A stretch of 64,000 nucleotides of DNA. Source: Buxus sempervirens. Taxonomy: Eukaryota > Streptophyta > Magnoliopsida > Buxales > Buxaceae. The position numbers were made by a program, and so were the translations under genes. Shown here piece by piece: positions 1-64,000 of this stretch. The stretch lies in NCBI GenBank assembly GCA_947561395.2, contig OX387190.1, forward strand, positions 31,428,858 to 31,492,857. Direction: 5' to 3'. Every line of letters starts with the position of its first letter. Position 1 is the first letter of the stretch. The notes beneath the pieces are model-generated. The model was not told the DNA's origin, did not search any database, and saw nothing but the letters and a program-made list of their open reading frames with translations.

Positions 1-660
1 AGATAACTCTACCAAAACCTGTAATCTCAGCTCTGATGAGTACATAAGGGACTATAGCATGAAGAGGCAGTAAGAACCTTTGCTAAACTTTTTTCAGGAA
101 GATGTATTACCCATAGGTCATGGTTTGTACTGTTGCACGACAATACCAAAACAAATTGAGATATGGTATCTTAATAATTGTTTTAGCTTTTCACTGTGTA
201 GGCTCATAATCAATTGCAATTATAAGGCATCTTAATAATAGTGAGGATTTTTTCTTTCGTATACTTCTATGCTCTGCCAAGGCTTATGGTTTCTAAAAGT
301 TACATAAATTAAGGAGGTCGTGTCAGGTTAGCCTAATGACATGAATAGAATCCCATATACAATAATGTAATGGTAAAATCTCCTTTTGCTGTCAAACAGC
401 TACGTGTATAATTTTGAGCGAATCCAGGTACACAGCAGCAAGAGGTTTTACGAATTAACAAAATTGTAAATCACCCCATTTGGATGATGATCATTTATAT
501 CGGAATCGGTGTAACCATCGTGAATCCGATCGCCTTAAATAGCTTGTATCAGTTATTCTCAAGGACATGCTAACTGCGTGATCAAAGTCATTAAGCACTG
601 GGCCTTTAAAAGCTTTCACGTACCTACGCAGACTCATCATCACCACAATAAACCGCAAGA
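1..660. other. Upstream region of the P450 gene, no gene seen
   Basis: AT-rich non-coding sequence leading into the P450 start at 661. The stretch TTAAATAG near 533-541 could act as a TATA-like box about 120 bases before the ATG, but this is weak. I see no convincing ORF, repeat or RNA gene. Confidence 0.4.
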
Positions 661-2208
661 ATGGAGTCATCTTCGGCTCTTGTTGCTTTAGTTTATTGCC
701 TAAAGACATTGCCTGGACTTGGGTTAGCCTTTCTCTGCACTCTCTCTGCCATCTTGTATCTCAGAACCAAGAGTCAAGTCATTGTCAATTGGCCTCTTCT
801 CGGCACACTTCCATCTCTTGTTTGCAATGCTCGTCGCCAAATCGAGTGGCACCTGGAAGTTTTTAACTCACTCGGCACTAGCACCTTCGTTGTACAAGGT
901 TCAATCTCAAAGCTCAAGTACGTGATCACTTGCCATCCCGGTAATGTCGAATACATTCTCAAAACCAACTTCTCAAACTTCCCAAAAGGAAGAATGTTCC
1001 AGGAGATATTCGACGTACTTGGTGACGGAATCCTCAGTGCAGATTCAGATTCATGGCGCATACAGAGGAAGATGGGACACTCGAGGTTCACGTCACGAGA
1101 ATTCCGAAGTCTTCTTTCCTATGCTGCCAAGACAGTGATTGCGGGTCATCTTCTTCCCTTGTTAGCTAATGCGGCCAGAGATGGGTCTGTCATCGACCTG
1201 CAAGAATTATGCCTTAGTTTCTCATTTCAAACCAATGAAATTGCTATAACTGGACCAGAAAATCTTGAGGCTGCTCAAATTGCTGAAGTAATAGATCAAG
1301 CCCAAGATGCGGTGCTTCAGAGGCTTGGGATGCCTAGTTCATTATGGAAGTTTCTGCGTTGGCTGAATGTTGGTAAAGAGAGAAAGCTAGCTTGGGCAAA
1401 GAAGAACATCGAGTCGATTACAGCAAAACTCATCGTGGCAAGAAGAGAAAGCTTGCTTAAAGGAGCCCAAACAAGTGACATATTGTCTATGTTCATGATA
1501 CCTAAACAAGGAGAAATGGACTTATCAGAAAGCACCGTGTTTCTCAGAGATACCTTAGTGAACTTTTTTGTTGCTGGACGGGAAACCACTGCATCTGGTC
1601 TAACTTGGTTCTTCTGGTTGGTTTCTCGAAATCCACGTGTAGAGGAAAAGATACTCGAAGAATTGAAGCTTGTATTCATGAAGAAGAAGAAAGAAGATGA
1701 AGGCGGTCAAGGCACCAAGAGATTCTGGGTGTTTGATTCAGATGATCTAAAAGGACTAGTGTATCTGCACGCAGCCTTGCTTGAATCACTAAGGTTGTAC
1801 CCTCCAGTTCCTATCAACGTAAAAGGTGTTGACAGTGAAGATGTTCTTCCTGATGGCACCACTGTAAGGCCAGGAATGCAGATCCTTTTCTCAATATATT
1901 CCATGGGAAGAATGGAAAGCATGTGGGGAGAGGATTTCTCGGAATTCAAGCCTGAGAGATGGATTAACGAAACAGGAGAATTAAGGCATGAATTGATGTA
2001 CAAGTACTTTGTGTTCAATGTTGGGCCAAGGACCTGCATGGGCAAGGATATGGCTCTTACTCTGATGAAGTCTGCCGCAGCTGCTACTCTATTCAACTTT
2101 CATGTTGAGGAGCTTAAGGGTCACTCGGTGTCCCTCAAACCGCTTATGGTACCCCGTATGAAGGATGGCTTGCCAGTTAAGATAAGAGAACGTGTTCCTT
2201 GGTGCTAA
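661..2208 (+). CDS. Cytochrome P450, CYP96-like (CYP86 clan)
   Basis: Intronless 515-residue haem mono-oxygenase. CYP96 and related CYP86-clan enzymes hydroxylate long-chain alkanes or fatty acids for wax, cutin or suberin, working at the ER membrane. An N-terminal hydrophobic anchor spans about residues 7-34. The C-helix WRIQR begins at 132, the oxygen-binding I-helix AGRETT is at 305-310, the K-helix ExxR (ESLR) at 375-378, PERW at 431-434, and the haem loop FNVGPRTCMG at 452-461 with ligand Cys459. Length and lack of introns fit CYP96A genes, as do the phrases NFPKG, FDVLGDGI and RWLNVGKE. The ATG follows an AT-rich leader. One oddity: the segment near 186-198 (SFSFQTNEIAITG) departs from the usual RFTFD..-type stretch of this clan. 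All core residues are present, so it looks functional. Substrate is not deducible; CYP96 rather than CYP86 is inferred from memory of family sequences. Confidence 0.88.
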   Translation: MESSSALVALVYCLKTLPGLGLAFLCTLSAILYLRTKSQVIVNWPLLGTLPSLVCNARRQIEWHLEVFNSLGTSTFVVQGSISKLKYVITCHPGNVEYILKTNFSNFPKGRMFQEIFDVLGDGILSADSDSWRIQRKMGHSRFTSREFRSLLSYAAKTVIAGHLLPLLANAARDGSVIDLQELCLSFSFQTNEIAITGPENLEAAQIAEVIDQAQDAVLQRLGMPSSLWKFLRWLNVGKERKLAWAKKNIESITAKLIVARRESLLKGAQTSDILSMFMIPKQGEMDLSESTVFLRDTLVNFFVAGRETTASGLTWFFWLVSRNPRVEEKILEELKLVFMKKKKEDEGGQGTKRFWVFDSDDLKGLVYLHAALLESLRLYPPVPINVKGVDSEDVLPDGTTVRPGMQILFSIYSMGRMESMWGEDFSEFKPERWINETGELRHELMYKYFVFNVGPRTCMGKDMALTLMKSAAAATLFNFHVEELKGHSVSLKPLMVPRMKDGLPVKIRERVPWC

Positions 2209-3267
2209 TTTGTTCTTACATATACTTCATACATTGAAGACATATCAGAAGATTTTATGTTTATGTAGTCGTGTGTGTTGACTGCCAAAATTATGTTATC
2301 AGTTAAATGGTCTGTTTTCCATGGAAAACCGAGCTAATTAAGACTAAAAAGGATGGATCAGAATTAAACATTTCGCCATGACTGTGCCTGTTTTCATTCA
2401 GAACCTATAGGAAAGGAAAGCACCAGTTTTCCATTAAAAGCCCCTCCAAGGCTCAAACCCCTTCCCAGAGCCTGTCCCAACAAGTAATAATATTCGATTC
2501 GTGTTTAACCCAGAAAAAAAGAAAAGAACGAAGGTAACAGATACACAGAGATAGATATAGGGATCTAAATTATACTTTTACAAATTATTTCTACTTTTAC
2601 TGATTTATTATAAATGCCCTAGTCGCCCAATACACAAGTCCAAGCATAATATAAATAATCCTTTTCAAATTTCAAATTTTCAATATTTTTTAACATTTCT
2701 ACTAAATAGGAAAAAACGTGTCTTTTTTCCCTTAAGTTGCTACATCATAGGATCAATATTAACAAATAATACGAGACAAAATCGTATAAATATATATATA
2801 TATGATTTATTAAGGCATTTATGTTCTGAAAATTGAAGTAGTGTTCCGCACTTATTGACGTCTATATCGGGTAGATGTTACACAGATTGGGTTTTATGGA
2901 AGGGCACATGTGTCGGTGACTATTGTTATAAAGCTCTTATCACACGACGTAGCTAATATAGGTAGGACCTACCGATATATATATATGTATGTATGCGTTG
3001 GTGACTGCAAACGCTACACATGTACACTTTGTTGTCTATATGGTAATCACCGATTAGTCCACTACTGTTCCATAGGCAGAGTCTTTGACGTAATCTTTGT
3101 TATTACTTGTGCATATGTGAATGTGAGGCTTTTGGCTTTTCCAAAAGCCAAGGGATCTTATTTGCATACGTGACAAGCATCAAGGGGTTTAGCCGAAATT
3201 CTCCTTCCTTTAATATAGAACTTTAATACAAAGCCTATTTTTACAATGCTCGAAGCCATTATCATTA
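2209..3267. other. Intergenic region after the P450
   Basis: Contains the P450 3' UTR at its start and AT-rich sequence with short AT runs near 2792-2805 and 2974-2987. The open frame at 2910-3173 has no recognisable protein character. No other feature supported. Confidence 0.5.
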
Positions 3268-3714
3268 GGGAAAATTATGAAAAAGTCATTTTTTATAGAT
3301 AATTATAAAAACAGTCCATTATAATTGAGAATTACAAAAAGGGGAGAATTACAAAACGGGTCACTTTTCATTGATAATTATAAAAATAGTCCATCATATT
3401 TAAATTACAGGATCATTTTTCAAAAATTATTAAATTTGAAGATTATTTTACCTGGGACACAAATGCATTTGTACGTTAAATGAAAGTTTTTATGTGGGAT
3501 ATGAGCGCATATTACATGGGGCACAAAAGGCATTCTATATGGGATACAAGCGCATCAGACACAAGCATGTTTTACCTACAATAAAATGGAACTATCTTTA
3601 AAATTTTTTTTAAATGACCTTTTAGGTCAATTATTTTTGAAAAGTAACCCTTTTTTTAAATGAGATCTTTATGAACTATTTTTATAAATAGAGGTCAATT
3701 TTCATAATTTTCCC
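3268..3714. mobile_element. Mutator-type MITE, 447 bp
   Basis: Short non-autonomous element. The left end reads GGGAAAATTATGAAAA and the right end is its inverted complement, with similarity continuing for some tens of bases. It is flanked by near-perfect 9-bp duplications, TTATCATTA (3259-3267) and TTATCACTA (3715-3723). A 9-bp target duplication and long G-rich-ended inverted repeats are typical of Mutator-like elements. It has no coding capacity. The one mismatch between the duplications and the worn inverted repeats suggest an insertion that is not recent. Confidence 0.85.
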
Positions 3715-3723
3715 TTATCACTA

Positions 3724-4189
3724 ACATGTGCCAAACGGGCTCCACGTAACTAAGCAAAGTTGCCTAATTTAGAGTAGTTTCAAGTCACTTTCTACAATTA
3801 GCCTTGGAGCCTTCGCTGTATCAGCTAATGAATTTGAGTCATTTGACCATTGCCTTTGCCCACTGCAACGTGTAGATCACTAGAGGCTACTTTAGTACTC
3901 TGGATAATTAGATGTTACAAGATTACTAAAATACCCTTAAGGTGAACGCGGCTCTCCGCCACTGTAGATGTTTGAACGGGAATAATGATGCAGAGGTCCC
4001 GCCACGTCAATAGCCACTCCGTAGCCGGGATTTGCTCCCCATCGGTCTATACATACTGATCGATTCGACAAAAGCAGCATTGCCGAGAATTTCCATGCAA
4101 CTTTTCTTCGTTGTAAAGGAAGAAGATCATTGATCGGTCCTCATTCTCCAATCACGTTTTCGATTCCACACAATATACAATCATCAACG
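3724..4189 (+). promoter_or_regulatory. Promoter and 5' UTR region of the annexin gene
   Basis: Non-coding stretch between the MITE and the annexin ATG at 4190. A weak TATA-like CTATACATA lies near 4048. No specific cis-element can be assigned. Confidence 0.35.
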
Positions 4190-7100
4190 ATGTCGACTCT
4201 CACAGTTCCCGAATCCATTCCCTCTGTGGCTGAAGACTGTGAGCAACTCAGAAAAGCTTTCGAAGGTCTCCAATTCTACGCTTTCTTTTCCTCAATTTAT
4301 GCGAGAAATAGCTCATTGCACTTGATTTGACGTTTTCAATCTTCATCTAGTCACATCGGTGATCATCAGCGTACTTACCGTCAGTTCGTTGTCGTCGTCG
4401 TCGTTTTTTTGTTCTTTTTCCTCTAATTTTATTTTGATTCGATTTGATAATCGGAAGTGAGGATCGCAATGGATTCATGTGGATAATGGGAGATTAGTGC
4501 TATAGCGGATCCGACGATCTGCGAATGATGGTGATCTGTTTCTACTGAAACGATTTGGTTTTCGTATGGGCCTTTGAGCTACTTACTATCTTATATTTAG
4601 ACTTGCTGGTTACTTGATGTTGCTCTGTTCGATTTTGGTATCATCTATAGTGAATCGATTCTTTTGCGGTTCTGATGATCTATAAATGATACTGGAAAAT
4701 CAGTTTGATTTCAGAATCTTTTGAGGATAGTGGAAGCTTTTAAGTTTTTCTCGGCTATGACGATCTACAAATGCTTGTAATCTTCTGAGTTCATTTTCTA
4801 CATGTCTTATCTACATGTAAGGTATCAACAACACAAATCCATTAGATTTTGCTGGATTTTCCTGTTTCATTGACGGTGTAGGAGATGCTTGCTGTTGCTC
4901 TGTCCATTTCTATTTTGTATGTGATGAGAATTGAAGCATTTTGATTTTCCTTGGAAGTGTTAAAAGTATGCGATGCATTGTTTTATGTGGAAATAGAAGA
5001 TCTTTAGTTTCTTCATCTGGTGTAGAGAATACTTTTTGGGTTTCCAGAGGTGATATTGTTCTGTTTTAGCTAACGACTCATCTGGCTATATTTAGAATTT
5101 CCATTGTAATAATATGTGTTTGGATTCTGATCTAATGACATACTGGATTGAGTTCTCATGCAATCCTTGCTTGGAAAGGTACCTCCAGGGGTGATATTGT
5201 TCCGTTTTAGCTAACTATAAGGTACCTTATAGTTCTCTGAATATTGAGTGTTACTGGAGCTATTTTAATCTCTTATATTTTTGAATCTCTATGAATTTTT
5301 CTTTTTCGTTTTTGATAACAAAATTTGACTCGAAATCTTAGTAGATCAGCAGAATAATTCAAGAAATTTATCTGGTTTCTTGTCGATCTTACAGATCTTG
5401 TTGTTTGCAAATACTTGGTGGCTTCTGATAACCATATGTGGGATATTTTATTGACAACATTTATTTTTTGTTTGTTTTGAGTTGCTTCCATGTGTTTCAT
5501 GTGAATTAATTGTGAGACTTCTCTTGTAAATATATCTGCAGGATGGGGAACAAACGAGGGATTGATCGTGTCCATATTGGCACACAGGAAAGCAGCACAG
5601 CGCAAGTTGATTCGGCAAACTTATGCTGAAACTTACGGAGTGGATCTACTCAAATCTTTAGACAAAGAACTTTCAAGTGACTTTGAGGTCAGCTTTCAGT
5701 GTATTGTATCTTTGCTCTGTAAATCTCATTCTCCTCCTTGTTTCATGGATACTGTGCAAATGTGGGCTTCTTATTGTGGCATGGGTATATAATCTTCCTT
5801 TTATCTTTTGTGAAGTTTGTAGTATAATTCAGAACAAAGGGTGAAACAGTACCTGTTACCTTAGGTGGGCAGGACCCAATATTACCAGGGTGAGAGGAAG
5901 CAATCAGGATCATTGTTAAATGTAATGACTTGATTCTTTTTTATGTGTTTTTTAAACAGAGAGCAGTACTCCTATGGACGTTGGATCCTGCTGAACGTGA
6001 TGCGCTGCTAGCCAATGAAGCGACGAGTAGATGGACTGCAAGCAATCAGGTTCTAATGGAAATAGCTTGTACAAGGTCTTCACATGAACTGCTGTTGGCG
6101 AGGCAAGCTTATCATGCTCGTTTCAAGAGATCCCTCGAAGAAGACGTTGCATATCACACAAAGGGGGACTTCCGTAAGGTACAGCTTTGCCTACATAAAT
6201 CATTTGAGATTTGATGCCACGATGAGCCTTTATGTGTAGATTTTCTATTCTTATGAACTTTAGGAAAAAAAATTTCTGGTTGGAAAATAAGTTCCTTTCT
6301 CCTAGAAGATTAATTACTTTATCTTTTCCTCTCTACACAAAGCTGACGGTTATATTTCAGAAAATGATTTACTTAAAATTCTTTGCCCTTTTTTCTTTCT
6401 TTTCCAACAATAAATGAACTATAGGTAAATATATCAATATTTTGTAGTTGTTTTGTGCATATAAATGACTTTCTTGCAGCAGTTGTGAAGGCCATACGAA
6501 GGATTAATTATGGCCATAAGCCCCATTGGGTTGCTTAAGTCGCAAAACAATGTGACTAGGTTTTTTTATGAGCGAAATATTAAAAGATAATGTAGAGCAA
6601 ATTCGCACACCTGATTTCGGAAAGATTTAAAGATGAACCCTTGGGGTTTTGATTGAAAAGTCCTATAGAACTCTTTTCCTTGATATCTGCAAATCAGCCT
6701 ATAAAATCCCAAAGAGTAAGCAAAGCCAGGTACACCTTTCATGTCTTTCTTGATTTCCTCACAGAATCCCGTGTTTTTTTTTCTGCTGCTTGGTATTGAC
6801 TTTATCCAAGCTTTTTTTTTCCCTCCTCTTCCTTTCCTTTTTTTTTATTTTTCTTTTTATCAAGGAGAAATATTAATCTGCAAGAACAAATCTTGATTAA
6901 AAATGTTGGGAATTAGTTTCTCTCACCGGGAATTAGATTCTGCGCCTTCTGTTTTTAATAATTGTAAAGCTTGCTGGCTGTTTATTTTGGTTTCTCATTC
7001 CCACCCAGATTTTGGTACCTCTTGTTACCTCATATCGATACGAAGGACCGGAGGTAAACATGACACTGGCAAAATCAGAGGCAAAGTTACTTCGTGAGAA

Positions 7101-7876
7101 GATCTCAGATAAGGCATATAATGATGAAGACCTTATCAGAATTCTCACGACAAGGAGCAAAGCGCAGCTCAATGCAACATTCAATCACTACCATGATGAA
7201 TGTGGAAATCCCATCAACAAGGTATAATCGTTTTTCTTTTCCTTTTTTTTCCCTCTCTGGTTTCTTACCAACCTTGGCTAAGACATATCTCAGAATTTGA
7301 AAAGCAACACGTTTGGATTGTTGCAGTGGAGTGATCCATTTTGACTTTTCGTTTTCTATATTGCAATATTATTTTTTCACTATCACGGATGGTTAGATAG
7401 AACAATATATTAGATCTTATAAATACGAGATCTCCTACTTGTGAATCTGGAATAAAACTACTATCAGCTTAATAAGATGAGAGTGCACGCTTCTCTATGA
7501 TTTCGAAAGAGTAACGGTAAACAATGTGGAACGTTAATCTCCTATGACATTCAACTGGTATGAGTTCTCTTGCTTGCAGGATCTAGAGGCCGACTCTGAG
7601 GATGAATTCCTCAAATTACTCTGTTCCACAATAGAGTGCTTGAGCTACCCTGAGAAATATTTTGAGAAGGTTCTCCGTGCTGTAATCAACAAAATGGGAA
7701 CAGATGAAGGAGCCCTTACTAGAATTATTACCACTCGAGCTGAAATTGACATGAAAATCATAAAAGAGGAGTACTACCGCAGGAACAGCGTCCCCCTGGA
7801 CCGTGCCATTGGAAAGGACACCCATGGAGACTACGAAAAAATCCTTCTAGCACTGATAGGGCAAGAAGATGCCTAA
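4190..7876 (+). CDS. ANN1-like: Annexin D1/D2-like, five exons
   Basis: Calcium- and phospholipid-binding annexin of 316 residues, cytosolic and recruited to membranes. Exons by splice sites and phase: 4190-4265, 5542-5687, 5960-6178, 7009-7221, 7580-7876. All introns are GT-AG and the frame closes exactly. The four annexin repeats are recognisable. Repeat 1 has the type-II calcium loop GWGTNEG (26-32), and repeat 4 has KMGTDEG (256-262), where Met replaces the first Gly, as is common in plants. His40, the residue discussed for peroxidase activity of Arabidopsis annexin 1, is conserved in LAHRK. The IRI actin-binding-like motif is at 190-192. The protein ends GQEDA, as many plant annexins do. 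The first ATG of the leader frame (4130) is not used in this model; the 4190 ATG gives the family N-terminus MSTLTVP. Intron 1 is the longest at about 1.3 kb. Whether it is orthologous to ANN1 or ANN2 is not settled by eye. Confidence 0.95.
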
Positions 7877-8200
7877 ACAGAGCGTTCATTATGTCAAGAG
7901 GCTTGGCTTCGGTATGTTTTCGTTTCACGTATTCGCCATAAGTTATCTAGTGTGGATGTTGTATTGTTTCCCTACCTACTGGTCGTGTGAAACCTCTCCC
8001 TTCAATATTTCCTGTGTTTTGTACGGAGTCGCTTTGATGTTCTCCGTGGCTTGACTTCAGTATGTTTGCAAGTTTATGTATATGCTTTCAGTTATCTAGC
8101 GTGGATGAACTTGTAATGCTGCCCTATCTTTGTGATTATGTGAACGCTCCCTTAATATGTCATGTGTCTTGAATGGATGCGCTTCAAGATTCAGTAATTG
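7877..8200 (+). repeat. Diverged tandem duplication in the annexin 3' region
   Basis: Two copies of a unit of about 145 bases, roughly 7901-8045 and 8046-8190. They share in order GGCTT.ACTTC/GGCTTCGG.TATGTTT, AGTTATCTAG.GTGGATG and CTCCCTT.AATAT, with a Cys/Gly-like shadow frame. The block directly follows the annexin stop, so at least part is probably transcribed as 3' UTR. The copies are visibly diverged. Confidence 0.65.
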
Positions 8201-9483
8201 GTTTGGTAGTATTTGGGGACGTACCACTTCTTTCTGTTGCTACTTTCTAGTGGGTGGCTATAATTTTGATCGTTTATGGATAATGGTTATAGATATCTGC
8301 TTCTTAGGATTCAGAGAAATAACTTCTGGAAACGGAATAGGGCCCTCTGATATAAACGGCTGTTCGAAAAGGAGGAGGGCGCGTAGAAGGTGGGGAAAAG
8401 AATAAGTCAGGACAGGAGACCCATGCTGACTGCGAACTGGATGCCTGACAAATGGAGGGAGCTTGCAGATCAGGCTGTCCCTATCTCAGTTATGTACAAC
8501 CCCACGCTACAATATTATTTTCCTTTCGTAGGATTCATCTTCTCGCAGAGCACTAACTTCGCTGGTGGTCTGCCATTTCCCTTTTAAAATGAGCTTCCGG
8601 CAAATTGAATACGTGTAGCGTCCACGTTAATGGGGGGAGTCACCGTGATCCACGTTAGCTTGCATTTGAATATTTTTTGTTTTACTTTGTTTACTTACAT
8701 TTGATTGGCAAGTAGTTGTAAGGAGACAATTTTGATTAATGTGATAAGCTTAGTTTAGATCTGATGATGTGGCAACCACACACACACACACACAGATATA
8801 TATATATATATATATATATATTGCCTTCTGGTTTTGAATAATAAGAGAGAATGGTTTCAAGTCATTTTGGACTTTTGGAGATTTAGTTGTCCCTCTAATG
8901 AGACAATTTATTTAGTCTTCTACCTTAAACACAATCAGCATGGATTGATCATCTGAGTGAATTCAACTTTCATCTATATGCATTCTATGCGATATGAGTT
9001 GAGGCATATATTTTGATGTCAAATAAATAAGAAAAACAGCAGTGAAAATACAGCAAGCAACCTAAGGTACCAACTGATACCCCGAACAAATTAACAACAG
9101 AATACAAATGTCAGGAGTGTCTGTACCAGGCATTTTGAAAACTGACACCAGTTCTAAGGGACGGAAACTCCTTCCATATCAACTGATAATCAAAACACTT
9201 CTTACTGTTGTTTCTGCTGCTAAACTCTAAAGCAAAACACTGATGTAAGAAAACAATCACATTTCTTGAAACACCATCAACAAACACAAATTAGCCAGCA
9301 GTCTATTATATTGGTCTGGATGTTAAGCAGGGTTATTATATTTATGCCACAATCCACATTCTCCAGTGCAAATCCAACAGTGGTGATCATGGTCCCTCAT
9401 GAGTCAAAAAATTAACTTGGTAGGATCGAAAGACAATCAAACACGACGTAATAAAGTAATATAAAGAAGTTAGGCATGATTAG
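8201..9483. other. Intergenic region between annexin and DUF4057 genes
   Basis: Tail-to-tail intergenic space. It carries the 3' UTR of the leftward DUF4057 gene close to 9483 and a CA/TA microsatellite listed separately. The open frames at 8157-8405 and 8390-8587 lack recognisable protein features. Confidence 0.5.
8777..8820. repeat. Compound microsatellite (CA)n-(TA)n
   Basis: About eight CA units followed by a long run of TA units, read directly from the sequence. Confidence 0.95.
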
Positions 9484-12400
9484 TTAAACAAGGGCAATGC
9501 TGCTCTCACCACCAGGGGGCTTGCGGACACCACCCAGGTAGTCTCTGGCTTCTGCCTTCCCATCAGCAAAAATGTTGCTGCCACTGATCTCTCTCAGCTT
9601 TGCGATGCTCAGTGGCTTCTCCGCTGACCCTGGAGGAGCATCTCCCTTGAAGATGTCATTGCCTGTTAGCTCTGCAAATTTCTGGTTGTGTATTTTCTTG
9701 GCTGTCTTGAGCACAGTTTCTTCACCAAACATGATATTACTCTGACCTCCAGCAGGCTTCAAAATTAAAACAAAATTCACAAATAAGTTAGATGTCTGAG
9801 GTCTGGAGATAAAGAATAACTGAGTGAAAGCAAAGATGCAATTATAACATTTGATTGCAGGCAATATCTGGATTGAGACAAATCCTTGTTCAAATTTCCA
9901 TGTGCATGTGCTCTAGAGCAGAGGCAGCAACAGCTTTAGTGTCCTAAGAGCATGGACACAATTATAACATCTGATAGCAAGTAATATATGGATTGGGACA
10001 AATCTCTGTTCCAATCTCCATGTGCATGTGCCATGGGCAGACAGCCAAAGCTTTTGGTTCCTTAACATCCATACCTAAACATTATTAATAGGGAAGCAAA
10101 GAAAAAGAAATATGGAGATCTTGCAAGAGAAAACCAAAAATGATTTACCCCCATGGAAACTCACGTTAGAGACTTTGACGGATGTGCGTACATTCCTTGG
10201 TGCAGGTTCTCCCATGTCTTTGCTTTCTTTCAACTCCAAGGAGCGTGCAACCAATGGCCTAGAAATAATTTCAGGAGGAGGGCCAAAAATGTCATGCCCG
10301 CTAAGTTCTTTACACTTTGCCTCTGATAGCTGCTTCTTCATCATTGCTTCTGACTCGCTTTCCAGTGTTCCGCTTAGCTCTCGCTGCTTTGCAACCTCAG
10401 GAAGAGAGGTTGGCTTCTTGGGAGAAACACTCTCTTCAGCACTGAATGAGATCTGGCTGATACCACTTACTGCTTGCTGTGAAATTCATCCATAAAACAT
10501 GTTTACGTTAATAAATGCATACGTATTGTTGAAATGGGAAACTTGAAAAAGCAGAGTTCTCATCAAAATGGATTTCTAAAGTGTCATATAGTAATAATGC
10601 AATGAAAAACTAGGACAGAACAAGTAAATACCTGATAGACACGCAATCCCGTTCTGTTGCTTGTATTTGACTTGGTTTCAGATTCTAGTGCACCATTTTC
10701 AGCATCTGCTGCAAAGATACCACTACCGGTAATCTCCTTCAGTTTGTAATCAGAACAGGGTTTCCTGAAAGTTGCAAAATTGATGGTTTCAGAAAGCCTA
10801 GAATAAATGATAGACATGAAATATATAATACATCACAGGTTTCAGCATCACATTTTACTTTTAGCTCTTCATGCACGTATGAAGCGGCATGTTTTCTCTA
10901 AGTTGTAACTCCTGTCAGAGTTAGATTGAGCTAAAAAAGGATATAATGTTCTTGATTTGTATATGGAAATATTGATTCTAGTTGCAATTCAATTACATTT
11001 AAATGCAAGCAGGCAAAATCTAAAGTCTGTTATAAATTGACAACTTTTTCAATCTTTTTTTTTTTTTTTACTGGTCAGAAAATCACAACTGAAAGCAAAC
11101 AAAATAACATGCTTTTTCAAAAGTTTCTGACAGAGTGAATCCTGTCAAAATGCATCTCATCCATCTAACTGATGCCTAGGGCTCTATTTATCATCTCTAA
11201 ACAGACAAAAAACATCGTTTGTATAGTAAATTCCCTCGTTGCAATCTAAAATTTATAACAGAACTAGTTATATCTGTCAAAGCATGCATGTGAACAGAGC
11301 CATGTAGAAGATGGTGATTAACTGATGAATGTGAGAAAGGTGGCAATGATATTATATGCCTACAAATAATAGAGTGATGGGAGGGGCATGTGGGGGTCCT
11401 TCACCCTTGCCATCAATTTTGTATAAATACATTGTTCGGTGCTTAGTTTTCGGCCTTTCTTAGAGTTATCCTACATATCAAAGAGAAAAAACTTTTAGTT
11501 TGAGATCTTGTTGCTATTGTTGCCACTGTAAATATTCAGGAATCTCTGACATAAAGCATGAAAAATGACATGTAATTATCGGTAATTCAAACTGAATTCT
11601 CATGAAATGAGTGCAATTATCCCCAATTAGTGATCCATATTCATCTTGAAGCCCATAAAATAATCAGATAATAAGGAATTGACCTATGGTCAACTTTAGA
11701 AATGCTTAGTCATGGTTTGAGAACAAGCTGAATCCAGCTTAATCTTCATTGTCACTGAAATGGCAACAGATTTCCCTCACCAGAAGTAACCACAAAACCT
11801 AGATACTGTTCCTCTCATTCATCATAATTGTCAATGAAAATGTCTCTGTGTTCGAAAGGTTCAGTTATTCACAATAACAATCTAAACAAGCTTGCAGACT
11901 TGGACAGGTATAACACACTCGAGCTAGGTCAACCTCCATGCAGCCCAAAACTATAGTTTGAGAATCAAAGGCAGAAATTTCTTATTATGATTGTTTTTAA
12001 ATGTTAGAACACTAGCTTTCAATTTTAAGACTGCCTTTGGAGTAAAATCACATTCAAAGCTATCAATAAACCAATACAAGCCAAATTTTGTGCTCTCCAA
12101 TGCAAGCAGAGCAAGTGGACAAAGGTGCTGCTGGAATTCACATGAATATGGCACAACGAGAGAAAACTGCCTCCTAAAAATCCGGAGTTGTAGCTTATAC
12201 TGGCAAATAGATGATCTAGGGAAGCAGCTCTACATACAAGTTCTGTTTATGCAAATACCACAAGATGTAAATTTAATAATAGAGAATATTAAGTCATGGA
12301 AAATCATAGATCATCAATGGATAAGAAACCTAAAAAATGACCTTGTATGTCAAAAAATTGAGATTGACTTGGTAATAACGAACATTATTGTTGTTCTTCC

Positions 12401-13681
12401 TCTATTTATTAGCGGTTCAAAAATGTCAAAGTAAAAGATATAAATAATGAAAAGGATCCAATGTCAAAATTTTGATGTATAGATCATTATCCAGTGAGAT
12501 AGAGAAGTAGAAAGAATAGAAAAAGAAAGTAGACCATGTCAAGAATTTGAAAGAAAAACCTGCTTGCACCTTAATTACAAATTGACAACTCATTCTTATC
12601 CAAAGATTCCTCAAATATATTTTCAATAGAAAGGGAAAGGGCAAGCAGATTCTATAGGTACAGGTTTTTGACAAAATGTAAATTTTCCTTCCAAATTTAT
12701 TAACTCAATACTTTGACAAAACTCATTCCACATACGTTATATCATAGAACATATTTGGGACACAGTTTTTTTTTTTTTTTTTTGTTTTGTTTCCTTTATT
12801 TGTTTCTTTCTTGGGAATGAGAAGCTAGCAATTCCATCACTAGGGCTAATCATGAACAACAATTAAGAAGACGCGATGACGCCAATGCTTACATAGCGGA
12901 CTTCAGAACATAGCAATCGCAGTCTGGAGTATCTAATATAGGAGAAAAACATTCTGATTTGTTTGTTATTTATTACAAAAGTTCCCTCATTTCCTTTTAA
13001 AAGTATACAAAGAGTCACAAGGAGAGATTTTATATATTGTTCCTTCAAATAAGTTAAAAAAATTACGGACAAAATCAACGTTTTACCAACAACGAAGACA
13101 ATGTGTTTGAAATTTGAAATCAACAGATCCGTAAACACATGTCAGCGGCAAAACCAAAGAAAACCAAACAATGGAAAAACTGTGACCAATGCAGACAAAA
13201 ATAGAAGAGGAAGAAAACGAATATCCTGAGTTCCGTATAATCCGATCATGCGCGAGCATTTATTGCAATACACAGAGACTCTAGAACAAAAGCGAGCACG
13301 AAAGTAAAACAACAAAAGAAAGGAAATAAAGAATCAAAGAAAAATATGGATTTTAAGAAGGAAGTAAAGCAGATCTCACCTCTTTAACAAAGTGTCAACC
13401 TCTTCATCAGTAACCTGACCTCCAAAAAGAACCTTACTGATCCCGCCGGAAGGCTGAAAATTTTCCAAGGAGTAAACCATAAGTCACCTCAAAACCAGTG
13501 AAAGTTCGAAACAGCTCACCATTTGTAACTCGAAAACACCTACTTGAAGCGTCCTGATCAACGGACGAGAACCTGACGTTGCAGGATCGTTCGCCGGCGA
13601 ATCAAGGTGAGGAGTTTCCGACCATGTGAGTAGATCTGCCGTAGAAGCGTGAGGATTCCTCACCGGAGTAGTCCTCTCCAT
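9484..13681 (-). CDS. DUF4057 (HN1/Jupiter-like) protein, five exons
   Basis: Plant-specific DUF4057 protein, 309 residues, function unknown; some databases label it haematological/neurological-expressed-like. Exons on the minus strand: 13544-13681, 13380-13453, 10632-10764, 10165-10476 and 9484-9756. Splice signals are GT-AG and all phases close. The start MERTTPVRNPHAS and the ADLLTWSE motif are typical of the family. The protein is a string of two repeated motifs. GGxSxIxFG-type motifs occur at about 50-58, 120-127 and 222-230, with a last partial one at 301-307. E(I/L)(S/T)G..IF motifs occur at 81-88, 172-179, 248-255 and 275-282. The chain is charged, low in hydrophobics and probably disordered. 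Intron 2 is long (2.6 kb), and I see nothing but AT-rich sequence and poly-T runs in it. The family resembles animal Jupiter/HN1 microtubule-associated proteins in these motifs, but that relation is an inference. Confidence 0.92.
9840..10065. repeat. 120-bp tandem duplication inside a DUF4057 intron
   Basis: The sequence starting AATTATAACAT at 9840 recurs at 9960, exactly 120 bases on. It continues with the matching phrases GGATTG.GACAAATC and CTCCATGTGCATGTGC / TTCCATGTGCATGTGC. It lies in the intron between the last two exons. The copies are diverged by several substitutions. Confidence 0.8.
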
Positions 13682-13919
13682 CTTCGGTGCAATGCTCCAA
13701 TAGACAACCTAGCCTAAAAGTGAAGCCTCAAGAGACTTCTCTTTTACCGCTCCTCTTTCAGGTTTCTGTCTCCGTCTCTCTTCACGCACAGAAAAGCTCG
13801 ATCTCAGGAGAGGAGATGACGTGGCTATTTAAGTTCCTCTCTCTTTCACTCGCTACGGTTAAGGTTAATATGGTACCGTCGTATGGCTACGACTAGCAGC
13901 CATCATCGGCCTCGAAATT

Positions 13920-14258
13920 GGAAAAATTGGTTTTTAGTGGTGATTTTTAAAAAGAATCATCATTCAGTAACAAATTCTTGATAATTGAAAATTAATCATT
14001 CATTATAGAAAGAACTGTGAACCAAAATCATTTTACTGTTATGAATTTTTTTCAAAAATACCCTCAACGTACTTGTAAAAAAATTTGTTTGTTATTATGT
14101 TTCAAAATTTCAATGAGATTAAGAAGAATTTTGAGGGCATTTTTGGAAGAAATCTTATGAAGGATAAAATGACACTCATTCTCAATTATGTTTAAAATTT
14201 ATTATTAATTTTTAATTATCAAGAATTTAATGACTTAAATAAAGGAACCAATTTCCCG
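13920..14258. mobile_element. Mutator-type MITE, about 339 bp
   Basis: Inverted ends GGAAAAATTGG (left) and the complement of CGGGAAATTGG (right). A further shared inner stretch, AATTCTTGATAATT, lies about 50 bases in from each end. Flanks CTCGAAATT (13911-13919) and TTTGAAATT (14259-14267) look like a worn 9-bp target duplication. No coding capacity. It sits about 240 bases upstream of the DUF4057 start. Confidence 0.7.
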
Positions 14259-14267
14259 TTTGAAATT

Positions 14268-14910
14268 TTAAGTTCGAGTCGGATAATTTTTAGGAGCATA
14301 AACCGACAGGTGTCGGTGTTAAAGAGCTAGAGTGCCTTCAGTTCATTTCAAATCTAATTCGTTATCGTGATTAATACCAGATTTGGTTAGGGTTAGCGAC
14401 TAAACTCGTGTTTTCTAAGTGACGACTTACCAAAAATGTACCTGAATCTTAAAATCTTAACCTTTTTTTTTTATCCAAATTGAATCTTCTCAAATTTACG
14501 AATTAAGAGGGTGCTCTATCCTCATCAACGCTCGAAATTAGCCGTGAATCCTACCGGTCACGAGATCTAGAAGGTTTGAAATCAGGGAGCCAACTTGACG
14601 CGGTGGCTCGGCATGAGTTCTCGAGCCAACGAATTTCAAATTTTTGGCTACAAGAATTTACGAAATAGCCACACAACAGCATATGTTCGAATTTGTGATT
14701 CCCGTGGTAGTTCAATGAAAACTTTTTTCACAGGTTCACGATATAAAGCCTCTTAACCCGTCAGAATAAAAAAAGTAACCTATCAAGCTTCGCCATCCTA
14801 GCATACTCAATTATTATGGTTAACCTAACCTGATTTTTAATAACTAGTCGGTGCAATTGCATACTACAGTTGCTCTCAAATTGATCCAGGCTCCATACAT
14901 GGCTGTGGGA
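14268..14910. other. Intergenic, nothing recognised
   Basis: AT-rich sequence with no ORF or repeat I can classify. It lies between a MITE and the first solo-LTR-like fossil. Confidence 0.4.
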
Positions 14911-15920
14911 TGATGTGTCTTTGTACGGGCGTACCAGTATCTATCGATATAATGATTCGGGTCGGATCCTAACCTCAGACACCTGTTCCGGATTTAAACC
15001 GACGTCGGTCTAGTTAAACTGCAAGTCATCTGTAATAAAATACTGATCAGACGAGAGAATGAAGACAAGAGGTTCGGTCTTCGTTTGGGTTTTTATTCGT
15101 GTTTGAAAACGGCAGTATGTGATAAGAAAGTACTTTATTTAGATAACGGTCGCCAGAAATGCAACCGTTGATTACAACAAATCCTCAAGTAATTCAAAAG
15201 AAAATAAAACAAAAGAAAATCAACTCAGTTGATAGTACTGGCCTTCCCTGACCTTATAGTCGTATTCGGAGTATAAGCAAAAGAAACAAGGGGCGTCTGT
15301 TAAGAAAGTTAATTCGGGGTTTCACCCAGGAATATTATTTAGTCGATGTTTCAACAATCATCTGGTTTGACCAAAGATGGTTTCGGGACCGGCTACTTGT
15401 AATCCTGTAGCCGTAATCGGAATATAAGATTAGGAGTCAAGGGCGACCGCAACCTCTTTGCCGGTGGTATGGTCTTTACTTCAATCGGAGTAAATAGTAA
15501 CCTGAAGTGTCACTACGACAGGAAGCAGTGAGAGGAGTCTTAAATTATCCTTTCTTGCTTTTATAGTTTGGGTGTAGGAGATTGAATAAAGATCAGGAAT
15601 GATCGAGTTATAATCATAATAATCGGTTACGGATGAATGGAGGTCGTTCTTGAGCTTTTTGAGATTATGCCTTTTAGTCGGATTTTGACGGTTGCTACCA
15701 ACCCATGTTTGCACGAATTCTATGTTCGTTCTGAGAGTTAGCCATCTGTTTCCTCTTGTCTATGTGAGATAAACCTTTTATCAAGATTTTTTAACAAATA
15801 ACTTCCTCGTCCATCGTTGACATGGCTTCCTTGGTGAGATTAGACTATGTAGGTGCCACGTGGCTTTTTTTCATTTGCCGAGGCTTTTTTTCATTTGGCT
15901 AGCTATGGCAAGTGTAAACA
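14911..15920 (-). mobile_element. Solo-LTR-like fossil, copy 1 (minus orientation)
   Basis: On the minus strand the block starts TGTTTACACTTG and ends ACACATCA, so it has the TG...CA ends of a long terminal repeat. It aligns along nearly its whole length with the block at 22063-23149 in the opposite orientation. A promoter-like TATA region and a polyadenylation-like AATAAA region are recognisable by comparison. Two related segments of about 70 bases, near 15237-15305 and 15384-15453, form an internal repeat. I see no adjoining internal region, so it is probably an old solo LTR. The family cannot be assigned. Target-site duplications are not convincing. It looks broken and old, since the two copies are clearly diverged. 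Confidence 0.6.
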
Positions 15921-18835
15921 ATAATTAATTATTAAAGAGATATAATAATATTTTAAATCTTTTAAGTAACGTTCAAAAGAAATATAAGTCTATACTATAT
16001 ATAACACAAGATACTTTTGGGATTTGCATTAACCAAAGTGCATAACTTTTCATAAGTGTCCATAGACACCATCGTGAAGATGCATTAATAAAAAGGTATA
16101 ATGATAAAAAAAATGCCTCAATTTTTTCGAAATTCATTGGTCAGTTATATAATTGTTTCCTCTCATTACACCCTGCTAGCAAGCATAAAGAGAGTTAGGG
16201 ATCGAACACTAAAATCTTTATACTTTCAAGAAGACACAGGAAAAACCAAATTTCAATATAAACACCCAATACATATATCTTCTTCGAGAGTGAATGCAGT
16301 TAGAGAAGGCTCGGAAGCTTGGTAGGTGGCAACTTGAATGACTTTACAATGCTCAATTAGAGGCATGCGGTCAAGCACATCTTTTAGATTTGATGGGAGT
16401 GGGTTTTGAACCAAGGCATCTTAGTCTTCTTAGATGCAAAACCCACCATCCTAAGACCTTTCCTTTGGATAATAAGTATAGATACTTTACTCAAACAACC
16501 TTATCTATCTCGCTAAATCATCCAAGCCTCAACCTAATCCATATTGTTCTTATGTAATTATTTTCTTTGTGTGGGCCATACTTAATGTTAGCGACTCTAA
16601 GCTTTCCCCGTTTAAATGTCTGGGAGGGTTGGTGGAAATTTGAGTGCATGTCTGATGTCCCTACTGTCCCTCACGTGGTCATGATTGAATTCTGTTAATT
16701 ATTCAAAGCAGCAATGCAGGATTCAGAAGGTGTACGCTAAATCTTCGACAGTGTGATAATGTGATTCGGCCATTTTTGCAACAGAATCCAGAGTGAACTG
16801 TGGAGCATCTCCCGTTACAGTTTTACAGTTCCAGTTGACCCATTCGACCACTGGATTCACGGGTTGTGTGACCTATTCACCGGCCCGGTTTGAGGGCAAA
16901 ACCCATCTGTTTCAGTGGTTGTTTCACACATGCCGAAGTCCATCGATCATCACTATCCAAGCTGTTTTTTGAGTGATCTGAACCAGTCAAAACCGGGTTG
17001 AAATTGTCTACTGTAAAATTCGTATAACGTACAAATCCTGCAATGTTCGTGGGATGCTGCACGTCTCGCAGCTATTGCATTTTTTTTGCATTTTTAAAAG
17101 TGAAACGTCACTTCGATAATGACATTTGACATTGGAAAACATGAAACTTACAATAGCCATGAGATGTTGCAGAATCTGCTACAGGATCACTGCCGCAAAC
17201 GATTTCATCCCTGTTACAAATCCAATTGTGGAAGCATCTAACCATGTATGTGATGTCTTCAAGAAGCCTCGATTTAAGCCAGGATTTGAACCTTAAATAA
17301 AGTCCCCACACTTGTAAAAAAACTATAAAACAAAAAGAACGAAATGGGTACGCAATGGTGGGTCGGGAGCAAGCGTGCAAAAATAATAACGAAGTCCCCA
17401 CCTGCAATGGGAATTCATGGTGAGTTTTATCATGAAAAAAGAAAAGAACAGTGACTTGTAACATACAACAGAGCAGAGACTATTCCTCTCCAGGTGTTGA
17501 TCCCCTCCTAGGTTTGTATCCACATCATGAATATTTAATTAAGCAATAAAGCAATCTCTTAATAGGTTAACCTACTCATCATTGATGTAACGAGCACAGC
17601 TGTAGGTCGCTTCCCGAGAATTGATTTCTTTTCATATTGGCAACAACACACACAGAGGAAAATTAGAAACTCCGCAGATAATGGGGGAAGGTGGCAATCA
17701 ATCGAATTCATAGTTATTGAAGATTTAGTCCGAGATTAAGACTTAAATCATTTGATCGAGGGAAGATTAACGGGGCTTGAAAGGGACAATCAAACCCGCT
17801 AATCATGCTTAGTATCTTAATAGGAGCGGTGGCGATGTCTTCATCAATGCTTCGAAGGTGAGCAGAGGGTCGATTTCCATCTTAATTAATATTATATATT
17901 ATAATAACGAAACGTCGCAAGTGAGATTTGGCATTGTAGGGTTTTACTGTTTGGGAAAGCGAATTGCTGACGGCTGGAACAGTGGATTTGGCATGGCTTT
18001 TACTTAGGAATGCTTTGTTGAGAGAGATGTAGAACCGCACAGAACATCTTTACGAGAATCATGAATAATGAAGAAATGATATATAGGAAACACAACACAT
18101 TCATTGCTCTGCGACATTAATTTGTGGGTTTGTTTTAAAAAATTGTGGCTGTGAGGTAATGGATCCTATATTGCTCTCGGAGGGAAGGGGAAGGTCTATA
18201 TGTATTTACGTTTGTGATTTCTTCATGCAATGAGGCCTTTTGGAATAAAACCTACGAGAAAAACTATGAGGCCCGATATGTCGAAGCGGACAATATTATT
18301 ACTATAGCATTCAGGAAGTTACAATGGCTTTAATTTTCTGAAAATTTCATTAGTTGCTTCACCTTTCTTCGTTGTTCTTATTTGTTTATTCAACTTTTGG
18401 GTGCTTGAAGTTGTAGTCCATTCAAAACAATGGTTCAAAGACTATTTTATCCATTGATTCATTTTGACTGGCTATAAGATCAATTAATACGTTTTATATG
18501 ATACACAGCGAAGAATATATATTTCAATGGACTAAGGTTGGGTTTGGACCGGATTGCAATGGGGATTGGTTTCGATGGACTCTATCCTAATGTATAAAGT
18601 ACGAAACTCTTAACCATCAGGAGTTGCCAACCCTAGCCAAAACTGGGCCAAGAGAAGCTAAACCCGGTCCATTTGAAAAAAACTAGTCAAAGCTTGACCA
18701 CAGTCCACCAATAAAGGCCCTTTAAGTTCTCCAACCCACCGTTGGTCTCAAAGCTCAACCAAAGAAAAGTGGACCTATCAGACATTTTGATTGCCGTCAT
18801 CCTCACCGTTGGCATTCTCCAATGAGAGATGCTGT
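15921..18835. other. Intergenic, nothing firmly recognised
   Basis: About 2.9 kb without a supportable gene. The short open frames at 16101-16325, 16877-17062 and 17108-17523 have no family resemblance I can name. They include low-complexity or Cys/Phe-rich stretches typical of chance frames. Confidence 0.4.
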
Positions 18836-19190
18836 AATGTGAACTCCGCGATCATACCAGGATGTCTACCTTTAGATGGTCTTTCTGGTCAATAATCTAA
18901 CGGGATCAAATATCTAAGGAAGAGATAATACACATAATCAGGATCTGGAATGATGAATAGAATTGCAGAAGGCACGCATCTTGATGATCTTGGCGTGATT
19001 CTAAGGATCACGCAAAAATAGTAAATACTCCAAAAAAAAAAAAAAAAAAAAGAAAGGAGAGAATCATGTAATTGCAATCCAACTGCTTTTCCCATCATTT
19101 ATTAAATTTGAATAAAAAATTTTAACTTCCCAATCAAATACTCCTACGAGCACTTAATCTATCACAATAGTATTTAACTCAGCGTACGAA

Positions 19191-19790
19191 TTACAGGGCC
19201 TCTATGGCTGCTGCGAGTGCAAAAATATCGTCAGCGGACTCAGCTCCGCCATGGCACGAACCATGTCTGCACCCGCACTCGTCCCACTTCTTCGAACTAA
19301 GTTCTCTCCTTTTAGACAAATCTGACGCCTCGGTGGCTCGAACCCTCATTCCAATTTGTAGCGCCGGTGGCTTCTGACCTTCGAGAGCCCGACGACTCGG
19401 GGAAGCCATAGTAACCCATTCCTCAATAGCCAACTCGGACGATTCCAACACTTCTTTCCAGGCTACTTCAGCTCTACCCAAGAGCTTAGACCTACCAACT
19501 CTTCCGAGAATTGGAGCTGTGTTTCTCCACCGGAGCTCGAAAACAATACGTTGTTGCTTCAGCTCTTCCATGGATTTCTCGGTTCCGGAGCACTCCAAGC
19601 AGATGGACTCGTTCCAGTACGGGTCACTTGTGGAGGAGATCTCTCGGCTGTTGAGCTGAATTCTTTTGTTGTTTCCAGCAGAGAGATAGTATCTAATAAA
19701 TATGTTTCCCGTCGATATGAAATCAACGTTTTTCGCTCTTATGATTCTCATTTCGCAGGCAAGAGAGGATGGATTTTGAGAAGCAACCAT
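19191..19790 (-). CDS. C2-domain protein, copy 1
   Basis: Intronless gene for a 199-residue protein with one C2 domain at about residues 9-140 (MRIIRAKNVDF, GNIFIRYYL, SDPYWNESICLEC, LLGRAEVAW) and a Cys/His-containing tail (CGCRHGSCHGG). C2 domains bind phospholipids or proteins. The loop aspartates of calcium-dependent C2 domains are not evident: RAKNVDFISTGN stands where an Asp-bearing loop is expected, so binding is probably calcium-independent. The open frame continues upstream to 19970, but the family start is MVASQNPSS at 19790. A TATA box lies between the two possible starts, so the longer form would begin upstream of transcription. A near-identical copy is at 24097-24696; I count four base differences in 600, one of them changing Ser to Arg near residue 170. 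It resembles a small Arabidopsis family of CaLB/C2 proteins; the role is unknown. Confidence 0.88.
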   Translation of the reverse strand: MVASQNPSSLACEMRIIRAKNVDFISTGNIFIRYYLSAGNNKRIQLNSREISSTSDPYWNESICLECSGTEKSMEELKQQRIVFELRWRNTAPILGRVGRSKLLGRAEVAWKEVLESSELAIEEWVTMASPSRRALEGQKPPALQIGMRVRATEASDLSKRRELSSKKWDECGCRHGSCHGGAESADDIFALAAAIEAL

Positions 19791-19872
19791 GGTGAAAGAA
19801 GGGAAGATGCAGAAGAAATGATGGGTAAGGACTAAGGAGCTGCTGTTGGTGAAGAAGCTTTGGGATGCGGGT

Positions 19873-19881
19873 GTTATATAC
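19873..19881 (-). promoter_or_regulatory. TATA box of C2 gene copy 1
   Basis: The minus strand reads GTATATAAC about 85 bases before the ATG at 19790. This position supports that ATG rather than the upstream in-frame one at 19970. The same box is conserved in copy 2. Confidence 0.6.
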
Positions 19882-20261
19882 ACTAAAGTTTTGGCGGAAG
19901 GTGCTTCTGCTTTAGGGGAAGCTGCACTTGTTTTATTAATTAATAAAAAGAAAGAGATATGGATCTCCAAATCTTTTCTTATATACGCGTTTCATATATT
20001 TATATTTATATTTGTCTGTGCATACACTTTCTAGGTTGTGCTGAATTTAAATAGTCCCTTCAGTACGTCTTCACATGCACGAAAGGCTATGTTTACATAG
20101 TGACCCTTAATTTCGTTTTTTATTCTGATCTTTGTTTTAATTACTAATGACCCAAGTCGTTTCATGACTCGGTTATTGACTCGTTTTAGCCCACGGAGGG
20201 AACTATGCAGCCTCTTAATTTCTTGTGAAAATTATATAAAAGGGTTTTTTTTTGGGGGGCC

Positions 20262-21181
20262 GGTTTAATTTCATAAAATGGACAATTGATTAGTCCTTTT
20301 TCGTATTAATTTTTTTAAAATAATTGAGATGTATAAAAGTAAAACAAATATCTATTTTTATAAAAGTAATAATAATTACCCATGTATTATATTTATTATG
20401 ATGATTAAATTTCTCTACTACGATGATATGACTTAATTACATCTTATGATGATTAGACTTATATCCTACAATTAGGGCTAGCAATTGGTCGAATACGGTA
20501 TGGATCTGACATGATCCGAATCCGAATCGAAAATAAAAATCGGATATCCGAATTCGATCCGAAATCTGACAAATCTTTTATATGTGAATCTGAATTCGAA
20601 ACCGAATTTATATACTGTATCCAAATTCGAAATTCGACCAAATAAATAACCAAAATCCAAATTTGATCCGAATTAGATCTGATTTGAACTTAAAACTCAA
20701 AAATCAGGTTTAACTATTAAAACAAATTTTAATTATCAAAACTAATGAGCCATATAAATATTAAAGCAAGACATGAGTAAGGATAGTTCAACCATGGTTT
20801 GTATAGAGTTTACCAATAGTGTAATGAAAAATATATGTTGATTTAGGTTTGGATCCTATTCGGATGATCGGATATGGACAGATTCGAATTCGGATCCGAA
20901 TTCGGTCGGATCCGAAATTCGAAATCCGTATTCGAACCGTGGATCTATATCTCATATCTGAATTCGGGATTTTTAGATCAGATTCGGATATATATCCGAC
21001 TCATTGCCAGCCCTACCTACAATGATAAAAATCATAATGTATAAGTTTAATTATCATAGGTATAAATTTTAATATTGAAGGGTATAACTATAATTATCAC
21101 ATATAGATAACGATAATTTTGAAAAGTTTTGTTTACTAGTAAAAAGAACTAATTAATTAGTGGTTTTTGCTAATTAAACCC
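20262..21181. mobile_element. MITE shared by both duplicates, with a nested hAT MITE
   Basis: Ends GGTTTAATTTCATAAAA (left) and the complement of GGGTTTAATTAGCAAAAA (right). The same element is at 25159-25522 in copy 2, so it predates the duplication. Here it is lengthened to about 920 bp because a 543-bp hAT MITE inserted into it. The G-rich ends suggest a Mutator-type MITE. The target duplication is unclear because the flanks are homopolymer-rich. Confidence 0.65.
20473..21015. mobile_element. hAT-type MITE, 543 bp, private to duplicate 1
   Basis: A perfect 8-bp target duplication CCTACAAT (20465-20472 and 21016-21023) brackets inverted ends TAGGGCTAGCAAT and the complement of TAGGGCTGGCAAT. 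The interior is rich in ATTCGGATCCGAATTCGG-like palindromes. Copy 2 holds the intact empty site, a single CCTACAAT near 25360. An 8-bp duplication and a TAGGG start are hAT hallmarks. No transposase is encoded. Confidence 0.93.
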
Positions 21182-21720
21182 AAAAAAAATCCCTTTTATA
21201 TAATTTTCTGTAGTTTCTTAGTTTGTATTGACTCGTGAGTCAACTCATACCGATGGGTCAGGTAAATGGCAGGTTTATGTCCCCTGAGAGAATTCAAGGG
21301 GTGTCTGGTAGCAATGATATATGCTTTGATTCTTATAGAATAAAACCGTGAACTAAGAACTATTTTTCGCTTTTGTTAGCACGCGATTGGTCCAATCACT
21401 GATACTTATTTTTTTAATGACAAGCTGCAATGTTGCTGTGTCCCAATACCGAAACGTGTTATAACAAGTTGGGATCTCCCGGATTGGTCCTCCATTTGAT
21501 GGACACCAGCTCTCTCTTATCTTACCCTGCTCTCGTATAAAATAATGTTTATGGCCATTAATGATCCTCTCTTGGATCTGTTTTTCATAGAATAATGTAA
21601 ACATGATCAGTGATACTCTTAGGATCGTATCCGATGAAATCTAGTTGTTATCTTCCATCTCATGCGGATCCTAAAAGTTATCTTAGATTACTCGAAAAAA
21701 AATCATGCCCAAGCCTGATC

Positions 21721-22062
21721 CTAAAAAAATCATGCCCAAGCCTGATCCTAATAAAAGTGGAGTCGCGTAAGGCCGGTCCTATTTGGCTCAATTTTTTTTA
21801 CAAATGATTAATTTTTTTTAATCATGAAACCAAAAACAAGACATTTTGAGACTTAGGTTAAATCCCAAAAGAAGAAACCGAGGCCACACATTCACTAACA
21901 AATTGTCCTATTTTTTAAGCACAAAATTCTTATGCATTTTCAACATATATTTGATAAGAAATGTTTTTATGAGACTTGAATACATGTCTAGATGAATCCT
22001 TATATTAATTAAATATAAAAAATAATAATAACAGAGACCTGACCAAACAAAAGATAAGATGT
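21721..22062. other. Spacer between duplicate 1 and the second LTR fossil
   Basis: Contains a 28-base near-tandem phrase (CATGCCCAAGCCTGATCC, twice near 21700-21750) and AT-rich sequence. No gene seen. Confidence 0.4.
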
Positions 22063-23149
22063 TGTTTACACCCTATACAAACCGACAAATAAGAAAATGC
22101 CACATGGAATCCACATGGTTTGACTCAACCAGATAGGCCACGTCGGCATACACATAGGTCAGATACTCAGCCAGAGCCAATCACATACGACAAACGTCTT
22201 CATATTTTTAAGGGACCACGTTACTATCGGCAAAAATTAAACCATTATAGAGTGGGTGACTACGTGCAAAGAGGTTAGTCGTTTATGATCGTGGCCGGGA
22301 AGTGGTTTCTCATGGATGAAAGACAGCAGATAAATAACTTCCACGAAGATAGTGTAAGAGTGGGAGGTTGAGCAACTGTTAGGAATGGTTATAAAAGGCA
22401 CAAGTTCGAAGAGCTCGAGAACAACCTCCACAAAAAAACCGTAACCGGTTATGATAACGTTAATTGATCATCCGTGATCTTTATCCTCTCTCCTACACCC
22501 CAAACTGTAGCAAGAAGGATAAATTAGGATTTCTCTCATTGCTTCCAGTCGCAGTGACATCTTAGGCCCCTGTTTACCCTGATTGACGTCAGAACCCTGC
22601 CACCGGCAAGTAGGTTGAGGCCGCCCCTAACTCGCAGTTATGTACCCCGATTAAGGCTACAAAATCCCGAGCAGCCGGTCCTGAGACTGACTTTGATCAA
22701 GCCAGGTAACTTACGTACTTTCGGTTAAATAGCAATCCTAGGTGAACCCCCAAATTGGCTTTGTTAGCAGTCGCCCCCTTCCTCCTGTTCTTATACTCCG
22801 ATCACGGCTACAAGACCAGGATAGGCCGGTCCTGTGAACTCTGTCGATTTTCATTTTGTTTTTATTTCCTTTTGGGGATTATCTGTTGTAACCTACGGCC
22901 GTGTCCATCGGCCGATTTTATAATAAAGTGATATGCCATCGACTGTTTTGACTTTCAAACACGTATAAGAACCCAAATGAAGACCGAACCCCTAGTCTTC
23001 ATTCTATTTCCTGACCGGTTTTATTATAGGTGACTTGTAGTATGGCTAAACCGACTTTGGTTTAGATTCGGAACAGGTGCCCGGGGTCAGGACCCGACCC
23101 GAAATCTTTGTATCAATTAATACTGCCACGCCCGCGCAAAAACACATCA
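22063..23149 (+). mobile_element. Solo-LTR-like fossil, copy 2 (plus orientation)
   Basis: Starts TGTTTACACC and ends ACACATCA, about 1.09 kb, and is the inverted relative of 14911-15920. A TATA box (TATAAAAGGC near 22390) and an AATAAAG signal near 22923 mark the probable promoter and polyadenylation parts. An internal pair of related segments carries GACCGGC and TTGTAGCC phrases. No primer-binding site or internal coding region is seen on either side, so it fits a solo LTR of an unassigned retrotransposon family. It is old and diverged from copy 1. Clear target duplications were not found. Confidence 0.62.
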
Positions 23150-23520
23150 TCACGTGTCCAAACCAGCCCAATTTTGGAGGAACAGATGTGCTACTGGAAA
23201 GTTTCTATATTGTTTAGGTAAATTAAATCCCACAATCCAAATACATCGAAACATATAAAATATATTAAACTAATCAACTTCAGATAAGACGTCTTGTTGG
23301 AGAGTGATGAGGAGAGACTAAAATTATGTTTTTTAGTAAACATAATATTAGTATGGCTGGGTTGGGCCAATTTGGGCTAAAATAAACTCACCGCCCAGCC
23401 CTAAAAGATTACAGGCTCTTAAAATCCGGACTGGGTCAACCCGATGGGCCTAAAAATCATGCCCAAGCTTGATTAAAATCGGGCCTGGAGGATCGGGTTG
23501 GAAATTGCTACCCCTAGTTG
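23150..23520. other. Spacer with a hAT-like terminus
   Basis: The part at about 23350-23516 (GGGCCAATTTGGGC ... AAATTGCTACCCCTA) resembles one end of a hAT-type MITE of the TAGGGGTAGC class. I could not find its partner end. No gene. Confidence 0.35.
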
Positions 23521-23643
23521 TAATGTGAACTCCACGATCATTCTAGGATGGCTACCTTTAGATGGTCATAATCTAACGGGGGCAAACATTCAAGGAAGAG
23601 ATAATACATAGTATTGGGATCTGGAATTATGAACAGAATTGCA

Positions 23644-23864
23644 GGGAATGAAATTGTCTACAATGTTTCCCTGATTTGCTCTCTAATGTGACTGTGAAAT
23701 GCTGCCATGTGGAGTATCTCACAGTCAGTCTTTTTTTTAATGTTGTAAATGTTTTAGGTGGGCCTCACATGGAAAAAACATTGGCCATGAGATGCTCCAC
23801 ATGGCATTATCTCATGGCCACATCAAGGAGCAAATCAAGGAAGAATGGCAGATGATTTGCATCC
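23644..23864. mobile_element. MITE with 8-bp duplication, 221 bp, private to duplicate 2
   Basis: A perfect 8-bp flank GAATTGCA (23636-23643 and 23865-23872) surrounds an element whose two ends are inverted repeats for roughly 90 bases; shared phrases include TGATTTGCTC and TGCCATGTGGAG. Duplicate 1 has the uninterrupted site (GAATTGCA followed by AAGGCACGC after one base). The 8-bp duplication suggests a hAT-type MITE. No coding capacity. Confidence 0.9.
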
Positions 23865-24096
23865 GAATTGCATAAGGCACGCATCTTGATGATCTTGACG
23901 TGAATCTAAGGATCACGCAAAATAAGTAAATACTCTAAAAAAAACAAAAAAGGAGAGAATCATGTAATTGCAAATTAGCAATCCAACTGCTTTTTCCATC
24001 ATTTATTAAATTTGAAGAAACAATTTTAACTTCCCAATCAAATACTCCTACAAGCACATAATCAATCACAATAGTATGTAACTCAGCGTATACGAA

Positions 24097-24696
24097 CTAC
24101 AGGGCCTCTATAGCTGCTGCGAGTGCAAAAATATCGTCAGCGGACTCAGCTCCGCCATGGCACGAACCATGTCTGCACCCGCACTCGTCCCACTTCTTCG
24201 ATCTAAGTTCTCTCCTTTTAGACAAATCTGACGCCTCGGTGGCTCGAACCCTCATTCCAATTTGTAGCGCCGGTGGCTTCTGACCTTCGAGAGCCCGACG
24301 ACTCGGGGAAGCCATGGTAACCCATTCCTCAATAGCCAACTCGGACGATTCCAACACTTCTTTCCAGGCTACTTCAGCTCTACCCAAGAGCTTAGACCTA
24401 CCAACTCTTCCGAGAATTGGAGCTGTGTTTCTCCACCGGAGCTCGAAAACAATACGTTGTTGCTTCAGCTCTTCCATGGATTTCTCGGTTCCGGAGCACT
24501 CCAAGCAGATGGACTCGTTCCAGTACGGGTCACTTGTGGAGGAGATCTCTCGGCTGTTGAGCTGAATTCTTTTGTTGTTTCCCGCAGAGAGATAGTATCT
24601 AATAAATATGTTTCCCGTCGATATGAAATCAACGTTTTTCGCTCTTATGATTCTCATTTCGCAGGCAAGAGAGGATGGATTTTGAGAAGCAACCAT
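24097..24696 (-). CDS. C2-domain protein, copy 2
   Basis: 199-residue C2 protein nearly identical to the gene at 19191-19790; one residue differs by eye (Arg instead of Ser in RREL.SKKW). The domain layout is the same: a C2 domain at about 9-140 without obvious calcium-ligand aspartates, then a Cys/His tail. The start MVASQNPSS lies about 85 bases below a conserved TATA box, and the upstream in-frame Met at 24876 is therefore unlikely. Both copies remain open, with intact start, stop and promoter, so both may be expressed. The coding part is much more similar between copies than the sequence around it, which suggests selection or gene conversion. Confidence 0.88.
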   Translation of the reverse strand: MVASQNPSSLACEMRIIRAKNVDFISTGNIFIRYYLSAGNNKRIQLNSREISSTSDPYWNESICLECSGTEKSMEELKQQRIVFELRWRNTAPILGRVGRSKLLGRAEVAWKEVLESSELAIEEWVTMASPSRRALEGQKPPALQIGMRVRATEASDLSKRRELRSKKWDECGCRHGSCHGGAESADDIFALAAAIEAL

Positions 24697-24778
24697 GGTG
24701 AAAGAAGGGAAGATGCAGAAGAAATGGTGGGTAAGGACTAAGGAGCTGATGTTGGTGAAGAAGCTTTGGGATGCGGGT

Positions 24779-24787
24779 GTTATATAC
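24779..24787 (-). promoter_or_regulatory. TATA box of C2 gene copy 2
   Basis: GTATATAAC on the minus strand, at the same distance from the ATG as in copy 1. Confidence 0.6.
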
Positions 24788-25158
24788 ACTAAAGTTTTGG
24801 CGGAAGGTGCTTCTGCTTTAGGGGAAGCTGCACTTGTTTTATTAATTAATAAAAAGAAAGAGATATGGATCTCCAAATCTTTTCTTATATACGCGTTTCA
24901 TATATTTATATTTATATTTGTCTGTGCATACACTTTCTAGGTTGTGTTGAATTTAAATAGTCCCTTCAGTACGAGTTCAGATTCACGAAAGGCTATGTAA
25001 TTTATATGGTGACCATTAATTTCGTTTTTTATTCTTATCTCTGTTTTAATTACAAATGACCCAAGTCGTTTCATGACTCGGTTATTGACTCGTTAGAGAA
25101 CTATGCAGCCTCTTAATTTCTTGGGAAAATTAGATAAAAAGGTTTTTTTTTATTTGGG

Positions 25159-25522
25159 GGGTTTAATTTCATAAAAAGGACAATTGATTAGTCCTTTTTA
25201 GTATTAATTTTTTTAAAATAATTGAGATATATAAAATTAAAACAAATATCTATTTTTATAAAAGTAAAAATAATTACCCATGTATTATATTTATTATGAT
25301 GATTAAATTTCTCTACTACGATGATAGGACTTATATCTTATGATGATTAGACTTATATCCTACAATGATAAAAATCATAATGTATAAGTTTAATCATCAT
25401 AGGTATAAATTTTAATATTGAGGGGTATAACTATAATTATCACATATAGATAACGATAATTTTGGAAAGTTTTTTTTACGAGAAAAAATAGCTAATTTGT
25501 GGTCATTTTGCTAATTAAACCC
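25159..25522. mobile_element. MITE shared by both duplicates, uninterrupted copy
   Basis: 364 bp with ends GGGTTTAATTTCATAAAA and the complement of GGGTTTAATTAGCAAAAT. It corresponds to 20262-21181 in duplicate 1, where a hAT MITE is nested. It is therefore the older insertion, present before the duplication. Confidence 0.68.
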
Positions 25523-26075
25523 AAAAAGAAAAAAAATCCCTTTTATATAATTTTCTGTAGTTTCTTAATTTGTATTGACTCGTGAGTCAACTCATACCGA
25601 TGGGTCAGGTAAATGGCAAGTTTATGTCCCCTGCGAGAAATCAAGGGGTATTTGGTAGCAATGATATATACTTTGATTCTTGTAGAATAAAACCGTGAAC
25701 TATGAACTATTTTTCGTTTTTGCTGTTAGTACCGAGTACGCGATTGGTCCAATCACAGATGTTTAGTTTTTTTATTGACAAGCTGCAATGTTGCTGTGTC
25801 CCAATACCGAAACGTGGTTTAACAAGTTGGGATCTCCCGGATTGGTCCTCCATTTGATGGACACCAGCTCTCACTTATGTCACCCTGCTCGTAGAAAATA
25901 ATGTTTATGGCGCCCATTAACGATCCTCTCTTGGATCCGTTTTTCATAGAATAATGTAAACATGATGAGTGATACACTTGGGATCATATCCGATTAAATC
26001 TAGTTGTTATCTTCCATCTCATGCGGATCCTGAAAGTTATCTTAGATTACTCGAAATAAAATCCATGTCGTGATC

Positions 26076-28054
26076 CTAACGATCTTTGTTGGATTTTAAT
26101 CGATTAATCTATGTTACCGTGGGAAAAGGCCGTATGGTGGTAAATTTTTTTAATCTTTAAACTACGTTTAAAATCATCTTTGTTGGCTTTATGTAATGAA
26201 AAGGAATGAGTAGTATTGTTTATCTGTTGATTATCACCATCATGAATTTTAGACTAACGTTTGTGTGACAGCCTGACAGGCAGATGAGACAGTCTTATCT
26301 TGTGAATGAACCAGGCAAAATTTTGCAGATTGGAAACATGCATCATGAATAATTGAACTGGGTTTGTGGATCTTCTGGGTGTCTTCCATACTTGGACTTC
26401 AAAAAGCTTTTTGTAATAGCAAGGGAGAAATTAATTAAATCATCCAAGGTATTGAAACCAACAGCAGGACTGTTCAAGACGTGGTTTCCTTCTTCTCTAC
26501 TGTAAGTGCAAAAGAGCTTTTAGCTTTTAGAGTGTCCAATGCCTTTTAAGTTGCTAGGAGCCGTGAAGTTCTCACTTCTCATGGCCCGTAACAGCTATGC
26601 ACTCCGATGTATGGAGCCAGCTTTGAGCAATGGGCCAAGCCAGGCGAATGCTGGGCTGCGGCTCTTTATAAGCTTGACGATTTTACTGTTGATTAGGCGG
26701 GTAATGGTTTTGGTTTGGTAAAGCGAACCGAAACAAAAGGTTTGGTTTCAGTTTTTGTTAGTAGCCATTTGTTAATGTTCAGTTTTATACTAAAAACCGA
26801 TTATGTTTTCGGTTTGATTTTGGCTTAACGTAAAACCGAACCAAATCTGAACCGACTATATATAATAAGTACGTGTTTAAGTTAGACCCGTCACCCAAGG
26901 TTGATACGTCGTTGGGCTGAAAAAAATACCTGTTATTCACGTAGAATCTGAAGTCGGTTGGTAGGGCCCACAATTCAGGCATCTCATGCTCTAGGGCCCT
27001 TTTGGGCTTATAATTGCTCATTAAATCCTGGATTGTAAGATGCATAACTTATACATTATGCCATAATTTTGGCTTTATTTGGCCAGTACATGTGTGTTGT
27101 TTAGTTCTAGGTTTTAGGGTCCTTCCCTAACCTTGTGTTGGTCTTTGCACCTAGTTTGGCAAAGGATTTATATGTCTCAAAGCTGGCAAGTCAGTCTATC
27201 AAATTCCCCATTTCAGCCTCACAGGCCATACTTCATCTCTTACCATTTATATGACAAATGAATGAATAAATAAATACATAAAATAAATTAATTACACAGC
27301 TATGTGATGGCTACGTCTTCATGCCCACCGACACCCCAATATGCAATCACCAAAACTCGTCGGCAATCGACAAATCGTAAAGAGAAAATTACGTTCACCT
27401 CTCTTAATATTTTGACAACTACAATCCACGAATGATACTTTCTTTTTTAAGTTCAATAATTACTGATGTATGGGCGAGTGTTTTTTTGTTTTTTTTCCCT
27501 CTTTTTTTAAGTATATTTGTTTTGAGCATTGCGTGCCTAAGTCCTTGACAGTTGACACATAGCAAATATATGACTTGAAAATTTTCCGGAGCCTTTCGTT
27601 GGAAGATGTGCTAGTCTAAATGTAAAGTATGTGTTGCATAGGTGTATACTTACTTCACCGTTGGACCAACATATCTTCTAGCACAGAGATTAGCTGATAT
27701 GATCTTACTGGTATATACATACATGAATCACACTTAACTCTTCAGAGAGCACAACTTCAAGTGGGATCTGTTGGCTGGCATACATCAAACGATTTGAAAT
27801 GTCTAACTAAAGGTGAGTTGTTGAATACTCTTCTTTTGATTTTACTTCTCCCTTCGATTTAGTGAAGGCAAGTTTTGAACTTTAATGTATAAATATAAGT
27901 TCACACAAAAATTTATATTCGAATCTTTAATATTCTGTTTATTGCATTTATTTCTCTTAATAAAAAATCGAAACAGACAACAAAAGGGGAAAAAATAAAG
28001 CAGAAACGGCATTTTCTTCTCTTACACTAAAATAACGCAAATAAGGGGAAAAAT
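26076..28054. other. Intergenic region, possible degraded hAT-like remnant
   Basis: No gene recognised. The stretch at about 26685-26865 is rich in AACCGAACC / GGTTTGGTTT phrases, which occur in plant hAT-type MITEs, but no ends or target duplication could be fixed. The end of this block probably includes the 3' UTR of the membrane-protein gene. Confidence 0.4.
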
Positions 28055-29377
28055 TCAGTTCTTCTTGCCTTCTTCACCACCGTCCTCTAAATAAGCCTTC
28101 TTTCGTCTCTCTAGCCTAGTTAACAAACAAATTAACAGAAAACACGTGGCGTAAATCCCATGAACTTTCCAGTTCGTCCTGGGAGGCTGATGCAGCACAG
28201 CTCGGTGAAACACCTTCGTGTAGTAGTGAAGGCCGATGGCAAAGCCCACAAATGTCTGGACCAAGCCCAGTAACTTCAGGCCCAGACCACTATCCGTGGA
28301 GAACACCAGAACCAGGTACAGCAGCAGCAACAGCAGATACAAGACGTAACCAAGCGTTTGCAGCACCTGTAACCAAACGTAGGTCGACTGCGACGTCGCG
28401 TAAAAGAACTTCAGAGGTTCGAGTCCCGTCACCAGCGAAGACACACAAAGAATCGAGAAATAGATTGACAGGTAAACTTGGATGAAAATCAAGAGCTTTT
28501 GGAGAGAAAAATAAGCTTTGATTCGGTTGAAGATGAGAGAGACGAGGAGGAAAGGGACTAGAATGAAAGCAAAGGAGATGACGGGAGCTATGGTGGGTGC
28601 ATACTTGTTACCCACAATGGGTTTGAACCCCTCTGTGATCTCTTTGTTGGCCTTAGTAAGATAAGCTTTGGAGCTTACTGAGATTATCTCCAGGCCCGGT
28701 AAGAATGTTTGCTGGAATTTTGTCGGCAAGTCTCTGAATTCCGAGACAAAGTCGTCTTCGTCATCTTGATCCATCCAAACCGGCTTTATGGGTTTTGGAG
28801 ACTTTTGTTGATTGGTTTTCTTCTCTGTAATATGATTCTTATCTGGGATCTTGCTTTTAAGCTCACTGGATTGCTTCTCTGAGGACTGGCTCTTATCTGG
28901 GCTCCTTGTTTTGAGCTCGGCGGACTTCTTCTCTGTGAATTGGCTCTTGTCCGATCTCTTTTGTTTAATCTCACTGTATTTCTTCTCTCCGGGGACGGTT
29001 TGGAATGTTTTGTTCTTCGGACTGCTAGTCTTGAATAGATCTGAGGATTTCGTCGAGGAAATTGATTTGGGTTTTGTGGAATTCGAGATCTTGGAAGTGG
29101 AATTAAGCTTCTTGAGCTGGGACTTGGTGAGGAAATCGGTTGTTGTTTTTGTTGAATCGGTAATGGGTTTGACGAGTTTGGTTTGGTTCTTGGTGGACAA
29201 ACTGTTTGAGTTCTTTTTGGCTTGTACTTCTTTCTCTAACATTCTTCTCTGTCCCAGTAAATGTTGTCTCTTGGGTTGAGCTTCTGAGAAGTCATAAGCA
29301 AAGACATAAGCAAAGAGATAGAAAACAAGGTAGAGTAATAGTACCTTTCTGAAACAGAAGTACTGAATTCCAGCCAT
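28055..29377 (-). CDS. Plant polytopic membrane protein, unknown function
   Basis: Single-exon gene of 440 residues. An N-terminal hydrophobic segment (about 10-28) looks like a signal peptide or anchor. Residues 35-200 are a Lys/Ser/Thr-rich, probably disordered region with three 18-residue repeats at about 139-192 (pattern (R/S/I)PDKSQ..EK.S.ELK). After an acidic patch (DQDDEDDF, 203-210), the C-terminal half has about five hydrophobic segments near 261-285, 294-318, 334-360, 367-388 and 406-420. The end is charged (LEDGGEEGKKN). The membrane half looks like a conserved plant protein (VTGLEPLKFFYATSQSTY, TNWKVHGIYATC), but I cannot attach a name or function. A TATA box about 120 bases upstream supports the start. 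The repeat region could vary in length between alleles. Confidence 0.8.
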   Translation of the reverse strand: MAGIQYFCFRKVLLLYLVFYLFAYVFAYDFSEAQPKRQHLLGQRRMLEKEVQAKKNSNSLSTKNQTKLVKPITDSTKTTTDFLTKSQLKKLNSTSKISNSTKPKSISSTKSSDLFKTSSPKNKTFQTVPGEKKYSEIKQKRSDKSQFTEKKSAELKTRSPDKSQSSEKQSSELKSKIPDKNHITEKKTNQQKSPKPIKPVWMDQDDEDDFVSEFRDLPTKFQQTFLPGLEIISVSSKAYLTKANKEITEGFKPIVGNKYAPTIAPVISFAFILVPFLLVSLIFNRIKAYFSLQKLLIFIQVYLSIYFSILCVSSLVTGLEPLKFFYATSQSTYVWLQVLQTLGYVLYLLLLLLYLVLVFSTDSGLGLKLLGLVQTFVGFAIGLHYYTKVFHRAVLHQPPRTNWKVHGIYATCFLLICLLTRLERRKKAYLEDGGEEGKKN

Positions 29378-29497
29378 TTATTTCTGAATCTGGGTTTGCC
29401 TTCTGCGATAGATCTAATGGAGTCCGAGAAAGATAAATATTTATCCAGAGATGGATCTGGATTCTGCAAGAGTGATGGAGAGACGCAACCGAGAAGG

Positions 29498-29506
29498 CTT
29501 TATATG
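29498..29506 (-). promoter_or_regulatory. TATA box of the membrane-protein gene
   Basis: CATATAAAG on the minus strand, about 120 bases upstream of the ATG at 29377. Confidence 0.5.
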
Positions 29507-30845
29507 TGTCTTAAGTGTGAGTCAAGAGTGGGAGCTTTTAATGTTGAAGTAAAGAAGATGACTTCAGTCACATGGTTCAGAACTTCAGACAGATCAGAAG
29601 GAAATGCCTCGACGCGGTTTAACCGATCCAGTGCTTGCTCTACAATTATAACAATCAAAAGTAAAACGTGCATTCTAAAAATGAATCCGTAGGTTCTTTT
29701 AACTTTTCATAAGTCGAAAAGAGAAAATAATGTTCATCAACCTTTATACTTGATCGAACCATTCTTTAGGAAGACTGATATCGATTTGGTCAGCCTGATG
29801 AACGGTTGATCAGCTCTGAGACTATTTCATGTGAAGACGATTTCATCCCATCAATCACTGTGAAAATGAAGGAAAATCCAAAGATTATTGACTTGTAAGT
29901 TTGAAACTTGAGTCCAAGAATGGAACTTTTAGGTTTTGATTGATTATCAGAAAGAAGATGCCATGCGCCAGTTGACCCGCGTTCACTCCACAGTGTGTCG
30001 GGCTCTCCAAAACCGTCGGGTTTGTCATCTCTGGCAGTGAGTGTAGGACCCACAGTTGAAAAAATTGACTACTATGACGTCGCCCAAACAGAAAGCAAAG
30101 AACACATGTGGTGTCTTTTCGTGTGACATTCCAAGTGGGGCTCACACTTAGACCAGCTTTGCTTGAAACTTTGCTCACTAAATAATCATTTAATCATGAT
30201 AAGCTACTTTTTCAGAATTGATTCTTATAAATTTCGTGGCAAAAACTGTTTCAAATAATCAATTAATCATGACAAGGTTCTATTTGTGATTTGTGATGCG
30301 TTTTTAAGTTGAGAAAAGGAAGTGCAACTTGATGGGTATTTTATTAATGAATTACCATTTACACTCCCGTGTGTGTGTTTATATATATATATCACATATG
30401 ATTGCTGACATGGCAATCATCTAATGGCCACGGACTAGCACCTTTATGGGTTGTCTATTAAGGATATAAATCCATCATAAAATAACATAAAACTGGAATA
30501 ATTTCAAAATTTTATCACTTTCTTTATCGAACTTATCCCTTAAAAAATAATTATTGCATAAGTAACCTATAATTTAAATAAATAAATAAAGGTTCCAAAA
30601 AAAAAAACTATTATTGTTTAGAATTGCTTCTCATAATTAAGTGTCATCAAACGCTTAATACATATGGCTTCTTGTCCTAACTCCTAAGAATCACTTTAAG
30701 CCACTACATCCCAACGGAAAATTGCCAGACATATATATTCCTTTAAAACGCTGATAAGGGATGTTTAAACCTTGGCTTATTCGGAGCATCTTATTCTTCT
30801 TTTCGTGAAATAAGTTTAGCAAGTGGGCTAATAGAGAAAAGAGAA
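29507..30845. other. Intergenic, nothing recognised
   Basis: Upstream of the membrane-protein gene. AT-rich, with TG/TA runs near 30368-30391. No supportable gene or element. Confidence 0.4.
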
Positions 30846-31490
30846 GCGGTGGAAAGAATTAATATCAAGGCAAAAGCCCAGAAAATTGAACGCACCCAAA
30901 TTAATATCAAGTGGGCTAACAGATCAAGGAAAGTAGCAAGGAATCGGAGCGTTACATCTACGGAATTTTCCGGACCGCAACCGAGACCCTACTTAGAATC
31001 TCAAGCTGCAGACCAATCCAATAAACAAACTTAGGCACCCAGGTGTCCGCCTGCACTTTATCAGGCGATGGTGACTCCAACCTTCCCGTTTTTACCCATT
31101 CGAAGCCACGCAAATCCGTGCGCCTTGCGGTGCGACGTTTTCAAGATGCGCGCACAGCCTGGCGACTCTGCTGGGGACTTTTGACCCGATAGAACCCTTA
31201 GTTAGAAGAATCAACCCAAGAGGGATAAGTTGGTTTTAAGGTTCTTACCAGCTTGTTTAGTAAAGCGTAGAATACGTGCAAATACATCTTCCGGAGAGTC
31301 CTGTCATAAAGAACGCGATAATTGCCTAAGGCAATTGGATTTTAAGCGGGACCATTGTGACCCCTCCAATTACCTGGGGATTCTCCCGGAACCTCATATT
31401 ATGTGCCAATTCTACACCCTACTATATAAGATGGAAAAAATTCCTTTATCAATGAAATCCAGACAAAACTCACCCGATTAAATACTGGTT
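30846..31490 (+). mobile_element. Ogre/Tat-like LTR retrotransposon fragment with PBS
   Basis: Fossil piece of a Ty3/gypsy element of the Tat/Ogre type. The section at 31030-31150 (CACCCAGGTGTCCGCCTGC, GCGCGCCTTGCGGTGCG-like) resembles the end of such an LTR. It is followed near 31153 by TGGCGACTCTGCTGGGGAC, the characteristic primer-binding region. About 300 bases of leader-like sequence follow. Coding domains are absent; the element is broken and old. Both outer limits are approximate. Confidence 0.55.
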
Positions 31491-32861
31491 TTAAGGCCGA
31501 ACTATATTATATATTTATGTATCTAAAAATTTTTCAGTCCTTTTGGGCTTTAATTATCACTTCCTGTTCAATGTGCCAAAATTTCAAAATTGTACACCTT
31601 CAATTTATGATTTTTTTTTTGTAGGAATCTTTTTAATATTTTATAAAGTTTAAGTAACATTTATTCATTTATGCATTTTCTGAAAATTTAAACTGTGACA
31701 TAAACTTATCAAATAATAAAGCAAAAAGTAAAAATTTTGCCTAATATTTTATTTCCGTTTGAATGCCTCTACAATTTCATAAGGTTTGTATACATGCAAG
31801 TGTACAGGCGTCCCTTTTTTTTTTGGGCAGGAGCAGTTTATAGGTGTCAGTGTGTCACTGTGAGTTCAACTCAGTTTGGTTAGAATCGAGAAATGACCAA
31901 CCCAAACCAACGTTTTAAAATTGTAAACCGTGCGAATTAGATTTATTTTTGGTTTTGGGTCTTGAATAAACAAAACCAATTCGAACTGAAGCCCGGCCTA
32001 AAAATTTACCTTTCTACATTGGAAAACCGAACCAAACTATATGGTTATATCCATGGTTCGGTTTTCAGATTGGAATGCTCGGTTCTCCATATGGTTCAGT
32101 TTAAGTTTTGGGTTTGGAATTGGGTTGAGGTCAATTTGGAATAAACCGAAATGGTTGAGTAGCATTCCTAGGTGTCCCCAGTTTTTTAATAACAGTAGGC
32201 AAAATTAAAAGCCATATATAGCTGAGATTTTAGAAATTAATTATTGGGATGGTAAGAATGAAATTATAATGAGATTCTATGATTCTTTTATTTCTAGCAA
32301 TTAATTCTAGAAATATATCATAAAATAAAATATAGAACCCTATATAGGCTGCTTCATGCAACGTTTTAAAAACCTCACAGTGATTGGATCAGTGAGGATG
32401 TCGGTGCAATTCAATCCTGTTCAAATTACGGTTCGTATTGAGCAGACACAGAGACACCATGGACATGCTTAATTTAAAATTGCACATGAAGCATTTTGAA
32501 AAGGGGATTTGAAACAATAAAAGAAAAGGATTGCAACTACCATGTGTGTTGCTCTTTAATAAAGAGTAAAGCTTTTGCATATGCTAGATCTGGAATCTGT
32601 CCCTCTGTCCATGTTATATAGAAATAATATACTCTCTAGGCCCCATGGGAGTTTTATCATTTCATTAAGCCCCATGAAAAGAGTTATTAAGTACACTTTT
32701 AATGCTTGCATCCATTGAGGCCATTGAAGGCCAAAGTTTGTTGAAGGAAGCGCAAGATGGCTTAAATTACTGTGATTTCTGCTGGTGGCTCTTCTTCTAT
32801 CTTTCAAGTACACTCTTGCATAAATTTTCCCTTCTAATAGATATATTTACATACATTCGTA
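31491..32861. other. Intergenic, possible degraded hAT-like remnant
   Basis: The part at about 31848-32173 has AACCGAACC / GGTTCGGTTT phrases and is bracketed by AGGTGTC on both sides (near 31841 and 32171), which could be the remains of a hAT-type MITE. Its terminal repeats are too worn for a firm call. The rest is AT-rich with no gene. Confidence 0.35.
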
Positions 32862-33433
32862 TAGGGTTGATTATCGGACCAGGTCGGCACGAGCACAGCA
32901 TAATCCAACACCTATTAGCGGGCCATGCCATGCCTAGGTTACTAGGCATTTGGCCGGTCAAGGCACAGCTTGCCAGGCACGATGGCCTGGCAGACTGTGC
33001 CCTGCGAAGCACGCGGGCGGCACAGCACGCTTCAAGCGTGCCATACAGTGCTGGCCCACGGGCTTGCATTAAAAAGAATAGGGTTTTTGCCTGCTTTTTT
33101 GAGGTTTTTTTACCTTTTTTTTTTTTTACAATTTTGTGGAAAATTGTATCCCAATGTATGTAAAAAATGTGTGTGAATAATAAATATTTTTTTTGGAATT
33201 TTTTTTATTTTTTTTCCTTTTTTTGACTTTTTAATGTATTTATTATGCAGCCCGACACGCACGGTTCAGCCTTAGTTGTGCTCTAGACTAAACCGTGTCT
33301 GGGGTATTGGGTTACGGCCTAGGCATGACATGACCTATCTCTCAAGTGGGCTTTGCCGTGCCCGGCCTGCAGCCCGCCAGGCACGGGCTAAACATGCCCA
33401 TGTCGTGCCGGGCCAACCCATTAAGCAACCCTA
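32862..33433. mobile_element. GC-rich hAT-like MITE, 572 bp
   Basis: Inverted ends TAGGGTTGATTA (left) and the complement of TAGGGTTGCTTA (right). The interior is rich in GGCACG/GCCCGGC phrases in both orientations, unlike its AT-rich surroundings. Flanks CATTCGTA and TCTTGGTA match at five of eight bases, consistent with an old 8-bp duplication. A T-rich core lies at 33090-33230. No transposase. Confidence 0.7.
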
Positions 33434-34844
33434 TCTTGGTATGTGAATACATAAATGTGCACAACTTACCAAGAGATGGAAGTGGTGCTTTCTCCAAAAT
33501 AGATCTTCTGCTAATTCGTAATTTGGTGAACTCAAAAGGAAAAATCACATCATTTGCGCTCCATGGTTTGCTTTCCACTCGCTTTTATGCTTTTATAAGT
33601 ATATACTAGCATTCTGGCCCGTGCTTTGCACGGGCAAATAGGTTCAAAAAATTATTAAAAAATAAATTATTTTATATATTGTCTTGAAAGTTAATATTAT
33701 TTTTTGGTAGAAGTTGAAAGTTAATATATTAACAATATATAACAGAATTAGAATTAATTATCTAAACGGTAAACACTATCTGATAAGAACTTTAAAATAC
33801 ACCTGGTGTGACAAACCTCATATAGTTACATGAACGTAAAAATGGATATAAATACATGGATTAGTAGTATGTACTATGTACAGGAAACTTCAAAAGTGTG
33901 AGTGCATCTAAGAATTCCCTTCTTATAAAACATTGCAAGCTCCATGAAATAGTTATGAGGTCCTGAAATGAAAAAGAAATAGAATAAGAATAAAGTAAAA
34001 CCAAAAGATATGTGACTACTATTAAACATTGAAAATGTTGTTTATTAAAAGATCTGATAATTTCATAAATTGTAAATGTTGAATTTTGTGGTATTTGCTA
34101 GGAAGCAATATGTCAAGTCATAGGACTGGTAGCAGTTTGATCTGTTTGACAATGCAAATCAATGTCTATCCATGCAATGAAAGATGTCCAGTTAATTAGA
34201 GTACTACTACTATTAAAAAAAAACTTTTGATGAAAAAATTGAATTGTCTACATTGCCAAAATAATAATAATAATAATAATAACAACATATTAATAAATAG
34301 TTGAATAGCTCATTAGGAAACAGCAAACTCAAAATTGAAAACAATAACAAAGTCTTAACATTAGAAAAAATGCCACATCCCAAATAGTTGGGGTCAACAC
34401 GATAAATTCAATATTCAGATCCCAAATCTTGGCACTTTTCCATAATTGCCATTTTAGGCTTCCGATATGTCAAAGCCATGTTAGAGGGTGCTGCTCCTAA
34501 TCAAGGCAATGAGATTTCTAATGCAAAGAGTTTGCTAGATTTGGCAAACGAAACGTCATCGGGGTGGTTCTAAATTCTTCAAAAATAGCTGTTTTAGATG
34601 ATATAGAAGAGAAGTTCACTCATGCTTTGTGTACCTAATGAAGAAAAAAAGTTTATTATTATTTTTCTTTTGGCAGCCGCCGCCGATGACTTTGCCACTG
34701 CTAAGAAAATACAGCAAGGGCTTTCAATAGGAGAGAGAGGATCAGAAAGGAATATAAGAGATAGAGAGGAAGGGAGGCGATCTGGCAATTCAAGAGGTTT
34801 CTCGAATCCCCTCGACAATAGCTTCTTCACTTTTTTTTTTTAAT

Positions 34845-35165
34845 TATCAAATGACTAAATCTAAATTACTTTAAATCTGAAAACCGAAGGAGTAAAGAAT
34901 TGTTTTGTATATACCTGATTTGGAATTATTATAAAAATGAAATAACTAAATCTAAATTACTTTTAAAAACCGAAAAGTCAAAAGTTGCGGCAGGTTTTTT
35001 TTAATTATTATTAAATGACTAAATATAAATTACTTTAAAACTGAAACCGGAAGGAGTAAAAATTTTTTTTTTCTTATACCTTATTTGGAATTATTGTAAA
35101 TATTAAATGACTAAATCTAAATTACTTTAAAAAACGGAAGAAAAAAGTCCAAAGTTACGGCAGGT
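34845..35165. repeat. Minisatellite inside the outer Helitron
   Basis: About four diverged units of 80-90 bases, each starting near ATGACTAAATCTAAATTACTT (at about 34849, 34939, 35022 and 35106). The later part of the units carries GGCAGGTT phrases. Minisatellites near Helitron termini are common. Confidence 0.75.
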
Positions 35166-36208
35166 TCGGACTCCGAACCTGCCCGAGCCTTTTTTTTTTT
35201 TCTTTTCTTTTGTTATTACGAACCTGCCAATTTTTTTTTTTTTTTTTCAGAAAAAAATAGGCTCGGATTCCCGAACCACGCGAAGCGGGCACGTCAGCAG
35301 CCACCCCCGCTTCGCTTAATATATACTAGCAATTGGGCCCGTGCATCGCACGGGCAAATAGTTATAATAATAATTTTGACTTAGCTGCCTTATTTTAAAT
35401 GCCAAGTCTACCCTTAGTAGGTTCCAATAAAAGAGATAAAGTTGTCAATATCTGAAAGGGGAAAATTGTTAAATACAACAAAATGTTCATACAACCATAG
35501 TTAATGAATCCTCTCGTTGTTTATAATATTTAATTGCTGAGAAATGAAAAAACTCAAGAGCTGAAATTTCTAAATCCTCTTCTTGATTATAATATTTAAT
35601 TCATGGGTACATGATGTAAATGGGAAATCCAATGTGTAAACTGCCAGAATGAGAAAATTTTTAGAGTCAAAGAGTTTCCATTCAATGCAACTATAGTTAA
35701 TGAATCATTCAAAAAAGTCATTATCATTGTTTATAGGCTTACCGCAGCACATTATCTCTTCATGATTTTCATAGTTAGAAGATTGTACCCAACTCGTAAA
35801 TTGATGGTGGCATCACAATGGCTCACATATTTTTAACAATAAAAAATGTCTATATTATTACACCTTTTTTTTTTCTGATAAAGTAAAACCAATAACCATT
35901 ATTAAAGCTATCAAACTTCATTAGATGGGCTTACTTACAAACCCGCTCTACCTTCCTGTTTTTGCAGGTAAACATTATATTCAGCTCATATTAACTACTA
36001 TCTGGAGATTGTAATTACTTGGGGAATATCCTAACTAAACTAAAAATTCAGCACACACTTAGAGAAAATTTGAGTAGTTGCAACCTTAGCGACATTTGAC
36101 ATGAAAGTAGGATCCATGTCTCTCTTGAAAAGTTCCATAACTTGTAAAAACTCCAGCTATGTTTCCAAACCTCTGAAATATTTATATACCTTAATTACAT
36201 TAGGGAAG

Positions 36209-36209
<1 letters not shown>

Positions 36210-36257
<48 letters not shown>
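36210..36257. repeat. (GA)n microsatellite
   Basis: About 20 GA units, read directly, inside the inner Helitron. Confidence 0.97.
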
Positions 36258-36261
<4 letters not shown>

Positions 36262-38389
36262 AATGGCATCCCAGGAATCCTCAAACCCATTCGCCTTCCT
36301 ATTTAATAAATTACATTCACAGCAAAAATGAAAATGGAGGAATAGCAAGTTAAAAAGAGATACGAATTAGGATGTTAGCTCAAAAATTGGGATGAAACTG
36401 TCAAGTGATGGAACATGTAATTCCAATCAATAATAATGGAAGAAAAAAAAAACCTTGAGGTGAGAATTTAGGGTCGAACATGCGCAGTTCTGGTATCACA
36501 ATATTCTGTAGCAAGTGTCAATTAGAAAAAAAAAATTGCCAATTAGTCTCATATGATCCTCATTACACCGTCTACAATACAGCACAAATCTAGCAAAAAT
36601 GCAAGATAGAAAGGATGGCAAAAACATTGAGTGCATAGCCTGACGTATGTAATTTTGTTCTGCTTCTTCAGCAAACCTATATATAGGGCTTTTATCAACT
36701 AAAAGGAGAGATTCAACGAAAACACCATTAAATGAGGGGCTGAATTTCACAGAGCAATTCACAATTAAGTACAATATGAAAGGCAAACACAGCCTCCATT
36801 GGATCATCAGTAATGTATAAGTGACCTTGGTTTATTTCAGGTTCATACCCATCAACTCAACATCCTCCATTAGCATCCTGACAATCTTCTTCCTCATCTT
36901 CATAAACAAAAACTATCTTAGTTTTTGTTTATGTATTAATAGGCTCAATGGAAGAGTAAGATATAAGATCAAATGCCTTTTTCTCCCTTCAAGTAATCCC
37001 AACTGGTCATGATTTGTACCATGAGGTTCTGAGCTCTCATCGTCCATTTCCTCTTCATTTTTTTTTTCCATCTTTTAGTGGAAGAATTTCTATCCCGAAA
37101 TATATATGGTTTATTTTCAGCCCTAGGCCGATATTTGCATTCGAAGTGAATGAGATGAAATTGTGCGGTGTTTTTTTTTTGGGTAAAAAACTTCAACAGA
37201 ATCAGAGAGATGTTCTAATGTACAAATTATGGATTGATTGCACAATGAGTACTTCGGTGTAGAGAGGGACTGATGCAGGGAGTAATTCAACTACAATTAT
37301 TAGAATGTACAATCGATGTTTAATTCTTAATCATATATACCTTTCGTGATGTGTTTCTTTGCTTTTGCATAGAGACTTATACTCTCGCTTGTCGTCCAAA
37401 TATGAATCTACATGAGTTATAAAAGTGGAATAGGGAGAACCCCAAAGAGAAGAAAAAGATCATTGACACTATTGTATGGCATAAATATGTCTCATATATG
37501 GATAAAAACACATTTTAAATATTATTGGCATTTCATTGCAGCTAGTTGAATTGCAATTCAAATATCATTATATATACAACAGATATATTTCATCGGAAAT
37601 GTAATTGTGCTGTTAAATTTTCACTTGCAGTTTCATCATGAAGTGTCTACTTGTCCTAACTGCTCTGCTGGTTATACAGCAGTTGAAGAGTGAAACCAAT
37701 TCCCCCATAATTTTTTTTTATCTCAGAAAGTTTATGGGTATTCCCATCGAGAGTTGAAGCCTCTCATATGTTCCTGTTGCAGGTAACTTTCTCCCCACAT
37801 GACGAATATTGATATTATGGTCAGCTCTTCACATAATCAAGACCATTTGGAAGCAAGCATAGAAAAACTTAAGAGGCAGGCAATTCTCTAAAGAAAATGT
37901 TTGGATTTTAACATGTTTTGTGAAACTAAAAAACCTCATGGCCCTGCAATAGTACATTGTGAAGTGGATGGTAACACAACAGAGATGAAGTTTGTGAAAT
38001 AACACCATCAGATGATGGAAAGGATCCTGTTCTTGCTGGAGATCGTCTGGAATCTTAGTCATAGATACCTAAGGAACAATGTCAATCAGTTGCTTGCATC
38101 TTGGCAACTGATTATGTTGAAACAAATGAAATATTGAAAAAAAAAAGTCTTAAAACAAACCTGAATTACGTGTGAGAGACTGCTTTTTTTTGGACTGTGG
38201 TTCATGAGTTGCGAGCTTTAGTTCCACATTACCCTGCAAAATCAAGGTTTTCTCCAAAAATGTAAACAAACTTCATTTGTTTCATAGAAAAGTATCTAGA
38301 AGTTAGATATTACTGTGTATAGGGTATTCATACTGGGTGATTCCCCAATACTCTTCTCGTTTCTTGGCTCCAATGGTTACTAAAAATTT

Positions 38390-38758
38390 TGCACAATGAA
38401 ACTTAACGACCATTAGCATGCTCAGCACCAAGCTGCAAGATAAGTAGCTCATTGAGAGGACGCTCATCCTCCCTGCATCTGCAAATTTTACATTGATTAA
38501 AAAGGGATAAAATATGTCCTTCACGGAACAAAAAATACCTCACGGAACCTAAACATGCTTATTGAGTGGCAGTTTAGATATAAAGGCAATTTACCCCATA
38601 GATGGCAATATCTGAATCTGTAACCAAACCGGTATGGGAGAACCGCCCTTGTGGTTGCTGGCCCTGTATCAAGCTGAGTCCATGAGCAAGTACTCAGATC
38701 AAGAACCCAAACATCAATGTAATGATGCTTATTACCAACACCACGAACAACATAAACC
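38390..38758 (-). pseudogene. Kelch-repeat gene fragment in the Helitron
   Basis: The minus strand encodes a degraded kelch unit: VYVVRGVGNKHHYIDVWVLDL, STCSWTQLDT, then in another frame GQQPQGRFSHTGLVTDSD and IAIYGG. After a small intron-like gap comes GCREDERPLNELLILQLG. This is the order of one kelch blade plus the start of the next. The frame breaks between QLDT and GQQP, and the second glycine of the GG doublet is Arg in the first unit. Only a small part of a kelch protein is present, and I cannot name the parent gene. It directly follows the CDT1-derived part, so the junction near 38760 is probably a capture or fusion point. Non-functional as read. Confidence 0.72.
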
Positions 38759-38769
38759 TGGAGAGGGAG

Positions 38770-40638
38770 CATTGGATTTGCAGAAGAATGTGATGGTTCA
38801 CTGTGGGCATTCTTTGCTTGATACTTGGAATCTTTCCGTGAAAAGTGCCTCTGGAAAGTTGCAGAAATATGAGATGCTGCAGCTTGATGTTGCTCCAGAA
38901 GAGCATTAGTTGACGTCTTAGGAGGAATTAATGGGTGGGAGGCTTCAATTGTGATTAAATCGTATCTTTCTTTACTTGATTGAATGGCTCAGGAATTTCA
39001 TCTACCTGTCCACATAGGGGTGATCTTTAGCAACATATTATCTCTAATAAAATCAGAATCAAAAACAGCAGAGCACCATCCATCAGTTTCAAAATCGTAG
39101 TTGTCGTGTAGCAGGCAAGCATTAGAAATTTTTCATGACAAAAAGATTGAAGTACCTAAAATATTGAATAAGTGAATTTTAAGTGCCACTTTGAGCAGAT
39201 TTTTTCATTGAAGGTAATAAAAAATTTAAAGGTTCTTGAAAAACTTATAATAAATCTAAACAAAAATTACTAAGTTTGTGTGCCAAAATACCAAACAGTA
39301 ATACAAATAACCCATGCTGCATAAATGGCAACAAAGAGTTACCAATGAAATGAAATCATCTGTGACATTCAGTGTGGCATTGAATGGAGATAAATTATTA
39401 AATTCGTCACACAAAAGTTATGCCTGACATACATTGTTATCCCCTTACATTGGCAGGCGAAAATGCTGAGCAGATGTCACAGGAAATGCCACAGCCGATT
39501 TACTTTCCCAACCAATAGAAAAATTCAATAATAACTCATTATAATTATTAAACTAAAACACAATGCACATGAAATTGAATATGAGCAATTGTGGGAATCA
39601 AAAGTCAGAAAAACAATTCAATCCTGTATGAAATTCAACACATCTGTGGAAACACAAATTCAAGAATAAGATTAACCCATTGTCAAATATATAAACCATG
39701 CTCCAAAAGTTAGATTTCCTACGAAATGATATGCACAAAATAGAGAGACCAAGTTTACCATAGGATGTGCTTTGAAGAAATCCAAAAGCCGCCCCCGGAA
39801 GACCTTCTCAAACTGGAGCTTTCGCATATTTTTTTCTGCTTCCTTCCCCTTTCAGTCCCATTAACTTGCAAAAGAACCTTCTTTATCATAATTGACTCCG
39901 GCAATATGAACTTCAATTGAGTTAAATGAGAATATGAAAACTTCCTGAAAATTGAAAGAATAAATTGTCATTACAGAAAAAGAAAAGAACAACCATTTTA
40001 GAAGATGAACATTTTTAATCTTGGGACAAATGTTCGTGTAAGTCAACATTGAGCCCTTCAACCGAAGCAATTGAATCGAACTCTCCAGGCTATTGAAGAA
40101 TTCACCCAGTAACTCATACCTAAATCACACTATTAAATATCAAAATGGATTGAAGATCTCATCCAAGCAAGATATTAATCAACTGAAACGGTAATAAACA
40201 CCTAAAAAAAAAGGCCTCGTCGTTTCTCAAATACAGTAAATATCCTTTACAGTTCTGACAATGCAACGAAGATCTTACTTCTCCGGAAGCTTGATTAAGC
40301 CTTTATCCTTCGACGATTCATTAACTGGATTTTCATCTAGCAATAGACTGTGCTTCCTCCGACTTCCGGAGCCCTTGGGCGGCCTTCTTCACTTCCTTCA
40401 GTGAAAGCGCAACACCACGGTTCCTGATTCGTTGTGGGATCTGCGTGGGCTTCTTCGGTGTTTTCGAGCTCCACGGATTCTGATCTGGGGATTGGATCTG
40501 CGACGATTTCTCTTGTAATTTTGCAGGCAATGGATAGTCGTCTGTGGCTGGGATCACATTCGATAAAGCTGATTTAGAACTCGAGCGAAGTATCTTCTTC
40601 GACTTGAATGGATTAAATGGCGATTTCGTTCGCTCCAT
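38770..40638 (-). pseudogene. CDT1-like: CDT1 replication-licensing gene fragment in the Helitron
   Basis: The parent gene encodes CDT1, which loads MCM helicase at replication origins together with ORC and CDC6. Recognisable minus-strand pieces in order: an N-terminal exon from 40638 (MERTKSPFNPFKSKK, RNRGVALSLKEVKKAA) to LPEK near 40286; YELLGEFFNSLESS and RLKGSMLTYTNICPK (about 40020-40128); FSYSHLTQLKFILPES and LQFEKVFRGRLLDFFKAHP (about 39760-39947); and EIPEPFNQ near 38990. A serine-rich part to about 38770 may also be CDT1. Damage by eye: the N-terminal exon frame stops at 40333 before a shifted LDENPVNESSKDKG continuation; the Thr-Asp-Arg-Arg segment before FSYSHL is missing; stops follow EIPEPFNQ. 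Exon-intron borders survive, so the capture was of genomic DNA. The C-terminal MCM-binding domain is absent. Confidence 0.82.
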
Positions 40639-40874
40639 ACCAGAGATCAATCGATACTTACAGTTCGAACATTCCCGAAGGCAGATCCTTCTTGAGCATT
40701 CCAGAAGGCGAGGAAGCAAATCTCATGGGAACTGGATTGAGAGAGAAAATTGGCATAGAGAGAACACAGAAGAGGAGAGGAGGGAGAGAAGAATCGAAAA
40801 AGAAATTAAAAAATTTTCTAATCTTGATAGGTTCGGTCACCCTTGAGAGGTTTAACGGTGGGACGATTCTTGCC

Positions 40875-41072
40875 ATGAAGGAAATCTATAACACAGCAGC
40901 TCAAGGCGAAGTTGGAGCAGCGTCTGGCATCCATGACGATCTGATTAAGCTTCTGGATGGCGTGTGCCCTGGAGATTTGATGAAGCTTCGGGACGTTGTG
41001 GTGGTTGAGGAGGGGTCGAGAGCCTTCTGGAAATTTCTTCACGATGGAAGGTTTTTTTGGGAAAAAAAATAA
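40875..41072 (+). other. Unrecognised 65-codon frame, head-to-head with the CDT1 fragment
   Basis: Starts MKEIYNTAAQGEVGAA and continues GIHDDLIKLLDGVCPGDLMKL, RDVVVVEEGSRAFWKFLHDGR, then FFWEKK. The composition looks like real coding sequence rather than a chance frame. AAG|GTTTTT just after LHDGR could be a splice donor, making this a first exon. It lies between the CDT1 start and the Helitron 5' end, in opposite orientation. It may be the first exon of the gene that shared a bidirectional promoter with the captured CDT1. I do not recognise the family. Confidence 0.45.
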
Positions 41073-41376
41073 CGAAAAATTCCTACTGTCGACACTACAG
41101 AGTTAGATTACTTTCTTGCAATCCGAACATTGCAGGAGAGTAGTTGAGTTGATTGCAGTTGAAAAAGAGAAGACGGACGCCTGTGTGGCCGAAACGATGG
41201 AAAGAGAGAGTGAGAGTAAGAGAGAGACGTGTGAAGTGTCAGGTCTGTGATAGGCCTGACACCGTTTTCTGCCGGGCTCGGGCGATTAAAAAAAGAAAAA
41301 GGGAGGCTCGGGCGGGCGAGGCAACGCGAGGCGGCCACGTCAGCCCGAAGCCGTTTCATTTAAGAGAATAGATAGA

Positions 41377-41680
41377 TGCTCCAGTTCGCACAGTTACATC
41401 AACAGCTATGATGATCAACTTTTTATCTTTGCTTTTTGTTGTAGAATCCTTTACATCTTTATCTTATCTTCTTATTCTCTTCGCTCATTTTTATCACACT
41501 TTGAACCGATCTTCTTGTTTTTCTTCCTTCTCTTTAATAATATATTCTGAGTTCTGGTCCAAACACCTCAAAAGCAACCAAGAAACACCCATGCATTTCA
41601 CTAAATTTGAATCTAGCATAAGTGTGATTAGACAACTTTGCTCACTACCAGTTTTTCCTGTCCTCTTTTATACTTGAAAA
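41377..41680. other. Spacer between Helitrons
   Basis: Host-like strip between two Helitrons. Its last 60 bases (GTGATTAGACAACTTTGCTC onward, from about 41622) recur at 45481-45540 inside the neighbouring Helitron. No gene. Confidence 0.5.
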
Positions 41681-42612
41681 CTAGCAGGCAGCAGCCCTTG
41701 CTTCGCACGGGCGTTGTGACATAAGAGAGCATTGTAACAAATTGCATTTGTTTCCGTTTGGAAAAAAAAAAAAAAGAGTATTTCTATGAAACAAAATTAC
41801 AGATCAAACATTATGGCAGCCACCTTCACAACACCACTGATGGTTTCAATTTGATTAAGCTTTTGCTCTATTACTTTATAATAACAATTGTAAAATTGTA
41901 TAAGTAAAACTGATCCTATGATAAAAGTATATTATAGTAGAAAATCACAGCCACAATTTGAATAGACGCAAGGTTTGAAATGGGAATTTTTGACCATGTC
42001 TACATCCACATTGAACATAACAATATACATGCTACATAAGTGATTTCTCAATTTTTCAGCCACATTAGACATAACCCGTTAGTTCCAGATTTAAAAATTT
42101 TGCTAAATATTAGAGAGATAAATATAGAATTTTGAGAGTTGAAAGTTGTCACGCCTCTCATCATTGCCTCTCATTATTATCATTTGATTGAAGCTCTTCA
42201 AACTACTACAATCCTTAACATCAGCATTAACCTATGAATTATATCAAAAAAAAAAACATTAACCTATGAAAAAGAGGAGAGAGTAAACAATTTTATAGCT
42301 AAGTGAGAGAAAGTACAAAAATGCATCTTCATAGTTATAAATATTTTAGATTTGGAGCAGATTAGAAGCTTATGCTTGTTTCTATTTTCCCATTTTTTGA
42401 AAATGTGAAAATAGGTTGTCTTGACTCTTGAAGGTGATATATAGTAAAAAAAATTCAAAATAGTTTGTGAATGTACCGTTACTTTTGCCATCAACCACTA
42501 TCCACAGCTTTGGAAAAACTAAGTACTAAATTAAGAGATGAAATTAAGAGAAAGAAGCTCAAATGTCATTTGTATTACTTTCTATTTCTCTCGGAAAAAC
42601 AACTTCTGCAAT

Positions 42613-44375
42613 TGTAGACACCCCAAATTGCACTAAAAATGAGAAAATAATTGAAAATATTAATTGGGATTTGAAACAGGTCAAAAAAGTGTAAAATCTG
42701 GCCAAATTGGTCATGACCGTATTTTGTCTACGGACTGGTCATACCTGCAGTTGATATACGGTCACAGCATGCCCGTATTAATAATACGGGCAAGGCGCGA
42801 CCGCAATATATATACGGGCACGGGGGTCTTTGTGCGAATTTTACCTTTTTGATTTTTGAGCCTTATCTGCACCCAAATATCTCTCTTGGATAAGCGAATT
42901 CTCTTATTTATCTGTTCGAATTATCTCATTTATCCTTGTGGATAAAGGATTGGCATGATCTTGTGTTTAACTCAAACTGAAACTCTATCTTGCCAAACCT
43001 TGGACCAACCATACCCCTGTGTGTGTCTATAAATAGAGGCTCTTTCCTCTAGCTAAAGGCCACGAAATTTTGAGTCCAAGGAATTCTAAGAAGCTCCAAG
43101 AGAAGAGAAAGAACTCCTGCTGCCTGCCTGCTCAATCCAGGTAAGTCCCCTATCTTTTTTTATTTTCTGTCTTCAATTCTAGAAGTAATAGGATCATCTC
43201 TATTGCTGTAGAATAAGGCCATATTTATTTTGTATCCCTAAACTTGTCTCCAAGTACCTCAAGGGTCTCTCTAGCCGTAAAACGTGAAGAGAGAACTAGG
43301 GGAAAGGGGAACAGGTGGATCCCTAGAATAGAACCCCATATCTGTTTTTTTCCTTTTTCATAGAATAAAGCCTTTGATTGTGTTTGTGTACCCAAACCTA
43401 TCTCTAAGTACCTCAAGAGTCTCTCTAGCCGTAAAACGTGAAGAGAGAACTAGGGGAAAGGGGAACAGGTGGATCCGTAGGGTAGACCCCCATGTGCTCT
43501 AATTTGTGAGATGTGGTTGTTTTACATATCCTGATCATGTTTTAATGTTTTTTTATGATATATCTGAATGAATAACATGAATCCATGATGTTTATAGTAT
43601 GAGATCCCCGTTTTTTGATAAAATTTGGATTTTTGTCACTTTTGCACCTACAGCACTGTTTTCGTGATTTTTGCGATTTTAGGCTAGGATCTTGGATCTG
43701 TCATGATCAATATGGTAGATCTGAATCCAGAAGCCTGAAAATAAATTCTAGGGTTTCATGATGTGGTTTTTAAATTATTTTCATTATTGAGAGAAGGCCC
43801 TACGGTCTAAGTTCTCCCCTTTTGGTGTTTTGCATCAACGTGGGTCTTTTTGGTTTTTATTTTTGGATTTAATGTGAAATTTGGGCTTTATCTATGTCCT
43901 GGATTATTCAAGTTCAATTTTGAAATATTTTATAAAAATCATATTTTTCTAGACTTCTAGAATTTGACTTGAAGCCAGATTTTTGGATTTTTCACTTTAA
44001 ATTGATTTTATTTGATTTTATCTCAATTTTATTTTGATCATGAAACCCTAGGAATGGTATGATCATGTTTGATAGTTCTGGATCAATCAGACTATTCATA
44101 TGAAAAAACCATATATTTTTCTTTTTTTTGTGATTTTCCTGATTTTTATAGCAAGCCTTTTTTATTTGTAAAACATGAACAATACCTGGCAACCACCTTG
44201 TGTGGATGAATAGGGGTGCCTAACACCTTCCCCTGTTCATAACCTAATCCCCTTACCCATCTCTGGTTGTTTTTAAAGGAGGGATATTTTGCCCTAAAAT
44301 TTGCCTTTTGTGCTTATTTAATATTTTGGTGTCCATTCACACCTAAATTGAATGGTGGCGACTCTTTGTTTTATA
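42613..44375 (+). mobile_element. Ogre/Tat-like LTR with primer-binding site, fossil
   Basis: Starts TGTAGACACCCC, typical of long gypsy LTRs. It includes TATAAATAGAGG near 43028 as the LTR promoter and the family phrase AGGGGTGCCTAACACCTTCC near 44212, and reaches a TGGCGACTC primer-binding region at 44356. The internal coding region is missing, so only an LTR and the first few bases of the leader remain. It lies inside the third Helitron. A tandem duplication of about 165 bases lies within the LTR (listed separately). Old and broken. Confidence 0.7.
43204..43500. repeat. Tandem duplication within the LTR
   Basis: Two units of about 165 bases. CTCTCTAGCCGTAAAACGTG and the following AGAGAGAACTAGGGGAAAGG occur at about 43267 and 43421, each followed by GGTGGATCC and each preceded by AGAATAA. 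The duplicated cores are almost identical. Confidence 0.85.
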
Positions 44376-45480
44376 TAATCCCGTGTGATGATAGAGGAAA
44401 TCATTAGATTTGAATTTTTTCCCATGTCTCACAGCAATATATCTCACATACAAAAAATTATGAATAAACATAAGAACACTTATTTTGGATTGATTTCCAA
44501 AATTCTCTTGTATAGGTGATAACCTTAATTCAAGGTTTTTTTTTTGGTGGATCTACTAAAATATGAGGAAGTATAAATTATTAATAGAAAATTCAAAATC
44601 TTGATGAAAAAATCATTAATAACCATACCACAATAAAACACATGATGATAATGATGTGTGGTGTGTGCATAAGTCTGTAAACATTGAAAGCAAAATAGAA
44701 GAAGGAAATAGGAAGTTATTATAGCCACTAAAAGAGAGAAGAAAATGAATAAAATTCATCGTAAGGAGATATTAAAGTGGGTTCAGCTGCATTATTCATA
44801 TGCTGTTCTATCTTGATCGAATTTAAGAACTAACAATAAGCAACTAAATTGGTGGTTATGCTAAAATGAGAAAAGAGAGCAAAAAGTGTTTTCAATTTTC
44901 AATATGCAGTAAAAGCTTTGAACATTTTATAAGTATTGAAAAAAAATGTTGTAGATTGTATGCTATAGGTGAAATAATTGGCAATAATCATTGGGCAAAG
45001 AAAAGGTTACTAAATAGTAAAGATGCATTGTAGAATGCAAAGAGCATGTTAATGGCAAGTTGTTTGGAGTTCGGGACTATCAATTTGATGGGGGAAGAGT
45101 TGATATTCTTGCAAATCCATTGAATGTGGCTTTCCACACATGATGCTGGAAAAAGTTCTCAATTGGTGGGTTGGTACTCAAGAACTGCATTTGATTTAAA
45201 AAGAGCCAATGATTATGCATAAATGCTTATCTGATTAAGGATTTCAAAAGAATACTTGCGTGCAGCTACCACCTACCAGAACTGCCATTTCCTCATTTAA
45301 TAAATTATTGAAATGAAATTATTCAAATTTCTTTGGAAATAACCATTAAGCCAATACTGCAAATCCTAAACACATTCCCAATAAATTCCAATTATCTCCA
45401 TATCCCCCATAAGGAAAACCCAGAAATTATACCAAGTTAAGATAAACCCTACAATTTTGGTATGGGATAAACCACCAGAT

Positions 45481-45675
45481 GTGATTAGACAACTTTGCTC
45501 ACTACCAGTTTTTTTCGTCCTCTTTTATACTTTGACAACTTTGTTCACTAAATATGAATAGACAGCTTTGTTCACTACCAAGTCTGTTATACTTTTTTTA
45601 TTTTATTTTATATATAATGTGATCTTTTCATTTTTTTTATTTTATTTTATATATAATGTGATCTTTTCATAAAAA
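45481..45675. repeat. Flank-like direct repeat and short tandem repeat
   Basis: 45481-45540 repeats the 60 bases that lie just outside the 3' end of the third Helitron (41622-41680). It is followed by further GACAACTTTG.TCACTA variants. Then a unit of about 40 bases (ATTTTATTTTATATATAATG, then TGATCTTTTCAT) occurs twice at about 45598-45671. Confidence 0.8.
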
Positions 45676-45962
45676 AAAAAAAAACACAAAACAAGATTTT
45701 TGCTTTCCTCTTTGCATCCCTATTAATTATTCACTAAGTGACTGCATGCACTACGCGCATAACAAATTACAAAACATAATTTGTTTTTGTGAGGCCTACT
45801 CAGAAAAAACTCCACGTTGAAAGCAAGAGTTTAAATCGCATGGGTTTTAATTATGCAGATGTGGAATAACGAATCGATAAAAATAAAAAAAAACTGACGT
45901 GTAATTTAGGCATAGATTATCATGCCAAAATCTTAACAATTATCTTTATATATTAATATAGA

Positions 45963-46875
45963 TACAGATGTAGAGCAAATTGGGCACCCCTGTTTTTTGC
46001 TCATCCAGGCACCGTGCTTTTTTTTTTTTTTTTCTTAATGCACTCAGACATCGTTACGACCAGATCATAAAGCCGTTTGATCTTAATAATTGGCGTATTC
46101 AAAATTTTGGGTTCACTTCAAATCTTCAAGCATTTTGTTGCTAATACAAATAGAATTTTGAAGTCATCGTTTAACATTCCCACACTAAGTCCTAAGCCTT
46201 CTATTTAGATCTTGATTGGTTAACCTTCTTCACTTCGAAATCATTTATGAAAATCAATTTGCCTAAACGCAGTTGAAGAAAAAGCAAATTCGTAGGAATT
46301 TGTACAGAGCTTAAGCAGTGCCCTGAAAACCCCAAAAGACGTATAAAGGGCCGCTTCATAATCTTCTTGATTTTCTCATTAAAATGCTGTTGGGTCTCCA
46401 CTCAAAATTTGCCCAAAACATGACCTTTACATACTAAAATATATGTGTCTTTCACATATCCCACATAAATAAATACAAATATTTTATAAATAAATGTATC
46501 AATTGATCAATATATTTTATAGTAAATTCCTGTCAACGAATTTGATACGGGCTAGATGCTTGTTGGGGCGGATTAGGGTTTGTAAAAGCTCGTCTCCGTT
46601 CGTAATTCTGGGTCACGTGGTGAGTTTTCTGCAAGTTGATTCTTTATCATGTTAGTCTCCGGAGAATTAGATTTACGCTTCATGGTGTTTCACTCACATC
46701 AGAGTAATGTGAGAGGGAGAAATGATGCAATTGCCACTATTTGATCAAGAATTGTAAAAGATCTTTCATTATTTCACTTTCTTTATTTCTTCATTTATCT
46801 ATTTAAATCTACTTCCGGGTTAAAAATATTCCTAAATTCAGATTTGTGCCAGAAAACTTATTTCTCAAAGCAGTG
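45963..46875. promoter_or_regulatory. Upstream region of the methyltransferase gene
   Basis: Non-coding stretch between the Helitron cluster and the gene start at 46876. No clear TATA box. The minus-strand frame at 46201-46401 shows no family resemblance. The short distance means the Helitron end lies within about 900 bases of the start codon. Confidence 0.35.
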
Positions 46876-49800
46876 ATGGGAACAATCATCAGCAACACAT
46901 CATTTGTTTTTCTTCGGAATAAGTTCCATAATTCAACACCTTCCGGCAAACCACTGATGCCAACCATCAGGCGTTCTTTTCCAGAAAAAATTCGAGCTTC
47001 TTCAGCAGACACCATCACAACAAAATCTGTATTTCTCTTTATCCCTTCATTTATTTTCTTGCAAGCATGAGTGTTATAGAATTTTCAGGACACTTCGCAC
47101 ATTGGCTTTTCATGCCTTCCTTACCTGTATCATTAAGTTTTTTTTGGCTATATCAATCCTTCCTGTCTGGAGAACATCTTTGTTTTCCAATTATGATGAC
47201 TATCTTACTAATTTTTTATATGATGTCCCTTTCAATTGGTGAAGACACGTATTTTTGTTCCTTAATTTGTCTTGAATATAATTTAATATATAAAATTTCA
47301 CCCCTACTATCAGCTTGAGCTTTTAGTAGGAACGGTGGTTTAACATGGTATCGAGGTCTTGTGTTCAATTCCCAGGGGCGAGTTTGCTTTGGCATTTATT
47401 TGTTAACAGGATTTTCATACCCTGTGTTTATCCTCCCCAAGTATGTTCCCATGCAATGTTGCGCATTGCAAGTGTGGGGGGAGTGTTTAAATATCATATC
47501 TAGGTCTTCTTAAATACGTAGTTGCACCTTCACCTATTAGCTTAAGCTTTTAGGTGCAATGGTCATTTAACAGACATTTGTCTAAAGGAGTTCTTGTGGA
47601 TATGTATATAGATGATTTTCCTCATCACCTGCCATCAGTTGGTTGTACAAACAGGAAAATGTACAATTTCATTTGCCCACCCCTCACCATTTTACATGTT
47701 GATGTGATTTTGGGCAATGTTTAAGATCTATTGACAGCAAAACTTTTAATTTGTTACAAGTGAATGGAGCTCTTGTCTTTGATGGCACAGTTCTTACAGG
47801 TACTTACATTGAGAAATGCTCCAGCCAGTGAGTCCCCAGCATGTGTTTGAAGGGTCTAAGCCTTCAAACTTAATACCTTGCTTTGTATGTATAGTTTTTG
47901 GAAATCTTTTCTTTTTATGTAATACGCTGATTAAGGTTGTGATCATTATCTAAATTAATTGTATGTTTGAGTACCCCTAATCAGAGTGAGAGACCAAGAA
48001 AATTGCAACTCTTCATTTGGTTCCTAAGCTATCAAAATTTTTTTTTCTTGTTTCCTTTTTAACTTGAATATCAAAGGCCATTCTGTTATACCCTTGTTTA
48101 TGCTGGATATCAGTCCTTTCAAATCCTGGTTCAAGACTTTCCTTTTTCCTAGCATTAATTGTATGTTCCCTGGCTCAACCACAAGGCCATTACCCTTGTT
48201 TATGCTTGATATCAGTCCTCTCAAATCTGGTTCTAGATTTTCCCTTTTCCTAGAATTAATTGTATGTTTCCTGGCTCAACCACAACTTACCTGAATCTCC
48301 ATAACTTCTTTATTGTTTATAGTTGTAATTGCCCTTGTATTTTGGACTATTTTCCTGTCTATCAATTTGGAGAATTTTAAGTTAAAAGGTCACTTATATT
48401 TTCTTTTACTCGTAGCCCTTTTAATATATGAATATTTAGGGTGTTGATCTAATGCAAGACTCCTATGGAGCAGTATAAATGCTTTATTGAAAATGCTTGG
48501 TCCTGATTGCAGCTTGGACTTGTAGTCTAATAAAAATGAACAAGCCTTTTTCTTCTTCTTTTTTTTATATTATTTTTATTTTTGTGAGATATGAACACTA
48601 ATTTTTTAACAGCAGTGTGTAACCTTAGTAGCAATTAACTGACAGCTAGCTGGCTAGGACTTAACGTTTCACGATTATTTAATGCTTTTTGTACATAATT
48701 TTCTTGGGTTTTGTTCATATTATTGATCACATACACACCTTTATGTATAATGTGCTTGCATATCAATTAGAATTTCTGTTCTTTTGATGATTATTATTTA
48801 GTGTTTATTAAGTCATTTATTTCACCATTTGTGGTCTGTGGCAGCATGGTTCTTTTCTCATTCACGTCGCTTGTATATGTTTAGGATCCTTTCCCAAAGA
48901 AAAAGGAATTTAATACCATGAAGATCAGTTTAGCTTGTCCTATTTGTTATGAACCACTGATTTCAAATGGTGAAGAAGGATTGACAGTGTAAGTTTTTCT
49001 TAGTCATGAAGTCATGACCAAGAATTATTCATATATCAAGTGGCTTGGCATATGTATGCGTCATCATTCTTTTCCATAATAACATTTTGTTTTTATTGTT
49101 TTTTCTCTCGTGTTTATGGAGGCGCATACTAATTTCATTACCATGTCAATGTGTACATATTGGACATGTTTGCTACAGTGAATCTACACCTAGGTGTTGT
49201 TTACAGTGCAGAGTTTGCAAGAAATCTTACTTTAGCAGTCAATCATATATTGACCTAACAGCAGCTAGCGGTGCCAAGGTGTACTCAGAATCTTATCCAG
49301 CGTCAACTGAACTTTTCAGGTTTGACTACCTATATAAATTTAATTTCTTTGCTAAATTTATGAACTTCCAAAAACATTCTTTTTCATTGTTATGTACAAT
49401 AATTTTTCCAGGATGGGTTTTTTTTTCACTAAAAGGTATACTATTAGAATAACACGGAGTTTGGACATTGTTAATTGCTTGATGCATGACATTGTAGCTT
49501 TCTAGGCATTAATTTGGAAGCCCAAGATAATAATTTCAGGTTCAAATTTGAATTGAACAATAAAATATACAGTCTTGGAATGTTCATGCTAACAGAATCA
49601 CTTTCTACACAGCCAACTTTGGTTTGCATGCTCTTGCTCTTGTTTTCACCCTTTGATTTTAGGACATGGATATTGTCATATCTTGAACCATGTCATTGAC
49701 GCAAAAAATTTTCTGCAATGTGGAAACAACATTATGGACTATATGTCATCACCATGAAGTGTAAAAATGTAATTCTTAAGACGGAAAAGTATATTGCAAT

Positions 49801-52800
49801 GGACAGTTGCACTATTCAAGATGTCATGGTTAATTCAAATAATAGTTGCTCATTGAAGATATTGGAAGATACGAAAGTGTAAAACAGCTTCACATCCTAA
49901 CTAGGAATTAATAAGGGTAGAGCTCTGAACTGATACACTAAGTCTCAGTCAATAAAAAGGTATTCTTAGTGGAGTTTTCACTCTAAGGGAACACAGTCAA
50001 AATTTTCTTCCATTGTAGTTATTCTTCTTTATTTATCTATTTTGGTAAGGGAGACACTCTACCTTAGGGGTATCTAGCATGGGGTGAAGGAATGCTTGAA
50101 CCCAGGTCCTGGGCGTAACATCATGAGACTTTAACCGCTAGAATGGATGTCAACTTTAATTGCAGTTGTGCTGGATAGCTTGTGACAACCTACTTAAATG
50201 CAGTCAAAAGTCTGGTGAGATCTGTTGACCAAAATGGAAAATTTGTACTGTACTTAAGATTTTGAGAGGAAAGAATGGAGATAGGAGAACACTTTGTGAT
50301 TAGTGACTTTCTTCCCTCTCTTAAGTTTCTTTTTTTTTTTTAAAGTTAATTATGTATAAAGATTAGATAGATGCTTTTCATTAAGGTAAGAATTTAACTT
50401 GGAGTATTATGTCTTGAGGATATTGTCAAAGGATAGGACTCTCAATACTTTCATTCGAGTTGTTTTTTCTTCCTTCTTGTATATTTGCTTAGTTTTTTGC
50501 AATAAAATATTTTCAAACTCCTTTTATCAGAATATTTTATCAATTGTTGCTTTGTTCATCAACCACCTAAAATCTTATATTAATTATTTTGTACACCAAT
50601 GAGTAGTGTAAATGCAAGATTTACTTGCAGATAATTGCAACAATAGTACAGATGTATGAAACCTGGACTAAATTATTTGGATAGTCTTAGCTTAGCTAGA
50701 ATGAAATGAAAGAACAACTAGTCATAATCACCACATAGTAGACTTAAAAATCACGGGACTCTCCAATGGGAGCTGATCTCTCCACTCTTCTTTCTCTATT
50801 TTCAGTATCAATATTCCCTACTTCTATCTCATTGTTAACAACCTTTAATTATAGGCTATAGCTTTTGATTGGTCTACGTAGCCCTCTTCTCATAGAAATA
50901 ATTGCCTCATGTAGCTAGGAGCACATTATACATGTGAAACTTGAACTTCATCCTAAAATTTTGTTACTATCATGATTATTTATCTGCCATGCAGATATCT
51001 TTTAATGATGGCTTCTTTCCATAATCATCCCACATGAATAGAATTTTTCTAGCACATGTAGACTTCATTATCCTGTAACTGCAATTGAGAGCATAAGTTA
51101 GATAAAAATGTAATTAATGTATGTAATTAGGGAGAATATCTCAGTCACTAAGTGTTTGGCCAACTATAAATTTGCTAATATGATACCATAGTTGACATAA
51201 TTTAAACCTGAGTGTATCATTGCAACATTCTGCACCATTCCCAAAAGTATCATATGGCTCTCAGAAATATTTGCACTATGCATCTGGAACATTATTTAGC
51301 GACAATTTTGGCTATTGTTTAATTCTTCTCTTTTTTGTTTGTCATCATATATCTCTGTTTTTGGAACCATTACACATCCAGATTTTCAATCAATAGTTTC
51401 ATTTATGGTGCCCATTTTCTTATATTCTGCCTTCTTCAATTCTTTCTGCTGTTTGTTGCAATATGATGTCGTTTTTGGAAACTTTTTTATTTTTCATATA
51501 TTTATATGCTTTTTTTTTTTATTATGGTAGGAATGATACTCAAAATCACATTATGTCTAGTGTAGAGGTAAACAGAGAAATCCCAATAGTTAGCATAAGT
51601 TTCAGTTGGAAAATATATATATCTTAGCAAGATTTCTTTCATGATGATTTACAGAGAATACAGTTAAAGACTTTCTTTTACTACATTTACTGAACAGTCT
51701 CTAGGAACCTATTTAAATGCATGGCATGCCCAAAGGCATGCAGTCAAAAATCTTGCGAGACTAGCTGACCAAGCTAACTGATTCCGCATGATGAAGTATT
51801 AATAACATAACTTCAACTAGAGGAGATAAGCATTATCAAACCACCTCTGATATAATTTTAAATGCCTGAAATTTTTTCATAATGGACTGATCAAAATAAT
51901 ATCAATTTGAATTTATCTCACCAGGCTTTGCATTAATGGCGCACACCTGGAAATTTGTTGTCAGTCAGTGAGACAGTGCCTTGTAGAATATTCTTCTTCC
52001 TTGACATACAAAATGTAAAGCCTATCACATGGCAGTGGTAATGTTTACATTTTTGAGCTTTTTGAGAGCTAGTTACCTACTGTATGAAACTATAATGCTT
52101 ACAACTAGCAGCCTATACGGTCTTTATCCTGATCTATGAATTTTATCTGGACCTTGTATCAGATTTTCATTTTCTGTCCAAAACAATGCCGTATATTATA
52201 CTCCATGATCAATGGATTTTTCTGACACTTAGAGGACATCTCAGTTAAGGGCTTGAGGCCCGTTCGATGGTGTTTGATTACCCATGAATATATGCCATAT
52301 CTCCCGGATATTCTGTTTATGCACTACACATGTAATGTTCTCAAACAACATATATTGCTATCTATATCTATGTATTCATTTGAAGTATACAAATATTTTA
52401 TGAGTAACTCTTTTGCTTTTCTCTTTTGAATTTGTATCTCTGTAGTAACTCATATTGATCGTTCTCTTGCCCAGGCTTCCACTGATATCATTTCTTTATG
52501 AGCGTGGATGGCGTCAATTTTTCTCTGCATTGTTTAGGGCGCCAGGCCCTGAGAAAGAGGTAAGGTGATATTCGATTCTTTTGTTAAAATAATGTTCCCC
52601 TGGAAGGATTTATTGAAATAATTTATTTTAATTTACATTTCCAAACTATATTTACTTCATTCAGTTGGGATAAGTTTCAGAAAACCTTCTTCAGCATTAT
52701 GAAATAGATTTTTGTAGATATTTTTCCTTGCTGCTACTTAATAAATGAATTTTACCACTGCTTATGTTTTCTCAATGATTTTGGTGCTTTGTGTTTTTTT

Positions 52801-55214
52801 TATTTATAATAATATAATGATTTTTTAACTGCAAAGAAACATCAGCAATGTTTAATGATGTGTCCAATAATTTGATTGCAGTTTGAAATGGTAAAAGATT
52901 ACCTTAAGCCTGTGTTGGGTGGAAACATTATTGATGTCAGCTGTGGAAGTGGCCAATTTTCAAGACTTTTTGCCAAGAGTGGATTGTTTTCCCACGTTGT
53001 TGCTCTGGATTTTTCCGAGAACATGCTCAAGGAATGCTATGGCTTCATAAAGGAGGAGGAGGGATTCCCCAAAGAGTATCATCCTGATTTTAAGATTTGG
53101 GGATGGGTTTTTCTAGTGTTTTCTGTGGTTGCAACTTTTCAGAAAGCTTTCTCTCTTAAAAAATGGAAAAAAATAAGGAAAAAGAAAAGGAAGTTTCATC
53201 TTGCTAACATTGAACTTGAACATTTTCCTTTTTCTTTCAGGAGCATAGTTCTGGTTAGAGCAGATATCTCTAGACTTCCATTTGTTTCAGGTTCTGTTGA
53301 TGCTGTGAATGCAGGTGCTGCATTGCATTGTTGGCCTTCACCATCATCTGCTGTAAGCATTTCTTTATGTTGTTTAAATCCTATTTGCTTATGAGATCTG
53401 TTTACGGAATGGTACTGGAAACTGGATGGTGATACTACTCACTACTTCCTTGTTTTGCATGATATTAGTACCTTTTTTCTTAATCCCTAACTGTTATGTT
53501 ACAAATAAAGTTACATTCGAGTTCACTCTATCGAATATTTTGGCATCCTGTAGTCATCCGTGGGCAAAAGTATAATTCCATTTTCCCTACTATTATCTGG
53601 GAGGTTGTGGTTAGGGGAAAATATTTCCTTTTACTTATTCCTTTTGTGTGTCAACGATATGAAATTTTCAAGGATTTCCTGTCTACTTTTAGAAGGTGAA
53701 ACAGGCTATTTATATTTCCACGTATTGTTGCTAACTTGTGATCATTTCTGTCCATAGTGATTGTTTACCACAAAAAAATGTTTAGGATTTTGATTATTCC
53801 TTGGCTTTTTTCCTTGCTCTTCTGTCTTCTGTTTTAAAACTTTCAGATTCCTTCCTTCCTTTTTCCTCCTAATTTACTGCCCAGTCTTATCAATGGCATT
53901 GGGAGGGTTTTTAGGAAGACAATGGGTCGTGTAAGTTATTTTTTTTCCTGACCCTGTCATTATCAGAGACACAAACTAGTTGAGCAGTACCTTTGTCCAG
54001 TAGTTTTCTATGAGATTATGAATGTCAGCAGTGGATTCCTTTTTATGTGATCTTTTAAAGGGTATCTGCTTTCTTCTGTCATATTTGTGATGGAATTCAT
54101 TTATTATGTTTTAATTGCATCTGCTATATTTTTCTATGGAAAAGGATATAAGAAAGTTATTTGAAATCACCAATATGAATTGGACATGCGGTTAATTAAT
54201 ATGAAGATAAATGAAGCACACTGGTGGAAGATAATTTATCTTGATGTAACCACACATGTAGATGCATGCATATTGTAGAATTGGCAGACTATTTGGTCAA
54301 TCATGTTTTAGACAAAGATCATTTGGACACAGTGATATAAAATATAATCTTACCTCCAAACCAATATTTTTGTGATTTCAGATGGCAAAATAATTGGATT
54401 TATAATTGTAAATATTACTAAGCAAGAAAATCTGAAGAGGTGAGGAAATTTATGGCATGTCAATATGGGTTGTCATTGAATTTGTTTTTCCTCTTCCACG
54501 CCAAAGAAAACATGGATTCACTTGCTTGATTTCCTTTTTATTTCTCATGGAAACATTTCTCTTCAAACTCAAGACTATCTGATGAATTCAGATTAGGAGA
54601 TTTTCATAGAATGCTTATACATGCCTTCTGTTTCAAGCATTGGAACTTCCAAGATGAAGTGCTGAACTTCCATTGTGTTATGGTTTTGTAGGTAGCAGAA
54701 ATAAGTCGAATTTTACGACCAGGAGGCGTATTCGTTGCTTCCACCTTCATTGCTGATGGCATTTATTCTGGCATGCAATTTTCAGGGGTATATTTATTCT
54801 TTTCTATTCGCTTGCATCATTTAGGTTAGCAGGATTTTAGATTCCTAAATATTCATTGCGAGGGATGGAAGGCAATTAAAAAAGAAAAAAAAATGCCTTT
54901 TCTTGTACAGAACAGTTTCTAATACTATTAGGTTCATTAAGTCAAAATTTGCCTGTTTCTTGTTAAGTCTGTCATGCAAATCGTGGTCATAGGGAGAGGA
55001 TGGAAAGTATTTGCGTGATAAACCTTTCTAGTCTGTCTACTCAGCCATGCTGACAAGAGTGGTGTTTCATTTCTGTTGCATGGAACAGCATTCAGGTGGC
55101 TTCTTCTCATCTGAACGTGAATTGGAAGATCTCTGCAAAGTGCTTCAGTTGGTTAACTTTAGAAGTATGAGGAATGGGCCCTTTATCATGATTTCTGCGA
55201 CCAAACCCATATAA
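46876..55214 (+). CDS. Plastid-type SAM-dependent methyltransferase (UbiE-like), eight exons
   Basis: Predicted 336-residue methyltransferase like Arabidopsis At1g78140/At2g41040, which are plastid, plastoglobule-associated proteins of unknown substrate. Exons: 46876-47028, 48885-48988, 49179-49319, 52475-52559, 52882-53075, 53241-53352, 54692-54787, 55089-55214. All are GT-AG and all phases agree. Residues 1-51 are Ser/Thr/Arg-rich, a likely transit peptide. A CxxC pair (69/72, LACPICYEPL) and another (96/99, QCRVCKKSY) form a zinc-ribbon-like module. Rossmann motif I is IIDVSCGSGQ (177-186), motif II VALDFSENML ends near 210, and RADISRLPF, AGAALHCWPSP and LRPGGVFVASTF follow. It ends SATKPI. 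Between the CxxC pairs the usual AIYRSGF stretch is replaced by ESTPRCC, so exon 3's start is the least certain point. Intron 5 (165 bases) is an open frame in phase. The first exon is inferred from phase and composition. Confidence 0.85.
48076..48289. repeat. 109-bp tandem duplication in methyltransferase intron 1
   Basis: The unit beginning GGCCATT at 48076 recurs at 48185 with only a few changes. Both contain ACCCTTGTTTATGCT, ATATCAGTCC, TAATTGTATGTT and CCTGGCTCAACCACAA. Located in intron 1. Confidence 0.9.
53076..53240 (+). other. In-frame, stop-free intron (possible retained exon)
   Basis: The intron between exons 5 and 6 of the methyltransferase is 165 bases, a multiple of three, and has no in-frame stop. 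Retention would add 55 residues, including a lysine-rich stretch (KKWKKIRKKKRKF), inside the SAM domain. Splicing out (GA|GTATC ... TTTCAG|GAG) joins EGFPKE to SIVLVRADIS, which matches the family. Confidence 0.6.
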
Positions 55215-56628
55215 TCATTCTGTTACACTGTCGTTTCTTGGTTCTCAACATTGTTGCAATTTACTTATAAGCCCTATCGGCGGTAGATTCCTATTATATG
55301 ACTAAGTTGGAGTTTCAGTGGCATCAAGTATTTGCACAATTCTGAAGGTATTGTAACTTGTAAGCACTTAAAAGTCAATAAATAAATAAAGGACTTCTAC
55401 TTAGTAGTAGCAAACTTCTTTTCATTTGTCATTAATCAATTCAAATGAGTAACAGAACTTATAGGTCTCAGATCTGAATCAAGCTAGACTTGTGATAGAA
55501 TATCATTTTTGCTATGCTGTGATTGGATTGAGCCTGCTGCATTGTCAAAGTGTCATATGCTCATTTCCTACTTGCTGTTATCTTCAACTGACTTCGTGTC
55601 CACAAAGCTTACCATGCTTAAAACTTGCTTTTACTGTCTTTATGAATAACAATCCAAATAACAAGTGCTTTCTTTAAGTGGAAATGGAAGAAAAAGCACT
55701 TAAATTAAGCACTGCCAAATGCAGCCTTTATATTCAATCTCACCCATTTCATGGTGGGATCTACTTGCATAATTGCCAGCTTGGACTTTATGATATCCTA
55801 GGTGCCTGTTTCTGGCTGATTTTTATAAACTCAACAAGAACACAAAAAATGAAACCTTATGGATATTGTCACAAAATGCACAAAATATGAGGATTTGGTA
55901 ATTCTAAAATAGGTAAGCAGAAGGAAATTTGAATTGCTTTTTCTGAAGGAAAAATGAATTTCAAATCTTCGCTAATATACATGTATTGCAGAATGAATAT
56001 TGATAGCAGTTAAATCAGTCATAATCTACATCTTTATTTGGGCTGAAGCTATGAGATCTTGCGAGGGACCCAATGACATAGTGTAAGGAACAAGTATCCT
56101 TTTTGAGTTGCAGCTGGCATTTTTTCAGGTAGAAGGAATTCAAGATTTTAACTGTCATAGTGTTTATAAAATTTCTTCTTTGTTAAAGTTGTTATAATAC
56201 TTAATTCCATACTTAGTTAAAGTTGTTATATATTTGTTTGTAACCTTTAAAACGAGATTGGAAATTTTAAAGCATTTCTCCCCTGATTAATGAGGTCATC
56301 AAGTCACTGACTCACATATTGTTAGTGTCACGAAGGCAATTTGTTAATAATCACTTATTAAAAAAAAGGGACAACTTGACAATAATAAAGTAGTTATCTC
56401 AAATTATGTACTAACAAGAGATACAAATGATAATTGAGTTATAAATCTAATAATAATAATGGAAAAATAAAGGATTTGTATAGTTGCTAGAAATGAAACC
56501 ATAGTTAAAAATATTTATCATTTAACATCCTCTCCTGTGTGTTTAGCTAAGATTTACATTTCACACGTCTGAAACCCTGAACAATAAAGCCAGCTTCTGT
56601 TTGGTGGAGTAATTTGTTCTTCTAAAAT
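55215..56628. other. Tail-to-tail intergenic region
   Basis: Holds the 3' UTRs of the methyltransferase (+) and the transporter (-). The open frames at 55492-55890 show no family resemblance. No repeat recognised. Confidence 0.45.
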
Positions 56629-59558
56629 TCAGAATTTTGCTGATGGGAAGAGCAGGGCCTTCTCATCATCTTCATCAAGGTCAAGTTTTTCTCTTTCTCC
56701 ATGTTCTGTTTCAGCAAACTGGGCATGAGAATATTCACTCCCATCTGGAGGAGTTTCCAACTCTAATTGTTGCATCTCTGATTCTATTAGCGCAACCATG
56801 TGTGCTCTCTCCCTGTCTCTTGGATAAGTACAGTAGAGAAAGCAGAATATGAAACAACTGACAGCCCTTGGAATTCCTACAGCTGTGTAAAGAGCCTTGG
56901 CCAGTGCTGCAGCATTCTTTCTATCTGTTGCAAGCTCTGTGGATTGGTTAGATCCTTTAGGAAGAGGCTTATAACCATAAACATGCTGAGCAAGAATCCC
57001 AACTACAGGAGGACCAAATGATGACAGTATGGTCTCAAAAGATCGGTCGAGCGCATAGATGCTTGTTCGTGATTTCTCAGGTACAATCTCTGCAAATATT
57101 GGACTGTGCACATCATATGTATTAGTAACTAATCAGTAAATAAAGATATACGGCTGCTAAATCTCATTATCTCATGTAAGATTATTGTTTCATAAATTTG
57201 TTAACACCAATTATTGCTGATGTTCTTGTCTTGTTGGCATAGAAAAGTAAAAACAGAAAAGATTGGAGATAAGAGGGTTACTTGTTTGTCCCTGGAGCAA
57301 TCCAGGAGATGCTCAAACCCATGACGACGAAGACCAAGCCATGCATGAAAGCCGTGGAGGGATTTTCTGGTAAAAGCAGAAGCAGTACCGCTGCCAGAGG
57401 AATGGTTGACACTATGCTTATCTGTGCCAGGATTATCCTGCCTGAATTGGGCAATCGGTTGGCTAGGATATCACCCATTCTTCCCCCAAAGAGTCCACCT
57501 AATGAAGCAGCAACTGTAAACATGGTTATGATGAATGCTGTTGTTCCATGGGAGAAGCCGATAAGCTCCAACCACATGGGTGCAAATGTCAAAGCTGATC
57601 CAGGGAACGATCCAGGGACACCCTGAGCTACAATTATCTGGAAGGAAGGAATTCTGACAACAGATTTGGCTTCTTGAAGAAGGTCCTTTATGTCTGACAA
57701 CATGGACTTATGTTGATTTAGATCTGGAGCTTTAGAATAACCATCTGAAAAGTGTGGATCCTTGGCAAATCGGCGAACCAAAATGCCCACCATAACACTG
57801 ACTAGTCCAACTAGATGAAAGGAAATTCTCCAACCTGCAATCCCCATGAATGATGATTGGGCAAGCAGTACTGCACAGAGGTTACCAATGATGGAGCCAA
57901 CATTGCCAGTTAGATACAGCCAACCAAAAGCCATTCCACGGTTGCTATCGTCAGTGGAATCAGCAACAAGGGACTGAATGGCTGGTGTAACTATAGCAAG
58001 TCCAATCCCGTTTAAAGCCCTGGAAATTGCCACCTGAACAGCAGAAGCAACACAACTGAAGTTCCGAGCAGAAATAAACACAACATTACTTCTCTCTTAC
58101 ATTGTTCAATGAAGTAGATGCAAAGCTTCAAAAATCAATACCAGTATGAAGGGCGCTACTCTCAAAAGATGTGTGTTTCAGAAAGTTCTCAATGGAATGT
58201 CTACCCATGTTGATGTCAGTTTGGTTCCTGCAAATGCTCTCACCGTTAATTGCTTCTTCAATTTAAAGGAATATGTGAAACTTTATCCATTGTTACTGTG
58301 TGATCACTTCAGTAATTTTACTTCAACATTACCTCCTGTGTTTGACACTCAGAATCTGCGTTTGAAGTGACACTTAAAAATCTGTATATAGAAATAATAG
58401 ATAAATTTAAAGGAACTTAATTGCTGTAGTTCTCTATTTTTCAACTTCAAATTTCATGCTAATTGATCTAGCTGAAGTTCCATGTCACCACAGAAACCAT
58501 ATTGTTTGCTGAGTATTCCTTCCTCCTCTGGAAAAAAATATCTACAAATTCAGACACCCGCTTCAGTAATTTTCTTTTTGATTAGAAGTCGAGTACTTTG
58601 TGGCGTATATCTAATTGTAAAACCTTTAAAAGATGCATTTTCTGTAGGTTTTACACAAACATTTATTCATCATACTTAGTTACTTACTAATTTTGCTTTT
58701 GCTTCTGTGTCTCAGTTTATTCATTCCTAATGCTTTTCATTACTGTGAAGTCATTGATTTTAGGCTCGGCAAGTGCCACCAAATCCACCACTTCTTAGTT
58801 TTCTCCAAACCAAGTCATCAAGTTTTTCATTTGGAATTCCCTTGTTAATCTTTCTTTCCAAAATTCCCAACTTACAATCACAAACTGGGATTTCAAATTT
58901 CCAGTCAGGACTAGATACTCGCTTAAAGCAAGATGCTTGAACTAGAAAGGATCAGTTCCGATTTCTTTCATTTTACAAGTATCAGTGTAATGAAATGACC
59001 TAGTTGCCCGTTTCATTTTACACTTAAAATCCGAAGCAACTTCATTTGGCCTTGAATACATTGGATCTGCTTAACTACCCCTCTCTGAAATATGGAATAC
59101 AGTTGAATCTAAGGGGATGAACAAGGGAGGGGAAAAAAATTTCGATCTTCCAATTCACTCCAAAGCCTGAAAGGTAAGGAAGATTGCCAAAAAAAAAAGC
59201 GAAAAAATACCACAAGACATGAGAAAGAGAGAGGAACCTGAAGGAAAGTAGAGGATAAAGCAACGAGGAAGGTAGCAGCCGCCCAAAGGATGGCACCAAG
59301 GGCAATGACATGGGTGCGGTTGTGACGGGCAGCCAAGTAGACGGCGAGAGGATAGCAAGACGTCTGTACAATGGATCGGAAGAGAGAGAGTGAGCCGAGC
59401 CCGGTGGGATCGGTGTGGAGTGCAGCTCCCACCTCCTTGTACACACCTGGAAGCAGAGACTCGTCTGCTCTCTCCATGATTCCAGCCAAGTTCACCAGTA
59501 TCAATGTTAACGTCTCTGCTTTCATCTCCTTCATCCTCGTCTTCATCTTCATCCTCAT
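56629..59558 (-). CDS. MFS transporter, UNE2/spinster-like, three exons
   Basis: Polytopic major facilitator protein of about 515 residues, close in memory to Arabidopsis At1g78130 (UNE2). Substrate unknown. Exons on the minus strand: 59238-59558, 57282-58033, 56629-57103; the frame closes exactly. Conserved text includes NLAGIMERADESLLPGVYKE at the first segment, ARHNRTHVIALGA as the motif A-like loop after segment 2, NGIGLAIVTPAIQSLVAD, STDDSNRGMAFGWL, FGGRMGDILANRLPNSGR and EIVPEKSRTSIYALDRSFE. About 12 hydrophobic segments are expected, with a long loop around RFAKDPHFSDGYSK and an acidic cytosolic tail (EREKLDLDEDDEK). Several in-frame ATGs cluster at 59558-59525; I took the first. The one at 59525 (MKAET) matches the family start better and would give 504 residues. 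The frame is open upstream to 59744, but that part does not look like the family. Confidence 0.92.
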
Positions 59559-60342
59559 ATTCGTCTTATCCGCTCTGCTCTCTGTCTGAGAGAGAGAGAA
59601 GCCGTCTCTTGTCCGATCGTATTGGTTGACTGGCTTGACGATGGCAAATTCGTGCCCGAGGTGAATCCGGCCAAGGTTTAGCCACGTGTTGCGCAGAGAA
59701 TTTATGAGGGCAACTTGGTTCGGAATGGTCCGGGAGGGCATCAACCCAAAACAAAACCGAACCGAACCGAACCGAATTGATAACAGATCACCTCAAACCG
59801 AAAACTAAATCGAACATGCATACATTTGTGGGTTTAATTCAGTTCAGTTTAATGAAAAGCATGGGTTCATTTTGTTCGGTTCCGTTTAATCGAGACTCAA
59901 CAAAAACCAAAGTACTACGGTTTACAGATTTCACCAAACCATATATTTCGAAATCCAAGTTTTGGTCACATGATTCATTGATTTGATCGAACCAAGCTTC
60001 ACTCCTAGCACCCAAATTTTGTACCAAGAGAAGTATATAAGAAAGTCCATAAAATCCAAAAAAAATAATAATAATAATAACAATAATAATAGACTAATGG
60101 TGGTAAAATTGGCTTAAAAGGTAGAATGATCATTTTAAAAGCCTAATCATCTGGAAATTCTTGTCTCAAGACAGAACTGTATTGAGTATATGCTTTTTGC
60201 CTAGTTCTACTTATCAGTTATCTAATTCAAAAAACTTCTGCACTTTCCAACAAAACACTCCACGAATCTCTTTCTTCTCGCCCATCCCAGGGAAAGGAGA
60301 CTACCACACTTTCACAAGGAAAGGAAGCCCTTTTTAGGCATT
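59559..60342. other. Upstream region of the MFS gene
   Basis: Promoter-side sequence. Four tandem AACCG pentamers near 59755-59777 and ATT-triplet runs near 60066-60090. AACCGAA/TTCGGTT phrases at 59750-59960 hint at a worn hAT-like MITE whose ends could not be fixed. Confidence 0.4.
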
Positions 60343-60784
60343 GTGGGAAGCAAAATTTTTGAGATTGAAAAATGCCACATGGCAAAATCTCATAAAAAAA
60401 TATGGACCCCACTCAGAGATAAAATTATTTAAATAAAATAATATATTTTTCTCTCTAAAATAGCTAATTACCTATTTATAGATGTGGGGAGGGTAGAGTT
60501 CTCCAGATCTAAAACTCTTGAGAGAATTTTCATAATTTGCATATAATTCTCTATTTTCTTGAAGAATTATCAATATTTAAAGATAATTTATTTGTTTTGA
60601 GAATTATCAAAATAATAATTCTTCAATGGGCCCACAAGCAATTTATTAGTTATTTTAGAGATAAAATTATATTTATTGAAAATTATATTTATTTTTTTAA
60701 ATAATTTTATCTCTAAATGGGGTCTATATTTTTTATGAGATTTTGCCATGTAGCATTTTTCAATCTCAAAAATTTTGCTTCCTA
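60343..60784. mobile_element. hAT-type MITE, 442 bp
   Basis: A perfect 8-bp target duplication TAGGCATT (60335-60342 and 60785-60792). Inverted ends GTGGGAAGCAAAATTTTTG and the complement of TAGGAAGCAAAATTTTTG are nearly identical for over 50 bases, and similarity extends to about 110 bases. The AT-rich core has no coding capacity. Well preserved, so probably among the younger insertions here. Confidence 0.93.
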
Positions 60785-60792
60785 TAGGCATT

Positions 60793-61819
60793 AAACATCC
60801 TTAATGAAGGTTGTTGATGCTTGAAAATAGGATTTATCACCCATCTCCAAGGATGCGGTCGCTCCTACTAGGCTTACCACTTGTTGTAGAGCCTATTGTA
60901 GGGATTGTAAATGTTTATATTTGGCCATAGAAAATGTTATCATATAATACATCCCAAGAAACAACAATAGAACATCACATACGACGGCAAAATTGAGATT
61001 TAACAATAGAGTAAACAACAATAGAACATAAGATGCGACTGCCAAATTGAGATAAATTTCCCTTAACTATAATTAGAAACAAGTGAGATTATGACATGTG
61101 TAATTGAGGACTGCTAGGAGTGTAAATGTTTATATTTGCATGAATATATTACCCTTTTTGTTTGGTTAATTACCAAAAAAAAGATGATTAATGAATTAAT
61201 GGGATGCCATACTCCAAATTTTTTTTCCTTCGATAAAGAGGTGGCATAACGAACCAAAGCTTACAACGGTCAATTATATACACTATGGGAGTGGCATGTG
61301 CATACTGCACGTCCTAAACCAACTAAAAAACATAAGCATGGGGGGAGTATCAAGAGTGAATATAATCTCAGAAAAACTACAAATAATTTTTCATGCTGAC
61401 TCTGTTCAGATCAATTTTTATAAAGATAATCATAACGCATTAAATCTTTTTTTTTTTTTTTGGTAGTGATATAACGTATTAAATCTCTACTCGATTAAGC
61501 ATCTCGATTTGCTCTAATCATCAGGCCCATAATGAGTAGCACTACATCTCCGATTATAGAGATGAGATAATGACTTCTATCCAGTTTAGTCTTTCCAAAG
61601 CAGAATGTGGGACCACATTTTCTCGCCTACCGATTACACATTATGGAAGTTTATGGAACCTCCTATTAGCTCTAAAAAATATTAAATCTAGAGCAGATGG
61701 AGCGTCTTCCCTGAAGGTTCCAACCGAAAGCTAAAAATTGTTACCCAAGATTATAGCAAGCATGTTACCAAAATATATATATATTACCAAAAAAAAAAAA
61801 TGTTACAAAAAAAAAAAGA
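60793..61819. other. Intergenic, nothing recognised
   Basis: AT-rich sequence with poly-T and poly-A runs. A phrase of about 33 bases beginning AACAATAGA... recurs near 60965 and 61013. No gene. Confidence 0.4.
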
Positions 61820-63186
61820 GGGAAAATTTCAAAAATGACCGTCTTTTAGAAAGTTAATACAAAAAAAAAAAAAAAAAAAAAAAAACGTTGAAAAGTCTTT
61901 CCTACTGAAGCAACCAATTTTTGAAAAAAATTTACAAAGTAGTCCACGGATACAATTGTAGTAATCGTAGGATACCATCTTATGCTTCGTGATTGTTCAA
62001 CGATAAACTATTAGTATCCTCGATTAATTAAATTGTATCCCACACGAATATAAATTGTATCCACTAATTCATAGGATTGTATCCCATGACATAGATTAAT
62101 TGAAATTTAAAACCTCAATAAACATTTCGATTTCAATAAAGTTCATCGATTAATAGAAATATTAACAATCAACAGTCTATGCTTCATCGAAAATTATGCC
62201 ATTAGGTGAGTCAAAGGATGAAAGTGCGATTAATCAAATTACTTGTGATTAATGGGGATGTATGTGATTAATCGAAAGTTGTTGATACCGGTATACAGGT
62301 GATACCGGTATCGCCTATATACCGCTACCACGTGTATAGATCATTAATATTTCCGATTAATCGATGAATTTTATCAAAATCTAAATGTTCATCGAGGCTT
62401 TAAATTTCGATTAATCGATGTCATGGAATACAATCCTATGAATCAGTGGATACAATTTATATTGGTGTGGGATACAATTATAGTAATCGTAGGAGTGCTT
62501 CGTGATTGTTCAACGACTAACTATTAGTATCCCTTGATTAATTAAATTGTATCCCACACGAATATAAATTGTATCCACTGATTCATAGGATTGTATCCCA
62601 TGATATTGATTAATCGAAATTTAAAGCCTCGATGAACATTTTCATTTCAATAAAATTCATCGATTAATCGAAAATATTAACAATCAACGGTCCATGTTTC
62701 ATCGAAAATTGTGCCACTAGGTGAGTCAAAGGATGAAAATGCGATTAATCAAATTACTTGTGATTGATTAATGGGGATGTATGCGATTAATCAAAAGTTG
62801 TTGATACCGGTATATAGGTGATACCGGTATACTACTACCACGTGTATAGATCGTTAATATTTCCGATTAATCAATGAATTTTATTGAAATTGAAATGTTC
62901 ATCGAGACTTTAAATTTCGATTAATCGATGTTATAGGATACAATCCTATGAATCAATGGATACAATTTATATTCGTGTGGGATACAATTCTATTAATCGA
63001 GGGATACTAATAGTTTATCGTTGAACAATCACAAAGCATAAGATGGTATCTTACGATTACTACAATTGTATCCGTGGACTACTTTGTAAATTTTTTTTCA
63101 AAAATTGGTTGCTTAGGTAGGAAAGACTTTTCAACGTTCTTTTTTGTATTAACTTTCTAAAAGACGGTCGTTTTTGAAATTTTCCC
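61820..63186. mobile_element. Mutator-type fold-back element, 1.37 kb
   Basis: Ends GGGAAAATTTCAAAAATGACC-like on the left and its inverted complement on the right. The inverted similarity runs inwards for over 200 bases (TTAGAAAGTTAATAC, TGAAAAGTCTTTCCTAC, ACGGATACAATTGTAGTAAT). The interior is a direct tandem of about 514 bases, and each unit is itself a palindrome of GATTAATCGA and TGATACCGGTAT motifs. The flanks are A-rich, so the 9-bp duplication cannot be proven. No transposase frame. It could form an extensive hairpin RNA if transcribed. Confidence 0.82.
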
Positions 63187-64000
63187 AAAAAAAAAAAAGA
63201 TTATAGCAAGCAACCTGCATTCAATCAATCCTCATCTTGTACATCAACGTTTCTTTAATCAATATGCATTAATATATTTAACTTAGTAATTTTTTTTAAA
63301 CTAACGAACAGTGTGTAGAACACCGTTCTTCTTAAAAGCTCAAACTGATAGTAGGGATGAACTTTATATATTTTAATATATTCATCAACACATTGCAAGA
63401 CACAACAAGGATCATACACCTAGACTTCAAGATGAGAATGTGCAGTTGCTTTCAAAGCCATGAAACAACCAATAATCTAAGATGAGTGCTCTTCATCAAA
63501 AGGGAAAAAGCTAAGCGACATGGAGTGCATGTTTAATAGTTTATGAATATATAGAATGGGTTGATGAGAAGAAGGGCATGATTAGATCACGAGACAAGGC
63601 TCATGGGATGGGCTGTCAACCTTTTTCTTTAGTTAGGCAGGAAAGGGAGAGAAAAAAAGGAATGGCAGAGAAAGAAAGGTCCCCCGTGACAGCACTTCCA
63701 ACAAGTTCAATGGAAAGAAAAAAAAAAAAAGGAAGGAATTGAAGACGAAATAAAATAAGAGAAACTGTCCTCTGGACCGCTTATCAGGCTTAGAGACAGT
63801 AACAGTTTTGCCACCTGGAGTATGACATGTCAAATATTCCAAGGCTTCCAAAATACACGCGGGACAGGTGTGCTACCCAAAATAATATGACAAGATTCAA
63901 TGTCACTGCCTCACTGGCTTGTGCATCTCACCAGTCCCCAGCCAAATTCAATAAATATGATGGAAAGATGGGAAAGAATTCAGAACTCTAAGGAAAGAAA
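63187..64000. other. End of window, nothing recognised
   Basis: AT-rich intergenic sequence. The minus-strand frame at 63633-63851 is dominated by a Phe/Leu run from a purine-rich tract and is probably chance. Confidence 0.4.

Follow-up and report, generated by a model that had tools for sequence, protein, structure and literature searches.

The window, a stretch of 64,000 nucleotides (C12:31428858-31492857 of a 676.5-Mb genome assembly of Buxus sempervirens), contains a Helitron, here called Helitron A, that carries DNA of a CDT1 gene, a kelch gene and a carboxylesterase-like gene together with a piece of an older Helitron, and three copies with the same junction and the same deletion were found in the genome. 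This confirms the proposal of the sequence-only reading that several host sources are joined in one element. We consider it very probable that Helitron A is a non-autonomous, gene-capturing Helitron that was assembled stepwise, with the CDT1 DNA taken up as internal filler, and multiplied by rolling-circle copying, and that its chimeric gene is a pseudogene.

Ends and extent of Helitron A

The element and its termini were placed as follows.

35326-41372, minus strand: Helitron A, non-autonomous and gene-carrying, 6047 bp, delimited by its ends, its copies and a paralogous empty site in a second Helitron (Helitron B)
35326-35355, minus strand: 3' terminus of Helitron A, consisting of the hairpin GCCCGTGC-GAT-GCACGGGC (35337-35355), seven bases and CTAG (35326-35329)
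41339-41372, minus strand: 5' terminus of Helitron A, starting TCTATTCTCTTAAATGAAACGG and preceded by the flanking base A

Both termini, 5'-TCTATTCTC and a hairpin with CTAG-3', are common to many loci and agree with the canonical 5'-TC and CTRR-3' of Helitrons. The GC-rich hairpin typical of the region shortly before a Helitron 3' end is also present, with an 8-bp stem and a 3-base loop, 11 bases before the end; CTAG follows, and then T outside the element. In the window, the 5' pattern gave one exact match, and at three mismatches it also matched in 8 of 100 shuffles. The real evidence for the ends therefore comes from the genome-wide counts, which were 214 matches for the 3' pattern and 45 for the 5' pattern against none for either pattern read backwards. 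The earlier Helitron call is upheld by these counts. The 5' end is shared with other loci up to about the first base of Helitron A, and the sequences diverge beyond it. Pairing by hand, which covered 23 of the 45 5' ends and 31 of the 214 3' ends, gave a same-strand 3' end within 40 kb for ten of the 23; among these ten are one tandem junction, 1 bp away, and two that use one 3' end, so that they represent at most eight separate elements.

The interval first singled out, 38390-41072, does lie inside the Helitron, in its 5' half, but it covers less than half of the element. Host fragments lie between the Helitron ends, and genes corresponding to them were found on C22 (CDT1 and kelch) and C15 (carboxylesterase, CXE). 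Judged by its ends and contents, Helitron A is a new example of the known class of gene-capturing Helitrons. A literature search pairing Helitron with CDT1 returned nothing on the subject, as judged by titles and abstract openings.

Captured gene fragments

The following fragments were recognised within Helitron A.

38759-40659, minus strand: CDT1 fragment with its introns, starting 21 bp ahead of the ATG, ending inside exon 4 and covering exons 1-3 and part of exon 4; DNA match to C22
40333-40638, minus strand: what remains of the CDT1 exon 1 frame, 101 codons closed by a stop that results from a 50-bp deletion
38083-38765, minus strand: kelch gene fragment; DNA match to C22
38521-38988, minus strand: frame that continues across the junction of CDT1 exon 4 and the kelch exon, with the kelch frame lost at a 2-bp deletion
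40840-41117, minus strand: CXE-like fragment, 5' part of the gene, oriented like CDT1; DNA matches to C3 and to a Helitron on C15, frame homology to C15 genes
40663-40842, minus strand: piece found just inside Helitron 5' ends elsewhere (loci L013 and L017)
37340-38055, plus strand (inferred from the longest C6 frame): probable further gene fragment, similar to C6:53.19 Mb

The CDT1 fragment aligned with C22:23068269-23070461 in three blocks of 83.7, 78.8 and 89.4% identity. When exons 1-4 of the C22 locus were spliced by hand, they scored 47.5 bits for the Pfam CDT1 family, while single exons stayed under the cut-off; a downstream exon of the same locus scored 54.3 bits for CDT1_C, the sole CDT1_C match found genome-wide. 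The CDT1 introns align in all three Helitron copies, as expected of captured genes that retain their introns, indicating capture at the DNA level. The CDT1 identity and the exon-intron structure had thus been read correctly from the sequence. The possible CDT1 promoter that had been suggested for the element is, however, missing, since the homology starts only 21 bp before the ATG and the promoter was consequently not captured.

The kelch fragment matched C22:29310635-29311335 with 87.7% identity, and this locus scored 188 bits for a kelch propeller, so that both source genes could be located and aligned elsewhere in the genome. The CDT1 and kelch blocks, both on the minus strand, overlap at 38759-38765, which puts the junction at about 38760 and in the orientation originally described. 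CDT1 exon 4 is joined to the kelch sequence at the kelch splice acceptor (as judged from the reading frame), and the bases TCCA at the join are present in both sources.

The CXE-like fragment had DNA matches at C3:5.104 Mb, at C3:5.175 Mb and in a Helitron on C15 (L014). The minus-strand frame at C3:5.104 Mb showed 82% identity to the window over 39 residues and 46-48% identity to three open frames on C15, where the genes are intact; one of them, read whole, encodes a 335-aa Abhydrolase_3 protein (195 bits). Matches of the C3 frame to solved structures were weak, but five of the seven hits were plant CXE carboxylesterases (best E 0.11). A further solved-structure search of the C3 frames gave nothing relevant, and Pfam assigned no family to the window's carboxylesterase frame and only a weak, unrelated match to the C3 frame. 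Because the C3 loci are decayed, the exact donor is uncertain and may be another gene. The first-exon-like frame that had been placed head-to-head with CDT1 was rejected, as this plus-strand frame is the antisense of the CXE-like fragment, which lies on the minus strand like CDT1.

In both L013 and L017, a Helitron-like 5' end, decayed in L013, adjoins the match to 40663-40842. The probable fragment at 37340-38055 showed 89% identity over 72 bp and 82% over 622 bp to C6:53.19 Mb, whose frames had no Pfam match up to E 0.1.

Copies of the element and order of assembly

Two further copies of Helitron A were found, about 98% and 89-90% identical to it where aligned. The second copy (L009, C12:28.977-28.985 Mb) aligns piecewise with 35311-41373; the main pieces are 95-99% identical, some pieces are separated by gaps and extra DNA, and the copy sits in an ordinary A/T site (the slash marks the interrupted bond). 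Near its 5' end, at 1611-2793 of the locus, it contains a 594-bp tandem duplication (99% identical) that the window copy does not have. The third copy (L010, on C14) matches 38638-41216 at 89-90% identity and has a recognisable but different 5' end; it gave no match to Helitron A outside this range. Over the CDT1 part, the distance from the window is 0.009 to L009, 0.043 to L010 and 0.092 to the C22 gene. Another locus (L018, C12:27.29 Mb) has only 84 bp of the CDT1 part in common.

A fourth locus, at C15:24.008-24.026 Mb (L013), contains pieces matching 37271-37815, 37813-38055, 38081-38765 and 40663-40842 in the same order and orientation, with other DNA between the four pieces and no CDT1 match. 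A 2-bp deletion in the kelch sequence is present in the window, in L010 and in the C15 piece, and absent from the C22 gene. About 385 bp of unrelated DNA lie between the kelch piece and the 5' piece at C15, where CDT1 would be, and this stretch had no match in the window or in the other collected loci. About 215 bp from the outermost piece there is a decayed hairpin with CTAG, which was picked up only when as many as four errors were permitted. The presence of kelch and the older Helitron 5' piece without CDT1 indicates stepwise capture, and the C15 locus is probably an intermediate from before the CDT1 capture. Alternatively, it could be not an ancestor but a later form from which CDT1 was lost, but the unrelated DNA at the place of CDT1 speaks against such a loss.

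If the C15 locus is such an intermediate, the following order may be proposed. An older Helitron would already have contained the kelch fragment; CDT1 DNA would later have been placed between this fragment and the older 5' piece, its ends joined through just a few matching bases, the pattern that break-repair copying of filler DNA would leave; and a new 5' end with the carboxylesterase fragment would have been joined upstream. The element would then have been copied by rolling-circle transposition, with RepHel supplied by related autonomous elements. RepHel genes with long open frames do exist in the genome, where 142 Helitron_like_N matches were found, and one of these, on C3, has an A-type 5' end 7.6 kb upstream and marks a candidate element. 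The smaller distance to the gene for CDT1 (0.092) than for kelch (0.13) agrees with a later addition of CDT1, although the two genes may evolve at different rates.

It is also known from experiments with Helraiser that this element can bypass its 3' end (PMC4778049), and an older Helitron might in the same way have run past its 3' end and taken adjacent CDT1 DNA with it. Such a terminator bypass is unlikely here, since CDT1 is internal, flanked by pieces that at the C15 locus have only about 385 bp between them. An internal addition with short matches at its ends is better explained by the filler-DNA model. Internal capture of filler DNA has been described for insect Hel1 Helitrons (PMC6544945), which resemble Helitron A in the short matches at the joins of the added fragments, a feature that speaks against end bypass. 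The intermediates described there are complete, whereas the one on C15 is decayed and split by other DNA. In maize, Helitrons are reported to have gained several gene fragments in sequential steps (Dong et al. 2011, PMC3288121). Helitron A is similar to the maize elements in its multiple fragments, stepwise assembly and nesting, and differs in the genome and the genes concerned.

Fate of the chimeric gene

A functional gene would be expected to have an intact frame under purifying selection. The 50-bp deletion in CDT1 exon 1 is common to all three copies; it leaves an ATG and 101 open codons before the stop in the window and in L009, and in L010 exon 1 has stops at codons 3 and 58. Exons 2 and 3 of the element have further deletions. 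In the 297 bp of exon 1 compared between the window and the gene, there were three synonymous and seven nonsynonymous changes; in this small sample the changes look neutral, about as drift without constraint would give. All three copies share the junction of CDT1 and kelch, which joins the two in the same orientation and in frame. The in-frame join might be argued as a sign of function, but one third of joins are in frame by chance. Beyond the junction the kelch frame is broken, and most of the kelch exon is deleted in L009. A truncated CDT1 or a CDT1-kelch fusion protein acting on replication licensing, for which the open exon-1 codons in two copies and the in-frame junction might speak, is thus extremely unlikely, and we set it aside because of the broken frames, the missing promoter and the neutral-looking change.

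The element may instead be inert as a protein gene and dampen the real CDT1 gene through antisense or small RNAs. It offers about 1.9 kb of CDT1-like DNA in three copies, but these differ from the gene by about 9%, which weakens small-RNA matching, and we regard such silencing as very unlikely. From its sequence, the chimera looks like a pseudogene, promoterless, frameshifted and drifting, that is, decaying DNA rather than a working gene.

Insertion of Helitron A into Helitron B

Helitron A sits four bases inside a smaller Helitron, at TCTA/TATATATT, and splits it into two parts.

33606-35325, minus strand: outer Helitron B without its first four bases, with the 3' CTAG at 33606-33609
41373-41376, minus strand: first four bases of Helitron B, TCTA, cut off by the insertion of Helitron A
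41681-41712, minus strand: another Helitron 3' end beyond the nested pair, with an imperfect hairpin and CTAG at 41681-41684

The nesting of an inner Helitron in an outer one, as initially proposed, is therefore seen from the 3' end of B at 33606 to its first bases at 41373-41376. Eleven of the 12 unoccupied B 5' ends that were fetched read ATCTA/TATATATT, the site that Helitron A interrupts, and one differs; the insertion was accordingly made between A and T without target duplication.

Other B elements are occupied at this bond too. Of 72 B ends, collected genome-wide at no more than two mismatches, at least 17 are directly preceded by CTAG. In total, 24 junctions were counted, of which two lack an exact CTAG; for 15 of the 24, an A-type 5' end lies within 40 kb upstream on the same strand, where about 0.001 per junction would be expected. 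Flanks were read for 24 A-type 5' ends, which are not a random sample as several were fetched for their nearness to a junction or a 3' end; TCTA precedes 11 of them, all of which pair with a junction, and four of the other 13 pair with one. In a tree of 16 B elements (nine occupied and seven not), the occupied ones fall into two groups about 0.5 substitutions per site apart. In one group, four occupied elements are interspersed with three unoccupied ones; the five sampled from the other group are all occupied, which fits the spread of one composite. The occurrence of occupied elements in two diverged groups needs at least two insertions at the same bond, or a transfer by recombination through the conserved 5' end. 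The repeated occupation may thus reflect either a recurrent landing site or the spread of composites. The first bases of B may form a specific landing site, TCTA/TATATATTAAG, where related Helitrons insert repeatedly over adjacent A/T steps; we give this somewhat less than an even chance. In that case, the Rep protein of these Helitrons would perhaps recognise a cognate 5' end as a target.

A candidate for an autonomous partner nested in B lies at C3:55608748-55644503. Within 36 kb, one strand there has an A-type 5' end and a B-type 3' end, together with a CTAG/TATATATT junction and two Helitron_like_N matches, which fall in open frames of 1520 aa. Head-to-tail Helitrons, in which CTAG is followed directly by the TCTATT of the next element with no base between, were observed at C3:17.163 Mb (L062), C3:39.368 Mb (L064), C8:34.41 Mb (L028) and C9:31.247 Mb (L017); the upstream hairpin is decayed in L017.

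Maize Helitrons have been reported to insert near or inside other Helitrons and to form composites with several ends (PMC3288121), and in Fusarium and Metarhizium, Helitrons were inserted at the 5' ends of other Helitrons (PMC5148889). The fungal elements resemble those described here in that a Helitron sits at another's 5' end or next to it, giving tandem or composite elements. They are described there as single cases, whereas in the present genome many loci have an insertion at precisely the same bond of the outer element, four bases into it.

Implications

A single assembly contains the genes of origin, a probable intermediate that lacks CDT1, and three later copies, and makes a stepwise gene capture readable; an internally placed CDT1 is more in keeping with break-repair filler than with terminator read-through. 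In annotation, the element should not be labelled as another CDT1 gene. That insertions recur at one exact bond of a related Helitron's 5' end is a testable hint on the target choice of Helitrons. If the landing site is real, composites could spread as units, offering new combinations of ends for gene capture.
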